Assembly: GCA_021324775.1 (NCBI GenBank)
Contig: JAJPIM010000005.1
Coordinates: 1-64,000 of the forward strand
Direction: 5' to 3'
Source: Gemmatimonadota bacterium
GTDB lineage: Bacteria; Gemmatimonadota; Gemmatimonadetes; Gemmatimonadales; Gemmatimonadaceae
DNA: 64,000 bases
The stretch's first letter is position 1. Each line of letters starts with the position of its first letter. The position numbers were made by a program, and so were the translations under genes. This document shows, in pieces, positions 1 to 64,000 of this stretch. Below the pieces are notes generated by a model, which saw only the letters and a list, made by a program, of their open reading frames with translations, was not told the origin of the DNA and searched no databases.

Positions 1-279
1 ACCGACGCGGGGTATCTCGAGACCGGGACGTTCTGGAAGTGGCGTGAGTTGTCCGTCCGCGCCTCGGCGCCGGACGCGTGGCTGACGCATCTGAAGGTGA
101 CGGCGCTGAGTTTCACGATCGCTGGCCGTAACCTCCGGACGTGGACGAAGTACCAGGGTGTCGATCCGGAGATCAACTCCAGCCCGTCGGCTGCCGGCTC
201 GGCTTCCTCGGCGCAGTCCGAGTTCTTCACGCAGGGTCTGGTCCGCTACTGGACTGGCCGCATCGACCTCACCTTCTGA
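1..279 (+). CDS. TonB-dependent receptor, SusC/RagA type, C-terminal fragment
   Basis: The reading frame is open from base 1, so the gene starts outside the window; the visible part is 92 residues. It reads as the last strands of an outer-membrane barrel: a WRELSV strand, then a stretch matching the SusC C-terminus (LSFTIAGRNL, TKYQGVDPEI) and a final aromatic-ended strand WTGRIDLTF. The motif pattern GRNLxxWTxYxGxDPEI recurs in the complete SusC-like protein at 25126-28134 (GRNLWSSFPYTGLDPEI), which supports the call. The SusD-like lipoprotein gene begins 3 bases after the stop, the standard arrangement for these nutrient-uptake pairs. The substrate cannot be told from this fragment. Confidence 0.88.
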   Translation, partial: TDAGYLETGTFWKWRELSVRASAPDAWLTHLKVTALSFTIAGRNLRTWTKYQGVDPEINSSPSAAGSASSAQSEFFTQGLVRYWTGRIDLTF

Positions 280-281
280 CC

Positions 282-1697
282 ATGCCTCCCATGCGCATAT
301 CTCAAAACGCACCGCGGGGGCGTTCGCTGCTGGTCGGGGGCACGCTCACTGCGGCACTGTTCGCGGGAATCGTCGGCTGCAATCCGGGCAACGCGCTCAA
401 GATTCCGCAGCCCGACAACCTGAGTTCGGCAACGCTCAACTCGGCGGCGGCGCTTCCAGCGTTGCTCGCCGGTACGTACAGCGCGTTCCAGATCGCCTAC
501 AGCGGCGCGGCCGATGAAGGCAACGGCGGCCACGAGGGTTTCATCAATTTCACCGGGTTGTTCACCGATGAACTGTCGGACGAGGAGACCTTTCCGACGC
601 GCATTCTCGTCGATGAGCGGGTGGCATCGGCCTCGAACGCGAGCCTGAAAGGGTATTACATCGACATCAACGAGGCCCGTGCGCTCGCGGACAAAGCGGA
701 TGCCAAATACAATCAGTTCGGCACCGATTCCACGGGACACGACCAGGTGCTGGCCCTCGGCGGATTCACGTACGTGATGCTCGCCGAGGCGTATTGCGAG
801 GGGGTTCCGATCAGCACGCTCAACGACAACGGCTCGATCACGTATGGCCAGCCGTTGACGCGGCCCCAGGTTCTCGCGATCGCGATCCAGCGGTTCGACT
901 CGGCGGAGACATTTGCCAAGAACGCCGGTGATTCGGCGACGCTCAACCTGGCCCGCGTCGGGCTGGGGCGGGCGTTCGTCGACAGTGGCGACTTCGCCGA
1001 CGCGGTGGCGGCTGTTACTCCGGTACCGGTGACGTACAGCGACGTCATTGGTGCGTCCACCAACAGCGCAGTGGAGAACAACGGGATCTGGACCTACAGC
1101 TTCAACGAACTCGGGTTCGCCGTCTCCGATAAGGAGGGCACGAACGGATTGCCGTTCGTGAGCGCGAACGATCCCCGCGTTCCCACGTTCAACATCACGG
1201 ATTCTCCGGGCCCTGATTCGGGCGAGGTCGGCACCAGCGGCCTGGGTTGCCCCGCGGCCTGCATAGCGTTCATCCAGCAGCAGCTCTACCCGACGCAATC
1301 CGCGCCGATCCCGTTGGCGAGTGGCACCGAAGCCCAGCTGATCATCGCTGAGGCGGACCTCAAAGGAGGGAACGTCGCCGGTTGGACCGGCATCCTCAAC
1401 AGTCTCCGTGCGAGTGCCGGTATCGCGGCACTGCCGCCGGATTCGACGACCTTGGCGTCACCGGATATGCAGCTCAGTGTCATGTTCCGCGAGCGCGCAT
1501 TCTGGATGTTTCTCACGGGGCATCGTCTCGGCGATTTGCGGCGGCTGATTCGGCAGTACGGCCGCGACGTGAGCGTCGTGTTCCCGGTCGGGAATGCCAT
1601 CAATGGCGTTCCTTACGGGAGTGATGTCAACTTCGACATCTCGGAGGACGAGGCGAACAACCCGAACTTCCACGGTTGTCTGAATCGCAAGGCGTAG
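282..1697 (+). CDS. SusD/RagB-like outer-membrane lipoprotein
   Basis: A 471-residue protein. Residues 1-36 form a lipoprotein signal: basic start, hydrophobic core and the lipobox IVGC. The C-terminal third has the hallmark SusD/RagB segment (RERAFWMFLTGHRLGDLRRL) and the usual end with a conserved Asn-Pro-Asn. SusD proteins sit on the cell surface as a lid over the SusC channel and capture glycan or peptide ligands. The start at the ATG just after the SusC stop (MPPMRIS) is preferred over the ATG three codons later because it leaves a normal signal; an upstream extension would overlap the receptor gene. It is co-transcribed with the receptor fragment and ended by a strong hairpin. Confidence 0.88.
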   Translation: MPPMRISQNAPRGRSLLVGGTLTAALFAGIVGCNPGNALKIPQPDNLSSATLNSAAALPALLAGTYSAFQIAYSGAADEGNGGHEGFINFTGLFTDELSDEETFPTRILVDERVASASNASLKGYYIDINEARALADKADAKYNQFGTDSTGHDQVLALGGFTYVMLAEAYCEGVPISTLNDNGSITYGQPLTRPQVLAIAIQRFDSAETFAKNAGDSATLNLARVGLGRAFVDSGDFADAVAAVTPVPVTYSDVIGASTNSAVENNGIWTYSFNELGFAVSDKEGTNGLPFVSANDPRVPTFNITDSPGPDSGEVGTSGLGCPAACIAFIQQQLYPTQSAPIPLASGTEAQLIIAEADLKGGNVAGWTGILNSLRASAGIAALPPDSTTLASPDMQLSVMFRERAFWMFLTGHRLGDLRRLIRQYGRDVSVVFPVGNAINGVPYGSDVNFDISEDEANNPNFHGCLNRKA

Positions 1698-1736
1698 GAC
1701 CGTGGGGCAGGGTCAGTTTGCAGGAATGTGAAGGGA

Positions 1737-1774
1737 GACGGGGCCGCCTGCAGGACACCGCAGGCGGCCCCGTC
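1737..1774 (+). terminator. Hairpin terminator after SusC/SusD pair
   Basis: A perfect 15-bp inverted repeat (gacggggccgcctgc at 1737-1751 and its complement at 1760-1774) with an 8-base loop, 40 bases after the SusD stop. There is only a short T-poor tail, as is common in high-GC genomes. The rest of 1698-2003 holds no gene; it is the leader of the next gene. Confidence 0.7.
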
Positions 1775-2003
1775 AGTTTATGTGCAACCCCCGACACCAT
1801 CTCGTCGTCTATGAAGAACAATTCATGGAACGTCGGTAGCGGCATGGTTCACGCACAACCATCTTAACTCGGCCCTAACCCGGCTCCTTCCAGAGGGCCG
1901 GTCAGGCCACAGCCGCCGTCTACCACCACGACAGGGCCCACGAGGGTGCCGGCCAGCAGTTCGGCGCGCCGGATCCAGTGGGCAGACATCGACAGGAGAG
2001 TGA

Positions 2004-2699
2004 ATGCCCGATTTCGCAACCGTGCGGCGCGCCGCGACCGCACTGATCACGGCCGGCCTGACTATGGCCGGATTCGTCGCGCTCGCCGCCCCGGCGCAGG
2101 CCCAGGCGTGGGCCTACCCGGCATTCCAGCAGTCACACGTCGTGGATCGTGAGTTCAATTTTGCGGTGGCAACGGCAGACAACGGGGGCACCAGTTTCCT
2201 GGCGCAGTGGCGCGAGGGTGTCGTCCCGGGCAAGCAGCAGTTCTCGCTCGACGCCGGTCTGGCGAGCGTTTCCGGCAACGTGATCGGGTTCTTTGGCGGG
2301 ACGTACGCGGTGCAATTCATCCCCCAGACCACGCAGCAGCCGCTGGAGCTGCTCGGCGCGCTTGGAGCGAACCTCGCGTTCGGCTCCGGCGGTACGCTCT
2401 TCCGCGTTCCGGTAAGCGTGTCCCTCGGGCATCGGTTCCCGCTGCAGAACGGTCTCGCGATCACTCCGTACGTGCACCCGGACATCGCGCTCGCGGTCTG
2501 TAGTGACTGCGGTGGGGGCGGACGTGGCTCTGCCGACGCCGACATCGGGATCGGGTTCGGCGTGAATTTCGAAGTGACACGCCAGGTGGCGCTGCGCCTC
2601 GACACGTCGTTCGGCTCGTCGTCGTTCGGGTCGTCGGATGCGACGGTCGGATTCGGTGTGGCGTGGTCCCCGATGGGGCTTCGCAAGCCGCCGCAATAA
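2004..2699 (+). CDS. Probable outer-membrane beta-barrel protein
   Basis: A 231-residue protein of no recognised family. The N-terminus is a clean Sec signal ending AAPAQAQA. The mature part alternates polar and hydrophobic residues in short strands rich in Gly, Ser and aromatics (FNFAVATADNGG, VIGFFGGTYAVQFIP, VPVSVSLGHRFPL, IGIGFGVNFEVT, RLDTSFGSSSFG, VGFGVAWSP), the pattern of a small eight-to-ten-stranded barrel. One CxxC pair (CSDCGGGG) lies in a presumed loop. It stands alone between terminators. Function unknown; an OmpA/OmpX-like fold is an inference from strand pattern only. Confidence 0.7.
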   Translation: MPDFATVRRAATALITAGLTMAGFVALAAPAQAQAWAYPAFQQSHVVDREFNFAVATADNGGTSFLAQWREGVVPGKQQFSLDAGLASVSGNVIGFFGGTYAVQFIPQTTQQPLELLGALGANLAFGSGGTLFRVPVSVSLGHRFPLQNGLAITPYVHPDIALAVCSDCGGGGRGSADADIGIGFGVNFEVTRQVALRLDTSFGSSSFGSSDATVGFGVAWSPMGLRKPPQ

Positions 2700-2771
2700 G
2701 GGATCGCGAAACGGCCGGCCTGAACGACCGCCGTGCATCCGGCCGGTATGCCATCGGCCACGACCTCGCGG

Positions 2772-2832
2772 GATGCGCGACGGCGTTCGTGACGGCGTTC
2801 GGGACGGCATTCGTGACGGCGTTCGCCGCGTG
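2772..2832. repeat. Short tandem repeat gacggcgttcgt
   Basis: Four imperfect 12-base units (gacggcgttcgt, gacggcgttcgg, gacggcattcgt, gacggcgttcgc) stand between the barrel gene and the EAL gene. No function is evident. Confidence 0.7.
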
Positions 2833-2846
2833 ACTGGTCGCTGATC

Positions 2847-4091
2847 GTGCTGCCCACGCTCGCCGAGGTCATCGAGGAAGCGCGCGAGCATATTGCCGCC
2901 CGAGGCGAGCTGAGCGTTCTGTACCTCGCTTTCGGCCGGCTGGCGCAACTCGAGGAAGTGTACGGGTGGGAGAAGCTGGACGCGGTGTTGGCGACGGTTG
3001 CAAGCGCCGTCGCCGATACGCTCCGCGCCGAGCCGAGCGCCGGCGGCCCTCATCAACTGGGGCCGGTCGTCAGCTATCAGCACGATGATGACATGATCTG
3101 CCTCCACATCCCGGCCGCGCGGGCGCCGGACGCGGACGCGGGGACAGACCGCGTGCCGGACCTGGCGGGCCTCGTAACGCGGCTGCAGCATGGCGTCTCG
3201 GGGCGGGTCGAAGGGGAGTTTGGCGACGAGATCGCGGCGCTCGTCGAAGTGTTCGTGGGGCGGTCGCACGTGACCGTGGATCCCAAAGCGCGGCTCGAGC
3301 GCCAGATCTACCGCGCGGTGCGGGAAGCGGCGGCAGCCGCGCGGAGTGTGGAGCAGCGCGAGCGCGCGCGCGCGGTGGCGGAGCTGCGCGCGAGCCTTCG
3401 GGAGCGCGCGGTCTACATCGATTATCACCCGATCGTCGTCGCCGAGACGGGAGCGGTATTCGGGTACGAGGCGCTGGCCCGCGGAGTAGTGCGCTCGCTA
3501 CGGAGTCCCGAAGTGATGTTCGCGATCGCGGCGCAGGCGAAGCTGGTCTGGGAACTGAGCCGCCTCTGTCGCGCGAAGGCGTTCGAGGGGATGCATGCGC
3601 GTCTGGGTCCGGGGGAGCTCCTGTTCCTCAACGTCGATCCGCACGATTTCGCGGACCCGGAGTTTTCGGAGGGACCGGCGGTGCTTCGCGGGCAGAGCGA
3701 CGGCGACGGCGTGTCGCACGACCCCACGCAGGTGGTCATCGAGATCACCGAGCGTACGGCGATCAAGGACTACCCGGCGTTCCGCGAGCGGCTGCGCGCG
3801 TTCCGGGACCGGGGGTACCGGTTCGCGGTGGACGACGCGGGCAGCGGCTACGCGGGGCTCGGCTCGATCGCCAATCTCGAGCCCGACTTCATCAAGCTCG
3901 ACATCTCGCTGATCACGGGCATCGACGGCAACCCGATCAAGCAGCGTCTCGTCGAGACGATGGTTCGTTTTGCAAACCATCAGGGCGCGAAAGTCATCGC
4001 CGAGGGAGTGGAGCGCGCCGAGGAGTTCAACACCGTGAAGAAACTCGGCGTGCACCTGGTTCAAGGGTTCTTTCTCAATGGGCCGGAGTAA
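2847..4091 (+). CDS. EAL-domain c-di-GMP phosphodiesterase with a degenerate N-terminal domain
   Basis: A 414-residue protein with a GTG start. The C-terminal ~250 residues are a complete EAL domain: the signature EALARG, the metal-site segments FLNVDPHD, EITERTAI and VDDAGSGYAGL, the catalytic-lysine strand PDFIKLD, and the terminal VIAEGVERAEE and VQGFF. All catalytic motifs look intact, so hydrolysis of cyclic di-GMP to pGpG is likely. The first ~150 residues have the length and pattern of a GGDEF domain but lack GGDEF; YQHDDDM is the nearest acidic segment. That domain probably binds nucleotide or regulates. No transmembrane segment or signal peptide, so the protein is cytosolic. It stands as a single gene. 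Confidence 0.88.
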   Translation: MLPTLAEVIEEAREHIAARGELSVLYLAFGRLAQLEEVYGWEKLDAVLATVASAVADTLRAEPSAGGPHQLGPVVSYQHDDDMICLHIPAARAPDADAGTDRVPDLAGLVTRLQHGVSGRVEGEFGDEIAALVEVFVGRSHVTVDPKARLERQIYRAVREAAAAARSVEQRERARAVAELRASLRERAVYIDYHPIVVAETGAVFGYEALARGVVRSLRSPEVMFAIAAQAKLVWELSRLCRAKAFEGMHARLGPGELLFLNVDPHDFADPEFSEGPAVLRGQSDGDGVSHDPTQVVIEITERTAIKDYPAFRERLRAFRDRGYRFAVDDAGSGYAGLGSIANLEPDFIKLDISLITGIDGNPIKQRLVETMVRFANHQGAKVIAEGVERAEEFNTVKKLGVHLVQGFFLNGPE

Positions 4092-4248
4092 TGGGATTGG
4101 GGGTTAGGGATAGGGATTGGGGACTGGGGACTGGGGACTGGGGACTGGGGACTAGGGACTGGGGACTGGGGACTGGGGACTGGGGACTGGGGGTTAGGGG
4201 ATAGGGATGGGGACTGGGGGTTAGGGATTAGGGGTTAGGGATTAGAAG
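4092..4248. repeat. G-rich tandem tract (ggggact / gggatt / gggtta units)
   Basis: About 155 bases consist almost only of 6-8 base units such as ggggact, ggggatt, gggtta and gggata. It fills the gap between two convergent genes and runs into the 3' end of waaA: the last waaA codons (Ser-Asn-Pro) and its TAA stop are read from the repeat. Runs of four G with 3-base spacers are ideal for G-quadruplex formation on the plus strand. The same unit occurs at 35703-35767 and 61734-61811. Confidence 0.9.
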
Positions 4249-5572
4249 GGGGCAGCGCGGGGGACATGAGGCGTTCAACGAGTGTGGCGGAGCGTTGGGC
4301 GGCACCGAGGCCCGACTCGACGACGGCGCGTGCGTGATCGCCGGCCGCGCGCCGGCTCGCGGGATTCGTGAGCCATCCGCGAAATACCGAAGCACAGGCG
4401 GTGGCATCGCGCACGGTTGCCGCAGCGCCGGCGGACAGCAGCAACTCGGCGTCGCGCTGTCCTCCGTGTTGCGGGCCGAAGACCACCGGCACGCGATAGG
4501 CCGCGGGTTCGAGCACCGAGTGCAGGCCGGCGGAGTGGAAGGCACCGCCCACGTACGCGATGCTGGCGATCGCATAGAGATCACCGAGCACGCCGACCCG
4601 GTCGACCAGGACGAGATCCGGAACGTCTCCGATGCCGGTTGCGGCGCCATCGAGCCGGGCGGCGCGGATGTCGTGTGAGGCGGCCCATCGCTCGAGCGCG
4701 GCGATGCGGTGTGGGGCCGGTTCATGTGGCGCGAGAACGAGCCGTGTACCCGGCGTGCTGCGCCTGGCGGCCAGCCACGCATCGAGCACGACATCTTCAT
4801 CCGGCGGCCACGTCGATCCCGCGACGATCGTTTCACGGCCGGCGTCCCCGAGCTTCCGGAGCAACGGGCCATCACGCCGGACGAGTGCGGCCCGCTCCCA
4901 CACCTGGTCGTAGCGGGTATCCCCCGTCACGCTCAGCGCGCGGGCGGAGACGCCGAGCGCCTGCAAGCGGGCTGCGTCGTCCGGGCTGATCGCACCGGCG
5001 GCGTCGAGCCGCGCATAGGCGTCGTGCAGCAGAGCGGCGCCCCATGATGAGCGGCGGCCGGAGTGTGCGCCGAGCGTACCGCTGACGAGACCAAGCCGGA
5101 CCCCCGCCGCGGCGGCGCTGGCGGTGAGCACGGGCCACACGTCCAGTTTCACGAACACGAGCGCAGCGGGGAGGAGAGCGGCGAGGACATCGCGTGCGGC
5201 GGACCCCGTATCCCATGGGAGATAGGCGGCGAAGTCCACGAGCCCATGCTCGCGGAAACCCGCGGCGAGCGGCTCCGCGCTGGGCGAGAAGTGCGTGTAC
5301 GCGATCTGGTACTCGGGGTGTTGCCGGCGAACGAGCTCCAGAACGGGCTTGCCCTGGAGTCCTTCGCCGACGGACGGTGCATGCATCCAGAGCAGCGGGC
5401 GGCTTCGGTCGCGGCCGGCGGCACCGAACGCGGTGTAGTGCGCGATGACCCCGTGGCGGGCGCGAAGGGCCCGCAGCCATTTCGCATTACCGGGGACCAG
5501 CGTCGCGGCATCCGCGGCGCCGGTCGCTACCGCGCCTGCGACGTGGTAGGCCGCCCGCAGCGCGGCGTTCAT
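4235..5572 (-). CDS. waaA: 3-deoxy-D-manno-octulosonic acid (Kdo) transferase
   Basis: A 445-residue inner-membrane glycosyltransferase that adds Kdo to lipid A precursor, so the cell makes LPS. Seen: a hydrophobic N-terminal anchor, then the WaaA N-domain motif [12 protein letters not shown] (catalytic Glu in SVGE), [12 protein letters not shown], and [11 protein letters not shown]. The C-domain has the nucleotide-sugar motifs [44 protein letters not shown] and FGPQH. Length matches the family. The start is the [12 protein letters not shown]. Its stop codon lies in the G-rich tandem tract, so the last few residues were probably acquired from the repeat. Confidence 0.95.
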
Positions 5573-5642
5573 GGGGTGATGCGGGCGATGGCGGGTGGTG
5601 ATGCGAGTGCTGATGCGGGTCGTGAGGCCGCGCGGCCGGCCG

Positions 5643-6536
5643 CTACTTCGTGGTCGCGAGCGCGGAATCGATCGCGCGGCGGTAGCTCGCCGTCGGCTCG
5701 ACGCCGATCATGATCCGCGATCCGACAATAACGGTCGGGGTCGAGCGCGTCCCTGCGTGCTCGGCGCGTGCGATATCCGCGTCGATCAGGGGATTGGGGA
5801 CGTGCTGCGTCACACAGCGATCGAGTGCCACGGTGTCGACACCGACGCTATAGGCCAGGGAATCGAGGGCCGGTACGGGGGGGCGTTTCTCTTCCCAGGC
5901 GCTCTGAGAGGAGAAAAGGACGTCGTGCATCGCCCAGAACTTCCCTTGGGCGCCGGCGCACATCGCGGCTTCGGCAGCGGGCCACGCGTTCTGGTGTATA
6001 GAAAGCGGAAAATTGATGTACGCCATCCGCACCTTGCCGGTCGCGACGTAGTCCTTCCGGAGCGCCTCGAATGATTCGTCGTGGAACTGCTTGCAGTACG
6101 GGCACTGGAAATCGCTGATCATGATGAACCAGACGCGCGCCGTGCTGTCGCCGAGGATCCGCGACTGGTCGAGTTTCGCCGAAATCGTATCCGGCGCGTG
6201 GGCGCCCGGCGTCGTGGCAACCGATGCGGCGGGAGCTGCCGGGGCAGAGCCGCCATTCCCATCCGCGCGCGTGTTGGCCTCCGCCTGGCGGCTGCAGGCG
6301 GTGGCAAAAAGCACGAGCGACGCGGCGCCAATGGCTGCCAGTACGGCCGAGGCTGCATGGCTGGCGAGACACTGGCGGGAGGTCGATGGCGCCGGCGAGG
6401 CTGGTCCGGCGGGCTTGGCCGGCGAGGTGCCGGAGGCGCCCGCATCCAATCCGATCGGGCGCCCAGTCTGCAACGAAACCCGCATGTCTGTCGTCAATGG
6501 AGGTCGAGGATTAATCGTCCGGTCATTTTGGGACAT
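5643..6536 (-). CDS. DsbA-family thiol:disulfide protein, membrane-anchored
   Basis: A 297-residue protein with a long Ala/Pro-rich N-terminal segment, one hydrophobic stretch (residues ~60-82, ending FATAC, a weak lipobox) and a C-terminal DsbA-like thioredoxin fold. Seen: active site DFQCPYCKQFH, the inserted helical domain (ALRKDYVATGKVRM to WAMHDVLF), and the cis-Pro region GTRSTPTVIVG. Such proteins oxidise or isomerise disulfides in the periplasm; a CPYC centre is typical of oxidants. A second ATG at residue 18 is an equally possible start. It faces away from the envelope-machine operon, whose members contain paired cysteines, so a link is possible but not shown. Confidence 0.85.
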   Translation of the reverse strand: MSQNDRTINPRPPLTTDMRVSLQTGRPIGLDAGASGTSPAKPAGPASPAPSTSRQCLASHAASAVLAAIGAASLVLFATACSRQAEANTRADGNGGSAPAAPAASVATTPGAHAPDTISAKLDQSRILGDSTARVWFIMISDFQCPYCKQFHDESFEALRKDYVATGKVRMAYINFPLSIHQNAWPAAEAAMCAGAQGKFWAMHDVLFSSQSAWEEKRPPVPALDSLAYSVGVDTVALDRCVTQHVPNPLIDADIARAEHAGTRSTPTVIVGSRIMIGVEPTASYRRAIDSALATTK

Positions 6537-6662
6537 TTCCGGTCATTCCGGGATTGCGCGCATGGCGTCCCCGTATGAACATCATAGGCGTCAACCAATC
6601 GTCAGTGCAAGTAATCAAAGCACTTGCGCCCGCCCCACAACCCCGCTTCCGCGTCGCGGAGC

Positions 6663-6670
6663 AGGAGGAG
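6663..6670 (+). promoter_or_regulatory. Strong Shine-Dalgarno deciding the start of the envelope cluster
   Basis: aggaggag lies just upstream of the ATG at 6673. The open frame reaches back to 6091 over the opposite-strand DsbA gene, so this site is the main reason for choosing 6673. Confidence 0.75.
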
Positions 6671-6672
6671 TA

Positions 6673-7917
6673 ATGCGGACGCTGCGGCGCGGCTTTTTCC
6701 GTGCGGCGGGGTTCATTGTCGTCGCCGGCGGCACCGCGGCGGCCTGCTTGGGTATGGTCTGCGCGGTTGCGCGGGCCCAGACCCCTGTCCCGGCCCAGTC
6801 AACTGCCAAGAGCGACACAGGAAGCGCCCGGCCGCCGGAGGGGGATCCGTACCCGGCGAGCCTCGATTTCGGGACCGGACTGATCGACATCCCGGTGGCC
6901 TGGGTTTCCCCCAACTCGTCTGACTTCTGGCTGTCGTACGGGGCCAAGCGGATTCCGTCGCCCAAGGTAGCCAACGGGGGCGCCTTTTCCTATTGGAACG
7001 GCAACATGGCCCTGGACACCCATTGGCTCAACCGTTTCGACGCCGGTGTCTCAGTTTACAGCAACAACCCGGAGTGGGGACTTTTTGGCCAGTTGGTGCT
7101 TTTGCACGACGGCGATCTGGCCTCGTTTCTTCCGGCCGTCGCGGTCGGCGCCCGCAACGTCGGCCCGGACACGCACGAGGAGCGGTTTCTGATCGGGACC
7201 GACGTCACGGTCGACAGCCTGGGCCATCAGCACGAGATCACCCCGTTCTACTTCAAGGGGTTTCACACGTCCCCGACCCTGTACGCCGTCGCGACCAAGA
7301 CTCTCACGTTCCACTCGGCCGTGCTCTCGAGCATCGGCCTGACGATCGGCGGCGGGGACGGCCTGTTCAGCCAGGACGGGAATCTCGGTGCCGAGTACAA
7401 CGCGTCGGGCACGGTCGTGAAGGGGATGTTCTTCGGGGCGAGAACCGTGTCGCACCCGACGACCAACACCACGATCTCGCTGGTCGGCGAGAACAACGGA
7501 TTCGACTACAACGCCGGCGTGATCGGCGGGTGGCGCGGGCTGTCGCTCGGTGTCTACGCCTCGGAGCTGGAGGACGGGACTGCGCGCAGTCCATCGAGCC
7601 TTCTGATCTACAACTACCGCAAGTGGAACGTCTCGTTCAGCTACAGCGGCAATTTCCGCGATGTGGCGCACGGCCACTGGCTGCGCACGCAGATCTCGGA
7701 GCTGGAGCGCGAGCAGCAGATCCTGCGTGCCGACATCGTGCAGCGCGAGGAGACGATCAGTCGCTTGCAGGTCCGGCTCGGCAAGCTGCAGGGCGGCGAC
7801 CTCGGTGATGTGACCAAGGAGCGCCAGCGGATCGAGCAGGAGCTGGAGGCGGAGCGCCAGGCGATCGAGCGCGCCAACGAGCGGCTGAAGCAGTTGCAAG
7901 GGGAGAAGCCCCAGTGA
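6673..7917 (+). CDS. Outer-membrane barrel with C-terminal coiled coil (paralog A of the envelope cluster)
   Basis: A 414-residue protein, first of a nine-gene cluster. The signal peptide (RRGFFRAAGFIVVAGG to ARAQ) is followed by a strand-rich region opening with LDFGTGLIDIPVAWVSP. Repeated Gly/aromatic strands such as FLPAVAVGARNVGP and LTIGGGDGLFS suggest a porin-like barrel. Residues ~335-414 switch to a highly charged coiled coil (ISELEREQQILRADIVQREE to RANERLKQLQGEK). The next gene encodes a clear paralog with the same plan (LNWGSGLIDIPAAWVSP, FLPSVAFGIRNVGP), so the pair arose by tandem duplication. The motif GLIDIPxA recalls YjbH/GltA-type barrels, but that is only a resemblance. Likely role: outer-membrane end of a trans-envelope complex, the coiled coil reaching into the periplasm. 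Confidence 0.75.
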   Translation: MRTLRRGFFRAAGFIVVAGGTAAACLGMVCAVARAQTPVPAQSTAKSDTGSARPPEGDPYPASLDFGTGLIDIPVAWVSPNSSDFWLSYGAKRIPSPKVANGGAFSYWNGNMALDTHWLNRFDAGVSVYSNNPEWGLFGQLVLLHDGDLASFLPAVAVGARNVGPDTHEERFLIGTDVTVDSLGHQHEITPFYFKGFHTSPTLYAVATKTLTFHSAVLSSIGLTIGGGDGLFSQDGNLGAEYNASGTVVKGMFFGARTVSHPTTNTTISLVGENNGFDYNAGVIGGWRGLSLGVYASELEDGTARSPSSLLIYNYRKWNVSFSYSGNFRDVAHGHWLRTQISELEREQQILRADIVQREETISRLQVRLGKLQGGDLGDVTKERQRIEQELEAERQAIERANERLKQLQGEKPQ

Positions 7918-9245
7918 TGCCCCGCGTGAAGCGCGCGACCTTCCGCGCGTGTGCCGGGTGGGGGCTGGCCCTCGTCGCGTGCAGCGTGGTGCTGCTCGCG
8001 CGGCCGTTGCACGCGCAGGCCGAGTTCGCGCAGACTCTGAACTGGGGTTCGGGGCTGATCGACATTCCGGCGGCGTGGGTATCGCCGCTCAGCGGCGACT
8101 TCTCGCTCAACTGGTCCGCGAAGACCCTGCAAACCAGCCCGGCGATCCCGCAGTACAGCAACTCGCTCACCGGCAAGGGCGCGCTCCAAGTCGCGCTGTT
8201 CGGACGCGCGGAGCTGGGGATGTCGGTGCTGTCCAGTGACTTCGAGCACGGGTTCTACGGCCAGGCGCTCATCCTCAACCAGGACGACTTCCGCGGGAAG
8301 GCGGGCGCGTTCCTGCCGTCGGTCGCCTTCGGCATCCGCAACGTCGGCCCGTATAGCCACATCGACCGGTTCGGGCTGGGATACGAAGAGACCCTTCCGG
8401 CAAACGGCGGCAGTGCGCCGCAGATCGTGCCGGACTCGCTGCACCGGGATTTCAAGACCGGGAACACGATCTATGGCGTGGCGACCAAGAGTTTTTCGCT
8501 GGAGGACCTGCGGGCGTCGTGGCCCGACATCGGGATGAGCCTGACGGTCGGCTACGGCAACGGGCTCTTCTCCAACCACGGGTCGATTCCGTTGCGGGAC
8601 TACGCCGCGGATGCGACCGGGGGCCTCTTCTATGGTATCAAGACGGATTTTCGTCCGTCTACTAATACCATGATCTCCCTTATGGCAGAGAACAACGCGT
8701 GGGATTTCAACGTCGGGACGGCGGTGAGCTGGCGCGGGCTGCGAGCGGGCGTGTCCGTCACGGAACTGGCGGCCGGCAGCGCACACCTCACGGCGGGCGA
8801 TCCCGCATCGGCTCTGTACCGCTATCCAAAGGTCAACTTCACCCTCGGGTGGGCGAGCAACATCTTCGCGTTGCTCAAGGGCAACGTCCTCGAGAACCGT
8901 GCGGCACAACTGCGCAAACAGCGGGACGTGCTGCTCGCCGACATCGCGCAGCGGCAGACGCACATCGCGCAGTTGCAGGGCGAGATCCGGCGGTACGAGG
9001 CGCAGAACCTCCTCGAGCTCGAGGAGCGGCGCGCGCAGGCCCAGACGGAACTCCAGACGGAGACCGAAGCGTTGCACCGGCTGGAGGAGCGGCTCAAGCG
9101 GATCGAAATCGAGACGCAGGGTGAGCCCGAGACGCCGCCTCCAGCGCAGTCACAGCCACCGGCCAACCCGCCTGCGAACCCGCCTGCGAATCCGCAGCCA
9201 TCGGCGCCGGGTTCACCACCACCCTCTCCAGGGCACACACTGTGA
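7917..9245 (+). CDS. Outer-membrane barrel with coiled coil and Pro-rich tail (paralog B)
   Basis: A 442-residue paralog of the preceding protein. Its ATG overlaps the upstream stop by one base (tgatg), implying translational coupling. Signal peptide ends LHAQA; the barrel region shares LNWGSGLIDIPAAWVSP, FLPSVAFGIRNVGP and MISLMAENNAWDFNVG with paralog A (NTTISLVGENNGFDYNAG there). A coiled coil follows at ~325-400 (RKQRDVLLADIAQRQTHIAQ to LEERLKRIEIETQ), and the last ~40 residues are a Pro repeat (PPANPPANPPANPQP) that could thread peptidoglycan or bind a partner. A GTG one codon upstream is possible but unlikely. Same inferred role as paralog A. Confidence 0.75.
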   Translation: MPRVKRATFRACAGWGLALVACSVVLLARPLHAQAEFAQTLNWGSGLIDIPAAWVSPLSGDFSLNWSAKTLQTSPAIPQYSNSLTGKGALQVALFGRAELGMSVLSSDFEHGFYGQALILNQDDFRGKAGAFLPSVAFGIRNVGPYSHIDRFGLGYEETLPANGGSAPQIVPDSLHRDFKTGNTIYGVATKSFSLEDLRASWPDIGMSLTVGYGNGLFSNHGSIPLRDYAADATGGLFYGIKTDFRPSTNTMISLMAENNAWDFNVGTAVSWRGLRAGVSVTELAAGSAHLTAGDPASALYRYPKVNFTLGWASNIFALLKGNVLENRAAQLRKQRDVLLADIAQRQTHIAQLQGEIRRYEAQNLLELEERRAQAQTELQTETEALHRLEERLKRIEIETQGEPETPPPAQSQPPANPPANPPANPQPSAPGSPPPSPGHTL

Positions 9246-9985
9246 TCAGGCCGCGCAGAGTTGGTCTGCTGCTGGCCGCGTTGGCCGCCGCAACGGCGTT
9301 GGCGCCCGCGCTCAGCGCTCAGGACACGACCCGCCACACTCCGGACACCACGTCGTCCACGCTGCCATCGGAACGGGACTACTCGGCCAAGCGCCAGGCG
9401 GAGATGAGCGACATCAAGACCGCCCAGCGTAAACTCGGGGAACTGCGATCCGAGCGGATCGCGCTCGAATCGCGGGTCGACAGCGCCGCCGTCAAGGCGA
9501 CCGCGAAGCGGGCGAGCGAGCTGCTCCTGAGCCACGAGACGACGGCGCTGCGGTCGCTCGACTCGATGCTGACCACGTCGCAGGAGGTCCTGCTGGCGCA
9601 ACGTGACCGGTTCCTGTCGCTCGGCGAGGCGGTGCGCCGCCGCGCGGACGCGGAACTCGTGGTCGTCGTGCGTGTGGACTCCGCACCCGGGATGCAGCAC
9701 ATCGAGGGGCTGACCGTGCAGGTCGACAGCGCGCCAGCGGCGGATCGCCGGTACAGTGATGCGGCGAACGAGGCTTTGGGCGCGGGTGCGGTCGACGAAG
9801 TCTACCACTCGAACGTTCTGCCGTCGACGCACTCCGTGACGCTCACGATCTCGCTCAACGGATCGTCGCAGACCAAGGCGGCCAGCGTGGATGTCCCAAC
9901 CGGCGCAGTCACGTACGTCCAGTTCACGGTGCACGCCGGCCAACTCCTGCTGAGCACGTGGATCAACCGAAGCGGTCCCCAGTAA
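9242..9985 (+). CDS. Secreted coiled-coil protein of the envelope cluster
   Basis: A 247-residue protein of no recognised family, GTG start overlapping the upstream stop by four bases. A Sec signal (GLLLAALAAATALAPALSAQ) is followed by a Thr/Ser-rich linker, a helical segment (~45-120, heptad-like: SDIKTAQRKLGELRSERIAL, then SLDSMLTTSQEVLLAQRDRF) and a C-terminal beta domain of ~120 residues (ELVVVVRVDSAP, VTLTISLNGSSQTKAASVDV, YVQFTVHAGQLLLSTWIN) that resembles a small Ig-like or PEGA-like sandwich. It should be periplasmic. Its place between the barrels and the TPR protein suggests an adaptor between outer membrane and periplasmic scaffold; that is inference. Confidence 0.72.
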   Translation: MIRPRRVGLLLAALAAATALAPALSAQDTTRHTPDTTSSTLPSERDYSAKRQAEMSDIKTAQRKLGELRSERIALESRVDSAAVKATAKRASELLLSHETTALRSLDSMLTTSQEVLLAQRDRFLSLGEAVRRRADAELVVVVRVDSAPGMQHIEGLTVQVDSAPAADRRYSDAANEALGAGAVDEVYHSNVLPSTHSVTLTISLNGSSQTKAASVDVPTGAVTYVQFTVHAGQLLLSTWINRSGPQ

Positions 9986-10011
9986 CGCCGTCGGCCAATG
10001 GCGGGTACCGC

Positions 10012-13000
10012 GTGACACGGCGCAACGCACGCCGGGTGATGCGGCGGATGCGTGTGCCTGGCTCGGTCCTTTCGGGCCGCTGGTCGCCGTTCGCCGCGAT
10101 GGTCGCCGGGGTGGTCCTCGCCTCGGCCCTGGGCGTCGCCCATCCGGCGGCGGCGCAAGGCACGCCGCCGCCCGCTCCCCCGAGCGCCGCTGCTCCTATC
10201 GCCGTGCGGCCGGATACTGCGCTCGTCCCGGAACTCGATGCGGCGCGCGCGGCGGACGCCGAGATCCGCGTCGCACTGTTCGAGCTGATGAACAATCGTC
10301 CGGCGGCGGCCCTCGACCGGCTGCGGGTGATCACCGCTCCGCCGGGAAGCGTGGGTGGCACGGGCACGTGGCGTGGAGACCAGGACCGCCGGTTCCTCAT
10401 GGCCGAGAGTTTCTACCGGCTGGGGATGGACGACAGCATGCGAGTGGCGGCCCAGGCGGTGCTCGCGGGCCCGGGCGCGGCGCGATTCGGCGCGGTGCTG
10501 CGCACGCAACTGCTGTTCGCCGCATATCGCAGCGGGGATCTGGCGCAGGCGTACACGATCGCGAAGGCCGCGAGCCGGGATGACCGGTCACCGCTGTCGG
10601 CGCTGCTCGCGGGGCTGGTCGCCTATCAGAACGGGGATACGGCGCTCGCGCGCACGTCGTTCGCGTCGGCGCAGCAACTCGCGACTTCGGGCGGCCCGTA
10701 CGCCGACTACGCGCGATACATGAGCGCACTGACGGCCGCCCGCAGCGACACCGCGCATCCTACAACGGCGCTGCACGCGTTCGAAGCGGCGGTCACGACG
10801 GCGAATGGCGAAGCCCTGAACCAACTGACCGTCGCGGGCGCCCAGAGCGCCGTGGAAGCCGGCCAGTACGATCGCGCGGCGGCGTCGGCGGCGGCGGTCG
10901 AAGCCTCGAGCGGAAGCGATGCCGAGGCGCGGGCCACCCGGGCCTGGGCGCTGACGCGCGGCGGGCATCCGGATCAGGCCGCGACGGTGTTCAACGACCT
11001 CGCCGACCGCTATCCGCAACTGCCCGGGCGCGAAGACAATCGTTTGATGGCGGCACAGTCCGCGCTCGAGCAGAACAAACCCACGGAATCCCAGGGCGAG
11101 TTTCTCTCCGCGGTCGATTCCGCGAGCACGGAAGCGCAGCGCATCGCGCAGTGGAGCGCCACCCCGAATGCGGCGGCGCGCGCCCTCGTGAGCGCACGCG
11201 CGGCCGACGTCCTGCTGCTGCCGGACGTGGTGCTCGGCAAGACCCTGGCGTTCCCGGACAGCGCGGGCGGCGGGACCGACGCATTGCGCGCCGTCGTGTC
11301 CGATGCGCCGACCGCGGCACCGCCGGCGTTTGCGCCGCCTTCGCTGGTCACGATCAACAGCCTCACGTCGCGCGTGGATTCGGCCGCGGCCGGCGCGCCG
11401 GGCGGTGGTCTCAGCCTGGTGGACCGCGACGTGCTCCGGCGGGCGGCATTCACACGCGAGCCGGCCGGGCCCGCGGGCGCTGACGCACGGGCCGACCTGA
11501 TCCGCGACGTCAACGAGCTGCACAACGCCGACATCTCGGTCGTCCTGGCCAACGAAGACATCCGGGCGCAGCGTGGCAACGTGGCCCTGCAACTCCTGCT
11601 GCTGCGCCGCGCGCGCCAGCAAATCGAGCTGGCGGGTGACAGCCTCGGGCCGATGTTCACGCGGATGTCGGCGGCGGAGGATTCGCTGGCCCGCATCACG
11701 CAGCACGTGGATGTCGCGGGAGTGCTGCTGCACCGGCTCTTCGCGCCGCAATTCTCCGACATGCGCAAGCTCTCGTCCGACAACATCCGCCAGATCGACA
11801 GCGTGCGGCGGTCGATGGGCGCGTATGCGGCGCCGGGCGATCTGGCGGTGCTCGATCGCGAAGCGGCGACCGCGGCCGACTATGGCAGGATAGCGGACAT
11901 GATCGAGCGGGGTCTCAATCAGGTGATCGCGAACCATCCAGCCTTTGCGCTCCGGGATTCGATCCGGCTGCGCGGCGAGCGTACGCGCCAGTTGATCGTG
12001 CAGACCCAGCGCGCGGTGACGACGGGCGAGGCGGCAGTCGACGAACAGATGGCACGGGTCTCCGAGGGCGGATCGTCCACGCGCGCCTCGCTGCGGAGCA
12101 CGCTGAACGCGGCCGCGGCGGCGCAGGAACAGGCGGTTGGCGTCCTCACGGCCGCCGTGGAGCACGATCTCACCGTCCGCGCGGGCGTACTCGCGGCGGA
12201 CGCGAGGCGGGACCAGGAAGCGGCGGAGTTCGGGGCGGCGGGTGCGTCATTCTTCCGCCAGCTCGCGAGCGCGGACGCGGCGTCGGGCGGCACGGCAGCC
12301 GGTGATCCGGCGCCGAACGCGGATTCCGCGGTTGCGCAGCTCGAGCGCGTCATCCAGCGATACCCCAACAGCCCGGCCCGCGCGGGTGCGCTCTACGAGC
12401 TGGGCGAACTGCTCGTGCGCCGCGCGGACGAGCGCTATGCGGCGACGCAGCGTGTGGGCACCGGGTCGGACACGACTCGTGCGGCCCGCGCCGACGCAGG
12501 ACCGAACCACCCCGACTACACGACAGCGATCGCGCGCTACGAGGAGCTGATCAAGCAGTATCCGGCGTTCCCGCAGATCGACGGCGCCGAGTACACCCTC
12601 GGTACGTTGTACGCCTCGGGCGAGCGGTACGCGGATGCGGCGGCGATCTTCGAGAAAGTCAGCGGCATCGAGTCGTCAACGATGCGAGCGGAGGCCATGT
12701 TCCGGCTGGGCGACGCCCGGTTCGAGCTGGCGAGTGCGGCGCGCGGCGAGCAGCGCCTGGCGGCGTTCGGCAAGGCGGCCGGGGCATACGAGCAGGCGGC
12801 GGGCATCGCGCCGGTCACGGGCGACATCTATTTCCTGTCGCTCTACAAACTCGGCTGGTCGTACTACAACCAGGGCACGCAGCAGAGCCAGGACGGCTAC
12901 CGGAAGGCCGTCGAGGTGTTCGGGCGGCTGGTCGACGCCTACGACAAACTGCCGGCGGACCGGCAGGCGAGACTCGGCCTGCGCGATGAGACTCTGGACT

Positions 13001-15261
13001 ACATGGCGGTCTCGTTCACGCAGGTCGGTGGCGCCGAGGCGGCGAACCGCTTCTTCGCGACCCGGAGCGACACGGCGTACAAGATCCAGGTGTTGCGCCG
13101 GGTGGCGTCGCGGCTCCGCGACCAGGGTGACTTCGGGCGCGCGGTGCAGGCGTATCAGGAGCTGCTGGTCGAGGCGCCGAACGACTCGTCGGCGCTCGGC
13201 GTGCAGCAAGAAGTCATCGACATCTACCAGAACCGGACGCTGGAGCCGGAGAAGGCGCAGGCGGCGCGTCTGGCGCTGGTCGACAAGTTCGCGCCCGGAT
13301 TCGCGTGGTCGGCCGCCAATCTTCCGTTGGAGAAGCAGGCGGCATCGGCCCGCGAGGATGCACTCCGCCAGAGCGCGCAATACGAGCTGGCCAAGGCGCA
13401 GGGTTCGGGAACGCGCGTCGTCGTCGCGGCCCGGACACGCCGCGCGCCAGGCACACCCGCGCCGAGCATCGGCACTCCGTCGGCGGCGCAGCGGCCCCAT
13501 TATGCGGAGGCCGCGCGGCTGTACGGGAAGTACATGCAGGACTACGGCGGCGCGGACAGTGCACGCGCGGTCGATACCTACTATGCGGAAGCGCTCTTCG
13601 GCGCGGGGGACTACGCGCAGGCGGGAGCCGAATACGTCCGCTCGGCGTACGGCTACCCCGGGGACACGAGCAAAGTGGCGGCGGTGTCCGAGCAGCAGTC
13701 GGCGCAGAACGCGATCGTGGCATACGACTCGGCGCTCAACGCCAACAAGAACGACCGCACGGTCCAGGATTCGCTGTTCTCGGCCGTCAATCAATTCGCC
13801 GACCACTACCCGCACACCGAGATCGCCAAGCGCGCGCTGATCGAGGAAGGCCGGCGTGCGTCGGAGGCGGGGCGTTGGGACGTGATGGTGTCGGCGTTCC
13901 GGCAATACTCGGCGCAGTGGCCGAGCGACCCCTACACGCCGACCGCAGCGAAGCTGGTGGGAGACGCGTTGTACAAGCAGGGCAAGTACGGCGACGCGCA
14001 GGCGCAGTGGGACACCGCGTATACGATCGCGGAGCGGGCGGGCCGGCACACGCTCGCAGATTCGCTCAAGCGCGTGCAGGCGTCCGCGGCATCGATCTAT
14101 GCCGACTCGCTGGTCAAGGCGGGCCAGTATCAGCGGGCCGCGGAGGAAGTGTACGTCGCGTACGCGGACGAGAATCCGACCAGCGTGAAGGCGGCGGACG
14201 CGTTACGGAATGCGATCGAGACCTACATGCTGGCGGACAGTGTGGCGCGGCGGAAGGGCAACGACAGCGCATCGAAGGATGCGCGGACCCACGCCGCGGA
14301 TCTGTCGAACCGGCTGATCACGCAATTCCCGCAATACCAGTACCGGTTGCAGTATCAGACACTGCACGCGGACCTGCTGGCCGGACTTGGCCGCGGGGAC
14401 GAGTCCATCGATGCGCTTCGCAAGCTGATCGCCGACAACCCCACGTGGGCCGGGCGAGCGGACGCCGAGATCCGGCTCGCGACGCGGCTGGACTCACTCG
14501 GGAAGAAAAAAGAGGCGGCGGCGGAGTACGAGCAGTTCTCGTCGGATTATCCGGGCGACAAGCGGGCGACGGACGCCGAGTACAACTCGGCGGTGACCTA
14601 TCTGGAGTCCGGCGACACGCTGACGGCCGCGAAGACCTACGCGACATTTGCCCGCCGGTATCCGGCGGACCCGCGTGCGGCGCAGGCGCGGTCGTACCGG
14701 ATCGCGCTGTTGCGGCAGGCCGGGGACTCGGCCGCGGCGAACGCCGATCTCGCGGTCCTGTGTACCGCGAACGCGCCTGCCGACCTCAAGGCCGAGTGTG
14801 CGGCGCGTGCGGGCGAGGCGGCGTTCTCCGCCGGTGTGGCGCAATTCCTGAAGTATCGGCCGGTGAAGCTCGTGATCGCTTCGCGCGGCCAACTGACCGC
14901 GGCGGGTGTGAAGCGGGCGTCGGCCAACAAGCAGCAGTTGTTGACGGCGCTGACGAAAGACTTCACGCGTGCGATCGAGGCCGGGGACCCGCAGTACCTC
15001 GCAGCCGCGACGTACTACATCGGTGTCGCGCAGTGGGAGTACGGCAACTTCCTGAAGGACGTGCAGTTGCCGGCGTCGCTGAGCGATGCGGAGCGGCTGG
15101 CGGCGGCCGACGGGGCCGCGAAGCAGGCCGAGGCATACTACTCGCAGGCGCAGAAGACGTGGCAGGCCTTGGTGGACAAGGCAGCGCAGGAGAAGATCGT
15201 GAACAAGTGGGTGGACATGGCCAAGGACGGCGTACAGGGCAAGGTGCCTGATGACCTCTAA
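10012..15261 (+). CDS. Giant periplasmic TPR-repeat protein of the envelope cluster
   Basis: About 1750 residues, the largest protein in the window. A basic start and hydrophobic core (PFAAMVAGVVLASALGVAHP, ending AAAQG) form a signal peptide. The rest is almost entirely helical TPR-like repeats, many of the BamD/YbgF type: AVAQLERVIQRYPNSPARAG with ALYELGELLVRRADERY, ARYEELIKQYPAFPQIDGAE, AEYEQFSSDYPGDKRATDAE, ARRYPADPRAAQARSYRIAL. Such proteins scaffold envelope complexes. The start is uncertain: GTG 10012 or ATG 10039 gives a normal signal, whereas the longest frame (GTG 9958) overlaps the previous gene by 28 bases. In the myxobacterial Glt/Nfs systems large TPR proteins occupy this role; the parallel is by architecture, not by measured homology. 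Confidence 0.82.
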   Translation: MTRRNARRVMRRMRVPGSVLSGRWSPFAAMVAGVVLASALGVAHPAAAQGTPPPAPPSAAAPIAVRPDTALVPELDAARAADAEIRVALFELMNNRPAAALDRLRVITAPPGSVGGTGTWRGDQDRRFLMAESFYRLGMDDSMRVAAQAVLAGPGAARFGAVLRTQLLFAAYRSGDLAQAYTIAKAASRDDRSPLSALLAGLVAYQNGDTALARTSFASAQQLATSGGPYADYARYMSALTAARSDTAHPTTALHAFEAAVTTANGEALNQLTVAGAQSAVEAGQYDRAAASAAAVEASSGSDAEARATRAWALTRGGHPDQAATVFNDLADRYPQLPGREDNRLMAAQSALEQNKPTESQGEFLSAVDSASTEAQRIAQWSATPNAAARALVSARAADVLLLPDVVLGKTLAFPDSAGGGTDALRAVVSDAPTAAPPAFAPPSLVTINSLTSRVDSAAAGAPGGGLSLVDRDVLRRAAFTREPAGPAGADARADLIRDVNELHNADISVVLANEDIRAQRGNVALQLLLLRRARQQIELAGDSLGPMFTRMSAAEDSLARITQHVDVAGVLLHRLFAPQFSDMRKLSSDNIRQIDSVRRSMGAYAAPGDLAVLDREAATAADYGRIADMIERGLNQVIANHPAFALRDSIRLRGERTRQLIVQTQRAVTTGEAAVDEQMARVSEGGSSTRASLRSTLNAAAAAQEQAVGVLTAAVEHDLTVRAGVLAADARRDQEAAEFGAAGASFFRQLASADAASGGTAAGDPAPNADSAVAQLERVIQRYPNSPARAGALYELGELLVRRADERYAATQRVGTGSDTTRAARADAGPNHPDYTTAIARYEELIKQYPAFPQIDGAEYTLGTLYASGERYADAAAIFEKVSGIESSTMRAEAMFRLGDARFELASAARGEQRLAAFGKAAGAYEQAAGIAPVTGDIYFLSLYKLGWSYYNQGTQQSQDGYRKAVEVFGRLVDAYDKLPADRQARLGLRDETLDYMAVSFTQVGGAEAANRFFATRSDTAYKIQVLRRVASRLRDQGDFGRAVQAYQELLVEAPNDSSALGVQQEVIDIYQNRTLEPEKAQAARLALVDKFAPGFAWSAANLPLEKQAASAREDALRQSAQYELAKAQGSGTRVVVAARTRRAPGTPAPSIGTPSAAQRPHYAEAARLYGKYMQDYGGADSARAVDTYYAEALFGAGDYAQAGAEYVRSAYGYPGDTSKVAAVSEQQSAQNAIVAYDSALNANKNDRTVQDSLFSAVNQFADHYPHTEIAKRALIEEGRRASEAGRWDVMVSAFRQYSAQWPSDPYTPTAAKLVGDALYKQGKYGDAQAQWDTAYTIAERAGRHTLADSLKRVQASAASIYADSLVKAGQYQRAAEEVYVAYADENPTSVKAADALRNAIETYMLADSVARRKGNDSASKDARTHAADLSNRLITQFPQYQYRLQYQTLHADLLAGLGRGDESIDALRKLIADNPTWAGRADAEIRLATRLDSLGKKKEAAAEYEQFSSDYPGDKRATDAEYNSAVTYLESGDTLTAAKTYATFARRYPADPRAAQARSYRIALLRQAGDSAAANADLAVLCTANAPADLKAECAARAGEAAFSAGVAQFLKYRPVKLVIASRGQLTAAGVKRASANKQQLLTALTKDFTRAIEAGDPQYLAAATYYIGVAQWEYGNFLKDVQLPASLSDAERLAAADGAAKQAEAYYSQAQKTWQALVDKAAQEKIVNKWVDMAKDGVQGKVPDDL

Positions 15262-15760
15262 GAGGCAAGTGCGGCTCGCGTGGGCCGTCCGCCCCGGGCA
15301 TTGGTGCGTCGTGGCCGCGTTGTTGGTGCTGGCGGCACTGGCCAGTCCGGCCGCCGCTCAGCAGCAAGGGGCCACGCAAGGGGCAGCGCAGGGTGCGAAG
15401 CCCGTGCGTGGCGCGCAGCAGATCGAGATCCGCGGCCAGGTGCCGACGCCGCAGGTCGTGACCGTGCGCCCGCGTGAGACCCCGGTATTCAGCCGGGAAG
15501 TGCTGACACCGTCGTATTTCGACGAGCACTTCTGGCAGGCGCTGCTCACGCCGTACGAGCTGGCGCCAAACCTGTCGTTCGGTGCAGGCGCGACGCCCAC
15601 CAGCATCGTGCCGGCGCCGTTGCCGGGCGACAGCACATTTCGTCTTCCGCCAGCAGCCGACAGCGCGCATCTCGCGCCGCCGGTCCCCGCTCCACCCGCC
15701 GGTCCGCCGGCGCCTACCGCGACGCGGGGCACGCCCCCGGACGCTCCAAGGGAGAAGTAA
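15251..15760 (+). CDS. Small secreted Pro/Ala-rich protein of the envelope cluster
   Basis: A 169-residue protein overlapping the TPR gene by 11 bases and the ExbB gene by one base (taatg), so it belongs to the same transcript. Seen: N-terminal signal (VVAALLVLAALASPAAAQ), a compact conserved-looking core (IEIRGQVPTPQVVTVRPRET, then FSREVLTPSYFDEHFW), and a disordered Pro/Ala tail. No family recognised. Its tight overlap on both sides argues for a dedicated role next to the motor, perhaps coupling TPR scaffold and ExbBD. Confidence 0.72.
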   Translation: MTSKRQVRLAWAVRPGHWCVVAALLVLAALASPAAAQQQGATQGAAQGAKPVRGAQQIEIRGQVPTPQVVTVRPRETPVFSREVLTPSYFDEHFWQALLTPYELAPNLSFGAGATPTSIVPAPLPGDSTFRLPPAADSAHLAPPVPAPPAGPPAPTATRGTPPDAPREK

Positions 15761-16410
15761 TGCGATCGTTGCTCGAATCGTTGCTCGAGACGTTCCGGAA
15801 TGGCGGCCCGGTCATGTACGTCATCCTCGCGGTCGCGATCGCGGGGCTCGCCATATTCCTGGAGCGGTTCTACGTGATCGTGATCCGGTCCACGATCAAC
15901 GGACCCGCGTTCATCGAGCGCATCATGCAGCTCGTCCGGGCGGAGAGGCTGGAAGACGCGATACGGCTGTGCGCCCAGTCGCATTCTCCGCTGCCCGACA
16001 TGGGACTCCTCATCCTGCGGAGCAAGACCCGCGACGAGGGTGAGTTGCAGAACGTGGCGGATGCCGCGTCGCTCTCGGTGATCCCGCGGTTGTCGCGGCG
16101 GCTCCAGTATCTGCCGATGCTGGCGAACGTCGCCACGCTGATCGGACTCTTCGGGACGATCTACGGCTTGAAGGGCGCATTCGCATCAGTGGCGGCGGCA
16201 TCGGCGGCGCAGCGGTCGGAGAAACTGGCTGCGGGTATCGCGATCGCGCTCAATGCCACGGGATTCGGACTGCTCACGGCGATTCCGCTGACGATCGGCC
16301 ACTCGTATCTGTCCGCGCAGGCCGAGCAGATCATCGAGCAGGTGGACGAGTTCTCGGTTCGGCTCATCAACGCGCTGGTCGAGCGCCCCGAAGCCAGGAT
16401 CTCACGCTAG
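15760..16410 (+). CDS. ExbB/TolQ/MotA-family proton channel protein
   Basis: A 216-residue inner-membrane protein. Three membrane segments in the family layout: residues ~16-40 (VMYVILAVAIAGLAIFLERF), a cytoplasmic loop of ~75 residues, ~118-140 (LPMLANVATLIGLFGTIYGL), and ~152-180 (AAGIAIALNATGFGLLTAIP). The motifs LIGLFGTIYGL and LNATGFGLLTAIPL match the conserved ExbB/TolQ pore segments. With two ExbD partners directly downstream it should form a proton-motive-force-driven stator. One TolQ-like plus two TolR-like proteins is the composition of the myxobacterial AglR-AglQ-AglS motor; TonB and Tol motors have the same fold, so the family alone does not decide the job. Confidence 0.92.
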   Translation: MRSLLESLLETFRNGGPVMYVILAVAIAGLAIFLERFYVIVIRSTINGPAFIERIMQLVRAERLEDAIRLCAQSHSPLPDMGLLILRSKTRDEGELQNVADAASLSVIPRLSRRLQYLPMLANVATLIGLFGTIYGLKGAFASVAAASAAQRSEKLAAGIAIALNATGFGLLTAIPLTIGHSYLSAQAEQIIEQVDEFSVRLINALVERPEARISR

Positions 16411-16507
16411 CCGCGCCCGCGTCCCGATCCGGTTGCTGCCGCCCATGAGCGCGCACCAGCCTCGCCGGCCAGTCCTGGCTCCTTTCGCGCAGCGGTAGGG
16501 CGACCTC

Positions 16508-17050
16508 GTGGCTACTTCGCGATTTCACCGAGCGAAAGTCCGGCGCGCGGAGCGCGCGTCGTCCACCATGGGGCATGGCGGCATCAACCTGGTGCCGCTG
16601 ATCGACGTGCTGACCTCCATCGTGTTCTTCAGCCTCGCGAGCTATCAGGGGTTGCTGGCGGAGCTGACATCGTTCGATCTGGCGCTGCCGCCGCTGGTGG
16701 TGACAGCGGAGCAGATGCCGGCCGGGCAGAAGGACACCAACCTCAATCTGCTGCTCGCGGTGCGGATCGAGGCCGACAAGATGCTGGTGGAGCACTCGGC
16801 GAACGGCGGGTTCCGCCGTGAGATCCCGGGGCTCACCGGCGCGTCGCTCGATACGCTGCAGGCGTTGATGATCGGCATCCACCAGGAGTACCCGCAGAAC
16901 AACGACGTCCTGGTGATTCCCTCGGACGAGGTGCAGTACGACGACGTGGTGCACGTGCTCGAGCGGCTCAAACTGGCGCAATTCCCGAACGTCGCGCTGG
17001 GGACACGCGCGCGCGCGACGACCGTGTCGTCGTCGGCGGGCCGGACCTAG
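16508..17050 (+). CDS. ExbD/TolR-family protein 1
   Basis: A 180-residue protein with GTG start, 97 bases after ExbB. One membrane segment (INLVPLIDVLTSIVFFSLAS, residues ~26-45) carries the conserved proton-carrying Asp at residue 33. A periplasmic domain of ~120 residues ends with the family-typical strand-helix region (DVLVIPSDEVQYDDVVHVLE). ExbD/TolR proteins plug the ExbB pentamer and transmit force to peptidoglycan or to a TonB-like partner. The basic cytosolic N-terminus is longer than usual. Confidence 0.9.
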   Translation: MATSRFHRAKVRRAERASSTMGHGGINLVPLIDVLTSIVFFSLASYQGLLAELTSFDLALPPLVVTAEQMPAGQKDTNLNLLLAVRIEADKMLVEHSANGGFRREIPGLTGASLDTLQALMIGIHQEYPQNNDVLVIPSDEVQYDDVVHVLERLKLAQFPNVALGTRARATTVSSSAGRT

Positions 17051-17052
17051 CC

Positions 17053-17592
17053 ATGGCGAGACAGATCAGCCGGGCGCGCATGGCGCGCGAGACTCGCCGG
17101 GGGGCGCAGTTCGCCAAGTTCAAACTGGCGGAGCTGAACCTCGTGCCGCTCGTGGATACGCTGGTGTCGATCGTGTTCTTCGCGCTCGTGACGGCGACCG
17201 TCGGGGAGCTGGCGCCGGTGGTAGCCGGCGTGAACCTGCCCGAGGCGAGGGTTGGGACGAACGCGTTGCAGCAACTGACGCTTGGCATCGGGCGGCAGGT
17301 GACGCTCGCGAACCAGCCGCTGATGAACACCGTGGATGCCGCGCAGTCGCAGTCGAACGTGCCCGGGCAGCCGTTGATCATCCCGCCGCTCTACTCCGCG
17401 CTCAAAGGCAAGGCGGACTCGATCCGGACGGTGACGCAGGCGACACCGGACCAGCCCGTGGATGTGCCGCTGGCGATCCAGGGCGACAGGACGATGCGGT
17501 ACGATCTGCTGTCGCGGGTGATGCAGACTGCGCGGCTCGCGGGATTCAAGAACATCTCCCTGCAGGTCCATCGGGTGTCTGATGGCGGGTGA
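17053..17592 (+). CDS. ExbD/TolR-family protein 2
   Basis: A 179-residue second ExbD, starting two bases after the first one ends. Membrane segment LNLVPLVDTLVSIVFFALVT with the conserved Asp at residue 35. The periplasmic part carries a long insertion (VPGQPLIIPPLYSALKGKAD, residues ~105-125) missing in ExbD 1, and ends in the usual helix-strand (LLSRVMQTARLAGFKNISLQ). The two ExbDs differ throughout, which suggests a hetero-oligomeric stator as in AglQ/AglS and not a recent duplication. Confidence 0.9.
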   Translation: MARQISRARMARETRRGAQFAKFKLAELNLVPLVDTLVSIVFFALVTATVGELAPVVAGVNLPEARVGTNALQQLTLGIGRQVTLANQPLMNTVDAAQSQSNVPGQPLIIPPLYSALKGKADSIRTVTQATPDQPVDVPLAIQGDRTMRYDLLSRVMQTARLAGFKNISLQVHRVSDGG

Positions 17593-18550
17593 AGGTTCGA
17601 CAGGCGCATCGCGGTATGCTCGTCGTGCGCGCCCGCGTGACGAAGCGAGCTTCACGCGCAACCTCCGGTTCGAGCTGGCGGACGAGGAGGGTCGTGCGCT
17701 ACTCGGGTCGTGGATGCTGTCCGCGTCCTTCGGGTTGCTCTGGATCCTGCTGGTGATATTCGGGCCCAAGACCGACATCAGTCATTTGTTGCCGCCGGAG
17801 GAGCGTCCGATCAACGTGACGTTCGAGCCGCCGCCACCGCCCGACGTGCCGGTGAAGCCGGAGGCGGCGCAGCCGGTTCCGGCGGCGCCCAAGACCGCCG
17901 CGCCAGGGAAGCCGAAGCCATCGGCCGAGGAGATCGCGGCGAAGCGGGCAGCGGCGGCGAGCGCGGCCTTCGGCGCAGCGCCGGCGGCGAACGGTCCCGT
18001 GGGGGATGTCTCCAACGTCCTCCGGGGAGTGGATGTGGCGTCGGGTGCGCCGAAGCCTGGCGCGGCCGTGGGGAAGGCCGTGCTGGCCTATGGGCAGGGC
18101 GGGCAGGGCGTGCGGACGCCGGGCCGGGCCGACATGGGCGGCGGGGCGGGCGTCGGCAATCTGGGTGGCGTCGTCGGTGGGGCCGGGATTGGCCACGAGG
18201 GCGTGACGGTGGCGGCGCCGAGGGCGATCGATGTGCCGGGGTTGGGCGGTCCGACGCGGGACATGGGGGAGCTGGGCACGGCGGTGCGTAGCCATGATTC
18301 GCAGCTCCGGTTCTGCTACGATGAGTACGGGTTGAAGGTGAACCCGGGGCTGGCGGGGAGTGTGACGCTGGCGTTGACGATGACGGGTGGCGGGACCGTG
18401 ACGAAGGCGCAGGTGACCCGGCGGACGTGGTCGGGTCCGGGCGCGAGCGAAGCCGAGTCGTGCATCCTGGAGAAGGCGCAGGAGTGGCATTTTCCGGCGT
18501 CGCCGGCGGGCGGGGGCACGTTCGAGTTTTCGTTCAACTTCACGAGGTAG
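17582..18550 (+). CDS. TonB-like transducer with AgmX/PglI-type C-terminal domain
   Basis: A 322-residue protein overlapping ExbD 2 by 11 bases. Seen: ~39 cytosolic residues, one membrane helix (40-61, LLGSWMLSASFGLLWILLVI), a Pro-rich stretch (FEPPPPPDVPVKPEAAQP), a Gly-rich linker, and an 89-residue C-terminal domain (234-322) with LRFCYDEYGLKVNPGLAGSV and the ending EWHFP-...-FEFSFNF. This C-domain matches what I know of the AgmX/PglI C-terminal family, named after myxobacterial gliding-motility proteins. Cys245 and Cys294 probably form a disulfide. Role by family: carries force from the ExbBD stator across the periplasm. A near copy of the domain occurs in the lipoprotein at 23189-23842. 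Confidence 0.86.
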   Translation: MAGEGSTGASRYARRARPRDEASFTRNLRFELADEEGRALLGSWMLSASFGLLWILLVIFGPKTDISHLLPPEERPINVTFEPPPPPDVPVKPEAAQPVPAAPKTAAPGKPKPSAEEIAAKRAAAASAAFGAAPAANGPVGDVSNVLRGVDVASGAPKPGAAVGKAVLAYGQGGQGVRTPGRADMGGGAGVGNLGGVVGGAGIGHEGVTVAAPRAIDVPGLGGPTRDMGELGTAVRSHDSQLRFCYDEYGLKVNPGLAGSVTLALTMTGGGTVTKAQVTRRTWSGPGASEAESCILEKAQEWHFPASPAGGGTFEFSFNFTR

Positions 18551-18598
18551 GCGGTGTGAAGTAGGCCGCGCAGTCTGGCCGTGGTGCGCGCCGCACGT

Positions 18599-18632
18599 GG
18601 GGGCCGTTCTCGAACGGCCCCCGCTGCGTTTG
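18599..18632. repeat. Palindromic repeat, type A
   Basis: Perfect 11-bp inverted repeat (gggggccgttc, 2-base centre, complement) followed by the conserved tail gctgcg. It lies downstream of the envelope cluster and may also act as its terminator. Other copies of type A: 43701-43735, 44719-44752, 47659-47692, 49076-49110. Confidence 0.85.
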
Positions 18633-18761
18633 TCCGCTGCACCCGCCGGCCGAACGTGGTTACATCCATGACGGATCAGCCGACAACCAGGCCGGGTAGT
18701 CGCCGAGGCTATCGTCGATCCGTTCGGGGGCGTTCCTCGTTACACGTTGAGAGAGTGGCCA

Positions 18762-20528
18762 ATGGCAAAGGCACTGCGCCTTTCGATGCCTGACGCATTC
18801 GTACCGAAGCTCTTCACCACGCTTGCGGGCTACACGCGCGCGCAACTGCAAGCCGATCTTGGCGCGGGAGTGATCGTCGGCGTCGTGGCGCTGCCGCTGG
18901 CGATCGCATTCGCCATTGCCAGCGGCGTCACGCCGGACCGGGGACTCTACACCGCGGTGATCGCCGGCTTCATCATCTCGGGGCTCGGTGGCTCGCGAGT
19001 GCAGATTGGCGGCCCCACGGGCGCGTTCGTCGTGATCGTGTACGGGATCGTCCAGCAGTACGGGATCGACGGCCTGACAGTCGCCACGATCATGGCTGGG
19101 TTCGTGCTGATCGGGTTTGGATTTGCACGGTTCGGCGCCGCGATCAAGTTCATTCCCTTTCCCCTCATCCTGGGATTCACCTCGGGCATCGCGGTCATCA
19201 TTTTCTCGGGCGAAGTGAAAGATCTTCTTGGGCTCCAGATGGGAGCGGTCCCGGCGAATTTCGTGGACAAGTGGGACTCCTACGGCCGGCATCTGCATAC
19301 TGCCAACTGGCCGGCGGTCGCCGTATCGGCGGCTACCCTGATCGTGCTCGTTGTCTGGCCGCGGTTGAGCCGGCGCGTCCCCGGGCCGTTCATTGCATTG
19401 ATCGCGGCCACTACCGCGGTCCGTGTCTTTCATATTCCGGTGGAGACGATCGGGACCCGGTTCGGTGCGATCAGCGCCAGCTTTCCTGCACCGCACCTTC
19501 CCTCAGTTTCACTCCATGCGATCGCGGGTCTGGCCGCGCCGGCCTTCGCGATCGCGATGCTGGGAGCGATCGAATCTCTGCTCTCGGCTGTCGTGTCCGA
19601 CGGCATGATCAGCGGGAGTCATCGCTCCGACATGGAACTGGTCGCACAAGGCGTCGCTAACGTCGTGGCGCCGCTGTTCGGCGGAATCCCGGCGACCGGT
19701 GCGATTGCGCGGACCGCGACCAACGTCAAGAACGGGGGCCGGACACCGGTGGCGGGTCTCACGCACGCGGTGACACTGCTCCTCATCACGCTCTTTTTCG
19801 GGCGATGGGCGTCGCTCATCCCGATGTCGTGCTTAGCGGCCATCCTCACCGTGGTGTCGTACCAAATGAGCGAGTGGCGCACGTTTCGGGCGGAGTTGCG
19901 ATCGCCGCGTGGGGACGTGGCCGTATTGCTCGTCACGTTTCTCCTGACGGTATTCTTCGACCTCACGCTGGCGATCGAAGTCGGTATGGTGCTGGCGGCG
20001 TTTCTCTTCTTGCGCCGGATGGCCACCACGACGGCCGTTCGCGCGATGGGCGACGGAGTGCCCGGGACGGCAATCGACGGAGAAGAGGAGACGGGGGCGG
20101 CGGCAACGTCCGGCGCGCGCGCGTCTGCGGAGCGGATCCCGCTGCCCCGGGAGGGTTCAGGAGCGATCCCGCGGGGTGTTCAGGTGTTTGAGATTGCGGG
20201 ACCCCTGTTCTTTGGGGCCGCGGCGACTTTCCGGGACGCGCTGGGACAGGTGGCAAAGCGTCCGGAGGTGTTGATCATCCGCATGGGGCTCGTACCCGTC
20301 ATTGATTCGACGGGCCTTCGCACGCTGGCCGATGTGGTGCGACGCAGCCGGCGTGACCGGACGTTGGTGATTCTCTGCGAGCTGCACCAGCAGCCTGCGG
20401 TGGCGCTCACGCGGTCGACGGCGATGGATGACGTCGGCGAGGAGAACCTCGCCCCGACGTTGGAGGCGGCACTCGTTCTGGCGCGCGAGCATCTGGCGGC
20501 ATTGAAGACGCTCGCGGCCGGTCCCTGA
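18762..20528 (+). CDS. SulP-family anion transporter with STAS domain
   Basis: A 588-residue inner-membrane transporter. The membrane part (residues ~10-410) has the SulP signatures: VVALPLAIAFAIASGVTPDR with GLYTAVIAGFIISGLGGSRV and QIGGPTGAF, plus GIPATGAIARTATNVKNGGR. The C-terminal ~115 residues form a STAS domain with the DSTGLRTL motif, where the Ser can be a phosphorylation site. SulP proteins move sulfate, bicarbonate or other anions by proton or sodium symport; substrate is not decidable here. The ATG at 18762 is preferred over an in-frame TTG five codons earlier. An acidic insert (GEEETGAAA) links the two parts. Single gene flanked by palindromic repeats. Confidence 0.92.
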   Translation: MAKALRLSMPDAFVPKLFTTLAGYTRAQLQADLGAGVIVGVVALPLAIAFAIASGVTPDRGLYTAVIAGFIISGLGGSRVQIGGPTGAFVVIVYGIVQQYGIDGLTVATIMAGFVLIGFGFARFGAAIKFIPFPLILGFTSGIAVIIFSGEVKDLLGLQMGAVPANFVDKWDSYGRHLHTANWPAVAVSAATLIVLVVWPRLSRRVPGPFIALIAATTAVRVFHIPVETIGTRFGAISASFPAPHLPSVSLHAIAGLAAPAFAIAMLGAIESLLSAVVSDGMISGSHRSDMELVAQGVANVVAPLFGGIPATGAIARTATNVKNGGRTPVAGLTHAVTLLLITLFFGRWASLIPMSCLAAILTVVSYQMSEWRTFRAELRSPRGDVAVLLVTFLLTVFFDLTLAIEVGMVLAAFLFLRRMATTTAVRAMGDGVPGTAIDGEEETGAAATSGARASAERIPLPREGSGAIPRGVQVFEIAGPLFFGAAATFRDALGQVAKRPEVLIIRMGLVPVIDSTGLRTLADVVRRSRRDRTLVILCELHQQPAVALTRSTAMDDVGEENLAPTLEAALVLAREHLAALKTLAAGP

Positions 20529-20559
20529 CCAATCCTGCCGCATCCGTCGTGGGCCGGCA

Positions 20560-20586
20560 GGGCCGGTCGCGACCGGCCCCTACCAC
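20560..20586. repeat. Palindromic repeat, type B
   Basis: Core gggccggtcgcgaccggccc followed by the constant tail ctacca; 32 bases after the SulP stop. Other type B copies are at 22285, 30903, 40576, 40753, 40796, 43617, 47415 and 52553. Confidence 0.85.
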
Positions 20587-20632
20587 GGACGATCTAGCGG
20601 TGGGCGTCCGACATCCTGTGCGGCGGATGGTT

Positions 20633-20710
20633 GGGGGCCGTTGCGCGAAAGGGGGCGACCTACGGTTGCCCGAACAGGGCGACCTTCGGTTCTCGAACGG
20701 CCCTAGTGCG
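20633..20710. repeat. Palindromic repeat, type C (long form, partly duplicated inside)
   Basis: Type C is type A with an insertion: gggggccgttg, then cgaaagggggcgacctacgg, then the closing arm ttctcgaacggccc. This copy contains the middle block twice (gacctacggttgcccgaaca followed by gggcgaccttcgg). The remainder of 20529-20792 holds no gene. Confidence 0.8.
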
Positions 20711-20792
20711 TTTATTCGATGCGATGGTGACGCAGATAGTCGCGTATACAGCGGCAACGCTTCCATAACCCAAGCCGCTTGGATATTGTTAG

Positions 20793-21040
20793 GTGACTAC
20801 GCTGCGGGTGGGCGAGGTCCGCTTTCGCGTATATCCGCAGGACCGTCTGCCGCGGCACGTACACGGGTTCATCGGCCGCGGGGAGGTCATTGTCGATCGC
20901 GGACAGATGGCTCGGTTGCACTCGCGAGACGGTCCGACGCCGTGAATCGCGTGACGCGCGTCGAGGTGCGGCGGGTACTGGATGCCGCTGCGACGGCCTT
21001 CGAGGGGTTGGCCACCGCATGGGAGGAAATGCACGCATGA
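20793..21040 (+). pseudogene. DUF4160-like gene with an internal frameshift
   Basis: Two halves of one DUF4160-type protein lie in different frames. From a GTG at 20793 the first frame reads LRVGEVRFRVYPQDRLPRHV and HGFIGRGEVIVD, matching the family's 'phRVYxxDxxPPHVHV' start, then stops at 20945. The second half (DGSVALARRSDAVNRVTRVE, then VRRVLDAAATAFEGLATAWE) is read one frame over from about 20903 and ends with the family-typical helix at 21040. A single missing base near 20900 explains it. DUF4160 is the usual upstream partner of DUF2442, encoded next with an ATGA overlap. It may be a true pseudogene, an assembly error, or a programmed shift; no slippery sequence is obvious. Confidence 0.6.
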
Positions 21041-21504
21041 CCAGGCGAATTCATAAGGTCGTCACCACGGACGCTGAGATCGACGCGGCGATCGATGTGG
21101 CTGAGCGGTACCCGATCGAGGAGGCAGTGAGGGCCACGTATGTCGGGGCCGAGGATTCGATCGCGATTGATTTCAGCGACGGTGTGCAGCTTCGAATTCC
21201 GCGGCGGCTCGTGCAGGGTCTCGAGCGCGCGACAGCAGAGCAGCTCGGACAAATTCGGATCGAAGGGCCGGGGACCGGTCTCGTGTGGCCGGCGCTTGGC
21301 GTGGCGCACTACATCCCGGGTCTGGCCGCGGGCATTTTCGGCACGCGGCGATGGATGGCGGAGATGGGCCGTCGCGGCGGCGTGCGACGCACGAAAGCAA
21401 AGGCTGCGGCGGCTCGCGCTAACGGCGCGAAAGGAGGGCGGCCGCGCGGTACCGGTGTGCGGAGAAAGTCCGGTGTTATCCGCCGACGGCCATCACGGGG
21501 CTAA
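21037..21504 (+). CDS. DUF2442-family protein, antitoxin-like partner of DUF4160
   Basis: A 155-residue protein whose ATG overlaps the stop of the DUF4160 frame (atga). The central part (ATYVGAEDSIAIDFSDGVQL to GPGTGLVWPALGVAHYIPGL) is the DUF2442 core. A basic C-terminal tail (ARANGAKGGRPRGTG, RRKSGVIRRR) looks like a DNA- or RNA-binding extension. DUF4160-DUF2442 pairs are widely predicted to be toxin-antitoxin-like modules; the biochemical activity is not established to my knowledge. With the DUF4160 gene apparently broken, this would be an orphaned partner. The same tail occurs in the DUF2442 protein at 49337-49714. Confidence 0.75.
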   Translation: MTRRIHKVVTTDAEIDAAIDVAERYPIEEAVRATYVGAEDSIAIDFSDGVQLRIPRRLVQGLERATAEQLGQIRIEGPGTGLVWPALGVAHYIPGLAAGIFGTRRWMAEMGRRGGVRRTKAKAAAARANGAKGGRPRGTGVRRKSGVIRRRPSRG

Positions 21505-21700
21505 TGGGGAGCCGGCAGGGACTCGATCTGGGCGACAATTCGGTTCACAGCCTTCGGGTCACCAAGCACATGGAAGTGCTTTGGGCGCGTGTCTGGCTAT
21601 GGCGTCCATGAGTGCTGGAGGAGAGTCGCGCCGATAAAAGATCAACCACCGCCAGACGTCAGCGTGCTCGCGTGATCGGCGCAGTGCGCACGCGTCGTCG

Positions 21701-22192
21701 TCACCGGCCGCTTACGTGCGGATGTGGGCCGGGTGCATGAGCCGCAGCCCGGCGCCACCGGTCGCGGGCGGTCCGGAGCGAGTCGGCGTGCCGCGTCAGG
21801 ACCCGGATACTGTCGAAGCGGGCCGCGTAGGTCGCGGTGAATCGTGCGGCTGGCGGGAGCGTGTCGAGGCCGTGGGCGGCGGTATTGATGGAGGCGCGCG
21901 CGGCGTCGTAGCGCTGGGCGAAGGCGTCGGCGCTCTCCGCGGCGGGCGACGTGGCAGGAGACACGGCTGGGGCCATCGGCGGGGCACCGGACGGGGGAGC
22001 GGGCGTTCTCGTGGGAGCCCCGGCGCCTTCCACGGGGGCGCGCGGCGCGCTACTATCGATGTGTGCGCCGACACCCGGAGGGCCGCCACGGTCGTGCGGG
22101 GAGGTACATGCGGCGATCACGAGCCATACCACGGCGTAGGGGCGTCTGACGTGACGATATATCGCGCCCGAGCGCACCGCGTCCCCTGGCAT
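21701..22192 (-). CDS. Ala/Pro-rich lipoprotein, unknown function
   Basis: A 163-residue protein. N-terminal signal with lipobox IAAC (VVWLVIAACTSPHDR), then a disordered Pro/Ala/Thr linker (~residues 45-85) and a helical C-terminal ~75 residues (AFAQRYDAARASINTAAHGL; FDSIRVLTRHADSLRTARDR). No family recognised. Divergent from the TPM-domain gene. The opposite strand is also open here; the lipobox and clean signal favour this strand. Confidence 0.6.
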   Translation of the reverse strand: MPGDAVRSGAIYRHVRRPYAVVWLVIAACTSPHDRGGPPGVGAHIDSSAPRAPVEGAGAPTRTPAPPSGAPPMAPAVSPATSPAAESADAFAQRYDAARASINTAAHGLDTLPPAARFTATYAARFDSIRVLTRHADSLRTARDRWRRAAAHAPGPHPHVSGR

Positions 22193-22284
22193 CTAGGCGG
22201 CGAAGCTAGGGAGAACCAGACGGCCGGGCAAGGCAGTCGCGAGCGCTCGTTGCGAGCCCTGCAGGATCTGGTAGCCCGACAGGC

Positions 22285-22308
22285 GGGGCCGGTCACGACC
22301 GGCCCCTA
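22285..22308. repeat. Palindromic repeat, type B
   Basis: ggggccggtcacgaccggcc followed by cctac, one base changed in the centre relative to other copies. It lies just upstream of the TPM gene and argues that the coding start is downstream of it. Confidence 0.75.
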
Positions 22309-22342
22309 CACGGTTTCCCGTTGGGGCTACCGGACCCTGGGG

Positions 22343-23152
22343 GTGGCTGGCGCCGTGATGGCGTTAGTGGCGGCGTCGCCTCGAGCGGGGATCGGCCAGG
22401 GGGCGCAGCTTCCCCAGCCCGTGGGGCTGGTCAACGATTTCGCGCATGTGATCCCGGCCGGCGATGCCGACCGGATCACCCAGATCGCGAATGATGTCCG
22501 GACCAAATCGCGGGGGGAGATCGCTGTGGTCACCCTGCCCGATATCGGGGACCGGGACCCCAGCGATGTGGGAATCGCGCTGATCCGGCAATGGAAGATC
22601 GGGAAGGCGGGTAACCCCGGCGATCCGACCCGTAACGCCGGGGCGGTGATCCTCGTCGTGCCCAAGGAGACGAACTCCGACGGGCGCGGCCGGTGCTGGA
22701 TTACGACCGGGTCGGGTGCCGAGGGGTTCATCACCGACGCGGACGCGGGCGAGATGTGCCGGGATGCGATACCGGATTTCCGCCAGCGGGACTACGGGGC
22801 GGGAATAGCGCTCCTGACGTACGAGACGGCCCAGCGGTTCGCAAAAGAGTTCAACTTCACGGTCGACACGACGCTGGCCGTGGCCGCTCCACCCGCGGTG
22901 TCGCAGCGCCAGGGTGGGGGCGGCATGTCGCCGGTCGGCTTGTTCTTCCTGCTGCTGTTTGTCTATCTGGTTCTGAACGTCATCGCCCGCCGGGGCGGCG
23001 GCAGGGGTGGATGCCTGCCGATCTTCCTGCCATTCGGCGGAGGATGGACCGGCGGAGGCGGGGGCTGGAGCGGCGGGGGCGGTGGTGGTGGGTTCGGGGG
23101 ATTTGGTGGTGGCGGGGGCACAAGCGGCGGCGGGGGCGGCTCGAGCTGGTAG
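22343..23152 (+). CDS. TPM-domain (YgcG-like) membrane protein
   Basis: About 269 residues. After a short hydrophobic leader comes a TPM domain (residues ~20-160: PVGLVNDFAHVIPAGDADRI, GEIAVVTLPDIGDRDP, RCWITTGSGAEGFITDADAG), one membrane helix (GLFFLLLFVYLVLNVIA, ~195-213) and a Gly-rich tail ending GGSSW, the standard YgcG plan. TPM proteins have been linked to photosystem repair, phosphatase-like activity and membrane stress; the role here is unknown. The start is uncertain: GTG 22343 and ATG 22358 follow a type B repeat, and TTG 22250 would give a more basic signal but include the repeat. LemA, its common neighbour, is encoded two genes downstream. Confidence 0.85.
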   Translation: MAGAVMALVAASPRAGIGQGAQLPQPVGLVNDFAHVIPAGDADRITQIANDVRTKSRGEIAVVTLPDIGDRDPSDVGIALIRQWKIGKAGNPGDPTRNAGAVILVVPKETNSDGRGRCWITTGSGAEGFITDADAGEMCRDAIPDFRQRDYGAGIALLTYETAQRFAKEFNFTVDTTLAVAAPPAVSQRQGGGGMSPVGLFFLLLFVYLVLNVIARRGGGRGGCLPIFLPFGGGWTGGGGGWSGGGGGGGFGGFGGGGGTSGGGGGSSW

Positions 23153-23188
23153 CCTGTGCTGCAAAACGCACCGACCGAGGACGATCGC

Positions 23189-23842
23189 ATGGGCGTGAGA
23201 TCGACAGTGGGGCCGACTACTGATATTGCTGCTGATATTGCAGCTGATATTGCTGCTGATATTGCTGCTCGTGCCGTTGGTGATGGCGGCCGCGGGGCGG
23301 GACGAGTCACGAGCCGTTTCGCGGTGCGGTGCGGAGTCCTGTCCGTCGCAATCGCGGCCGTCGCGGGGCTGGCCGCGTGTCATGGCGACAAGAAGGGATC
23401 GGCCGGCGACTCGGTCGCCGTGGCGACACCCGCGCCCGACACGACGCCGCAGGATCTCTCGAAAGTGCAGACCGCGCTCCCTCCGGCCGCGTCGGACACC
23501 TTCACGCCACCCAAGCCGGCGGCGGCTCAGCCGGACTATCCGCCGGCGCCGCCTGCTCTCATGGAGTCGGTGGAGCGTGAGCAGGCGTTCTCGAAGTTCT
23601 GCTACGAGGAGTTCGGCCAGAAGGCGGATCCCACGCTTCGCGGCGGAGTCGCGGTGGTGGTGACTGTGTCGGACAACGCCGTTCAGGACGCGAAAGTCGC
23701 CAACTCCCGGTGGTCGGCCAAGGCGGCCGGCGAGCAGGTCAACCAGTGCCTGAACGAGAAGGCGCGGCTCGCGTGGAAGCTGGGTGATTCGACCGTCAAG
23801 CCCGGGAAGTACGTGGTGCAACTGAGCTTCCGCGGGGAATAG
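23189..23842 (+). CDS. Lipoprotein with AgmX/PglI-type C-terminal domain
   Basis: A 217-residue protein. Residues 46-64 form a lipoprotein signal ending LAAC; the 45 residues before it are unusual and include DIAA repeated four times from a 12-base tandem repeat. An internal GTG at 23324 would give a short normal signal. After a Pro/Thr linker, the last 89 residues (129-217: FSKFCYEEFGQKADPTLRGG, WSAKAAGEQVNQCLNEKARL, YVVQLSF) align end to end with the C-domain of the TonB-like protein at 17582-18550. Both have Cys residues 49 apart (138/187 here, 245/294 there). Probably faces the periplasm from a membrane lipid anchor; function unknown, maybe a partner or decoy for the transducer. Confidence 0.75.
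   Translation: MGVRSTVGPTTDIAADIAADIAADIAARAVGDGGRGAGRVTSRFAVRCGVLSVAIAAVAGLAACHGDKKGSAGDSVAVATPAPDTTPQDLSKVQTALPPAASDTFTPPKPAAAQPDYPPAPPALMESVEREQAFSKFCYEEFGQKADPTLRGGVAVVVTVSDNAVQDAKVANSRWSAKAAGEQVNQCLNEKARLAWKLGDSTVKPGKYVVQLSFRGE
23221..23268. repeat. 12-base tandem repeat tgatattgctgc, four copies
   Basis: Four units of tgatattgctgc (one with a single change) inside the 5' end of the lipoprotein gene, reading Asp-Ile-Ala-Ala. Being a multiple of three, copy-number change would keep the frame. Confidence 0.9.
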
Positions 23843-23993
23843 AACGGAGGCAGGAGAGAGGGGAACGGGGAAAACCCTTCGCCCGGCGGCCTGCCTAGCC
23901 GCCGGGCTTCTATCTTCTATAGGTTCCAGGCTCGGCCATCTCGACCGGCCGATGGTCCTGGCCACTTGTAGTGTCCACCGGAGGAATCAGCAC

Positions 23994-24614
23994 ATGCAGA
24001 GTCGCCTGCTTGGGCGTTCCGATAGCTATGGCGCGCGGCATCGCGTGCGCGGTGCCGCGCTTGTTGTCGCGGCGCTGCTGCTCTCGGGGTGCGGATACAA
24101 TACGATCCAGCGATATGACGAACAGGCCGCCGAAGCGCAGAAGAACATCGAAGTGCAGCTTCAGCGACGGAGTGATCTGATCGGGAATCTCGTCGAGACG
24201 GTGAAGGGGCAGGCCAAGCAGGAGCTCGACGTGTTCAAGGGCGTGGCGCAGGCGAGGGCCGGGATCACCGACGCGCTGCAGTCGCACGACGCGTCGCGCG
24301 AGGCCGATGCGGACGTGCAACTCACGACGCAACTCACGATCCTCAACCGATCGGTGACCGAGGCGTACCCGCAGCTTAAATCGGATCAGGCGTTCCTGCG
24401 GCTACAGGACGAGCTGACGGGCACGGAGAATCGGGTCGCCACGTCGCGCAAGGACTACAATGATGCAGCGGAGTTGTACAACGCCTACATCCGGCAATTC
24501 CCCGCGGCGATCACGGCGCGGGTCACCGGCGCGAAGCCACGGACGTATTTCAACGCGACCGCGGCGGCCCAGGAAGCACCCAAAGTCGATTTCTCCCCCA
24601 AGCCGACTGGATGA
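23994..24614 (+). CDS. lemA: LemA-family lipoprotein
   Basis: A 206-residue protein with an excellent ribosome site (ggagga, 8 bases before the ATG at 23994). Lipobox LLLSGC, then the LemA helical domain: YNTIQRYDEQAAEAQKNIEV, QLQRRSDLIGNLVETVKGQA, TEAYPQLKSDQAFLRLQDEL, ENRVATSRKDYNDAAELYNA, and the terminal IRQFPAAI and AQEAPKVDFS. LemA proteins are membrane-anchored helical bundles of unknown mechanism, frequently encoded with TPM-domain proteins as here. Family LemA proteins often lack a lipobox and use an N-terminal helix, so lipidation is a local feature. Confidence 0.93.
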   Translation: MQSRLLGRSDSYGARHRVRGAALVVAALLLSGCGYNTIQRYDEQAAEAQKNIEVQLQRRSDLIGNLVETVKGQAKQELDVFKGVAQARAGITDALQSHDASREADADVQLTTQLTILNRSVTEAYPQLKSDQAFLRLQDELTGTENRVATSRKDYNDAAELYNAYIRQFPAAITARVTGAKPRTYFNATAAAQEAPKVDFSPKPTG

Positions 24615-24624
24615 GCTTGCTGTA

Positions 24625-24705
24625 AGACAAGAGAAGGGCGAATCAGAAAGGAGTAAGGAGAGCAGAGCCGGTCAGAAAGTAGCGGATCAGAAAGTAGAAC
24701 GAGCA
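24625..24705. repeat. Purine tract, agaaagta type
   Basis: Nearly pure A/G sequence with repeated cagaaagtag and aggagtaaggag units, directly after lemA. Same type as 33924-33955, 40500-40531 and 41521-41606. Confidence 0.75.
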
Positions 24706-24718
24706 ATGGGGCACTACG

Positions 24719-24754
24719 CAAAGACTGGCTGCGGCTTCTCGTGGCCAGTCTTTG
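24719..24754 (+). terminator. Hairpin after lemA
   Basis: Perfect 11-bp inverted repeat (caaagactggc and its complement) with a 14-base loop. No T run follows. It probably ends the TPM-lipoprotein-LemA transcript. Confidence 0.55.
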
Positions 24755-25125
24755 TCGCGTTCTGGGTGACGTTAAAGCGCGAAATGCGAGCCGTTTGCGT
24801 GTATTCGCATAAACACGAGCTCGCTTGACGAGGATGGCTGTCGTGGTACGGACGAGCGCTCGGCGGATGGCCGTTTCAGTAGGGAAGACGGCCTCAATTT
24901 CCGGGACGCGACAATTGACCTCCCCATTCGCCACGCGGAAATAGCCATCCGCCCCTTCGTTGGAGGCGTTCGCCACATTCGGACGTCCGTGATCGATTCT
25001 TGACAATCGAAACGGCCTTGCCCACAATTTGGGCCATTGCGCCTCACGAAATCCGTGTCGCCGTTCGCGGCGGCTGGGAGACGTGTAGGCATCTCGTTCA
25101 TCTCCACGGTGCAAGGGGAGGGTTC

Positions 25126-28100
25126 GTGAACACACACGTGGTGGGAAAGGTGCCGCGGCTCGCGCGAGCGGCGGCGGTTACGGCGCTGTGCATTGCGGGG
25201 GGGATCGCGCTATCGGCGATGACGGCGCGCGCGCAGGAGCGACAGGTCCAGGGGCGGGTCGTGGACGCCGATGGCAACGCACCGGTACCTGGTGCGGCAG
25301 TCACCGTCGTCGGTACGGCGTTGGGCACGATCACGAATGACAGCGGGCAGTTCCACATTCGGGTGCCGGGTACGGCGGTGACTCTCACTGCACGCCGTAT
25401 CGGGTATACGCCGCGCAGCGTGCCGCTGGCGGCGGATCAGGCGGAAATCACGATCGGATTGATCAAGGACGTGCTCGAACTCGAGGCGACGGTGGTGACG
25501 GGTACGGCGACCACGATCTCGTCGCGCAACGCGGCGAACGCGGTCACGGTGCTCAACACCGACCAGATCACGCAGGTGCCGGCGCCGACGCTGGATGACG
25601 CGATGCAGGGGAAGATTCCCGGCGCGATCATCCAGCAGAACAACGGCGGCGCACCGGGCGGCGGGATGCAGATCCAGATCCGCGGCGTGACGTCGATCAA
25701 CTCCGACGCCTCCGCGCTGTACGTGGTCGACGGTGTCCCGGTCAACAATGGGCACATCAACGACGGCGCCAACGCGATCACGGGCGCGAATGACAACACG
25801 ATCACCCAGAGCACTCAGGACAATCCGCCGAACCGGATCGCCGATATCAACCCCGAGGACATCGAGTCGATCGAGATCCTCAAGGGGGCGTCGGCGGCGG
25901 CGCAATACGGCTCTCGCGCCGGCGGTGGCGTCGTGCTGATCACGACCAAGAAGGGCACGCCCGGCAAGGCCAAGTGGGACCTGGAGGGCAAGGTCGGGAC
26001 ATTCAAGCCGGAGAACTTCCTCAACCTGCGGCAGTTCCCGACGGCGGCGAGCGCCGAAGCGTGGTACAACGCCTACAAGGCAACGGCCAACTCGCCGTGG
26101 GATCCGTCGCGCTATCAGGGCAACAACCCGACACAGACCCAGGTGTTCGGTGGCGGTGAGGCGTCGTACGAGGGCGACCTCAGCGTCCGCGGCCAGACCG
26201 GCCAGACGCAATACTACGCGTCGCTGCTGTCGAAATACGACAATGGCCTCATGGTCAACACGGGGTACAACAAGCAGGGCGGCCGTGTGAACCTCACGCA
26301 GAACTTCTCCGAGGCGATCACCGGCAACCTGAACATGTACTTCGCGCATTCGAACGACCGGCGCGGCATCACGGGGAACGACAACGTCGGTATTTCCCCG
26401 TACGACGTCTTCTCGGTGACGCCTGGGTTCTTCAACCAGACCATGAAGACGGCGACCGGGGCGTACGAGAACAACCCCTATGGACTCGCCAACGCGTACC
26501 AGGATGCGGCACTGATCCAGACGCCGGAAGAAGTATCGCGCTTCATCGGTGGTGGCAACGTGGACGCCCGGATTTTCCAGACGGACCACCAGAGCCTCCA
26601 CCTGACGGCATTGGCCGGCGCGGACATTGCGCACCAGACGGACGACTACTATGCGCCGCCTGACATTGAGATCGAGACCCACCAGCCGCTGCCCGGCGTG
26701 GCCACGAGTCTGAACGGCGACAACACGTATCTGAACTACAACGCCAACCTCGTGCACCACTACGCTGGCGGCAACAATTTCGACGCGACGACGTCGATCG
26801 GCATCGGACGCGACCAGCGCTACTTCTACAACCCGTACTCCGTCGGGCAGCAACTGCCGCCCGGCATCGCGCTCGTGACCGCGGGTGCCGTGCAGCACAA
26901 CTTCGACACGACGGTGGTATCGCGCACGTTCGACTTCTACGCCCAGGAGCAGTTCATGACGCTCGACCAGCGCCTCACCCTGAGCGCTGGCGTCACGGCG
27001 GAGCGGGCGACCGACAACGGCAACATCAATACGTACTATCCGTATCCGAAGTTCAGCGGGTCGTTCCGGGTGCCGCAGTTTGCCGGCTTCCTGGACGAGC
27101 TGAAAATCCGTGGCGCATGGGGGCGTTCGGGGACGGATCCGATCTTCGGCGTCCGGTATGCGAACGTCAACAACCTCACACCCCAGCTCGATCAGGGGGT
27201 GACGGGTCTGTTCACTCCCGAGTCCTCCAACGATCCGGGGATCAAGCCGGAGACGAACACGGAGATCGAGACGGGCTTCGACGCGACGATGTTCTCGGCG
27301 AGGGCCCAATTCTCGGCCACCATCTACCAGAAGCGGATCACCGACCTGCTGTTGCAGGCGAGCATTCCGGCCAGTTCGGGCAACACGAGCCAATGGCTGA
27401 ACGGCGGACAGTTCACGGATCGCGGCATCGAGTTGTCACTGTCGGTGACGCCGGTCCAGATGGCGAAGGGGCTGACGTGGATCTTCACGTCGACCTTCTA
27501 TCGGAACTACAGCGTCGTGGATCAGATCCCGGTGCCGGCGTTCTCGCCGGCGACGAGCTTCGGTCCGGCATTCGGCCAGTACTGGGTCCAGCCGGGCCGG
27601 TCGCTGACGCAGTTCATCAACACCAACGTCTCGTGCGGCAACGGATGCTACGAGCAGACGGGTGACGTGTCGCCGTCGTATACGATGAGCTTCGGCAACA
27701 CCTTCACGGTGGGCCGGTTCCATCTGTACGGGCTGCTCGACTGGCAGCGCGGCGCGAACGTCGGCAACCTCACGAACGCGTACTTCGATCCGACCGGGCT
27801 GTTTCTGCTCGCGGACACGGCCGCCGAAGTCAAGCGGAACGCCGTCAACGCGGCAGGCGGACCGGCGTACCTGGAATCCGCATCGTTCGTCAAACTGCGC
27901 GAAATCACACTGAGCTACTCGCTGCCCGATCGTTGGATCAACCAGTTGTCGTGGGTGCGGATATCGAGCGCGCGGCTGCAGGTCTCGGGACGGAATCTGT
28001 GGAGCAGCTTCCCGTACACTGGTCTCGATCCTGAGATCAGCAACTTCGGCACGCAGAACATCGGCCGAGGACAGGACGTGACGCCGTATCCGCCGTCCAA

Positions 28101-28134
28101 GAGCGTGTTCTTCTCCCTCGACCTGGGCTTCTGA
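25126..28134 (+). CDS. TonB-dependent receptor, SusC/RagA type
   Basis: A 1002-residue outer-membrane receptor. GTG start chosen for its ribosome site (ggggagg) and because it gives a proper signal peptide (ARAAAVTALCIAGGIALSAM, ending ARAQE); the open frame extends upstream without one. Domains in order: CarboxypepD_reg-like sandwich (~residues 35-110: VQGRVVDADGNAPVPGAAVT, IGYTPRSVPL), plug (~130-270: GAPGGGMQIQIRGVTSINSD, ALYVVDGVPV, INPEDIESIEILKGASAAAQ, YGSRAGGGVVLITTKKG) and a long barrel ending SKSVFFSLDLGF. It imports a ligand captured by its SusD partner, powered through a TonB. The substrate is unknown; no glycoside hydrolase or peptidase gene is adjacent. Confidence 0.95.
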   Translation: MNTHVVGKVPRLARAAAVTALCIAGGIALSAMTARAQERQVQGRVVDADGNAPVPGAAVTVVGTALGTITNDSGQFHIRVPGTAVTLTARRIGYTPRSVPLAADQAEITIGLIKDVLELEATVVTGTATTISSRNAANAVTVLNTDQITQVPAPTLDDAMQGKIPGAIIQQNNGGAPGGGMQIQIRGVTSINSDASALYVVDGVPVNNGHINDGANAITGANDNTITQSTQDNPPNRIADINPEDIESIEILKGASAAAQYGSRAGGGVVLITTKKGTPGKAKWDLEGKVGTFKPENFLNLRQFPTAASAEAWYNAYKATANSPWDPSRYQGNNPTQTQVFGGGEASYEGDLSVRGQTGQTQYYASLLSKYDNGLMVNTGYNKQGGRVNLTQNFSEAITGNLNMYFAHSNDRRGITGNDNVGISPYDVFSVTPGFFNQTMKTATGAYENNPYGLANAYQDAALIQTPEEVSRFIGGGNVDARIFQTDHQSLHLTALAGADIAHQTDDYYAPPDIEIETHQPLPGVATSLNGDNTYLNYNANLVHHYAGGNNFDATTSIGIGRDQRYFYNPYSVGQQLPPGIALVTAGAVQHNFDTTVVSRTFDFYAQEQFMTLDQRLTLSAGVTAERATDNGNINTYYPYPKFSGSFRVPQFAGFLDELKIRGAWGRSGTDPIFGVRYANVNNLTPQLDQGVTGLFTPESSNDPGIKPETNTEIETGFDATMFSARAQFSATIYQKRITDLLLQASIPASSGNTSQWLNGGQFTDRGIELSLSVTPVQMAKGLTWIFTSTFYRNYSVVDQIPVPAFSPATSFGPAFGQYWVQPGRSLTQFINTNVSCGNGCYEQTGDVSPSYTMSFGNTFTVGRFHLYGLLDWQRGANVGNLTNAYFDPTGLFLLADTAAEVKRNAVNAAGGPAYLESASFVKLREITLSYSLPDRWINQLSWVRISSARLQVSGRNLWSSFPYTGLDPEISNFGTQNIGRGQDVTPYPPSKSVFFSLDLGF

Positions 28135-28136
28135 CA

Positions 28137-29684
28137 ATGATCAATACATTGACACGTACCGTGACCGGCCGGGCGTTCGGGGGCGCGTGGTTGCGCCCCG
28201 GCCTGACGGCCGGCCTCGCGGTGGTGGGCCTCATGGGGCTCGCCGCCTGCAAGGACACGGCGGTTCCGAACTTCCGGTCACCACAGATCAATCCGGAGTC
28301 GCCGTCAGGTATTCAATTTCTCGTGACTGGCGTCGCCGCGAATTCCCGCGCCGATATCGGCCAGGACATCCTGGCGCTGTCCGGAATGGGACGCGAAATC
28401 GGCGTCTTCACGACGACCGACTCGCGTTTCATTACCGAATGGATGGGCGATGGAAACATCATCCCCAACAGCGATTTCTACGGCGGCGGCGGATGGTCGG
28501 CGGAGTTCCTGAACGCCAAGGACGCCGAGGCCATCATCCAGGACCTTCCGAAAGTCACGCCGGCGTACTCGGCGAGCGATATGTCGCTCATCACCGGCGT
28601 GATGAAGACGTTCGAGGCGTACAACATGATGCTGGTGGCGGAAACGCGCGACACGAACGGCGTCCCGATCTTCGGGTTTGCATCGCCGCCCGCAACGCCC
28701 GCTCCGATTCTCTGCGTCAAGGACGTGTGGAAGGGGATCGCGGCGATGCTCGACTCGGCCGAGGCAGATCTCGACGCCGGGACGCCTGGGCCGCTGCCGA
28801 TCAACCTCCCGCCGGGATACGCGGCGGTGAGTGCGGCGGGTCCGAGTGGCACGGCCGGGAGCTTCGCCGGGTTCAACCGTGCACTCGCGGCGTACGCGAA
28901 GCTTCAGTACGCGTATGCGACTACGCGAGTGCCGGGTGGTGGCGCGCCTGCCACACCGAGTTCGGCCGGAGCTCCGCTTCTGTCGGCACTCGTAGCGGCG
29001 GATTCGGCGGTTCATGCAACCTTCCTGTATAATCCGGGCGCGCTGACGCCGCCGCCGGCAGGTGACTTCAGCGACCCGCTCGCGGTGTATCACAACTACA
29101 GCTCCACGTCCGGCGATCTCGACAACCCGGTCACGTTCGCGGTCGGGCAGACCACCACCGTGTTCGTGCTCGATGACGTAGCGGCCGAAATCGCCGCCGG
29201 CGGTGACCTGCGTGCCAACAAGCTCATTGTCAACTCGGTTGGCCCGAATTCCGAGGCCGGTCCCACCGCCAACGCCGTGGCGGCGAACGGCATTACCGTA
29301 GGCTTCTATCAGTCGGCGTCCAGCCCGATTCCGATCATCCGCAACGAGGAGCTGGTGCTCATCGAGGCGGCGATTCAACTGGGCGAGGGCAACCTGGCCA
29401 ACGCGATAACGTCCATCAACGCCATCCGCACGAACGTCGGCAATGTCCCGCCATACGCGGGTGCGGTGACGTACGTGGCGGTCCGCGATCAGCTCCTCCA
29501 CGAGATGCGGGCATCGAACCTTGGAGAGCCTGGGGAAGAGCGGATCATGGCAGTCCGGAACTACGGCCTCCAGATGCAGCAGACGACGACCTGGGGCGGG
29601 ACCGACACGCACTCCACCCTGCTGCCGATTCCAATTCAGGAGTCGGGTCCGCGGAATGGAAACATCACACCCTCCTGCTCCTAA
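28137..29684 (+). CDS. SusD/RagB-like outer-membrane lipoprotein
   Basis: A 515-residue protein starting two bases after the SusC stop. Lipobox LAAC (Cys38). The body is helical and SusD-like: YSASDMSLITGVMKTFEAYN, VKDVWKGIAAMLDSAEADLD, IPIIRNEELVLIEAAIQLGE, NLANAITSINAIRTNVG, and the ending RNYGLQMQQTTTWGG. It should be the surface lid for the upstream receptor. Compared with the SusD at 282-1697 it is longer and shares little outside the fold, so the two pairs take up different ligands. Confidence 0.9.
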   Translation: MINTLTRTVTGRAFGGAWLRPGLTAGLAVVGLMGLAACKDTAVPNFRSPQINPESPSGIQFLVTGVAANSRADIGQDILALSGMGREIGVFTTTDSRFITEWMGDGNIIPNSDFYGGGGWSAEFLNAKDAEAIIQDLPKVTPAYSASDMSLITGVMKTFEAYNMMLVAETRDTNGVPIFGFASPPATPAPILCVKDVWKGIAAMLDSAEADLDAGTPGPLPINLPPGYAAVSAAGPSGTAGSFAGFNRALAAYAKLQYAYATTRVPGGGAPATPSSAGAPLLSALVAADSAVHATFLYNPGALTPPPAGDFSDPLAVYHNYSSTSGDLDNPVTFAVGQTTTVFVLDDVAAEIAAGGDLRANKLIVNSVGPNSEAGPTANAVAANGITVGFYQSASSPIPIIRNEELVLIEAAIQLGEGNLANAITSINAIRTNVGNVPPYAGAVTYVAVRDQLLHEMRASNLGEPGEERIMAVRNYGLQMQQTTTWGGTDTHSTLLPIPIQESGPRNGNITPSCS

Positions 29685-29749
29685 CGCGTAACGGTGCGAC
29701 CAGCTCTACTACCGGGCAGGAGCAGAGCAGGAACATCAGGCGTTCGAAC

Positions 29750-29784
29750 GAAACGGCCCCCGGCGATCTGCCGGGGGCCGTTTC
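29750..29784 (+). terminator. Hairpin terminator after SusC/SusD pair
   Basis: Perfect 15-bp inverted repeat (gaaacggcccccggc at 29750-29764, complement at 29770-29784) with a 5-base loop, 66 bases after the SusD stop. Confidence 0.8.
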
Positions 29785-29804
29785 ACATCTCGCTACCGCG
29801 AATG

Positions 29805-29876
29805 CGAGAGAGGGGAAAGGGGAAAGGGGAATGGGGAAAGGAGAAAGAAGGGGGAATGGGGAAAGGAGAAAGAAGC
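29805..29876. repeat. Purine tract, ggggaaag type
   Basis: About 70 bases with only A and G apart from isolated T: gagaggggaaagg units and two exact copies of ggaatggggaaaggagaaag. It fills the gap between a terminator and the convergent M23 peptidase gene. Confidence 0.85.
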
Positions 29877-29901
29877 CCGACTCGCCGCTGTGGCTCGCGG
29901 G

Positions 29902-30774
29902 TCAATCCGGGATCGCGCCGGGCAGGACGTACGTCAGCGGGTCCACGACCTTGCCGTTCACATGCACCTCGTAGTGCAGGTGCGGTCCGGTCGAGAGGCC
30001 GCTGTTGCCGACGGCGGCGATGGGCTGGCCGCGGGTCACCTGCTCACCCTCCTGAACGACGACCTTGGACAAATGCGCATACTTGGTCTCGATGCCGTTG
30101 CCGTGCTCGATCTCGAGCACGAGGCCGTACCCGGTCTGGTGGGAGATGCGCATCACGCGGCCGGCTGCTGGCGCGACCACCGGCGCGCCGTACGGCGCCG
30201 CGAGGTCGATGCCCTCGTGCGGCCGTGCGAGGTGAAGGATCGGGTGAAAGCGGGCCCGGGAGAACTCGCTCGAGAGCCATCCCGTGGTCGGCATGATCGA
30301 CGGCGTGGCCGACATGCGTTCGTTGTTCCGGGAGAGGGTCGTCGACACGGTCGCGAAACTCGCGGATAGCGTGTGGGCGCGCGCGATCATCCGGTCCACG
30401 TCGAGCGGCAGCTCCGCAGCGGGCGTTCCGCCCGAATCCTGGCTCGGCAATCCAGCGAGGAGGCGTATCTGCGCATCACGCTTGTCGATCACGACGAGTG
30501 TGTCGCGAAGCTCCGCCATGCGGGTCCGCAGGTCGGCGAGCTGGCGATCCGCCGGGGTCATGAATGCGGCAAAGACCGGGGAGCCGCTGAAGCGGATCGC
30601 GGCGGCGGCCACCGCGAGGACGCAGACGAGCAGTCCGGCACCGGCGCCCCAGGCGAGACGACGGAGCGTGCGCTCCGAGACGTCGATCGTCCGCGACGCA
30701 TCGCTGCCATGCGGCACTACCACCACGGTCCAGCTCCGGCCCGCCACCCGGCTCGCCATCCGCACGCTCCCCAT
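29902..30774 (-). CDS. M23-family (LytM) peptidase, membrane-anchored
   Basis: A 290-residue protein: ~40 cytosolic residues, one membrane helix (~42-62, LAWGAGAGLLVCVLAVAAAA), a helical stalk (DRQLADLRTRMAELRDTLVV), then a LytM domain with the zinc motifs HEGIDLAAPYG (HxxxD) and HLHYEVHVNG (HxH), all ligands present. Such enzymes cut peptidoglycan cross-links, or, when inactive, activate amidases; this one looks active. The start at MGSVRMAS is chosen because the open frame upstream runs through a type B palindrome. Last gene of the minus-strand block from dnaE downward. Confidence 0.92.
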   Translation of the reverse strand: MGSVRMASRVAGRSWTVVVVPHGSDASRTIDVSERTLRRLAWGAGAGLLVCVLAVAAAAIRFSGSPVFAAFMTPADRQLADLRTRMAELRDTLVVIDKRDAQIRLLAGLPSQDSGGTPAAELPLDVDRMIARAHTLSASFATVSTTLSRNNERMSATPSIMPTTGWLSSEFSRARFHPILHLARPHEGIDLAAPYGAPVVAPAAGRVMRISHQTGYGLVLEIEHGNGIETKYAHLSKVVVQEGEQVTRGQPIAAVGNSGLSTGPHLHYEVHVNGKVVDPLTYVLPGAIPD

Positions 30775-30902
30775 CGGAGACCTGTAGTAGACGACCCAGC
30801 GGCCCCACGATACGGATTCCCGGCAGCGACGACTGCCCGCAGCGGGGCCGGCGGTCGCAGGATGTGATGGTAGAGGCGAGGAGCGTGACGGAAGACGGGC
30901 TC

Positions 30903-30935
30903 TTACCGGGCCGGTCGCGACCGGCCCCACCACGG
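30903..30935. repeat. Palindromic repeat, type B
   Basis: ttaccgggccggtcgcgacc ggccccaccac, between metG and the M23 gene. It falls in the upstream extension of the peptidase frame. Confidence 0.85.
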
Positions 30936-30981
30936 GACGAATGGGTGCGCGACGGCTAGCCCTTGGGGTCAGGCCGGCCGT

Positions 30982-32532
30982 TCACCGCGACAGAGCGGAG
31001 GGCTCTTTTTCCTTGGGGAAGAGAGGGTCGCCCCGGACAACGCGCCAGCCAGCCGGGTCGATCGCCGCCAGCGGGGCGCCGAACCGCTGCGCGTGCACCG
31101 ATCCAGGTGCTCCCAACTGGCGCCACAACTCCTCGGCGCGCTCCGGCATCACGGGTGCCAGGTGGACCGCCTGGCGGATCAACTGGCGGACGAGCGTCGC
31201 GAGCACGGATTCCAGGGTAGCGCGCTGCGCGGGATCCTTGGCCAGCTTCCACGGCGCGGAGCGGTCCACGTATTCGTTGCCGCGGGCGACGGTCAGCCAC
31301 ACGCACCGCAGGGCTTCCTGAATGAGGTATCCGCGCGACCCGTCCAGCGCCTCACCGTAACGCACATAGTCCGCGGCGTCCGCGTCGTCGATCTCGTTCG
31401 GGCGGCCAGATGGCACGACGCCCCCGAAGTAGCGTTCCACCATCGCGATCGTGCGGCTCGCGAAGTTGCCGAAGGCGTTGGCGAGGTCCGCGTTGTAGCG
31501 CTCTTCGAAGCGCTCCCACGAGAATGCGCCATCGCCGTCGAACGGCACTTCCCGCAGCATGAAATACCGGAACGCGTCCGGTCCATATCGCTCGACCGCC
31601 TCGGCCAGCTCGACGCGCACGCCGGCCGACTTGCTGAATCGCTCGCCACCAGCGAGCGTCACGAAACCGTGGGCCCAGACCGCGTGGGGGAGGGGCAGCC
31701 CGGCGGATTGCAGCATCGCCGGCCAAATCACGCAGTGGAAGCGCGTGATGTCCTTGCCGATGACGTGCAACTGCGCGGGCCAACGCCGGGTGAACGACGG
31801 GTCGGGAAACCCGGTCGCGGTCAGGTAGTTCGGCAGCGCGTCGAACCAGACGTACGTGGTCTGCGCTTCGCCGTCACGTGTCGGGCGGGGAAAGGGAATG
31901 CCCCAGGTGAGCCGCGCGCGGCTGGCTGACACATCTTCGAGGCCCTGGTCGAGCAGCGCGAGGATCTCGTTGCGGCGGCTGTCGGGACCCAGGAAGCCGG
32001 GATGTGCGGCGAAGTGATTGCGCAGGAAATCCTGGTAGCGGCTCAACCGGAAGAACCAGTTTCGTTCCTCGACCCATTCCAGGATCCGCGTGGGATGCAG
32101 TACGCAGCGATCATCCTTGATCTCGCTGTCGGTCTTGAACGCTTCGCAGCCGACGCAGTACCGTCCCGCGTACGACTTCTCGTAGAAGTCGTCAGGATTC
32201 CGTTCGAAGATCCGCTCGATGAGCGCGTAGACACCGGCGATGTGCTCCCGCGATGTCGTGCGGATGAACTGATCGTGCGAGATGCCGAGCCGTTCCCACA
32301 TGGCCTGAAAGCGCTCGGCGACCCGGTCGACGAGCGCCTGTGGCGTCACGTCCTCGTCCGCCGCGGCCTGGGCGACCTTCTGGCCGTGTTCATCCATCCC
32401 GATGAGGAAATGGACGTCATCGCCGCGCATCCGGCGGTAGCGCGCGATGACATCGGCGCCGATTTTTTCGAGAGCGTGGCCGAGGTGTGGGTCGCCGTTG
32501 GCGTAGTCGATTGCGGTGGTGAGGTAGAACAT
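30982..32532 (-). CDS. metG: Methionyl-tRNA synthetase
   Basis: A 516-residue cytosolic class I synthetase that charges tRNA-Met. Seen: the start MFYLTTAIDYANGDPHLGHA with the HIGH-like motif HLGH, the zinc-knuckle CVGCEAF with a further Cys in KDDRCVLH, the WFDALPNYLT region, HVIGKDITRFH, the KMSKS-like RFSKSAG and the anticodon-binding helical domain. No C-terminal tRNA-binding (EMAP) extension, as in short MetG forms. The ATG at MFYLTT is preferred over a TTG three codons upstream that overlaps the ricT stop. Translationally close to ricT (5-base gap). Confidence 0.96.
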   Translation of the reverse strand: MFYLTTAIDYANGDPHLGHALEKIGADVIARYRRMRGDDVHFLIGMDEHGQKVAQAAADEDVTPQALVDRVAERFQAMWERLGISHDQFIRTTSREHIAGVYALIERIFERNPDDFYEKSYAGRYCVGCEAFKTDSEIKDDRCVLHPTRILEWVEERNWFFRLSRYQDFLRNHFAAHPGFLGPDSRRNEILALLDQGLEDVSASRARLTWGIPFPRPTRDGEAQTTYVWFDALPNYLTATGFPDPSFTRRWPAQLHVIGKDITRFHCVIWPAMLQSAGLPLPHAVWAHGFVTLAGGERFSKSAGVRVELAEAVERYGPDAFRYFMLREVPFDGDGAFSWERFEERYNADLANAFGNFASRTIAMVERYFGGVVPSGRPNEIDDADAADYVRYGEALDGSRGYLIQEALRCVWLTVARGNEYVDRSAPWKLAKDPAQRATLESVLATLVRQLIRQAVHLAPVMPERAEELWRQLGAPGSVHAQRFGAPLAAIDPAGWRVVRGDPLFPKEKEPSALSR

Positions 32533-32537
32533 CGGGC

Positions 32538-33803
32538 TCAACCCGGCTCAGACGATGGCGGACCGCCGGGCGCCGGCCCGCTCCCCGCGTCGCCGCGGCC
32601 TCCGTCGCGTGAGCCGCCCCCCGGGCCAGGCGGACCGCCGCGGCCCCGTCCCCGTCGGCCGCCGCGGCGGCCGCGGCGGCGCTGGCCGCGCGCATCCGCA
32701 GGCGCCGGGGACTCCGCCGGATCGTCGCCGGCCTCCGCCCCGATACCTGGCTCGCCAAGCTCCGGATCCTGTACGATCGCCGTGAACGTGTGGGCGTCGT
32801 CTTCCAGGCTGAGGACCGCGGCCGACGGAGGCGTTTCGTCGCCGTTGCCATCGCCATTTCCATCGTCGTTCGCCTCCGGCGTCGTTCCGATCAGCCCCGG
32901 TGTCGTTCCGACCGGGCCGGCGGACGCGCCGTCCGGAGCTGCCGCGGCGGCCATGCCGATCGGGAGCGGGCTTCCGGCTGCCTCCAACTCGAGCCGGAGC
33001 GCCGCGAGCGGCAGGACGCGTGATTCGCCGTCGCTTCCGCGGAGCGTGACTCGCTCGTTGAAGATGTCGTTGGCGATGACCTTCTCTTCACCGCGTGGCG
33101 TGATGAGCGTCTTGCCTTCCTTGGGAAAGCGCTTGCGGCTCTGCACGTAGAACTCGTGCTCGTACCGGAGACAGCACATGAGACGCCCGCAGGCGCCGGA
33201 GATCTGCGACGGGTTGAGCGAGAGGTGCTGGTCTTTGGCGACGCCGAGGTTGACGGGCCTCAGCTCCGGGAGCCAGGAGGCGGAGCAGTACTGGCGGCCG
33301 CATCGCCCGACGCCATCGAGTCGTTTGGCCTCGTCGCGCACGCCGATCTGTTTGAGCTCGATTCGCGCCCGGAAGAGCGACGCGAGGTCGCGGACCAGGT
33401 TGCGGAAGTCGACGCGCTTCTCGGCGGTGAAATAGAACGTCAGCTTCTTCCGGTCCCACTGCCATTCGGCGTCGGAGAGCTTCATGACGAGACCGTGGGC
33501 TTTGACGCGCTCTGTCGCCTTGCGCCGGGCGACGTCATCCTGAGTTCGAAGTTCCTCGGCCTGGCGTGCCTCGCGGGACGTGGCCAGGCGCAGCGCCTTG
33601 CGGGACGGCGGCGTCGGGCCGCAGCCGTGGGCGCAGCCGGCGTTGCGGGTGGAGGCGCGCTCGCCGACGGCGTGGACGACGCCGAGGTCTTCACCGCGGT
33701 CGGCTTCGACAACGATGTGCGAGCGGACCGGCGGGGCTTCTTCGCCTTCCCAGGCGAAGAACTCCTTCCGGTTGCCTTTGAAGGCGACCTCGATCAGGTG
33801 CAT
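32538..33803 (-). CDS. ricT: RicT/PSP1-family protein with an RG-rich tail
   Basis: A 421-residue protein. The core (residues ~1-270) is the PSP1 domain: FTAEKRVDFRNLVRDLASLF, RARIELKQIGVRDEAKRLDG, then the conserved cysteine cluster GRCGRQYCSASWLPE and SGACGRLMCCLRYEHEFY, and FPKEGKTLITPRGEEKV. In Bacillus the homolog RicT (YaaT) is part of the Fe-S-containing Ric complex that guides mRNA processing by RNase Y. The last ~150 residues are an unusual low-complexity extension ending in Arg-Gly repeats (RGRRGGRRGRGRGG), suggesting RNA binding. Start MHLIEVAFKGN chosen; the frame upstream crosses a type C palindrome. metG follows directly. Confidence 0.88.
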   Translation of the reverse strand: MHLIEVAFKGNRKEFFAWEGEEAPPVRSHIVVEADRGEDLGVVHAVGERASTRNAGCAHGCGPTPPSRKALRLATSREARQAEELRTQDDVARRKATERVKAHGLVMKLSDAEWQWDRKKLTFYFTAEKRVDFRNLVRDLASLFRARIELKQIGVRDEAKRLDGVGRCGRQYCSASWLPELRPVNLGVAKDQHLSLNPSQISGACGRLMCCLRYEHEFYVQSRKRFPKEGKTLITPRGEEKVIANDIFNERVTLRGSDGESRVLPLAALRLELEAAGSPLPIGMAAAAAPDGASAGPVGTTPGLIGTTPEANDDGNGDGNGDETPPSAAVLSLEDDAHTFTAIVQDPELGEPGIGAEAGDDPAESPAPADARGQRRRGRRGGRRGRGRGGPPGPGGGSRDGGRGDAGSGPAPGGPPSSEPG

Positions 33804-33860
33804 GGAGAAAAAGATACCGCCGATGCCGGACCGGCGACCACGGATCCGCCGCCGCATCCG

Positions 33861-33909
33861 TTTGGGGCCGTTGCCCAAGGGGGCGACCCACGGTTCGCGA
33901 ACGGCGCGT
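33861..33909. repeat. Palindromic repeat, type C
   Basis: ggggccgttgcccaaggggg cgacccacgg, then ttcgcgaacggcgc; between accA and ricT. The closing arm has diverged. Confidence 0.7.
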
Positions 33910-33923
33910 CTACCGCAGCGGTC

Positions 33924-33955
33924 AGAACAGAAAGTAGAAAGTAGAAAGTAGAGAC
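33924..33955. repeat. Purine tract, agaaagt type
   Basis: Three copies of agaaagt between accA and ricT, directly next to a type C palindrome. Confidence 0.75.
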
Positions 33956-33977
33956 GGGCGCTTCGGGCCCGTTGCCC

Positions 33978-34949
33978 CTATTCGCTGAACTGCCCGATCC
34001 GCAGGTATTTCTCGCGGCGGCGGCGGACCAACTTGTCCGGCTTGAGGTGGCGCAGGTCGTCGAGGTTCCGGAGCAGCGCTTGTTGCAGGGACTTGGCGGC
34101 GGCCTCGTGGTCGGCCTGGGCGCCGCCCGGCGGCTCCGGCACGATCTCGTCGATCGTGCGAAGCTCGAGGAGGTCCTGTGCGGTGATGTGGAGAGCGGCG
34201 GCCGCCTTCTCCCGCATCTCCGGGCTCTTGCCATCTTTCCAGAGGATGATCGCGCAGCCTTCGACGGTGATGACCGAGTAGACCGCATTCTCGAGCATCA
34301 GCACGCGGTCGCCGACGCCGAGGGCGAGTGCGCCGCCGGATCCACCTTCGCCGATGACCGTGGCGATGATCGGCACATCGAGGCGGCTCATCTCATAGAG
34401 GTTGCGGGCGATCGCTTCCGATTGCCCGCGCTCTTCTGCCCCGAGGCCGGCCCAGGCGCCCTGCGTGTCGATGAACGTCAGGACAGGGACGTGGAACTTC
34501 TCAGCTAACTTCATCAGGCGTAACGCTTTACGGTACCCCTCCGGATGGGGCATCCCGAAGTTCCGATGAAGATTCTCCTTTGCATCGCGGCCACGTTGGT
34601 GGCCGATCACCATCACGGTCTCGCCATCGAGCCGGGCCCACCCGCCGATGATGGCGGCGTCGTCGCGGAACGAGCGATCACCGTGCAGCTCGATGAAATC
34701 GGCGAGAGCGAGCCGGATGTAGTCGAGTGTGAACGGGCGCTTACTGCTCCGGGCGACCTGAACCCGCTGGTACGGGGACAAGTTCCGGTAGATCTCCGTG
34801 CGCAACTCGGTCAGCTTCTGCTCGAGCGGTGCGATCTCGGCGGACACCGTGAGCTGCTGATCTCCCGCCATCTTCTTCAACTCGTCGATCTGTTTCTCCA
34901 GCTCGACGAGCGGCCGTTCGAACTCCAACGTATTGGCCGTTGTGGCCAT
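33978..34949 (-). CDS. accA: Acetyl-CoA carboxylase, carboxyltransferase subunit alpha
   Basis: A 323-residue subunit of the cytosolic enzyme that makes malonyl-CoA for fatty-acid synthesis. Seen: N-terminal helical part (FERPLVELEKQIDELKKMAG), LSPYQRVQVARSSKRPFTLD, FIELHGDRSFRDDAAIIGG, HQRGRDAKENLHRNFGMPHP, TLDTQGAWAGLGAEERGQ-type region (here LTFIDTQGAWAGLGAEERGQ; most members have AYPG or AYPGIGAEERGQ), VIGEGGSGGALALGVGD and the C-terminal IIDEIVPEP-type segment (here RTIDEIVPEPPGG). Length is standard. The start MATTANTLEF is preferred over a longer frame. The beta subunit accD is not in the window. Confidence 0.96.
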   Translation of the reverse strand: MATTANTLEFERPLVELEKQIDELKKMAGDQQLTVSAEIAPLEQKLTELRTEIYRNLSPYQRVQVARSSKRPFTLDYIRLALADFIELHGDRSFRDDAAIIGGWARLDGETVMVIGHQRGRDAKENLHRNFGMPHPEGYRKALRLMKLAEKFHVPVLTFIDTQGAWAGLGAEERGQSEAIARNLYEMSRLDVPIIATVIGEGGSGGALALGVGDRVLMLENAVYSVITVEGCAIILWKDGKSPEMREKAAAALHITAQDLLELRTIDEIVPEPPGGAQADHEAAAKSLQQALLRNLDDLRHLKPDKLVRRRREKYLRIGQFSE

Positions 34950-35024
34950 GGGCGGGTCCTGAGTTAGAGCGCGCGCCCTCTCGGGCGGGTGATCGATCGC
35001 AGGCATCGTGGGGTCGTCATTCGA

Positions 35025-38000
35025 TCAATTGGCTCGTACGAGCCGCACACGTTCGGCACCGAGTAATGCACGCAGGTCATTGAGCGTGCTCGGGGTTGCC
35101 GACACGGTCGCGGAGCTCGAGCGGAAGCGCACCAATGAATCGGATCCGTCACTCCAGCGTACCTCCAGCGGCGCCGAGCCGGGTGAGGCGTCGGCGATTT
35201 CGCGCACGTCGGTCATGACATTCGGAGTGAGCGGAAGCCCGGGTCCTTCGGGGGTGAGGTCGATTGCGACGACCACGCGCCCATTGGTGCGGAGCTCCGC
35301 CAACCTGGTGACGTCTTCGACGATGAAGGTTGGGTTCTCGCCTCCCTGGTCGCGCTTTGAATATGCGCCTTCCAATAGGACGGGCACGTCGGGCCGGACG
35401 CGATCCGCCAGTTTCTCCCAGGCTTCCGGGAAGACCAGCACCTCACAAGATCCCGAAAAATCCTCGACTGTCAACCGAGCGAATTCCGAACCCGAGCGCT
35501 TGCTGACCTGGCGCTTGATGGCGGTGACCACGGCGGCGACCGTCATCCGGTCCGGGACCCAGGACCCGAGCTGTCCCACCGTGTGGGACGCGAAGAGCTC
35601 GCATTCGGTGCGGAAGGGGTCGAGGGGGTGTCCGGAGGCGTAGAATCCCAGCGCTTCCTTCTCTTTGGCGAGGCGCTCGGTTTCGGACCACGGGGCGGTG
35701 TTGGGGAGGACTGGGGACTGGGGACTGGGGAGTGGGGATTGGGGATTGCGGACCAGGGACTGGGAACCATTAGATGGGTTCGCTTCGGCGGGCCTGGGAT
35801 CGAGCGCGCCGAAGAGCGAGCCCTGCCCAGTCGCGATCTCGTGCTGGTGCAGGCTGGCTTCCTGGAGGGCCGAGTCCAGGGCAGCCTGGTTCTGCGCGCG
35901 GTGGCCGCCCAGGCCGTCGAGGGCGCCGCAATTGATCAGCGCCTCGAACACGCGCTTGTTGCAGAGGCGGAGGTCGACGCGGCTCGTGAGATCGAAGATC
36001 GATGTGAACGGTGCGGAGGCGCGGGCTCCGACGATCGAGTCGATCGCCCCGTGGCCGATGTTGCGGATGGCGCCCAAGCCGAAGCGGAGGCGCCGGTCGC
36101 CGACGACGGTGAAGCGGTAGCCCGACTCATTTACATCGGGGGGGAGGACCTCGAGCCCCAACTCGCGCGCTTCATTGATGTACTTCACGACGCCGTCGGT
36201 ATCGCCGATCTCGGACGACAGCATGGCGGCCATGAAGTCGGCGGGGTAGTGCGACTTGAGCCACGCCGTGTGGTACGAGATGATCGAATAGGCGACGGCG
36301 TGGCTGCGGTTGAAACCGTAGCGGCCGAACGTCTCGATCTGGGCCGCGATCTCCGTAATGACCGCGCGGTCGTAGCCGCGGGCGACCGCCTTCTCGATGA
36401 ACTTGCCGAGCTCGAGGCGGATCAGCTCAGGGTCCTTCTTGCCCACCGCCTTGCGGAGGACGTCGGCTTCGGCGAGTGACACGCCGGCCAGTACCTGTGC
36501 GATGCGCATCACCTGTTCCTGGTAGGTGATCACGCCGTAGGTATTGGACAGGATCGGCTCGAGTTCGGCCAGCGCGTAGGTCACGGGCTCTTCCCCGCGT
36601 TTCCGCCTGATGTAGACCTTGTGCATGCCGGTATCGAGCGGGCCGGGACGCATCAGTGCGTTCGAGGCGACCAGGTCGTCGAAGCGATCGCAGCGCATGC
36701 TGCGGAGCACATCGGTGGCGAGCGCCGACTCGAACTGGAAGACGCCGGACGTGCGGCCCGCCCGCAGCATCCGGTACGTCGCCTCGTCGTCGAGCGGGAG
36801 CGCATCGAGATCGATCGTCGTCCCGGTGCGCGCGGCGATGGACGCCACGGCGTCGCTCAGCACCGTGAGAGTGGTGAGGCCGAGGAAGTCCATCTTGAGC
36901 ATCCCGGCCTTTTCGAGCGCGTTCATGTCGTACTGCGTGACGACGACCGTCTCCTCGTCGCCCGCGCGGTCGACTACGCGCTCGGAACGCTGTTCGGGCG
37001 GGCGGTCGCCGGCCAGCGTGCCCGATGCCAGCGCCGGAGCGCCGTTCCCGCGGCCGGAGCCCGAGCCCTTCGTCGTGGTGGTGAAGACCGGGACGTAGTC
37101 GTCGAGCGGGCCGGGCGCGATGACGATGCCGGCGGCGTGGACGCCCGAGTGGCGGGAGAGACCTTCGAGGGCGATTGCGTAGTCGAGGAGCTGCCGGTAT
37201 CGCGGATCGCCTTCGTAGCGCCGCCTGACCTCGGAGATCTGCTGGACGGCTTCGCTGATCGTGAGTGAGTAGTTGGGCTGGTTGGGAATCAGCTTCGCCA
37301 GCGCGTCCGTCTCGGCTGGCGTGAACCCCAGCGTGCGCCCGACGTCCTTGATCGCCGCCCGCGACTTGAGCGTTCCGAACGTGACGATCTGGCCGACCGA
37401 ATCGCGGCCGTACTTCTGCCGGACGTACTCGATCACCTCGCCGCGCCGCTCGAAGCAGAAGTCCACGTCGATGTCGGGCATCGACACGCGTTCCGGATTG
37501 AGGAACCGTTCGAAGAGGAGATCGAAGCGCAGCGGGCAGACATTGGTGATGCGGAGCGCGTAGGCGACCAGCGATCCGGCGGCGGAGCCGCGGCCCGGGC
37601 CGACCGGGATGCCGCGATCGCGGGCCGCTTTGATGAAATCGGCGACGATGAGGAAGTAGCCCGCGTAGCCGGTCTTGGTGATGACGCCCAACTCGTAGTC
37701 GAGGCGTTCGCGGACGTTGTCGGGGAGGGGGTCGCCGTACCGGTCCCGCGCGCCCGCCTCGGCGAGCCGGACGAGCAGATCGTTTTCCGTCTCGACGCCC
37801 GGCGGCAGTGGGAACGAGGGGACCCGGTACGTCTTGGAGAACTCCACTGCGACGCGGTCCGCGATGCGGAGCGTGTTCTCGAGGACCTCGGGGTGGTCGG
37901 GGAAGCGGGCGGCTATTTCCGGGGCGCTCTTGAAGTAGAGGCCGCGGTCGTAGCGCAGCCGGTCCGGGTCGAGGCGATCCTTGCCCAGGCCGATGCAGAG

Positions 38001-38663
38001 CAGGACATCGTGGGAGTCGTGATCCTGCTGGCGGAGGAAGTGTGCGTCGTTGGTGGCGATGACGGGGAGGCCGAGTCCGGAGGCCAACGCGAAGACCTGG
38101 GCGTTGAGCTCGCGCTGCCCGTCGGCGTCGTGGGCCTGGACCTCGAGGTAGTAGCGGCCCGGGAACGCGTTGGCGTACCAGCTCGCGGCTTCTCGAGCCG
38201 CGTCCAGGTCGTTGGCGCGGAGGTGCGTCGCGACCTCGCCGGCCAGGCAGGCCGAGGAGACGATGAGGCCAGCGCCGTAGCGGGCGAGGAGCTCGCGATC
38301 CATGCGGGGTTTGGTGTAGAACCCCTCCATGTATGCGAGCGACGATAGTTTGACGAGATTCTGGTAGCCGGTGGCGTCCGCGGCGAGGAGGATCAAATGG
38401 TAGTAGGGCTTGATCCCGGGGCCGGCGCGTTGGCGGAGGCGCCGGTCGCCGGGGGCGACGTAGGCCTCCATCCCTATGATCGGCTTGATCTTGGCCTTTT
38501 TCGCCTTCTCCTGAAACTCCCAGGCGGCGTGCATGTTTCCATGGTCAGTGATCGCCAGCGCTGGTTGCTCCATCTCCAGCGCGCGCCCGATCAGGTCGTC
38601 GATCCGGTTTGCCCCGTCGAGCAGCGAGTACTCGGAGTGGCAATGCAGGTGAACGAAGCCCAT
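35025..38663 (-). CDS. dnaE: DNA polymerase III alpha subunit
   Basis: A 1212-residue replicative polymerase subunit. In order: PHP domain from residue 2 (HLHCHSEYSLLDG, ITDHGNMHAAWEF, NDAHFLRQQDHDSHD; metal ligands largely kept, so proofreading-type activity is possible), palm with GPGRGSAAGSLVAYAL and the catalytic MPDIDVDF (Asp ~398-400), fingers (FGRYGFNRSHAVAYSIISYH), helix-hairpin-helix (~890-930), and an OB fold near the C-terminus (MTVAAVVTAIKRQVSKRSGS). Between HhH and OB, residues ~966-987 (SLVRNPQSPLPSPQSPVLP) are encoded by the ggggact repeat, an in-frame insertion in a linker. Length is in the usual DnaE range. Confidence 0.95.
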   Translation of the reverse strand: MGFVHLHCHSEYSLLDGANRIDDLIGRALEMEQPALAITDHGNMHAAWEFQEKAKKAKIKPIIGMEAYVAPGDRRLRQRAGPGIKPYYHLILLAADATGYQNLVKLSSLAYMEGFYTKPRMDRELLARYGAGLIVSSACLAGEVATHLRANDLDAAREAASWYANAFPGRYYLEVQAHDADGQRELNAQVFALASGLGLPVIATNDAHFLRQQDHDSHDVLLCIGLGKDRLDPDRLRYDRGLYFKSAPEIAARFPDHPEVLENTLRIADRVAVEFSKTYRVPSFPLPPGVETENDLLVRLAEAGARDRYGDPLPDNVRERLDYELGVITKTGYAGYFLIVADFIKAARDRGIPVGPGRGSAAGSLVAYALRITNVCPLRFDLLFERFLNPERVSMPDIDVDFCFERRGEVIEYVRQKYGRDSVGQIVTFGTLKSRAAIKDVGRTLGFTPAETDALAKLIPNQPNYSLTISEAVQQISEVRRRYEGDPRYRQLLDYAIALEGLSRHSGVHAAGIVIAPGPLDDYVPVFTTTTKGSGSGRGNGAPALASGTLAGDRPPEQRSERVVDRAGDEETVVVTQYDMNALEKAGMLKMDFLGLTTLTVLSDAVASIAARTGTTIDLDALPLDDEATYRMLRAGRTSGVFQFESALATDVLRSMRCDRFDDLVASNALMRPGPLDTGMHKVYIRRKRGEEPVTYALAELEPILSNTYGVITYQEQVMRIAQVLAGVSLAEADVLRKAVGKKDPELIRLELGKFIEKAVARGYDRAVITEIAAQIETFGRYGFNRSHAVAYSIISYHTAWLKSHYPADFMAAMLSSEIGDTDGVVKYINEARELGLEVLPPDVNESGYRFTVVGDRRLRFGLGAIRNIGHGAIDSIVGARASAPFTSIFDLTSRVDLRLCNKRVFEALINCGALDGLGGHRAQNQAALDSALQEASLHQHEIATGQGSLFGALDPRPAEANPSNGSQSLVRNPQSPLPSPQSPVLPNTAPWSETERLAKEKEALGFYASGHPLDPFRTECELFASHTVGQLGSWVPDRMTVAAVVTAIKRQVSKRSGSEFARLTVEDFSGSCEVLVFPEAWEKLADRVRPDVPVLLEGAYSKRDQGGENPTFIVEDVTRLAELRTNGRVVVAIDLTPEGPGLPLTPNVMTDVREIADASPGSAPLEVRWSDGSDSLVRFRSSSATVSATPSTLNDLRALLGAERVRLVRAN
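35703..35767. repeat. G-rich tandem tract inside dnaE
   Basis: ggactggggactggggactg gggagtggggattggggatt and so on, the same unit as at 4092-4248 and 61734-61811. It stays in frame on the minus strand and reads as Pro-Ser-Pro-Gln-rich linker. Confidence 0.9.
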
Positions 38664-38709
38664 GGCCAGTGCAAGTTAGCTGTCCCGTCAGGGGCGGGGG
38701 AGGGCGATT

Positions 38710-39822
38710 GTGAGTCGTAGGGCATCGGCGGCTGTCACGCTCGCCGCGATCGGCGTCGCGATGGCGCTGGCGAGTTCGACGGGCTGCTATCTCGCGCGCG
38801 CGAGCTGGGAGGAGGGGCGGATCCTGGCGCGGCGCCGGCCGATTCCTGCGGTCATTGCCGATCCGCGCACGAGTGCGGCGACGCGCACGGAACTCAGACT
38901 GGTGCTCGCCGCGAGGCGGTACGCGGCTGATTCGCTGGGGCTCAGCGCCGGCCGCAGCTTCACGACGTATACGGCGCTGGACCACGACACACTGGTGCTC
39001 GTCCTCTCGGGCGCCTATCGCGACCGGCTCCGTCCGGTCACCTGGTGGTTCCCCGTGGTGGGGCGCGTCCCGTACAAAGGGTATTTCGATTTTCCGGCGG
39101 CGGTGCGTGCCGCCGCGGAGCTGGAACGGCAAGGATTCGATGCGTATGTCCGTCCGTCGCCGGCATTCAGCACGCTGGGGTGGTTCGACGACCCGCTCGT
39201 GTCGGCGTCGTTGCAGTCGGATTCCCTGGAGCTGGCGAACACGGTGATCCACGAGCTGACGCACAACACGTACTACGCGTCGGGCCGCGCGGACTTCAAC
39301 GAGTCGTTCGCGAACTTCGTGGGGACGCGTGGGGCACAGGCGTTCTTCCGGTCGCGCGGTGATACGGCGAGCGTGCGCGAGATCGAGCGGCGGTGGGCCG
39401 ACGAGAAAGTCATGGGCGCGTTCTGGGCGTGGGTGTATGGGGCACTCGACAGCGCATTTCGCGCGCATCCCGGCGACAGCGGCGTTGCCCGGGCCGAGCG
39501 GCTCGCGGCGCGCGACAGCATCTACAAGATGGCGCGCGATTCGTTGGGTACGTCCGTGCCCGCGCGGGCGCAGACGATCCCGGCGCCGGCGCTGGCGAAT
39601 GCGCGGCTCGACAACGCGGTGTTGCTCGGCCGGCGTGTGTACCGGACGGATCTCGACCAGTTCGACGCGGTGTACGGGCGGTGCGGGGGCGATGTGCGGC
39701 GCACGGTGGTGCAGATCATCGCGATCGCGCGGGGCGATCGAAAGGATCCGTTCGGCGGGCTCAGGGCGTGGGTGGGGAATCCCAATGCGGCATGTACGAG
39801 CCCCGGCGGGCGCTCGGCCTAA
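38710..39822 (+). CDS. Putative metallo-aminopeptidase lipoprotein
   Basis: A 370-residue protein, GTG start. Signal with lipobox-like STGC (Cys27). The body resembles the 'putative aminopeptidase' family (COG4324): EGRILARRRPIPAVIADP, then YTALDHDTLVLVLSGAYRDR, the zinc motif VIHELTHNTYY and the downstream NESFANFVGTRGAQAFF supplying the third ligand. All zinc-site residues are present. Located at the outer or inner membrane face as a lipoprotein; natural substrate unknown. Divergent from dnaE with a 46-base gap. Confidence 0.85.
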   Translation: MSRRASAAVTLAAIGVAMALASSTGCYLARASWEEGRILARRRPIPAVIADPRTSAATRTELRLVLAARRYAADSLGLSAGRSFTTYTALDHDTLVLVLSGAYRDRLRPVTWWFPVVGRVPYKGYFDFPAAVRAAAELERQGFDAYVRPSPAFSTLGWFDDPLVSASLQSDSLELANTVIHELTHNTYYASGRADFNESFANFVGTRGAQAFFRSRGDTASVREIERRWADEKVMGAFWAWVYGALDSAFRAHPGDSGVARAERLAARDSIYKMARDSLGTSVPARAQTIPAPALANARLDNAVLLGRRVYRTDLDQFDAVYGRCGGDVRRTVVQIIAIARGDRKDPFGGLRAWVGNPNAACTSPGGRSA

Positions 39823-39936
39823 AGCGACCTTCCCGGCAAAGACAAAGGCCCGCCAGGCAACTCCTGACGAGCCGCAAACCCGATGTTCTGGGGGACAAGG
39901 GAATGGTACATCGCTAGAGCCAATTGGCAATCGGTC

Positions 39937-40488
39937 TTACGGCCCGGCTGAGGAAACGGTCTTCAGCATGCGAACGATCGGCAGCGTAGCGCCGTTCTTC
40001 AGCGGGACGTTAAAACGTTCGCTGGCCTGGTAGCCGCGTGCGGCGTAGAGCGGGATTCCGGTCAGCGTCGCACCCATCTCGAACCGAGTAAAGCCCGCGG
40101 CGATCGCCGCGCTTTCGCAGGCGGACAGGATCGCGGTGCCGATGCCGCGGCGGGCCCAGTCCGGGTGCACGAAGAACGCGCGGATCTTTGCGGCGTCGGT
40201 GGCGGGGTCGAGCAACGCATCCTCGCGGTGGGTCCAGTGGTCGGCGCCGAACAGTGTGCGGCGTTTGCTCCAGCCGCCGCAGCCGGCGATCGCGTGGTCC
40301 TCGGTTTCCGCCACGAAGTAGGTGCCGTCGGCGATGAGCTGCGTGTCGACGCCAAAGACCGACGCAAGGGCGCCTTCGATCTCGGCCGCCGTGTAGTCGC
40401 GGGTCTGGAGGCCGCGGACCGAGGCGACGATCAGCGGCTCGAGGGCCGGGATGTCGGCGGGGGTGGCGAGGCGGATGGCGAATGGCAT
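39937..40488 (-). CDS. GNAT-family N-acetyltransferase
   Basis: A 183-residue cytosolic protein with the GNAT fold: IRLATPADIPALEPLIVASV, AETEDHAIAGCGGWSKRRTL, the acetyl-CoA site AFFVHPDWARRGIGTAILSA (motif A, RRGIGTA) and the C-terminal GATLTGIPLYAARGYQ. The substrate cannot be told. Start MPFAIRL chosen; a TTG three codons upstream is possible. Single gene. Confidence 0.9.
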   Translation of the reverse strand: MPFAIRLATPADIPALEPLIVASVRGLQTRDYTAAEIEGALASVFGVDTQLIADGTYFVAETEDHAIAGCGGWSKRRTLFGADHWTHREDALLDPATDAAKIRAFFVHPDWARRGIGTAILSACESAAIAAGFTRFEMGATLTGIPLYAARGYQASERFNVPLKNGATLPIVRMLKTVSSAGP

Positions 40489-40499
40489 TAGAACCAAAA

Positions 40500-40531
40500 A
40501 CTTAGAAAGGAGAGAGAAGAAAGGAGAGTAA
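40500..40531. repeat. Purine tract, agaaagg type
   Basis: cttagaaaggagagagaaga aaggagagta, upstream of the GNAT gene. Confidence 0.6.
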
Positions 40532-40575
40532 GTCCAACGAATCCTGCCGGTCTGGGTGGGACGGCAACTACGGTA

Positions 40576-40606
40576 TTACCGGGCCGGTCGCGACCGGCCC
40601 CTACCA
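40576..40606. repeat. Palindromic repeat, type B
   Basis: ttaccgggccggtcgcgacc ggcccctacca, a perfect copy. Confidence 0.85.
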
Positions 40607-40660
40607 GAGTGCGGGTTGGTCGTGGGGCCGATACGGCCGTGCGACGGCAAAAACAGACCG

Positions 40661-40717
40661 GTGTGGGCGGTTGCCCGAAAAGGGCGACCTACGGTTCTCG
40701 AACCGCCCCCGCTGCCT
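40661..40717. repeat. Palindromic repeat, type C
   Basis: gtgtgggcggttgcccgaaa agggcgacctacggttctcg aaccgcccccgctgcc; both arms carry the compensating change ggcggtt/aaccgcc instead of ggccgtt/aacggcc, which supports selection for base pairing. Confidence 0.85.
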
Positions 40718-40752
40718 AGGCCACCGGCATCGATGCGACGGCAACCACATGC

Positions 40753-40828
40753 TTACCGGGCCGGTGACGACCGGCCCCTACTCATTCCTCCTCTATTACC
40801 GGGGCGGTCATGACCGGCCCCTACCAGG
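40753..40828. repeat. Two adjacent type B palindromes
   Basis: Copies at 40753-40782 and 40796-40828, separated by 13 bases. Centres read gtgac and gtcatgac. Confidence 0.85.
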
Positions 40829-40836
40829 CTGTTAGA

Positions 40837-41529
40837 ATGGTCCGTACTACCATGCTTATGCGATGCGGAGGGCTTGCGATCATCATCGCGGTGGCTGGGT
40901 GCCGGACGGCCGGCCAGCCGGCGGAGGCCGGGGCCGTCGCGCCGCAGGTCGCGCCGCAGGGGGCGACCGGGGTCACGCCGGCCGAGCAGGCGCGGGAGGA
41001 GATCGCACATCCGCGGTATACCGCGGCTGGTGTGCAATTTACGTCGGGGATGATTGGGCATCATGCGCAGGCCATCGTGATGTCGGAGTGGGCGGTGTCG
41101 CATGGGGCCAGTCCGGCGGTGCAGTCGCTCGCGCAGCGCATCATCGTGTCGCAGACCGACGAGATCAAGTTCATGCAGGATTGGCTGCGGGCCCGCAATC
41201 AGGTCGTGCCGCCGGCCGATGCGCGCGGGTACGTTATGCCGGGCATGGGCGGGCCGATGCTCATGCCCGGTATGTTGACGCCCGATCAGATGACCGCGCT
41301 CGATCATGCGCGGGGGAGTGACTTCGATCGCCTGTTTCTGAGCGATATGATCATGCATCATCGGGGCGCGGTCGCGATGGTGCAGCATCTCGAGGATGCC
41401 GGGCAAGGCAGTCAGGAGGACGACGCGCTCATGACGTATGCGACGAATGTCGCGGCGGATCAAGCGGCGGAGATTGGGCGCATGGGGCGGATGTTGTCGG
41501 CCATGGGGCCGAACGACAACAGAAAGTAG
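40837..41529 (+). CDS. DUF305-family lipoprotein
   Basis: A 230-residue protein. Signal with lipobox VAGC. Two DUF305-type four-helix halves: FTSGMIGHHAQAIVMSEWAV with KFMQDWL, and FDRLFLSDMIMHHRGAVAMV with ADQAAEIGRMGRML; the His and Met pattern (MIGHH, MIMHH) is the family hallmark and may bind metal, often near copper genes, though none is seen here. A Met/Pro/Gly loop joins the halves. The start could be 40837 or 40852; the longer open frame begins inside a type B repeat. The last codons (Arg-Lys-stop) come from the downstream purine tract. Confidence 0.88.
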   Translation: MVRTTMLMRCGGLAIIIAVAGCRTAGQPAEAGAVAPQVAPQGATGVTPAEQAREEIAHPRYTAAGVQFTSGMIGHHAQAIVMSEWAVSHGASPAVQSLAQRIIVSQTDEIKFMQDWLRARNQVVPPADARGYVMPGMGGPMLMPGMLTPDQMTALDHARGSDFDRLFLSDMIMHHRGAVAMVQHLEDAGQGSQEDDALMTYATNVAADQAAEIGRMGRMLSAMGPNDNRK

Positions 41530-41606
41530 AAAGTAGCAGAGCAGAAAGTAGAAAGTAGGGAGTAGAAAGTAGCAGAGCAGAAAGTAGAGAGTAGAAAGTA
41601 GAAAGT
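41521..41606. repeat. Purine tract, agaaagtag tandem type
   Basis: agaaagtag and agcagagc units repeated over ~85 bases with almost only A, G and T; supplies the stop codon of the DUF305 gene. Confidence 0.88.
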
Positions 41607-41659
41607 GCGCATAACTACACTCACGCCTACACCCATACCGCACCCGCGGGTGCACACCA

Positions 41660-43513
41660 ATGACATTCTGGAACTCCTCATTTGCGCGGCTCGTTTTTGG
41701 TGGGCTCTCGGGCCTGGTGCTCTCGGCCTGTGCCTCTTCCTCCTCTGGTCACATGGGGGCGGCGATGGGCGGGTCGGCGGTGGCGCCATCGCCCGATCCG
41801 CGGCTCGCGCTCAAGGCGGGGTGGTTCGACGCGGGTGAGGCGTCCTGGAACATGGCGTTGGTGGCCACGGCCAAGCCCTCCGCGGCGTTCTTCAATGCCA
41901 CTGGGGCGACGGACCGGCTGACCAACTCGGACCTCGCGTTCACTGGCGGACACTACGTCGTCCAGGGGAACTACAGCGGATACCAGATCTGGGATGTGGC
42001 GTCGCCAAGTGCACCGACAGTGGTGACGGCGTATGTGTGCGGGGGGGTGCAGGGGGACGTGTCGGTTTACAGGAACCTGTTGTTCGTGTCGGTGGAGAAC
42101 GGACAGGGGCGGGTCGACTGTGGGCTGCAAGGCGTCGAGGATACCGTGAGTGCGGAGCGCTTCCGCGGGGTCCGGATCTTCGACATCAGCGACGTCGCGC
42201 ATCCGCGCAAAGTGGTAGACGTGCAGACCTGCCGCGGGTCGCACACCAACACCGTCGTCACCGATCCGCTGGACAGTTCCAACGTGTACGTCTATGTCGA
42301 CGCGTTGCAGACGGCGCGGCCATCGGCGGAGCTGGCGGGGTGTTCGGATGCGGCACCGGAGGATGTGCCGAGTTCGGAGCGGTTCCGCATCGATGTCGTG
42401 CAGGTGCCGCTGGCGCATCCGGAGCAAGCGAAAGTCGTCAGCCGTCCGCGTGTACTCGCGGACCTCGCGCCGTACGTGCGGCACGAGGAGTACGCGGCTG
42501 ACACGGCGGCCGAGAGTGATCTCCTGCGCTATTTGAAGGCATCACCGGGTGGCGCACGGGCCGCGGAGCTCAGCCCACTGGGGCCGATCGCGACCGCGTG
42601 TCATGACATCACGGTGTATCCGGCGATCGGGTTAGCCGGGGGGGCGTGTATCGGGTACGGGTTGCTGCTGGACATCAAGGATGTCGCGAATCCGCGGCGG
42701 ATCACGGCGGCATCCGACACCAACTTCTGGGGATGGCACTCGGCGACCTTCAGCAACGATGGGTCGGAGGTCTTGTTCTCCGACGAGTGGGGTGGTGGCG
42801 GGGCGCCGCGCTGCCGAGCGACCGACAACCCGAAGTGGGGCGCGGACGCCATCTACCGGATCGACGGCGACCACATGACGCTCCAGGGTTACTACAAACT
42901 GCCGGTGGCGCAGCCGGCGACGAAGAACTGTGTGGCGCACAACGGCTCGCTGATTCCGATCCCGGGGCGGACCGTGATGGTGCAGTCGTGGTATCAGGGT
43001 GGTGTGTCGGTGTTCGACTGGACCGATGCCGCGCATCCGACGGAGATCGCGTATTTCGATCGGGGGCCGATCGATTCCACGAAGATGGTGGAGGGTGGGA
43101 CGTGGTCGGCGTACTGGTGGAATGGGTACATCTATAGCTCGGAGATCACGCGCGGGCTGGATGTGCTGGCGCTCAAGGCGAGTCCGTTGCTCACGCAGAA
43201 CGAGCTGGATGCGGCGAAGTCGGTGCAGTTCGATCAGTTGAACGTGCAGGACCAGCAGAAGTTCGTGTGGCGGCCGAGTTTTGTCGTGGCGCGGGCGTAT
43301 CTCGATCAGTTGGCGCGGGACGATGGGTTGGCGGCGAACCGGCGGAGTGCAGTGGCGCGGGGGCTTGCGGCGGCGGAGAAGATGAAGGGGGATGCGCGGA
43401 ACGCGGCGCTCACGACGCTGGCGGCGGGGTTGGATTCGGACGCGGCGTCGGCCAAGGATGGCGCGAAGGTGAAGGCGCCGGCGGGGGTAGTGCGGGGGAT
43501 TGCGGCGGCGTAG
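41660..43513 (+). CDS. LVIVD-repeat beta-propeller lipoprotein
   Basis: A 617-residue protein. Lipobox LSAC (Cys24). The body is a likely beta-propeller with LVIVD-type blades: YVVQGNYSGYQIWDVASPSA, GVRIFDISDVAHPRKVVDVQ, GYGLLLDIKDVANPRRITAA, GGVSVFDWTDAAHPTEIAYF, GYIYSSEITRGLDVLALKAS. The 'xIxDVxxPxxxxxV' motif recurs at least four times. Several paired Cys suggest an extracytoplasmic location. LVIVD proteins are surface or periplasmic with no assigned reaction. The last ~100 residues are helical and Ala/Lys-rich. It follows the DUF305 gene on the same strand, and the pair may be co-transcribed. Confidence 0.85.
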   Translation: MTFWNSSFARLVFGGLSGLVLSACASSSSGHMGAAMGGSAVAPSPDPRLALKAGWFDAGEASWNMALVATAKPSAAFFNATGATDRLTNSDLAFTGGHYVVQGNYSGYQIWDVASPSAPTVVTAYVCGGVQGDVSVYRNLLFVSVENGQGRVDCGLQGVEDTVSAERFRGVRIFDISDVAHPRKVVDVQTCRGSHTNTVVTDPLDSSNVYVYVDALQTARPSAELAGCSDAAPEDVPSSERFRIDVVQVPLAHPEQAKVVSRPRVLADLAPYVRHEEYAADTAAESDLLRYLKASPGGARAAELSPLGPIATACHDITVYPAIGLAGGACIGYGLLLDIKDVANPRRITAASDTNFWGWHSATFSNDGSEVLFSDEWGGGGAPRCRATDNPKWGADAIYRIDGDHMTLQGYYKLPVAQPATKNCVAHNGSLIPIPGRTVMVQSWYQGGVSVFDWTDAAHPTEIAYFDRGPIDSTKMVEGGTWSAYWWNGYIYSSEITRGLDVLALKASPLLTQNELDAAKSVQFDQLNVQDQQKFVWRPSFVVARAYLDQLARDDGLAANRRSAVARGLAAAEKMKGDARNAALTTLAAGLDSDAASAKDGAKVKAPAGVVRGIAAA

Positions 43514-43524
43514 GAGCGGCGACG

Positions 43525-43649
43525 GTTGGGGGCCGTTGCCCGAGGGGGGCGACCTACGGTTCTCGAAGGGCCCCCGCTGCGAAGGCCACTGGCGTGTGTT
43601 GAACGGCGACCGCAGAGTTACCGGGCCGGTCGCGATCGGCCCCTACCAG
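43525..43649. repeat. Type C then type B palindromes, mosaic unit
   Basis: Type C at 43525-43582, spacer containing ggccactggc and aacggcgaccgcag, type B at 43617-43649. The same order and spacers occur at 52461-52583. Confidence 0.85.
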
Positions 43650-43700
43650 GGACGGTTGGTCGTGGGGCCGATAGGATGGTGGGAGCACAACGGCACATCG

Positions 43701-43735
43701 GTGTGGGCGGTTCCCGAACCGCCCCCGCTGCGTGG
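43701..43735. repeat. Palindromic repeat, type A
   Basis: gtgtgggcggttcccgaacc gcccccgctgcg, again with the paired ggcggtt/aaccgcc variant. Confidence 0.85.
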
Positions 43736-43779
43736 CCGCAAAGGGCAGCGGGACGGCAGCCACATTTTTGTCACTGGCC

Positions 43780-43797
43780 GGCGGTCGAGCGACCGCC
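43780..43797 (-). terminator. Small hairpin after the 43803-44585 lipoprotein gene
   Basis: Perfect 8-bp inverted repeat (ggcggtcg, ag, cgaccgcc) six bases after the stop on the minus strand. Confidence 0.5.
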
Positions 43798-43802
43798 AGA
43801 CC

Positions 43803-44585
43803 CTAGTTCAATCCGACCAGCCGGACTGCGGGGATCGCCCTCGACGCCATGCTGACCTGAGTCAGCGATGGGTCCACGCCTGGCTGGCTCGGGAAGAACA
43901 GAGTGAAATTGGTCGTGACGGTCGCGCGTGAGCATGCGAGCGCGGAGTCCGCCGGTTCCCGGGCGATCACGACGTGTTGCCAGGCGCAGTGGCCGCTCAC
44001 TGCAGACGATGTGATGTTGCCCGCCGAAGAGTCGGATTGCGCCGAGGAGTCTCCGTCAACGACAAAGCCAAAGCCATCATTCGGGCTTAGCACCACCTCA
44101 GCGTGCGTGCTCCGCGCCGCGCGGCCGACCGGCAGCGCGAGACCCGCGAGCCTGCCGGTCAGAGCGATGCGCTGTGCTGGCGGTCCGAGGTTGGTGGTTA
44201 CGGTGTAGTCCAACGCGAGGTATTGCTGATAATCGGAGGTCCAACCGACTACCAGTGCAGTCGAGTCGGAGGGCGTCCCGGCTGCCGTCGTGTCGTAGAA
44301 CGTCAGTGCCATCATTTGCATCGACAGCTTGCCGGTGGCTGTCGTGAGCTGGACCGTGGTAGGTGTCAGTCCCTCGTCGGCCGTGAGCGCGAGTACCTGC
44401 TCGATCTGCGGGCGAAGGCTGACCAGGTGGCCGCCGGGCGTGTCGGCGACGAAGGCGCTGTCGAAGAGGCGCGCGAGCGAGCCGCTCGACGGGCCGGTGG
44501 GTTTGTCGGTGCTGCAGGCGGCGAGCGTTGTCGCGCTGGCCAGCGAGGCAAGAAGCAGATGACGGCGGACGATCTTCAATGGCAT
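43803..44585 (-). CDS. Lipoprotein of unknown function
   Basis: A 260-residue protein. Signal with lipobox LAAC (RRHLLLASLASATTLAACST). The mature part is beta-rich with alternating strands (TPTTVQLTTATGKLSMQMMA, TALVVGWTSDYQQYLALDYT, ATVTTNFTLFFPSQPGVDPS) and a likely disulfide between GHCAW and LACSR. No family recognised. The 3' end of this gene is duplicated at 47527-47625. Flanked by palindromic repeats on both sides. Confidence 0.75.
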   Translation of the reverse strand: MPLKIVRRHLLLASLASATTLAACSTDKPTGPSSGSLARLFDSAFVADTPGGHLVSLRPQIEQVLALTADEGLTPTTVQLTTATGKLSMQMMALTFYDTTAAGTPSDSTALVVGWTSDYQQYLALDYTVTTNLGPPAQRIALTGRLAGLALPVGRAARSTHAEVVLSPNDGFGFVVDGDSSAQSDSSAGNITSSAVSGHCAWQHVVIAREPADSALACSRATVTTNFTLFFPSQPGVDPSLTQVSMASRAIPAVRLVGLN

Positions 44586-45128
44586 ATCCCGGACATTGAG
44601 TGGGCGCGCGTGTTATTTCATGGTACCGACGACCCGCGACGGGAGTTGGTGACCGGCCATATCAGGATGATAGTTGCTCTCGCGGCCGACGCGGTGGTGG
44701 GACGGCACGGACAGATCTGTGTGGGCCGTTCTCGAACGGCCCCCGCTGCGTGGGCCACGGGCAACCATGGGACGGCAACAACATTTCTACCGCCCGTCGG
44801 TGTCGCCGAGCGATGCGGAGAGTCCGAGTTACAGAGCGGAGCAGAACGGTCAACAGCCTGTGCGGCGTGGCCTATGTCGGCATGACCGGACCGGCGTCAT
44901 TGTAACCGTTTGATCCTGTATGTCACCTTCACGCTGACACACGCGTGCAGTCCCTCTGCATGCACTGGCCCGCCGAGCCACCGGCCTCGACATTTCCATG
45001 CGGTCCCGCGTGCAGGGCGTTCTCACACTGTTAGTGCGGGCGGGGGAGATGTTCTCATTGTCGGCGGGTCGCAGGCCATCCAGTGGAGTAGCACGGTATC
45101 GTCTGAACTCACCATTTGGAGCGGGGAT
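44586..45128. other. Gene-free interval between the lipoprotein and cupin genes
   Basis: Holds one type A palindrome (44719-44752). Its flanking spacers (gacggcacggacagatctgt, and ggccacgggcaaccatggga further on) match the mosaic spacers at 52441 and 43700. The right half, 44870-45128, shows no gene or repeat that I can name. Confidence 0.6.
44719..44752. repeat. Palindromic repeat, type A
   Basis: gtgtgggccgttctcgaacg gcccccgctgcg; perfect arms. Confidence 0.85.
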
Positions 45129-45524
45129 ATGCAGATCACGCGCGTCGGTTCGCAGCCGTCGGGCAAGGGTCCGGCGGACTGGTTTACTGGGACCGTCCGT
45201 ATCGACCCGCTGTTTCAGGCGCCAGACCCGGCTCGCGTTGCCGGGGCCAGCGTCACATTCGAGCCGGGAGCGCGGACGGCGTGGCACACGCATCCGCTCG
45301 GACAGACCTTGATCATTACGGCGGGGCGCGGACGGGTGCAGCGGGAAGGTGGTCCGGTCGAGGAGGTCAATCCTGGCGATGTGGTGTGGTTCGCGCCTGG
45401 TGAGAAGCATTGGCATGGGGCTGCGCCGACCATCGCCATGACGCACATCGCCGTTCAGGAGCGATTGAATGGCAAGGTCGTCGATTGGTTGGAGCACGTG
45501 AGCGACGCGCAATATCAAGGGTGA
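45129..45524 (+). CDS. Cupin-domain protein
   Basis: A 131-residue single-domain cupin. Seen: [14 protein letters not shown], then cupin motif 1 in [20 protein letters not shown] with metal ligands His-x-His and a Gln in the Glu position, and motif 2 in [20 protein letters not shown]. The opening and the [11 protein letters not shown] ending resemble the '(R)-mandelonitrile lyase-like / carboxymuconolactone-associated' cupins common in soil bacteria. Mn or Fe binding is likely; the reaction is not known. ATG chosen over a longer frame; ggagcgggga upstream may be the ribosome site. Confidence 0.88.
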
Positions 45525-45680
45525 AATCCGGATTTCGTCGTTGCGGATGTAACCAGAGACGACGCGGATGTAACCCCTCTGCGAGGGGCTCATTTGGTAC
45601 TGGCCGGTTTCGCTACCGCACCCGACATTCTTTAGACGGATTTGAACGGTTCCACGCCGTCCTTCACAAGGGGGTGTGTC

Positions 45681-46376
45681 GTGAAGCCTCGTATGTGCGC
45701 AGCGTTTGGTGGAGCGGTGATATTCTGCAGCGCCTTCGCTCCCGGCGGCGTCGGCGCGCAGGCTGGCACGTTGACGGCGGCGGTTGCCGGGGTCGTGCCC
45801 GTGCCGATTGGACCGCTCGTCGACAATCGAAACGTCGGCGTCGGCGGCGAGCTGGCGCTCCGGTACGCGCCGGCGGCGTTGCCAAATGCCGCGGTGCGGC
45901 TCGAGCTGTCCGGACTGCTGCCGTCCTCGCATGACAACGGTGGTACGGACCAGAACACGACCCTCGTCGCCAACGGCAGTAGTGCCCTGATTGCGATGGC
46001 GGGTCCCGAGTTCGACGTGGCGAGCTTTGGCGGCCACGCCTACACGACGGCAACGGCGGGTGCCGCTCGCATCTGGGCGACATCGGCCGCCTCATCGTTA
46101 CCGACGCCGGCGTACGGACCGTTCGCTACGATGACCGGGCGGGCCGCAACTAACTTCGCGTGGAGCGGCGGCGGCGGGTTCGTGACTGGGCGATCGAGCG
46201 GCGGCCTGGCTGCCGATTTCGGTCTTCGGTATTACGACCTCGGGCGCGCGACGTATGTCACGTCGTATCCGGCCTTCATCTTTGGCGCGGGCACTCCCGT
46301 TGCGGCGCGCGCCACGGTTGGCCATCACCGTACGACCCTTCTGGCGCCGTCAATCGGGTTGAGCTGGCGGCCGTAA
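45681..46376 (+). CDS. Probable outer-membrane beta-barrel protein
   Basis: A 231-residue protein. GTG start with aaggggg upstream; the signal peptide ends VGAQA. Strand pattern suggests a small barrel: GVGGELALRYAPAAL, AAVRLELSGLLP, ATNFAWSGGGGFVTG, GGLAADFGLRYYDLG, and a last strand TTLLAPSIGLSWRP ending near an aromatic. No family recognised. It has the same overall size as the barrel at 2004-2699 but no clear shared motifs. Confidence 0.65.
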   Translation: MKPRMCAAFGGAVIFCSAFAPGGVGAQAGTLTAAVAGVVPVPIGPLVDNRNVGVGGELALRYAPAALPNAAVRLELSGLLPSSHDNGGTDQNTTLVANGSSALIAMAGPEFDVASFGGHAYTTATAGAARIWATSAASSLPTPAYGPFATMTGRAATNFAWSGGGGFVTGRSSGGLAADFGLRYYDLGRATYVTSYPAFIFGAGTPVAARATVGHHRTTLLAPSIGLSWRP

Positions 46377-46418
46377 TCTCATCGATGGCGCCCGCCGGCG
46401 GGGTGCGCGACGTCAGCG

Positions 46419-46718
46419 CTAGGGGTCGCCGAGGTCCTCATCGAACAGTGTGGCAGCAGTACCTGGCGGTAGCGAGAGATCGTTGGGGGAGGGCCAGTCC
46501 ACGAGGGCCAGTCGGCGAGCGGATCGCGGACGGACCACTCTTGCCGCCAGGAGTAGTCCATCACGGCCGGTAGGCTGCTTGCCCTGTTGCGCATCGGGCG
46601 CACGAAGTTCGGCGACCACTTCACCATGATCGGTCACAATGATGCGTGGTTCGGGTGCGAGCTGTATGATGTACAGGTCCACGTTAGGCGTTCGATCACG
46701 AATATCGATCGATATCAT
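46419..46718 (-). CDS. Phd/prevent-host-death-like antitoxin, orphan
   Basis: A 99-residue protein. The segment EPRIIVTDHGEVVAELRAPD followed by LPPGTAATLFDEDLGDP is characteristic of Phd-type antitoxins; the N-terminus (MISIDIRDRTPNVDLYI) is a poor match for the usual DNA-binding start. No PIN or Doc toxin gene is adjacent: the gene upstream encodes a YcxB-like membrane protein. Either the partner was lost or the gene is a remnant. The overlapping frames are no better. Confidence 0.5.
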   Translation of the reverse strand: MISIDIRDRTPNVDLYIIQLAPEPRIIVTDHGEVVAELRAPDAQQGKQPTGRDGLLLAARVVRPRSARRLALVDWPSPNDLSLPPGTAATLFDEDLGDP

Positions 46719-46738
46719 TTGGGATCATTGTAGGAAGA

Positions 46739-47251
46739 TCACACTGCCTGCACTGACGCTCCGTGGTCGGGTGACCAGTCGCGAATGTTGGAGCGCAGGT
46801 CCGACGTAAGTGCGGCGTCTAGTATGCGTTTCGGGATCACAGGGCCGCCGTTAGGCCCGTGGAGAAAGAGAAAGAACTCTGGAGTTTCGATCACCCGCGT
46901 GATGCCGCTCCAAGCGTAACGAGTGTCGATGTGATCGCACCAGGTACGTATTCCGTGGGCGGTGACCTCGATCTGGTAGGACTCGAGTGCGTGCTTATCC
47001 CGTGCGCGTGCGCGGCGAATTCGCGATTGCAGTTCGAGCTGGCGTCCTTTGATAAGGAAATACCCGCCGACTATCCCAATGTACGTCGTGAACAACCACG
47101 TCTTCGGCGTCAGGAGATACGCTCCACAGAAGATCACCAGATAGACGGCGGCGCTTACGAACTCGGACCGGCTCCTCGGCCAACTAGCCACAAGCATCAG
47201 GTGGCACGCGCGCGGGATTTCTCCATCCAGCGGATCAAGTCGCAGGAGCAT
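46739..47251 (-). CDS. YcxB-like membrane protein
   Basis: A 170-residue protein with two membrane helices (~residues 30-48 FVSAAVYLVIFCGAYLL and ~52-66 TWLFTTYIGIVGGYFLI) and a cytosolic C-terminal beta domain (YQIEVTAHGIRTWCDHIDTR, AWSGITRVIETPEFFLFLHG, GGPVIPKRIL). That plan and the 'W..I..v.e....f.l......VIPKR' motif fit the YcxB-like family (PF14317). Function unknown. Confidence 0.78.
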   Translation of the reverse strand: MLLRLDPLDGEIPRACHLMLVASWPRSRSEFVSAAVYLVIFCGAYLLTPKTWLFTTYIGIVGGYFLIKGRQLELQSRIRRARARDKHALESYQIEVTAHGIRTWCDHIDTRYAWSGITRVIETPEFFLFLHGPNGGPVIPKRILDAALTSDLRSNIRDWSPDHGASVQAV

Positions 47252-47338
47252 GGGAGTCTCGTGGAGTCGGAAAGGAGGTCATTGGCGCGAATTTGCGGCG
47301 GCGAGCGACTTGACACTACGGCCGCAGCGCCGGGATGT

Positions 47339-47381
47339 CCAACGGCGGCCGAAGGGCTCTTACCCGAACGGCCGCCGTTGG
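47339..47381. repeat. 12-bp inverted repeat with 19-base loop
   Basis: ccaacggcggcc and its exact complement ggccgccgttgg; inside are cgaagggctcttacccgaac, so it may be a diverged type C element. Confidence 0.65.
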
Positions 47382-47414
47382 CGGATTTGGTGACCTCAGG
47401 ATCGCAACGACAAT

Positions 47415-47448
47415 CTTACTGGGCCGGTCACGACCGACCCCTACCAGG
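47415..47448. repeat. Palindromic repeat, type B (diverged)
   Basis: cttactgggccggtcacgac cgacccctaccagg; one arm has a mismatch. Confidence 0.75.
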
Positions 47449-47526
47449 GACATTTGCGGTCACCCTCCTGGATCGCGGCGCCGCGTCAGGACCAGGCAGA
47501 GTGGCGCCGTCGGTCCTCGCCGCCGT

Positions 47527-47625
47527 CCCTAGTTGAGTCCGACCAGCCGGACTGCGGGGATCGCCCTCGACGACATGCTGACCTGCGTCAGCGATGGGTC
47601 CCCCTCGGGAAGAACAGAGTCTGTC
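47527..47625 (-). pseudogene. Truncated duplicate of the 3' end of the 43803-44585 lipoprotein gene
   Basis: The first ~75 bases match 43801-43876 with about four differences (shared: ccgaccagccggactgcggg, gatcgccctcgacg, gtcagcgatgggtcc), then a deletion of about 10 bases, then a shared ctcgggaagaacagagt. Only the last ~33 codons of the gene are present, so it cannot encode the protein. Confidence 0.8.
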
Positions 47626-47658
47626 GTGCGCGGTTGATGCTATGATGTGATGGGCGAG

Positions 47659-47692
47659 TGGGGGCCGTTCTCGAACGGCCCCCGCTGCGTTT
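47659..47692. repeat. Palindromic repeat, type A
   Basis: gtgggggccgttctcgaacg gcccccgctgcgtt, near-identical to the copy at 18599. Confidence 0.85.
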
Positions 47693-47764
47693 GGCTGCGG
47701 CGGGCAGCGGCAACACGTGGACAGGCGAAGGTGGTTCTTCGGTGGGGCATCCTGAGCCAACCCT

Positions 47765-48445
47765 TCAGGCGCTGACCGGGGGTGCCTTTTGCGGTGCGTT
47801 CGCACGGCGCCGAGTGACCCGGTAATACGCCCACCACAGGTGCGCAGCGGCGCCGCGGAGTGGCCGCCAGGGTTCGGCGAGCGCGATCATTTGCTTCGAT
47901 GTCGGGCGCGCCTCGAGTGCAAGGCCGAGTTGCACTCCCGTTTGGAGCGCGACATCGCCGGCGGGCCACGCGTCGCTGTGGCCCAGGCAGAAGAGCAGAT
48001 ACACATCGGCCGTCCACGGGCCGACGCCCGGCAGCGAGGTCAGTATTCGGTGCGCTTCGTCGGCATCGAGCTCGCGCAGCGATTCGAGGTCGAGTCGTTC
48101 GGCGTGGATCTCGCCGGCGAGGTGGAGCAACGTCTTTGCCTTGGCGCGTGAGAGACCCAGGCGGAAGAGTTGCGTGCGGGTGCTGCGTTGGACCGTGCCG
48201 GGGTGAAATGGATCGTGCGCGTTCCGAACGCGCTCCCAGATGGCGTCGGCGCTCGCTGTGGACAGCATCTGGCCGACGATGATTCGCGCGAGGCCGGCGA
48301 ATCCGGGGTCGCGGCGGCGGAGCAGCGGCGGTCCCGTAGAGGCGAGTATGTCGCGCAGGCGTGGGTCGCGGCGCGCGAGCGTTTTTATTGCGCGGTCGAG
48401 GTCTGCCTGGGTGTGGAAGTACGACGCGGGGCGCCGCCGAGGCAC
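47765..48445 (-). CDS. DNA-3-methyladenine glycosylase II-like (HhH-GPD)
   Basis: A 226-residue base-excision-repair enzyme that removes alkylated bases. Helix-hairpin-helix-GPD fold: FAGLARIIVGQMLSTASADA, HAERLDLESLRELDADEAHR, the hairpin ILTSLPGVGPWTADVYLLFC, the catalytic Asp in AWPAGDVALQTGV, and LAEPWRPLRGAAAHLWWAYY. GTG start overlaps the stop of the ogt gene by one base (tagtg), so the two are translationally coupled: a compact alkylation-repair operon. The AlkA N-terminal TBP-like domain is absent, as in short Gram-negative and yeast Mag forms. Confidence 0.92.
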   Translation of the reverse strand: MPRRRPASYFHTQADLDRAIKTLARRDPRLRDILASTGPPLLRRRDPGFAGLARIIVGQMLSTASADAIWERVRNAHDPFHPGTVQRSTRTQLFRLGLSRAKAKTLLHLAGEIHAERLDLESLRELDADEAHRILTSLPGVGPWTADVYLLFCLGHSDAWPAGDVALQTGVQLGLALEARPTSKQMIALAEPWRPLRGAAAHLWWAYYRVTRRRANAPQKAPPVSA

Positions 48446-48972
48446 TAGATGCTGAGCGAGGCGGTTTGTGCGCCTTCGAGGGTGAGGAGGTGTTCCTTGA
48501 TCGGCAGGCCGCCGCCGAAACCTGTGAGGTCGCCATTCGAACCGATGACGCGGTGGCAGGGGGCGATGATGGGAATCGGGTTGCGGCCGTTGGCGGCGCC
48601 GACGGCGCGGGTGGCGGTGGGTTGGCCGATCTGTTTCGCGATCTGGGCGTAGGATCGCGTTTCGCCGAAGGGGATGGTGAGGAGCGCGCGCCAGACCTTT
48701 TGCTGAAAGTCGGTTCCCTTGAAGTCGAGTGGGAGGTCGAAGGCCTTGCGTGTGCCCGCGAAGTATTCGCCGAGTTGGCGGGCGGTTTCGGTGAGGACTG
48801 GGTGAGCTGGGGATTCCGCGGCGAGACTCAGTGAGAGGCTCGCAGGGTCGGTGGATTCCCAGAGGATCGCGGCGAGGCCGGCGTCGGAGGCGACGAGGCG
48901 CAGGCGGCCGATCGGGGAATCGGCCCAACTATAGAGGTAAGTCTTGGTGGGGTGGGGGGGAGTGGTCCTCAC
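48445..48972 (-). CDS. ogt: Methylated-DNA-protein-cysteine methyltransferase
   Basis: A 175-residue suicide enzyme that takes the methyl group from O6-methylguanine. Seen: YLYSWADSPIGRLRLVASDA, TDFQQKVWRALLTIPFGETR, SYAQIAKQIGQPTATRAVGA, the acceptor IIAPCHRVIGSNGDLTGFGG and the terminal KEHLLTLEG. GTG 48972 is chosen: the frame continues upstream through a type A palindrome, and the shorter protein has the normal Ogt length. Coupled to the downstream glycosylase gene. Confidence 0.94.
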   Translation of the reverse strand: MRTTPPHPTKTYLYSWADSPIGRLRLVASDAGLAAILWESTDPASLSLSLAAESPAHPVLTETARQLGEYFAGTRKAFDLPLDFKGTDFQQKVWRALLTIPFGETRSYAQIAKQIGQPTATRAVGAANGRNPIPIIAPCHRVIGSNGDLTGFGGGLPIKEHLLTLEGAQTASLSI

Positions 48973-49336
48973 GGCGGATTCCGGTTGTCGGTGATTCTGT
49001 GGTGGCGAAGTACGGAGGGCGATTCGATACAGTCGGTTTGGGCACTCGGGCCGGGAAGTATCAGATGCTGGCTCAGTGTGGGGGCGGTTCGCGAACCGCC
49101 CCCGCTGCATAATGCCGTCGCATCCGGCGCGGCACCTGGAGTGGTTGGCCACTCTCGCGTGGCTCGCGATCGGACGGTACAGGAAGCTACAGGCCCGTGC
49201 AGGATTGCGACACGATGTTCTCGAGCGATCGGGACAGTTGGCGACGTGCACGGTAGGAATACCAGCTACGAGTGATCATCCGGTAGTCGACGAGACCGTG
49301 AATTCGCGCCTGACTTCGCGGGCGGGGGTCATCCTG
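48973..49336. other. Interval between ogt and the DUF2442-like gene
   Basis: Divergent promoter region holding one type A palindrome (49076-49110). The open frame across it on the plus strand has no signature; no DUF4160 partner could be found here. Confidence 0.55.
49076..49110. repeat. Palindromic repeat, type A
   Basis: gtgtgggggcggttcgcgaa ccgcccccgctgc, with the ggcggtt/aaccgcc variant and a cgcg centre. Confidence 0.85.
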
Positions 49337-49714
49337 ATGAAGCGGCGTGAGCGCGGCACGAAGACACCTGGTGCGACGGTGCGCTACGACTCGAAGACGG
49401 AGCGTGTCGTCGTGTCGTGTCCAAACCGTGCGGAGTTTCGCCTGCCGATCGAGGCGTTTGGGACTGTCGCCAGGGGAACGCTGGAGGAACGCGCCTCGGT
49501 GACACTGAGCCGGGACGGCGACGGCCTGCGGTGGGATGTCTTCGACGCCGATTACTATTGGCCGTTCTTGATGGCGGTGATGCTCGGCCCGGCGACTTGG
49601 CGGCGAACATCCGCGAAAACACTCGCCAGCATGACGAGTCCTGCGAAAGCCCGCGGGTCCCACGCGAACGGTGCGAAAGGCGGGCGGCCACGGAAGCGGA
49701 AAGTCGCCACGTAG
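49337..49714 (+). CDS. DUF2442-like protein with basic tail
   Basis: A 125-residue protein. Core VRYDSKTERVVVSCPNRAEF, RLPIEAFGTVARG, ASVTLSRDGDGLRWDVFDAD, YYWPFLMAVMLG follows the DUF2442 pattern (strand, strand, 'L.........l..v.....g..i.W...D......l...'). The tail HANGAKGGRPRKRKV is nearly identical to that of the DUF2442 protein at 21037-21504 (RANGAKGGRPRGTG). No DUF4160 gene is adjacent, so it is a solitary antitoxin-like protein or uses another partner. The start is uncertain because the open frame runs upstream. Confidence 0.62.
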   Translation: MKRRERGTKTPGATVRYDSKTERVVVSCPNRAEFRLPIEAFGTVARGTLEERASVTLSRDGDGLRWDVFDADYYWPFLMAVMLGPATWRRTSAKTLASMTSPAKARGSHANGAKGGRPRKRKVAT

Positions 49715-49728
49715 GTCATCACGAGCCG

Positions 49729-50274
49729 CTACCGGGCGCTGCCGCGAGCGAGCATCGTGATGAAGTCGGACAATCGTTTCGCCTCGGCGGGCGTGAGATC
49801 GTCGGGAATGTTGAGGAGCGTGACCACACTGCCGGGGCGCAGGGGGAATGCCGTCTGATAGGTTCCCGGGGTTGACGGGGGCGTCCGGGGCGAGTCGGTG
49901 AGGTCTTCGCTTGAGTGCTCGATCTCGTCAGCTTGCCGTCTCGCACGCATTGCGGCAGTCGAGCGAGTTTTTGGGCGAAAGTTTCCAGGCTCGTCGCGCC
50001 ACGTGATGAACTGCGCCACAGCCCGGCGGACGCGGCTCCCGTAGGTCTTGAGTGACCCGGGCGTGAAGTCCCGAGCGCGTTTGTTCTCGAACCGCCGTGT
50101 GACCGCGTCGAGATCGAGCTTCCGGACATCGGCCCGTTCCTGGTCAGTCAGTATCGCCAACACTGTCCGGGACGCGACCTGCAGCGCGGTGGCCGTGGCC
50201 GCGGGCATGAGCCCTTTCTCAGCGGCGTGGTCCAGGAACGCGAGGAGCTCGTCAGCCGAGTAGTTGGCTGTCAT
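49729..50274 (-). CDS. Helical protein resembling a recombinase core-binding domain, unknown function
   Basis: A 181-residue cytosolic protein. Residues ~5-95 (ADELLAFLDHAAEKGLMPAA, TATALQVASRTVLAILTDQE, LDLDAVTRRFENKRARDFTP, GSLKTYGSRVRRAVAQF) have the helix pattern and 'F.P.SL..Y.SR...A...F' signature of the SAM-like core-binding domain of tyrosine recombinases, but no catalytic domain follows. The remaining ~85 residues are a linker and a short conserved-looking end (FPLRPGSVVTLLNIPDDLTP, AEAKRLSDFITMLARG). It is divergent from the ATPase gene and shares a palindromic operator with it, so it may be a DNA-binding regulator. Confidence 0.65.
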   Translation of the reverse strand: MTANYSADELLAFLDHAAEKGLMPAATATALQVASRTVLAILTDQERADVRKLDLDAVTRRFENKRARDFTPGSLKTYGSRVRRAVAQFITWRDEPGNFRPKTRSTAAMRARRQADEIEHSSEDLTDSPRTPPSTPGTYQTAFPLRPGSVVTLLNIPDDLTPAEAKRLSDFITMLARGSAR

Positions 50275-50284
50275 AAGTGTCAAG

Positions 50285-50324
50285 TTGACGTTATATTGAC
50301 CCTGTGAGGATAATATAACGTCAA
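50285..50324. promoter_or_regulatory. Perfect 13-bp palindromic operator in a divergent promoter
   Basis: ttgacgttatatt at 50285-50297 and its exact complement at 50312-50324, with a 14-base spacer. It sits between two divergent genes; the right arm ends on the first base of the ATPase ATG. The arms are AT-rich in a GC-rich genome, and gataatata within the right half resembles a -10 box. The layout suggests a dimeric repressor controlling both genes. Confidence 0.75.
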
Positions 50325-51559
50325 TGCCGCCAGACACAACCCCTCTCTACCCGCGCCTCCTCGAGCGCCAGTTGCGCCGCGATCTCGACCTCTACCCGGT
50401 TGTGTCGGTGATGGGGGCTCGCCAGGTGGGGAAAACCACACTCGCGCGCAAGATCGGCGCCGACCGTGGGTTTGCGTATCTCACGCTGGACGATCGGGAG
50501 ATCCGGCGGCAGGCCATGGAAGACCCAGAGGGTCTCCTCGAATCCGTGGCGGCCACGGGTGCGGTGATCGACGAAATCCAGCGGGCGCCCGAGGTGCTGC
50601 TGGCGATGAAGCGCGTTGTCGATCAGGATCAGCGGCCGGGGCGGTTTCTCGTGACCGGATCGAATCAGCCGAGGGTTCGGGTGACGGTCGCGGATTCAAT
50701 GCAGGGTCGCGTGGCATACCGGACCCTTCGGCCGCTCACGATGAGCGAGCAGCGGTATGACGAGGCCGAGCCGATGTGGACGTCATTGTTTTCGCTCGAG
50801 TCGCCGGAACTGATTGCGAACTTGGCGGAGGCGGCGGAGCTGAACCGCGGGTTGAAGTGGCAAGACGCGGTGGCGACGGGTGGCATGCCGCGGGCGCTTG
50901 CGGCTCCGGCGGCTGAGCGCGCGCGGATCCTCGATGACTACACGCGCACATTCGCGAATCGCGACATCCGTGACGTGCTGGGCATCGAGTCGAGCGAGCG
51001 GTTCGAGGTGTTCTTTCGGCTCGTGGCTGCACGGACCGGGTTCGCGCTGAACGTGTCTCGCATCGCGCGGGACCTGGGCATGCCGATCCACACGGTCCGC
51101 CGGTGGATCAATGCCCTCGAGCGCAGTTACATGACAATCGCCGTCCAGCCCTATTCCCGGAATGCGGCGACTCGGCTGGTGCAGTCCCCGAAGCTATTTC
51201 TGGTCGATTCCGGCCTTGCGTTGGCCGCGGCGCGGGAGCCCGTGGCGACTGGATTTCACATGGAGACCTTGGTGGCGAACGCGCTCCATGTGTGGCAGGA
51301 CCAGGGCACCGGACGCGCCGTGCATCACTGGCGGCTTGGCAGCGGACCGGAAGTGGATTTCGTGTTGGAGCATGCGCGATCCGTGGTGCCAATCGAATTG
51401 AAAGTTTCGGACAGGGTCGATCGGCGCGACGCGCGGCACCTGGAGTACTTCCTCGGCGCTTACGGTGAGGCAGCGCGCGGAATCTTGTTGAGCAGCGATC
51501 CTGAAATCCGTCTCGTCGCCGACCGGGTAATCGCCGTTCCGTGGTGGGCACTCCTTTGA
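50324..51559 (+). CDS. AAA_14/DUF4143-family ATPase
   Basis: A 411-residue protein. N-terminal P-loop ATPase: Walker A GARQVGKTTLARKIG, Walker B GAVIDEIQRAP, sensor FLVTGSNQPRV. A middle winged-helix segment follows (VSRIARDLGMPIHTVRRWIN), then the C-terminal DUF4143 domain with a PD-(D/E)xK-like strand pattern (SGPEVDFVLEHA, VVPIELKVS). This family is abundant in accessory regions of bacteria and archaea; its biochemical role is unproven, though the nuclease-like domain suggests DNA processing. Expression should be governed by the palindrome covering its start codon. The near-leaderless spacing leaves no ribosome site outside the operator. Confidence 0.9.
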   Translation: MPPDTTPLYPRLLERQLRRDLDLYPVVSVMGARQVGKTTLARKIGADRGFAYLTLDDREIRRQAMEDPEGLLESVAATGAVIDEIQRAPEVLLAMKRVVDQDQRPGRFLVTGSNQPRVRVTVADSMQGRVAYRTLRPLTMSEQRYDEAEPMWTSLFSLESPELIANLAEAAELNRGLKWQDAVATGGMPRALAAPAAERARILDDYTRTFANRDIRDVLGIESSERFEVFFRLVAARTGFALNVSRIARDLGMPIHTVRRWINALERSYMTIAVQPYSRNAATRLVQSPKLFLVDSGLALAAAREPVATGFHMETLVANALHVWQDQGTGRAVHHWRLGSGPEVDFVLEHARSVVPIELKVSDRVDRRDARHLEYFLGAYGEAARGILLSSDPEIRLVADRVIAVPWWALL

Positions 51560-51724
51560 CTCGGTAAGTGCGCCGGCACTGAAAACGGGGCGCTATGCCT
51601 TCGCCGGCACTCATTTCTGTGGGGAGTGGTCGGATGGGATGGCGGCGCCGGTGGACTGAACGGGAATGGGTGTTGCTGTTGTGATGGGCTATAGAGGAAT
51701 CGGATTCAGCTGATAGGAGCTTCC

Positions 51725-52372
51725 ATGTCCAGGCTACTCGTCCAGAGTTTCTCGATCTCGATCGATGGTTATGGTGCCGGTCCAAACCAGGACCTCGCGA
51801 ATCCCCTGGGCGTGGGCGGTACCGCGCTTCACGGGTGGCTGTTCGCGACGCGCACCTTTCAAAAGCTTCACGGTACGGGAGGGGGTTCGGCCGGCACGGA
51901 CGACGACTTCGCGGCCCGCGGCTTCGCCAACCTCGGCGCGTGGATTCTGGGCCGGAACATGTTCGGGCCGATTCGTGGGCCGTGGCCCGACGATAAGTGG
52001 AAGGGGTGGTGGGGCGACGACCCGGTGTATCACTGTCCCATGTTCGTGCTCACACACTACGCGCGGCCAGCACTCGTCATGAAGGGCGGGACGACATTTC
52101 ACTTCGTCACCGAGGGGATCCAGGTAGCGCTCGATCGGGCGCGCGAGGCGGCCAAGGGGAAAGATGTGCGGCTCGGTGGTGGCGTCGCGACCATTCAGGA
52201 GTACATGCGCGCGGGGCTCATCGACGAGATGCACCTGGCCATCTCGCCGGTGGTCATGGGGTCAGGAGAAGAACTGTTCGCCGGGGTCGATGCGGTGAAG
52301 CTTGGGTTTCGGTGCACCGAGCATGCGGCTGGCGAGGGCGCCATGCATGTGGTGCTGACGAAGCAACGGTAA
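51725..52372 (+). CDS. Dihydrofolate reductase-like protein (RibD C-terminal family)
   Basis: A 215-residue protein with the NADPH-binding RibD_C fold: LLVQSFSISIDGYGAGPNQD, WILGRNMFGPIRGPW, MFVLTHYARPALVMKGGTTF, HFVTEGIQVALDRAREAAKG, VRLGGGVATIQEYMRAGLID, EMHLAISPVVMGSGEELFAG. This stand-alone group ('dihydrofolate reductase family') is a set of reductases of unknown substrate, often horizontally acquired. ggagct six bases before the ATG may be the ribosome site. Single gene. Confidence 0.9.
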   Translation: MSRLLVQSFSISIDGYGAGPNQDLANPLGVGGTALHGWLFATRTFQKLHGTGGGSAGTDDDFAARGFANLGAWILGRNMFGPIRGPWPDDKWKGWWGDDPVYHCPMFVLTHYARPALVMKGGTTFHFVTEGIQVALDRAREAAKGKDVRLGGGVATIQEYMRAGLIDEMHLAISPVVMGSGEELFAGVDAVKLGFRCTEHAAGEGAMHVVLTKQR

Positions 52373-52460
52373 GTCCATTGGCGGCGCGATTGCAGCCTGC
52401 CCCACCAGGCTGAAAGTTTGTCGGGGGGCCGGGGCGGCGGTGGGACGGCGAGGACGGATC

Positions 52461-52517
52461 GGTGTGGGCCGTTGCCCAATAGGGCGACCTGCGGTTCTCG
52501 AACGGCCCCCGCTGCGT
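52461..52517. repeat. Palindromic repeat, type C
   Basis: gtgtgggccgttgcccaata gggcgacctgcggttctcga acggcccccgctgcg. Confidence 0.85.
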
Positions 52518-52552
52518 TGACCACTGGCCCGGGTGGAACGGCAACCACGACT

Positions 52553-52583
52553 TTCCCGGGCCGGTCGCGACCGGCCCCTACCA
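52553..52583. repeat. Palindromic repeat, type B
   Basis: ttcccgggccggtcgcgacc ggcccctaccag, perfect arms. Confidence 0.85.
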
Positions 52584-52849
52584 GATCATCTTGCGTTGCG
52601 GATCAACCGGATGGCCGTGCGCCGTGGATCGCCGTGTTCAGTTCCGGGACGCGGCGTCCCATCACCATACAGTCTCGAGACGATCGTCGCACCTAAACTC
52701 CGCAATCCGTTCCACTTAGGGCCCGGATTGGGCTGGCCGGAGGGTTGCCTCTCGAGACTGCTCGCGCCGGATGTGCGGGGATCGGCTCCATCTCTCCGCT
52801 GACGACCGGCCAGCACATGGCACGGACGAACTCTCACGGTGCACTTCCA

Positions 52850-55345
52850 ATGGGAAATCTGCTGCGCGATCTACGGTACGGGGTTCGGACATTGTCGCGG
52901 AGTCCGGGGTTTGCCGTGGTCGCGATCCTGTCGCTCGCGCTCGGCATCGGCGCCAACACCGCGATCTTCGAGCTGCTCGACTCGGTGCGGATGCGGTCAC
53001 TGCCGGTCCCCGAAGCGCAGCGTCTGGTGGAGGTGCGCCTGTCGAAGACGGACAAGCTGCGGGGCAGCGTGCAGAGTTGGGACGCCGATTTCACGTACCC
53101 GCTCTGGGAGGCGCTCCGCGACCATGTTCCCGCCGCCATCCCAGGCGTCCTGGCGTGGGCAGGCGACGACTTCAACGTCGCGCCGGCAGGTTCGATACGG
53201 CACGCCCACGGCCTCTGGGTGAGCGGCGACTTCTTCACCGTGCTGGGTGTCCAGGCTGTCATTGGCCGAGTGTTCGGTGCCGGCGATGATCGCCGCGGCT
53301 GCGGATTGCCCGGGGCGGTGGTGAGCGACGCGTTCTGGCAGCGGGAGCTCGGCGGTGAGCGCAGCGCCATCGGCCGGATGATCACGATCGACGGACATCC
53401 CGTTCCCGTGATCGGCGTGACCCCCGCGTCATTTACCGGACTCGAGGTGGGCGCCCCATTCGATGTCGCACTCCCGCTCTGCTCGCAACCGCTGCTTGGC
53501 ACCCGGTACAGCCTTCTCGATGATGGCACGATTTGGTGGCTCACCGTGATGGCGCGCCTCAGGGCCGACGCGACCGTGGCTCAGGCGTCGTCGGAGTTGG
53601 CGACGATCTCGCCGCAGATCTTCGCGGCGACGTTGCCGAAGAGCTACCCTCGTGAAAACATCCCCGACTATCTCGGACTCACACTCATCGCGCACCCGGC
53701 GGGCACCGGCGTGTCGTCACTCCGAGACCAGTACGGCGATCCCCTCTGGTTGATGCTGGCGACTGCGGGATTGGTGCTGCTCATCGCGTGCACCAACCTC
53801 GCGAACCTGAGCCTGGCGCGCGCGACCGCGCGGGAGCGTGAGCTTGCGGTGCGACTGGCGATCGGGGCGTCGCGCGGGCGTCTCATCCAACAGCTCACGG
53901 CAGAGGGTGTGTTGCTCGCCGCGGCCGGCGCAGGGATCGGGCTGTGGCTCGCGGGCGTCTTAGGACGGGTGCTCGTGTCGCTTCTCATTACGCAGGGGAA
54001 CGACGTATTTCTCGATCTGCGGGCCGACTGGCGCGTGCTGCTATTCACGGTGGGAGTCGCGACCCTCACGTGTGTCGCGTTCGGGTGGGCACCCGCGTGG
54101 CGGGCGAGCAGTGTGTCGCCCAGTGCGACATTGTCGGCAGGAGGTCGCAGCGTGACCGATTGGAAGGGGATTGCGGTTCGGCGAGCGCTGGTGGGCGTGC
54201 AAGTGGCGCTCGCGCTCGCGCTGTTGTACGGTGGCGTGCTGTTTTCGCGGACCTTGTACAATCTCGTGACCGTCGATCCTGGGTTTCGGGCGGATGGCAT
54301 AGTGTTGGCGGACGTGGACCTGACCGACGTACCGATCCCGAGAGAGCAGCGGGTGGCGTACAAGCAGGAGTTACTCGACCGGATCCGGGCGACGCCGGGA
54401 GTCGAAGCCAGCGCGGACGTGCGATTCTTGCCGATGGGTGGCGCTGGGGGCAGCAACATATTCTGGGCGGATGGCGCGGACTCGCGGACGGGGGCGAATG
54501 TCGGCGTCAATTGGGTGAGCCGGGACTATTTCAAGACGATGAAGACCTCCTTCGTGGCGGGCCGGGATTTCGATCGGCGGGACACCCCGGCTTCAGTGCC
54601 GGTCGTGATCGTAAACCGGGCGTTCGCGCGTCTGTTGGGGTTGGCGAATCCAGTGGGTACGCGCGTGCGGCGGGAGGCGACGCCATCCGATTCGGAAATG
54701 AGCTTCGACGTCGTGGGATTGGTCGGCGATACGCGGTACCGGGATCTGCATCAGGGGAACGTGCCGATCGTGTACTTCGCGACATCGCAGGATGCGCGGT
54801 TCACGAACTCGTATGTCCATCTCGTGGTTCGGTCGAACTCACAGGTGGCGGCGACGACGTCGGCCATCCGCGACCGCGTGCACGAACTGAGTCCGATCGC
54901 GACGACCGAGTTCTACGAGTATCCGGTGGTGATACGGGACGGGTTGATGCGGGAGCGGCTCGTGGCGTCGCTGTCGGGATTCTTTGGCGTTTTGGCGGCT
55001 TTGCTGGCGACGATCGGGTTGTATGGGATGATGTCGTACCAAGTGTCGCGGCGCACGAATGAGATCGGGATCCGGATGACGTTAGGGGCCGATCCGCGAG
55101 AGATTGTGCGGATGGTGTTGCGGGAGGCGGGGCGGGTGTTTGGGGCTGGTGTGGGGGTCGGCGTGGTGATCTCGCTCGTTGGGGCGACGGCGGTGCGCGC
55201 GATGGTGTATGGTGTGCGGCCGTTCGATTTGCTGACGCTGGTGACGGTCGTGACGCTGCTCGGTGCTGCGGGCGTAGCGGCGAGCTATCTGCCGGCGCGG
55301 CGGGCATCGAGGCTCGATCCGGCGGCCGCGTTGAGAGAGGGGTAG
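52850..55345 (+). CDS. ADOP-type ABC permease (FtsX/MacB-like, duplicated)
   Basis: An 831-residue inner-membrane protein. It begins with the ADOP signature LLRDLRYGVRTLSRSPGFAV and VAILSLALGIGANTAIF (first helix), then a periplasmic MacB_PCD domain, three helices (LMLATAGLVLLIACTNLANL, VLLAAAGAGIGLWLAGVLGR, WRVLLFTVGVATLTCVAFGW), a second MacB_PCD region (VRRALVGVQVALALALLYGG to VVGLVGDTRYRDLHQG) and three more helices ending SYLPARRASRLDPAAALREG. ADOP proteins are common in Acidobacteria and relatives and are usually 'orphan', with no ATPase next to them, as here. Substrate unknown; export of peptides or lipids is plausible. ATG 52850 is chosen over 52817. Confidence 0.92.
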   Translation: MGNLLRDLRYGVRTLSRSPGFAVVAILSLALGIGANTAIFELLDSVRMRSLPVPEAQRLVEVRLSKTDKLRGSVQSWDADFTYPLWEALRDHVPAAIPGVLAWAGDDFNVAPAGSIRHAHGLWVSGDFFTVLGVQAVIGRVFGAGDDRRGCGLPGAVVSDAFWQRELGGERSAIGRMITIDGHPVPVIGVTPASFTGLEVGAPFDVALPLCSQPLLGTRYSLLDDGTIWWLTVMARLRADATVAQASSELATISPQIFAATLPKSYPRENIPDYLGLTLIAHPAGTGVSSLRDQYGDPLWLMLATAGLVLLIACTNLANLSLARATARERELAVRLAIGASRGRLIQQLTAEGVLLAAAGAGIGLWLAGVLGRVLVSLLITQGNDVFLDLRADWRVLLFTVGVATLTCVAFGWAPAWRASSVSPSATLSAGGRSVTDWKGIAVRRALVGVQVALALALLYGGVLFSRTLYNLVTVDPGFRADGIVLADVDLTDVPIPREQRVAYKQELLDRIRATPGVEASADVRFLPMGGAGGSNIFWADGADSRTGANVGVNWVSRDYFKTMKTSFVAGRDFDRRDTPASVPVVIVNRAFARLLGLANPVGTRVRREATPSDSEMSFDVVGLVGDTRYRDLHQGNVPIVYFATSQDARFTNSYVHLVVRSNSQVAATTSAIRDRVHELSPIATTEFYEYPVVIRDGLMRERLVASLSGFFGVLAALLATIGLYGMMSYQVSRRTNEIGIRMTLGADPREIVRMVLREAGRVFGAGVGVGVVISLVGATAVRAMVYGVRPFDLLTLVTVVTLLGAAGVAASYLPARRASRLDPAAALREG

Positions 55346-55631
55346 TCTAAGTCGTCCTTGTTGGCCGGTACCCCGATGGCCACTTGGTGGCCTGGCGGGA
55401 TGCTGGGCTAGACTCGACGCTGTGGCACGGTCGTCGCCCAGTAGCAAAGTCGCTTTCACCCGTCTCGCCCCTGTCCGATCCACCGCTCTTAGAACGACCC
55501 TCAATGAGATAGAAACACGCTGCGCATTTTCGCGGGTCGCACCGTGTAGACGCTGGTATCGTCCGGCCGCCTGTTGGATCTCCGAGCATGTGTCCAAACG
55601 GGATGAGCTCCAACCCATATTTCTCTCGAGA

Positions 55632-56672
55632 CTATCTCTCCGGGATACGGTTAACCATCTGCCAAACGAAACTGGACCGACCGACGGCATCACCATGATT
55701 GACGAGCTGTTGCTGGACCAGTTGGCTAACAGCTGCCGCAAAATCACCGCGGCGTCCGACAGGATAGCCGTTGAAACGACCGTCCACCATTAGCGGCGGC
55801 GTCAAGAAGTGTGGCGCACCAGATAACGCGGTGAATTCCCTCGGAGCAATTAGCTCGGCCAGAGTAAAGATCCACCGTAGCAAGTTTAGAAAGCTCTCGG
55901 AACAGAAGGGAAATGCTAAGACAATCGGTGAATCGTATATGAACTTGGCAGGTCTTTGGACTTCTGGACGGCTAGGAAGAGCCAAGTATAGCAGCGGCTG
56001 ATCGTCCGCTGCGAAGTATAGGCGTAAGTCGGACGTAACTACTCCATAGTGCTGCGAAAGGACGCGATAGTCTCTTAGTTGCCGTCCGCCGCGCTCCCAA
56101 TAATCAACGATACAGCCGCAAACCTTCGCCGGAATTCCTCGAAGGCTGGCTTTCTTGAGTCGCTCCACGGCGGTACGCAGGCTGTCCGGTGGGTTCTTGA
56201 GGCCAAATATTCTTGAGACATAGCCCAAGGCACCATCCTGCGAGCGCACTGCCGCCTCGAGGAAAGTATCAATTGCAAAATTGACGGCATACGCCTCCTC
56301 ATCATTCAGGATCATCTCTATCTGACCGGGCTTACTTGGTCCCCTACTGATACGACTTTGCGCAAGATTGGCTTGTGCGGCCTCAAGTTGGCACAACGCA
56401 TCAAATGCCGCCGCCAGCGCGTGCGGAAACTGAAAGAGGTTCAACTCACAGGTTTCCGCCAGGCTCCAAATGGAAAGCATCGCAGATCCAGGTAGCGATT
56501 TCACTGCTTCCCGATGTGGTTGATGCCGTAGTCGTATCAATTGACGTAACGCACAGATCGGCGGCAAATTGAAAACGTCTTTGACACAAAACCCGGGTGC
56601 AGCGTCTGGCATCGCGCCTCCACCATAGGGTTCTATCGTCTGATAGGCTGTAAGTACAGTACTGCCTCGCAT
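55632..56672 (-). CDS. Unknown protein with a HEPN-like motif, third gene of an XRE-ImmA/PIN operon
   Basis: A 346-residue protein, no recognised family. The middle part is helical (LAAAFDALCQLEAAQANLAQ, AYAVNFAIDTFLEAAVRSQD, SLRTAVERLKKASLRGIPAK) and contains LRDYRVLSQHYGVV, whose R-VLSQ-H spacing fits the R-x4-6-H motif of HEPN ribonucleases and their relatives. The C-terminal half is beta-rich (LRLYFAADDQPLLYLALP) then helical. It starts one base after the PIN gene's stop, so the genes are co-transcribed. Codon use is AT-richer than the window average. HEPN membership is a motif-level guess. Confidence 0.6.
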   Translation of the reverse strand: MRGSTVLTAYQTIEPYGGGAMPDAAPGFCVKDVFNLPPICALRQLIRLRHQPHREAVKSLPGSAMLSIWSLAETCELNLFQFPHALAAAFDALCQLEAAQANLAQSRISRGPSKPGQIEMILNDEEAYAVNFAIDTFLEAAVRSQDGALGYVSRIFGLKNPPDSLRTAVERLKKASLRGIPAKVCGCIVDYWERGGRQLRDYRVLSQHYGVVTSDLRLYFAADDQPLLYLALPSRPEVQRPAKFIYDSPIVLAFPFCSESFLNLLRWIFTLAELIAPREFTALSGAPHFLTPPLMVDGRFNGYPVGRRGDFAAAVSQLVQQQLVNHGDAVGRSSFVWQMVNRIPER

Positions 56673-56673
56673 G

Positions 56674-57183
56674 TCATATCAGCCTGTCGTATGATGTGAA
56701 CCCCTTGATGACAAATCGGTGTGAGGCAAGAACAGCCATGTCCGAATCCGCATCCGCGACGGAGATGGCGCCGCTTTTTATGGCAAGGACGTAAATGTCT
56801 GGTGTGGTCAGTAGTCGGCTGGGGCCGAGCCGATCTAGAACAGCTCGACGAAATGCTCTCCTTTCGTCGGATGCGACAGACCAACTGTTCAGAACAGCAA
56901 GCGCGAGGCAGGCCGATTCGCCAAGGCCCATGGAAACCCGAAGTTGCCCGAAGAGGGTCAACCCGATGGGGTCGGTCAGAATGGCGACGCTAACTGTGCC
57001 GTTTGATATTGCGTTAGAAAGGTGAACTGGCTGGTCGTCCGACTTGATTTCAGCGACAACTGCGTCTGGAACGACAAATCGATGACCCGGCAGAACGCCC
57101 AACAGGCCGAGCCTACCGGTGTGAATAAGGTTGATCAGAAGGTTTGCATCGGCCGCTACAACGACGAGTGGAGTTGCACTCAC
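56674..57183 (-). CDS. PIN-domain nuclease-like protein
   Basis: A 169-residue protein. PIN-fold acidic residues are visible in order: VVAADANLLINLIHTGRLGL (Asp), FVVPDAVVAEI (Glu), MGLGESACLALAVLN (Glu) and VASDERRAFRRAV (Asp). PIN proteins are metal-dependent ribonucleases, often the toxin of toxin-antitoxin pairs. Its ATG overlaps the end of the XRE-ImmA gene by four bases (tight coupling), so that protein is the likely antitoxin or regulator. Three-gene operon in AT-richer DNA. Confidence 0.85.
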   Translation of the reverse strand: MSATPLVVVAADANLLINLIHTGRLGLLGVLPGHRFVVPDAVVAEIKSDDQPVHLSNAISNGTVSVAILTDPIGLTLFGQLRVSMGLGESACLALAVLNSWSVASDERRAFRRAVLDRLGPSRLLTTPDIYVLAIKSGAISVADADSDMAVLASHRFVIKGFTSYDRLI

Positions 57184-58454
57184 CCGACCTCGCGAAGCTG
57201 CACTGGTTCGTCGTCGTCGTCTGATACTCCCGCGGCCGCCTGCAACGCGGTCAGGTCGCTCTCTGATAGCCCGACGAGCTCCCCTAACTCTACAAACCGG
57301 CCGCGTGAAATCAGGGAGCGCCTGTAGGCCTCAAGCGCCGTCGCCAGAAAATGCCGCTTGAATGCTGACGTACCTTGTGGCGCGTCATTGGGCGGCGGCG
57401 CCCGAAGTACATTATCCATTTCTTCCAGATACCGGCTTTGCTCACGCTCCCGAAGAGCATCTAGTTCTGGGTTCGATATTAGCCGAAGGTTCTTCAAACG
57501 ATAGATCATTGCCATCCGACTGACCTTGAAATGATCAGCGGCACGGATGACATCGTAACCCTGAACATCTTGACTCTTGGAGGGCGCCCGCCCCTCGACT
57601 CGGACAGGCGGCTCAACGTCATCGCCGTAGACCTCAGACAGCTCACGGCTGTTGAATCCCTTTCCGAGCCGATGAAACGCCTCCCGAACACCATCGGACG
57701 GCATTAAGAACGACGCAGCGAATGCATTTGCTCGAATCTCAATCAGATCATCACGATTTTCTAGCTTGCTGATGGCGCCCCCACGAGAACGATCCATTAG
57801 CACGTGGGCGTACTCATGAGCGAAGGAAAAACGGTGGCGAGTCGCGGGATGATTTGAGTTAACTACGACCAGTGGCCCAAAACCACGTCCCTGCAGCGTG
57901 AGCCCCGAGACGTCGTCGCTGAGCGATTCAAGGGCGGTCCGGACGCCCTGAGATTCCAACAAATCTGAAATGCTCGGAATCGGCGCCCTGCCAAGCCCGA
58001 GTCTCGCACGCTCTTCCTCTCCCGCGTGCTCGCCTTGCTGAATTGCCACCCAGCGCGCAGACGGCAAAGGTGCCTCGTTGACTGCCACCGTACACAGTTT
58101 CTGAGGAAAACCAAGTAGGTTTTCCAGTTCCGTGAGTGCCCGCGCCTTATTCCACCACGAGGTCAGAGCAGACCTCATCTCGGACGTTAGGCCTACGCCG
58201 GTCTGCGCGCGAAAAAATGCCCGCAGAGCGTTGTTGCCATCGACATTCGCGGACAAAAGGTCGCGAATGTCTTGCCCGAAGAACGAGGCCAGGCGATCCA
58301 GCTCAAGGCTTGAGACAGCCCGGTTGCCAGCCTCGATCTGGGCGACCGTGGATCGCGACAGAGACAGGTATTGCGCCACCTCCTCCTGCGTCATTGCCAA
58401 TGCCTCCCGCGCAACACGAAGGCGTTGTCCGAGCTCCTTTTGCGTCAAGGCCAT
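57180..58454 (-). CDS. XRE-family regulator fused to an ImmA/IrrE metallopeptidase
   Basis: A 424-residue protein. N-terminal XRE helix-turn-helix (~residues 8-65: LRVAREALAMTQEEVAQYLS, LSRSTVAQIEAGNRAVSSLE). The middle carries an ImmA/IrrE (COG2856) domain with the zinc motif RFSFAHEYAHVLMDR (HExxH) and the third-ligand region IEIRANAFAASFLMP. The C-terminal ~130 residues are helical and probably bind a partner. Such fusions repress their own operon and are relieved when a signal triggers proteolysis; in known cases (ImmA-ImmR, IrrE-DdrO) the signal is DNA damage. First gene of the operon with the PIN and unknown genes, in AT-richer DNA. Confidence 0.9.
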   Translation of the reverse strand: MALTQKELGQRLRVAREALAMTQEEVAQYLSLSRSTVAQIEAGNRAVSSLELDRLASFFGQDIRDLLSANVDGNNALRAFFRAQTGVGLTSEMRSALTSWWNKARALTELENLLGFPQKLCTVAVNEAPLPSARWVAIQQGEHAGEEERARLGLGRAPIPSISDLLESQGVRTALESLSDDVSGLTLQGRGFGPLVVVNSNHPATRHRFSFAHEYAHVLMDRSRGGAISKLENRDDLIEIRANAFAASFLMPSDGVREAFHRLGKGFNSRELSEVYGDDVEPPVRVEGRAPSKSQDVQGYDVIRAADHFKVSRMAMIYRLKNLRLISNPELDALREREQSRYLEEMDNVLRAPPPNDAPQGTSAFKRHFLATALEAYRRSLISRGRFVELGELVGLSESDLTALQAAAGVSDDDDEPVQLREVG

Positions 58455-58988
58455 CGCAAAATTCCTTGCTCAACGGCGCACGGAGTTATCGCAGGGGTGC
58501 GCGATCCGGCTGGTTCAGCGCAAAGCCGCCGCGAATCTAAAATACGAGAGTCGCCAGGGGTGGCGTCACGATTGCCTGCAATGTGCAACCCGCGAGCTCG
58601 AAGATGGCACAAGCTGGACACTATAGTCATGTCTGGTCGCGGTCTTAGAACGTTCACTTCCACCGACGCTTGCCGGGCGTAGGATGGTCGGCTCGCAATC
58701 CCCATTAGGCCATTACCGATTCAAACGCGGGAACTGGTCCGCGCAGCGAAACTCGGAGCGATCGCCAGACTCAGGTCTCCGGTCTAGAGTTGGAGCTAAA
58801 GGCGCAAGGACTTGCTGCCGGGTTAGGGTCACTCCTAAAGTCAATCCCGCCAACACCTTCCGCATGAGCAAGATAGAACATATGTCACCAGTTGTCAATA
58901 AACGTCTGAACTGTTAGGTTTTCTAACACCAGACGCCGTAGCCACGGCGCCTACTTCACATGTCAACCAGCATCGGGAGGCCCCCACA
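58455..58988. other. Divergent AT-richer interval
   Basis: 534 bases between the XRE-ImmA operon and two small rightward genes. No gene-like frame. A possible promoter for the rightward genes lies near its right end (ttgtca at 58892 with ttaggt 17-18 bases on), overlapping a small inverted repeat (gttag, gtttt, ctaac at 58913-58927). Confidence 0.45.
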
Positions 58989-59210
58989 ATGCCGAGACGT
59001 AGTCAGCAACCTGGCCTGGACAACCGCCACCGGGATGTCACCGGCGAAATTCGTCGAAAAAACGACACCACGAAAATTGGTACTCTGCGCAGGGTGTATG
59101 GAGACGACTTCGCCTCTGGGAATCGTTCCGACATGACCTTACGGACGTTATTGGAGGAATCCGGTGCGTCCTCTCTGACCGACTATCTAAAGACTCATCA
59201 CCACGGATAG
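58989..59210 (+). CDS. Small conserved-looking protein, unknown function
   Basis: A 73-residue soluble protein with a good ribosome site (gggagg, 8 bases before ATG). Sequence: RRSQQPGLDNRHRDVTGEIR, then IGTLRRVYGDDFASGNRSDM and TLRTLLEESGASSLTDYLK. The charged, modular look (YGDDFA..., TLL...GA.SL..YL) recalls small uncharacterised proteins I have seen in many phyla, but I cannot name a family. No membrane or signal sequence. Followed by another small gene after 50 bases. Confidence 0.75.
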   Translation: MPRRSQQPGLDNRHRDVTGEIRRKNDTTKIGTLRRVYGDDFASGNRSDMTLRTLLEESGASSLTDYLKTHHHG

Positions 59211-59260
59211 CCCCTCCTCTTATTGGATGTTTTCACGAGAAGCGGCCGTTAGGAGGCAAG

Positions 59261-59545
59261 ATGCCACGTTATAGAGTCGCGCACATCCGCCAGCAGGACG
59301 TCAACCTTGTAATAGTTCCCCTCGACGGGTCGTTCGGAAACAGAACAGACGCTGAGAAACATGCCGTCGTCACTGACCTTCAGTCGCGGGCGACGGCGGC
59401 GCGTCTGGCGGGTACGGTCGTTCCAGTCTGGGACGGTGGTGGTGGAAGGATGCGGTTCATTGCTCCCGTCAGCTGGCATCCGTTTTTCAAGAGCTTGGAC
59501 ATGCGTCGCGTCCACGCAAGCATGAACAAGGAACTGTCCTGGTGA
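59261..59545 (+). CDS. Small conserved-looking protein, unknown function
   Basis: A 94-residue soluble protein with an excellent ribosome site (aggagg, 5 bases before the ATG). Residues: YRVAHIRQQDVNLVIVPLDG, SFGNRTDAEKHAVVTDLQSR, AGTVVPVWDGGGGRMRFIAP, WHPFFKSLDMRRVHASMNKE, LSW. It looks like a compact alpha/beta protein with a conserved 'VPVWD.G.GRM.FIAP..WHPFF' core, and similar small orphan proteins seem widespread. Function unknown. Likely co-transcribed with the 73-residue protein. Confidence 0.75.
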   Translation: MPRYRVAHIRQQDVNLVIVPLDGSFGNRTDAEKHAVVTDLQSRATAARLAGTVVPVWDGGGGRMRFIAPVSWHPFFKSLDMRRVHASMNKELSW

Positions 59546-59565
59546 TCTCTGAGGTCAACGACGGT

Positions 59566-59586
59566 GGGGCTGTCTCGGACGGCCCC
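59566..59586. terminator. Hairpin after the small-gene pair
   Basis: ggggctgt, ctcgg, acggcccc: 8-bp stem with one G-T pair, 20 bases after the stop. It resembles a decayed type A palindrome. Confidence 0.45.
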
Positions 59587-59696
59587 GCGGCCGGACAAAA
59601 AACATTAGCGCGCGGACAACCGCGCTCTTGTCGCCAGGGGCCCTTACCAGGTCGGGATCGGCAACGCGTCGGCAACGGCCTACTGGAAGAAACGAC

Positions 59697-61709
59697 CTAC
59701 GGGACGGTTCCGAACCGCTCTCGCATCATCGCCCGGAGGTCGATCGGGATGATTGGCGGGGCCGGCGGGTAGACGACCGGCTGCTGGTCAGGCGTGCCAA
59801 CTACCACACGTTCCATCTTGTCGCGGACGCCGCGGTCCAGGAATCGCGAGAGCTGATCCATGCTATAGTCCGCACCGCGGCGGTTGCCGTAGACCTGCAA
59901 GGGGTAGCTCACCGCCAAGTGGTGCCGGGCGCGCGTGAGGGCGACGTACATCAGACGGCGCTCCTCCTCCAGACCCGCGTCGTCGTTCAGCGCACGCGAC
60001 GTCGGGAACCAGCCGTCCACCGCCCAGATCAGGAACACTGCGTCCCACTCCTTTCCCTTGGCGGAGTGCGCGGTGCTCAGCACGAGTACATCCTCGTCCT
60101 CGTGGTCGCCGACTGCCAGGTCGTGGGTGTTGGACGGCGGCTCGAGGGCCAGCGCGGCGAGGAACGCCGACCGGCTCGGGTAGCTGCCGGCGATCGTCTC
60201 CAACTGATCGAGGTCCGCGAGGCGCGGCTCGGCCTGGTCGTATCGCTCGCGCAGGATGTCGTCGTACAACTTTCGGACCCGAGCGATGTCGGCGCTCACG
60301 GTCTGCGTCGTCTCGCCCGACCGCAGCGTGTCGAGCAGCGCCACGAGCGACTCGTGCGCGGCACGAGCACGGGCTGGTGCGCGGTATCGGGCGAATGCGG
60401 CTGATTCCCACGCGGCCTGCGCCATTGCGGCGATCGCCGCACGCGCGGTCAGGTCGCCGATGCCGGGCAAGAGCAGCAGGATCCGATACCAACTCACCTC
60501 ATCGCGCGGATTCTCCAACACCCGCAGGAACGCGAGCACGTCCTTGACGTGCGCCGCCTCCAGGAACCGCAGGCCACCCCACTTCTCGAACGGGATCTTC
60601 CGGTTCGTGAGCTCGATCTCGATCGCCGCCGACATGTAGCCCGCACGGAAAAGAACCGCCATCTCCCGGAGCGGGGTCCCGCTCTCGTACAGCTCCAGGA
60701 TCCGGTCCACCACGAACCGCGTCTGCTCTTCCTCATCACGCGCCGTCACGAGCCACGGACGGTCACCGCCGGTGCGCGTCGTGAACAGGACTTTGGTGAA
60801 GCGCTCCTTGGCGCGCGAGATCAGCGTGTTGGTGGTATCGAGGATCGGTTGCGTCGAGCGGTAGTTCTGCTCCAGCGTGACGATGCTCGCCCCCTCGAAC
60901 TGCTGCGGGAAATCGAGGATGTTGCGGAAACTCGCCCCGCGGAACGAATACACGCTCTGGGCATCGTCGCCGACCACGGTCACGTTGCGGTGGTTCCGGC
61001 ACAGGCCACGCAGCACGCGCGCCTGCAACAGGTTCGTGTCCTGGTACTCGTCCACCAGGATGTGGTCATAGAGCGACGCGATCCGGTTCGCGACCTCGGG
61101 TGAATGCTCCAGCATCCCAGCCCAGAACAGCAGCAGGTCGTCGTAGTCCACCAGGTTGCGCGCGCCCTTCCGCGTGGTGTAGTCCGCGAAGATCCGCGTG
61201 AAATCCGGCAAAAATCCCGCGAACTGTGGGTACTCCTCGGCGAGTATGGTCCCCACCGGAATCTCGGTGTTCACGTGCCGCGAGTAGACCCGTTGGAGGG
61301 TCTCCTTCTTGGGGAATCGCTTGGTCTTGTCACCATAGCCCAACTGCACGCGGGCCATGTGCATCAGATCCGCCGAGTCCTCTTGATCCATGATGGTGAA
61401 ATCGTTCGCGATTCCAGCCGCCGCGCCATACCGGCGGAGCAGGCGATGCGCGGTCGCGTGGAATGTCCCGCCCTGCACCTTGTGGCACGCGGCGCCGACC
61501 AGCCGCTCGACTCGGCCCAGCATCTCCTGCGCCGCTCGACGAGTGAACGTCAGGAGGAGGATCCGCTCGGGCTTCACTCCGCGCTGGATCAGGTGCGCTA
61601 CGCGATGCACCAGGGTCCGCGTCTTGCCCGTTCCCGCGCCCGCGATGATCAGGAGCGGACCGTCACCGTGCGTCGCCGCCGCGAGTTGCGCAGGGTTGAG
61701 ATCGGACAT
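59697..61709 (-). CDS. UvrD/PcrA/Rep-family DNA helicase
   Basis: A 670-residue superfamily-1 helicase. Motifs in order: Q motif LNPAQLAAATHGDGPLLIIA, Walker A AGAGTGKTRTLVHR, Ia LLLTFTRRAAQEM, II DHILVDEYQDTN, III VVGDDAQSVYSFRGA, IV TLEQNYRSTQPILD, V VLSTAHSAKGKEWDAVFLIW, VI YVALTRARHHLAVS. It moves 3'-5' on single strands in repair or fork restart. It is somewhat shorter than PcrA and lacks the Tudor-like C-terminal tail. Single gene on the minus strand; a G-rich tract lies upstream of it. Confidence 0.95.
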   Translation of the reverse strand: MSDLNPAQLAAATHGDGPLLIIAGAGTGKTRTLVHRVAHLIQRGVKPERILLLTFTRRAAQEMLGRVERLVGAACHKVQGGTFHATAHRLLRRYGAAAGIANDFTIMDQEDSADLMHMARVQLGYGDKTKRFPKKETLQRVYSRHVNTEIPVGTILAEEYPQFAGFLPDFTRIFADYTTRKGARNLVDYDDLLLFWAGMLEHSPEVANRIASLYDHILVDEYQDTNLLQARVLRGLCRNHRNVTVVGDDAQSVYSFRGASFRNILDFPQQFEGASIVTLEQNYRSTQPILDTTNTLISRAKERFTKVLFTTRTGGDRPWLVTARDEEEQTRFVVDRILELYESGTPLREMAVLFRAGYMSAAIEIELTNRKIPFEKWGGLRFLEAAHVKDVLAFLRVLENPRDEVSWYRILLLLPGIGDLTARAAIAAMAQAAWESAAFARYRAPARARAAHESLVALLDTLRSGETTQTVSADIARVRKLYDDILRERYDQAEPRLADLDQLETIAGSYPSRSAFLAALALEPPSNTHDLAVGDHEDEDVLVLSTAHSAKGKEWDAVFLIWAVDGWFPTSRALNDDAGLEEERRLMYVALTRARHHLAVSYPLQVYGNRRGADYSMDQLSRFLDRGVRDKMERVVVGTPDQQPVVYPPAPPIIPIDLRAMMRERFGTVP

Positions 61710-61733
61710 GCCGGAATTATAGCTGTGGGGCGA

Positions 61734-61811
61734 TGGGGACTAGGGGTTGGGGACTGGGGATTGGGGACTGGGGATTGGGGATTGGGGACTAGGGAGACGG
61801 GGAAACGGGGA
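61734..61811. repeat. G-rich tandem tract (ggggact / ggggatt units)
   Basis: About 78 bases of ggggact, ggggatt and gggatt units between lipB and the helicase gene. Same unit as at 4092-4248 and inside dnaE. Confidence 0.9.
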
Positions 61812-61818
61812 GTCATCT

Positions 61819-62508
61819 CTACCGAACGGCGAGGCGCTGCTCGACGGCGGTCAAACCGAATCGATGCGCGAGGGCGCTAATCACCGCATCGCGGACCACA
61901 GCGGCGTCCGGCGTGGTGCCAAGCTCGCGCGCCACTGAGGTCATTTCGACATCCGGGATCCCGCATGGGACCATGAGGTCGAAGTACGACAAGTCGGTCG
62001 TCACGTTCAGTGCAAACCCATGCCACGTAACCCAATCCCGCGCGTGCACGCCGATCGACGCGATCTTGCGCATCTGGGGCGCCGCGACGGCGGGATCACA
62101 TTTTGTCTCTATCCACACGCCGGTGAGCCCCGGTCGCGTGGTGGCGGTGATGCCGAGGGTCTGCAGCGCGTCGATGAGCGCACCCTCCAACTGCCGCAGG
62201 TACCAATGCAGGTCCTGCCGGTGCCGCTTGAGGTCGATCACCGGGTAGCCCACGAGCTGGCCCGGGCCGTGGAAAGTGACGTCGCCCCCGCGCTCGACCT
62301 CGAACACCTCGACGCCGCGCGCGGCCAGCAGGGCAGGCGATGCGGTCAGGTGCCCCGCCTTGGACGAGCGGCCCAGGGTCACGACCGGCGGGTGCTCGAC
62401 CAGCAACAGAACGTCTTCGGTGATGACGCCCGCGATCCGGTCCCGGGCGACGTTGCGCTGGATCTCCAGCGCCTCGGCGTACGGCACGCGGCCGAGGTCG
62501 GAGATCAA
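61819..62508 (-). CDS. lipB: Octanoyl-[acyl-carrier-protein]:protein N-octanoyltransferase
   Basis: A 229-residue enzyme that transfers octanoate from ACP to lipoyl domains, the first step of lipoate synthesis. Seen: LLLVEHPPVVTLGRSSKAGH, the signature RGGDVTFHGPGQLVGYPVID, the catalytic Lys in MRKIASIGVHARDWVTWHGF and the Cys in FDLMVPCGIPDVEMTS. All active-site residues are present. Encoded directly after lpdA (4-base gap), whose product works in the same lipoate-dependent complexes, so the pair is functionally linked. Confidence 0.96.
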   Translation of the reverse strand: MISDLGRVPYAEALEIQRNVARDRIAGVITEDVLLLVEHPPVVTLGRSSKAGHLTASPALLAARGVEVFEVERGGDVTFHGPGQLVGYPVIDLKRHRQDLHWYLRQLEGALIDALQTLGITATTRPGLTGVWIETKCDPAVAAPQMRKIASIGVHARDWVTWHGFALNVTTDLSYFDLMVPCGIPDVEMTSVARELGTTPDAAVVRDAVISALAHRFGLTAVEQRLAVR

Positions 62509-62512
62509 TAAC

Positions 62513-63916
62513 TCAGAAACTGATCACCCGGCCCATCGAGTCGAGGGCCGCCTCCGCAATTGCTTCCGAGAGCGTCGGGTGGGCATGGATCGCCAACTCG
62601 ACTTCCTCCACCGTGAACTCGTTCTCGCGCGCGACCGCCAACTCGTGGATCATCTCCGTCGCGTGCGCGCCGATGATGTGGGCACCGAGGATCTCACCGT
62701 ACTTGGCGTCGCGAATGATCTTCACGAATCCCTCGGTCTGCCCCGCGGTCCGGGCGCGGCCGTTCGCGGAGAATGGGAATCTGCCGATCTTGTAGTCGAG
62801 CTTCTTCTCCTTGCACGCCGCCTCGGTCAGTCCGATCGACGCCACCTCGGGGTGGCAGTATGTCGCGTTGGGGATGTTGCCGTAATTCACGAGATGCGGA
62901 TGGCCGCCCGCGATGAACTCGGCGGCCACAATGCCCTCGCGCTCGCCCTTGTGCGCGAGCATCGGCGGCCCCGCGACATCACCGATCGCGTAGATCCCCT
63001 TCACCGACGTCTCCATGCGCTCGTTGATCTGGATGAAGCCCTGCCCGGTCTTCTTCACGCCGAGCGCTTCGAGTCCTATCCCGTCGATATTGGGAGCACG
63101 GCCAGTGGCGACGAGGACCTTGTCCACGGTGATCGGGCGCGCCGTGCCGCCCGCTTCGATCGTGGCCGACACGCTGTCGTTCCCGGCCTTGACGTCCTTG
63201 ACGGACGCGCCGGTCACGACATCGATCTTGCGCTTCTTGAACGCGCGCGCGAGCTCCACCGAGACGTCGGCGTCCTCGAGCGGGAGGATCACGGGCGCGA
63301 TGTCGATGAGCGTGACCTCGGTCCCGAAGGCGTTGTACACATCCGCGAACTCGCAGCCGACCGCGCCGGCTCCCACGATGAGCATCGTCTTGGGGGCCTT
63401 CTCGAGGATCAACACCTCATCGGACGAGAGAATTGTCTTCTTGTTGAGCTCCAGCCCGGCCTGCGGCAGCCCGCGCACGCGCGACCCGGTGGAGATGATG
63501 ACGGCGCGTTTGGCCTGGTGCGTCTCGCTCTTTCCGTCGGCCGTCTTGACCGACACCGTTGCGGGATTGACGACAGTGCCTTCGCCCTTGATCCACGTGA
63601 TCTTGTTCTTCTTGAAGAGGAACTCGACTCCCTTGGAGTTCTGCAGGCTCACCGCGCGCGAACGCTTCATCGCCGGTGCGAAGTCGAACTGGAGCGGGCC
63701 CGTGGTGATGCCGTGATCGCCCGCGTGACGCACCTTGTTGGCGAGCGATGCGCTCTCGAGCAGCGCTTTGGCGGGGATGCATCCCCACAGGACGCACGTG
63801 CCGCCCAACCCTTCGCGCTCGACGACGCCCACCGTCATGCCGAGCTGCGCCGCGCGGATCGCGCCCACGTACCCGGCGGGTCCGCCGCCGATGAAGATCA
63901 CGTCATACGAAGCCAT
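62513..63916 (-). CDS. lpdA: Dihydrolipoyl dehydrogenase (E3)
   Basis: A 467-residue FAD flavoprotein that reoxidises dihydrolipoamide in pyruvate, 2-oxoglutarate and glycine-cleavage complexes. Seen: FAD motif YDVIFIGGGPAGYVGAIRAA, redox disulfide GLGGTCVLWGCIPAKALLES (CxxxxC), NAD motif LIVGAGAVGCEFADVYNAFG, ATGRAPNIDGIGLE, second FAD motif IYAIGDVAGPPMLAHKGERE and the dimer-face IHAHPTLSEAIAEAAL with the catalytic His. The redox loop has TCVLWGC where many E3s have TCLNVGC. Start MASYDVIF preferred to a longer frame. lipB follows. Confidence 0.96.
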   Translation of the reverse strand: MASYDVIFIGGGPAGYVGAIRAAQLGMTVGVVEREGLGGTCVLWGCIPAKALLESASLANKVRHAGDHGITTGPLQFDFAPAMKRSRAVSLQNSKGVEFLFKKNKITWIKGEGTVVNPATVSVKTADGKSETHQAKRAVIISTGSRVRGLPQAGLELNKKTILSSDEVLILEKAPKTMLIVGAGAVGCEFADVYNAFGTEVTLIDIAPVILPLEDADVSVELARAFKKRKIDVVTGASVKDVKAGNDSVSATIEAGGTARPITVDKVLVATGRAPNIDGIGLEALGVKKTGQGFIQINERMETSVKGIYAIGDVAGPPMLAHKGEREGIVAAEFIAGGHPHLVNYGNIPNATYCHPEVASIGLTEAACKEKKLDYKIGRFPFSANGRARTAGQTEGFVKIIRDAKYGEILGAHIIGAHATEMIHELAVARENEFTVEEVELAIHAHPTLSEAIAEAALDSMGRVISF

Positions 63917-63956
63917 GGATTCCTTGCCGGAGTCGAGGTCGTGCGGTGCGTCCACT

Positions 63957-64000
63957 ACACCCGTTCAATACACCCGCTCAACACACCCGCTCAATACACC
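63957..64000. repeat. 13-base tandem repeat acacccgctcaat, cut by the window end
   Basis: Three full units (acacccgttcaat, acacccgctcaac, acacccgctcaat) and the start of a fourth, upstream of lpdA. The array continues beyond the window. Confidence 0.85.

Follow-up and report, generated by a model that had tools for sequence, protein, structure and literature searches.

The plus strand of the window (the whole stretch of 64,000 nucleotides analysed here, from a soil-type Gemmatimonadota bacterium) carries a cluster of nine genes, A to I, at positions 6673-18550. Its content recalls the Agl-Glt gliding and Agl-Nfs spore-coat machines of Myxococcus, which raises the question of whether this resemblance reflects common descent, and what such a machine would do in this phylum. 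The first-pass annotation had described a plus-strand cluster with a paralogous pair of outer-membrane barrels, a periplasmic coiled-coil protein, a TPR protein of about 1750 residues, a small secreted protein, one ExbB/TolQ, two different ExbD/TolR and a single-pass TonB-like protein; all nine ORFs and domain assignments were confirmed. Its statement that most junctions overlap by 1-11 bases is correct for five of the eight (A/B and B/C 4 nt each, D/E 11, E/F 1, H/I 11), whereas C and D overlap by 28 nt, and gaps of 97 and 2 nt separate F/G and G/H, respectively.

The genes most readily recognised are those of the motor. F (15760-16410) is a TolQ/AglR-type motor subunit with a MotA_ExbB domain (6.4e-22). 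G (16508-17050, with a GTG start at 16508) and H (17053-17592) are TolR proteins with ExbD domains (1.8e-8 and 2.3e-14); G, or TolR1, is of the AglQ/AglS type, and both proteins carry an Asp where the TM helix begins (Asp33 in G, Asp35 in H, the TolR2). Gene I (17582-18550) encodes a single-pass transducer whose C-terminal domain corresponds to the GltG C-terminus and matches the AgmX/PglI C-terminal model NF033768 with 59 bits (cut-off 40). Domain searches found no FHA domain in I, in line with the earlier remark that the FHA part is absent from the block, and no sequence relative of I was present among PDB entries. A Pfam search of A, B, C, E and I returned no credible family.

F is 34-39% identical to AglR and to the TolQ of the myxobacterial core clusters described below, versus 20-25% to the TolQ and ExbB of its own genome. 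In a tree of 36 rows, whose root position was assumed, F clusters together with its orthologues, AglR (which sits on a long branch) and the core TolQ, apart from canonical TolQ/ExbB, with 100/99 support. Reading of the ORFs also revealed a Tol-Pal cluster and a canonical TonB-ExbB-ExbD-ExbD cluster elsewhere in the genome; because both are separate, the block constitutes a third system of this genome. The Zorya defence system was considered and rejected: F alone matches ZorA, marginally (0.0099), and there was no other Zor match.

Myxobacterial genomes were reached via the MglA locus, using as a single query an MglA sequence corrected against PDB entries and joined to the window TolQ. The GltG, Nfs and Agl loci were assigned by protein lengths, gene order and the GltG model, and compared with the published clusters (Luciano 2011, PMC3169522); the genomes are those of Myxococcus relatives rather than of the type strain. 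One cluster (L183/L191), in a MAG titled Bdellovibrio, encodes, in order, bdA, GltC, GltD, GltE, a 121-aa protein, TolQ, TolR, TolR and GltG, and a TolQ resembling its own was found in 182 of the 193 genomes of the myxobacterial group. The same layout, whole or in part, is present in ten further Myxococcota clusters (L192-L197, L199, L204, L205, L207), the order being bdA-GltC-GltD-GltE-bdS-Q-R-R-GltG. When the GltC and GltG of the Myxococcota clusters are compared with the corresponding NCBIfam models, they match, with scores below the model cut-offs. Four of these clusters (L193, L195, L205, L207) are immediately preceded by mglB-like and mglA genes, and the TolR1 of L197, L199, L204 and L205 has an Asn in place of the expected TM Asp. 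Some record titles look wrong (noted for L057, BNCN01000011.1, and L120): a genome titled Comamonas has myxobacterial glt/nfs/agl loci, and the MAG titled Bdellovibrio is grouped with the myxobacterial genomes.

Genes C to I are collinear with this core complex, and profile comparison argues for real homology, beyond analogy. With the core-cluster profiles, the best match is the positional counterpart for C, D1, D2, F, G, H and I, but not for E. The evidence is strongest for D2 with GltD (hhalign 100%), F with TolQ (100%), I with GltG (99.4%, also 99% in earlier profile sets, over the C-terminal part only), G with R1 (97.3%) and H with R2 (96.4%; H also matches R1, 94%). D (9958-15261), identified as a TPR protein by domain search, encodes a periplasmic protein of 1767 aa with a GltC-like N-terminal part of about 785 aa (D1), the rest (D2) being GltD-like. 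D2 matches GltD at 9.8e-58, versus 1e-6 to 1e-7 for other core TPR families (next best 2.8e-7). In comparisons with the myxobacterial Glt/Nfs loci, D2 likewise matches GltD/NfsD and I matches GltG/NfsG. The Agl-Glt/Nfs likeness noted earlier for the motor, transducer and TPR parts is thus borne out by the diagonal of profile matches and the TolQ tree.

The likeness is more moderate for D1 and C. D1 has core GltC as its best match among TPR families (96%, 3.9e-9), a result of moderate strength between two TPR-containing proteins. C (9242-9985) encodes a secreted protein with a helix of about 90 residues and a beta domain, and would be the counterpart of bdA, the first gene of the Myxococcota core clusters (86%). 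In six-frame searches, the three top matches of the bdA HMM are C orthologues, and the C HMM picks bdA in return; a fold search with C gave weak matches only, among the matches listed. E (15251-15760) encodes a small secreted protein with a GltF/bdS-like motif, IEIRGQVPTPQVVTVRPR, and its assignment is the weakest. Hhalign against GltF/bdS gave about 5-10% (4.6% with the core profiles), and when the six-frame ORFs of the block loci were searched with an HMM of GltF and bdS, the window E was the top hit (6.4e-5). The match is not reciprocal, as the E HMM placed an antisense ORF first (0.016) and bdS second (0.13) in the core loci. No separate GltE gene was found between D and E at any block locus read.

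The outer-membrane end of the block is another matter. A (6673-7917) encodes a protein of 414 aa with a signal peptide, a predicted barrel and a C-terminal periplasmic coiled coil, and B (7914-9245) a second barrel of 443 aa. That the two are paralogous, as first proposed, is clear (34% identity, hhalign 100%). In the model of A (mean pLDDT 75, pTM 0.66), about 12 strands span residues 84-327 and helices residues 328-408, and B aligns to A over the same region. Profile comparison did not support a relationship to GltA/GltB or NfsA/NfsB. The barrels compared were NfsA, NfsB and relatives read at two other loci rather than GltA and GltB themselves, and all hhalign probabilities for A and B stayed below 2%; the model of A is a barrel of 12 strands. 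The match of A to the GltH set with wider profiles (22% over 32 columns at 3% identity) was read as noise. A search of 193 Myxococcota genomes with the barrel profile retrieved two partial matches only, and the A/B family is essentially absent from these genomes. Because they have no Myxococcota counterpart, and one related genome (G241, locus L164) has the rest of the block without detectable barrels, A and B may be accessory. The barrels GltA and GltB stabilise each other and bind GltC (PMC4488436), and A and B could play a similar part toward D1. In another family of the class (f5), distant A/B relatives occur singly or in tandem outside block-like clusters (L050, L051 and other loci); as read from the alignment, an OmpA-like C-terminus replaces the coiled coil in L050 and L051.

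Among the matches listed, the closest folds to A include KdgM (Z 17.2, rmsd 2.2, 159 residues) and FapF (Z 16.7). KdgM is an oligogalacturonate porin, and together with the ExbB/ExbD/TonB-like domains this might suggest a TonB-type import system, in which F to I would energise uptake via A and B. We consider this very improbable: the roughly 12 strands of the A model, in which no plug domain was seen, are unlike the 22 strands of TonB-dependent receptors, and the genome has its separate canonical ExbB-ExbD-ExbD-TonB set. Large TPR proteins are also not known as parts of TonB-type import systems, which counts against this reading.

A tenth candidate component, J, was overlooked in the first-pass annotation. 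J (23306-23842, plus strand, start codon inferred) lies about 4.8 kb downstream of the block and encodes a lipoprotein with the lipobox LAAC and an AgmX/PglI-like domain. This domain scores 19.7 bits against NF033768, below the model cut-off of 40, and aligns with I at 98% by hhalign. J adjoins gene I in four related loci (L041-L044) and lies near LemA in L036, L038, L164 and the window, whereas no J was found in the stretches retrieved for L165-L167. Its position and its domain suggest that it may be coupled to the machine. A second J-like lipoprotein is present near the block of G235 (L041:16889-17383; 31% identity, 7e-13).

The block is conserved in related genomes, where its absence had been set as grounds for refutation. 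G107 has the same A-I order, as do about 12 other genomes of the family in which contigs are partial or D is split, and the order is unchanged at every locus whose contig is long enough; such recurrence argues against a chance cluster. D is represented by two separate genes in L036, L038, L040 and L164, with a D1 of about 730-790 aa and a D2 of about 1000 aa. Ka/Ks, computed against a genome of the same genus for seven of the nine genes (A, B, D, F, G, H and I), lies at 0.04-0.155, so that these seven are under purifying selection. A Gemmatimonadetes MAG (PMAE01000051.1) has a TolQ 93% identical to F. In G241, C to I lie between a kdtA-like gene and LemA. In genus g20 (G143, G176, G254; L165-L167), only TolQ is kept at the block position, 41-53% identical to F; these orphan TolQ lack TolR and the other block genes, and their conserved pore motifs are altered (e.g., GLFGTIYGL to GVLGTVRGI).

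Among 298 sampled Gemmatimonadota genomes, the block was found in the family of the window alone, where it occurs in about 15 of 103 members by a count of listings. Such patchiness is not expected of a housekeeping system, and bears on whether the block might be a second Tol-Pal-like envelope maintenance system, in which the motor would be tethered to the outer membrane as the cell grows or divides. Its TolQ/TolR/TonB-like domains, the YbgF-like TPRs in D, lipoprotein J and the OmpA-like ends of the distant A/B relatives would all suit such a role. We nevertheless find it quite unlikely, as the block contains neither TolB nor Pal, a separate Tol-Pal is present in the genome, and the motor groups with AglR and not with TolQ.

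We favor, with a probability of about 0.72, the reading that this block represents, in the Gemmatimonadaceae, the core complex that gave rise to the Agl-Glt and Agl-Nfs machines. From its homologues we infer the connections of the machine, its proton drive and its outcome. F, G and H would form a proton-driven inner-membrane motor, with the Asp of G and H at the TM helix start. I would span the periplasm and pass force to a TPR scaffold, as proposed for GltG. This scaffold, made of D2 and D1 with C and E, would be coupled to barrels A and B, whose coiled-coil tails may reach into the periplasm, and J, probably located on the inner side of the outer membrane, would contribute a further AgmX-type domain.

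The most likely outcome is PMF-driven movement or organization of outer-membrane and surface components, and we prefer a role in polysaccharide or envelope organization over cell gliding. A true gliding machine, in which the motor would propel the cell by pulling the barrels and an adhesin along its length, has in its favor the homology of the core to Agl-Glt, the two MglA homologues of the genome and the mglB-mglA genes beside core clusters in several Myxococcota. The earlier statement that MglA is missing applies to the block and not to the genome, as both homologues lie outside the block. Of the 298 Gemmatimonadota genomes, 233 have MglA, whether or not they carry the block; as MglA is near-universal in the order, its presence is no sign of gliding. 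GltA/B/H homologues are also absent from the block. The function of the core complex was left open when it was described, and the core was judged unlikely to drive motility alone (Luciano 2011, PMC3169522). On these grounds, PMF-driven organization or transport of surface components is the preferred reading, with gliding as a less likely rival.

As the core is shared with myxobacteria and the barrel pair differs, the motor core seems to be a module that can be reused. More tentatively, it may serve as a plug-in force module that has exchanged its outer-membrane end, so that in Gemmatimonadaceae an unrelated, coiled-coil-tailed barrel pair would move or export a surface polymer; if true, this would be a third specialized use beside gliding and spore-coat assembly. 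Under the favored reading, the ancestral core of the myxobacterial gliding machine would have a branch of its own in a different phylum, represented by this block and joined to a different outer-membrane module. We found no later answer in the literature to the question left in 2011 about the function of the core. The natural losses (the barrels in G241, all but TolQ in one genus) and candidate J offer a comparison that may indicate the parts of a minimal engine.

Among known systems, KdgM porins and the FapF amyloid secretion barrel have the 12-strand fold in common with A, but identity is about 10%, A has a C-terminal coiled coil, and likeness of fold shows no function. The TolQ-TolR-TolR-vWA clusters of the PVC group (PMC12204202), compared by layout only, also combine TPR, TolQ, two unlike TolR and a transducer, which there is a vWA protein and here has an AgmX/PglI-type domain. 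Myxococcus Agl-Glt and Agl-Nfs share with the block the motor of one TolQ and two TolR, the GltG-type transducer and GltC/GltD-like TPR proteins, as well as a paralogous barrel pair at the outer membrane, although these barrels are not homologous by profile. GltH, GltI, GltJ and the FHA part of those machines are absent from the block, within which no GltI, GltJ, GltK or CglB was recognized, and mglA lies elsewhere in the genome. The block itself was not met in the titles and abstracts of the papers retrieved, and a literature search for Gemmatimonadota with TolQ/TolR returned nothing. To call it a distinct, undescribed system, as had been suggested, is too strong: bdA, GltC, GltD, a GltF-like protein, TolQ, TolR, TolR and the GltG C-terminus are collinear in the block and in the core complex of Myxococcota (Luciano 2011, PMC3169522). 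Relative to that ancestral complex, the Gemmatimonadota block lacks GltE, has D1 and D2 fused in the window, carries barrels A and B upstream, and has the extra lipoprotein J. What is new here is the phylum, the outer-membrane module and J, set on a core that had already been described.
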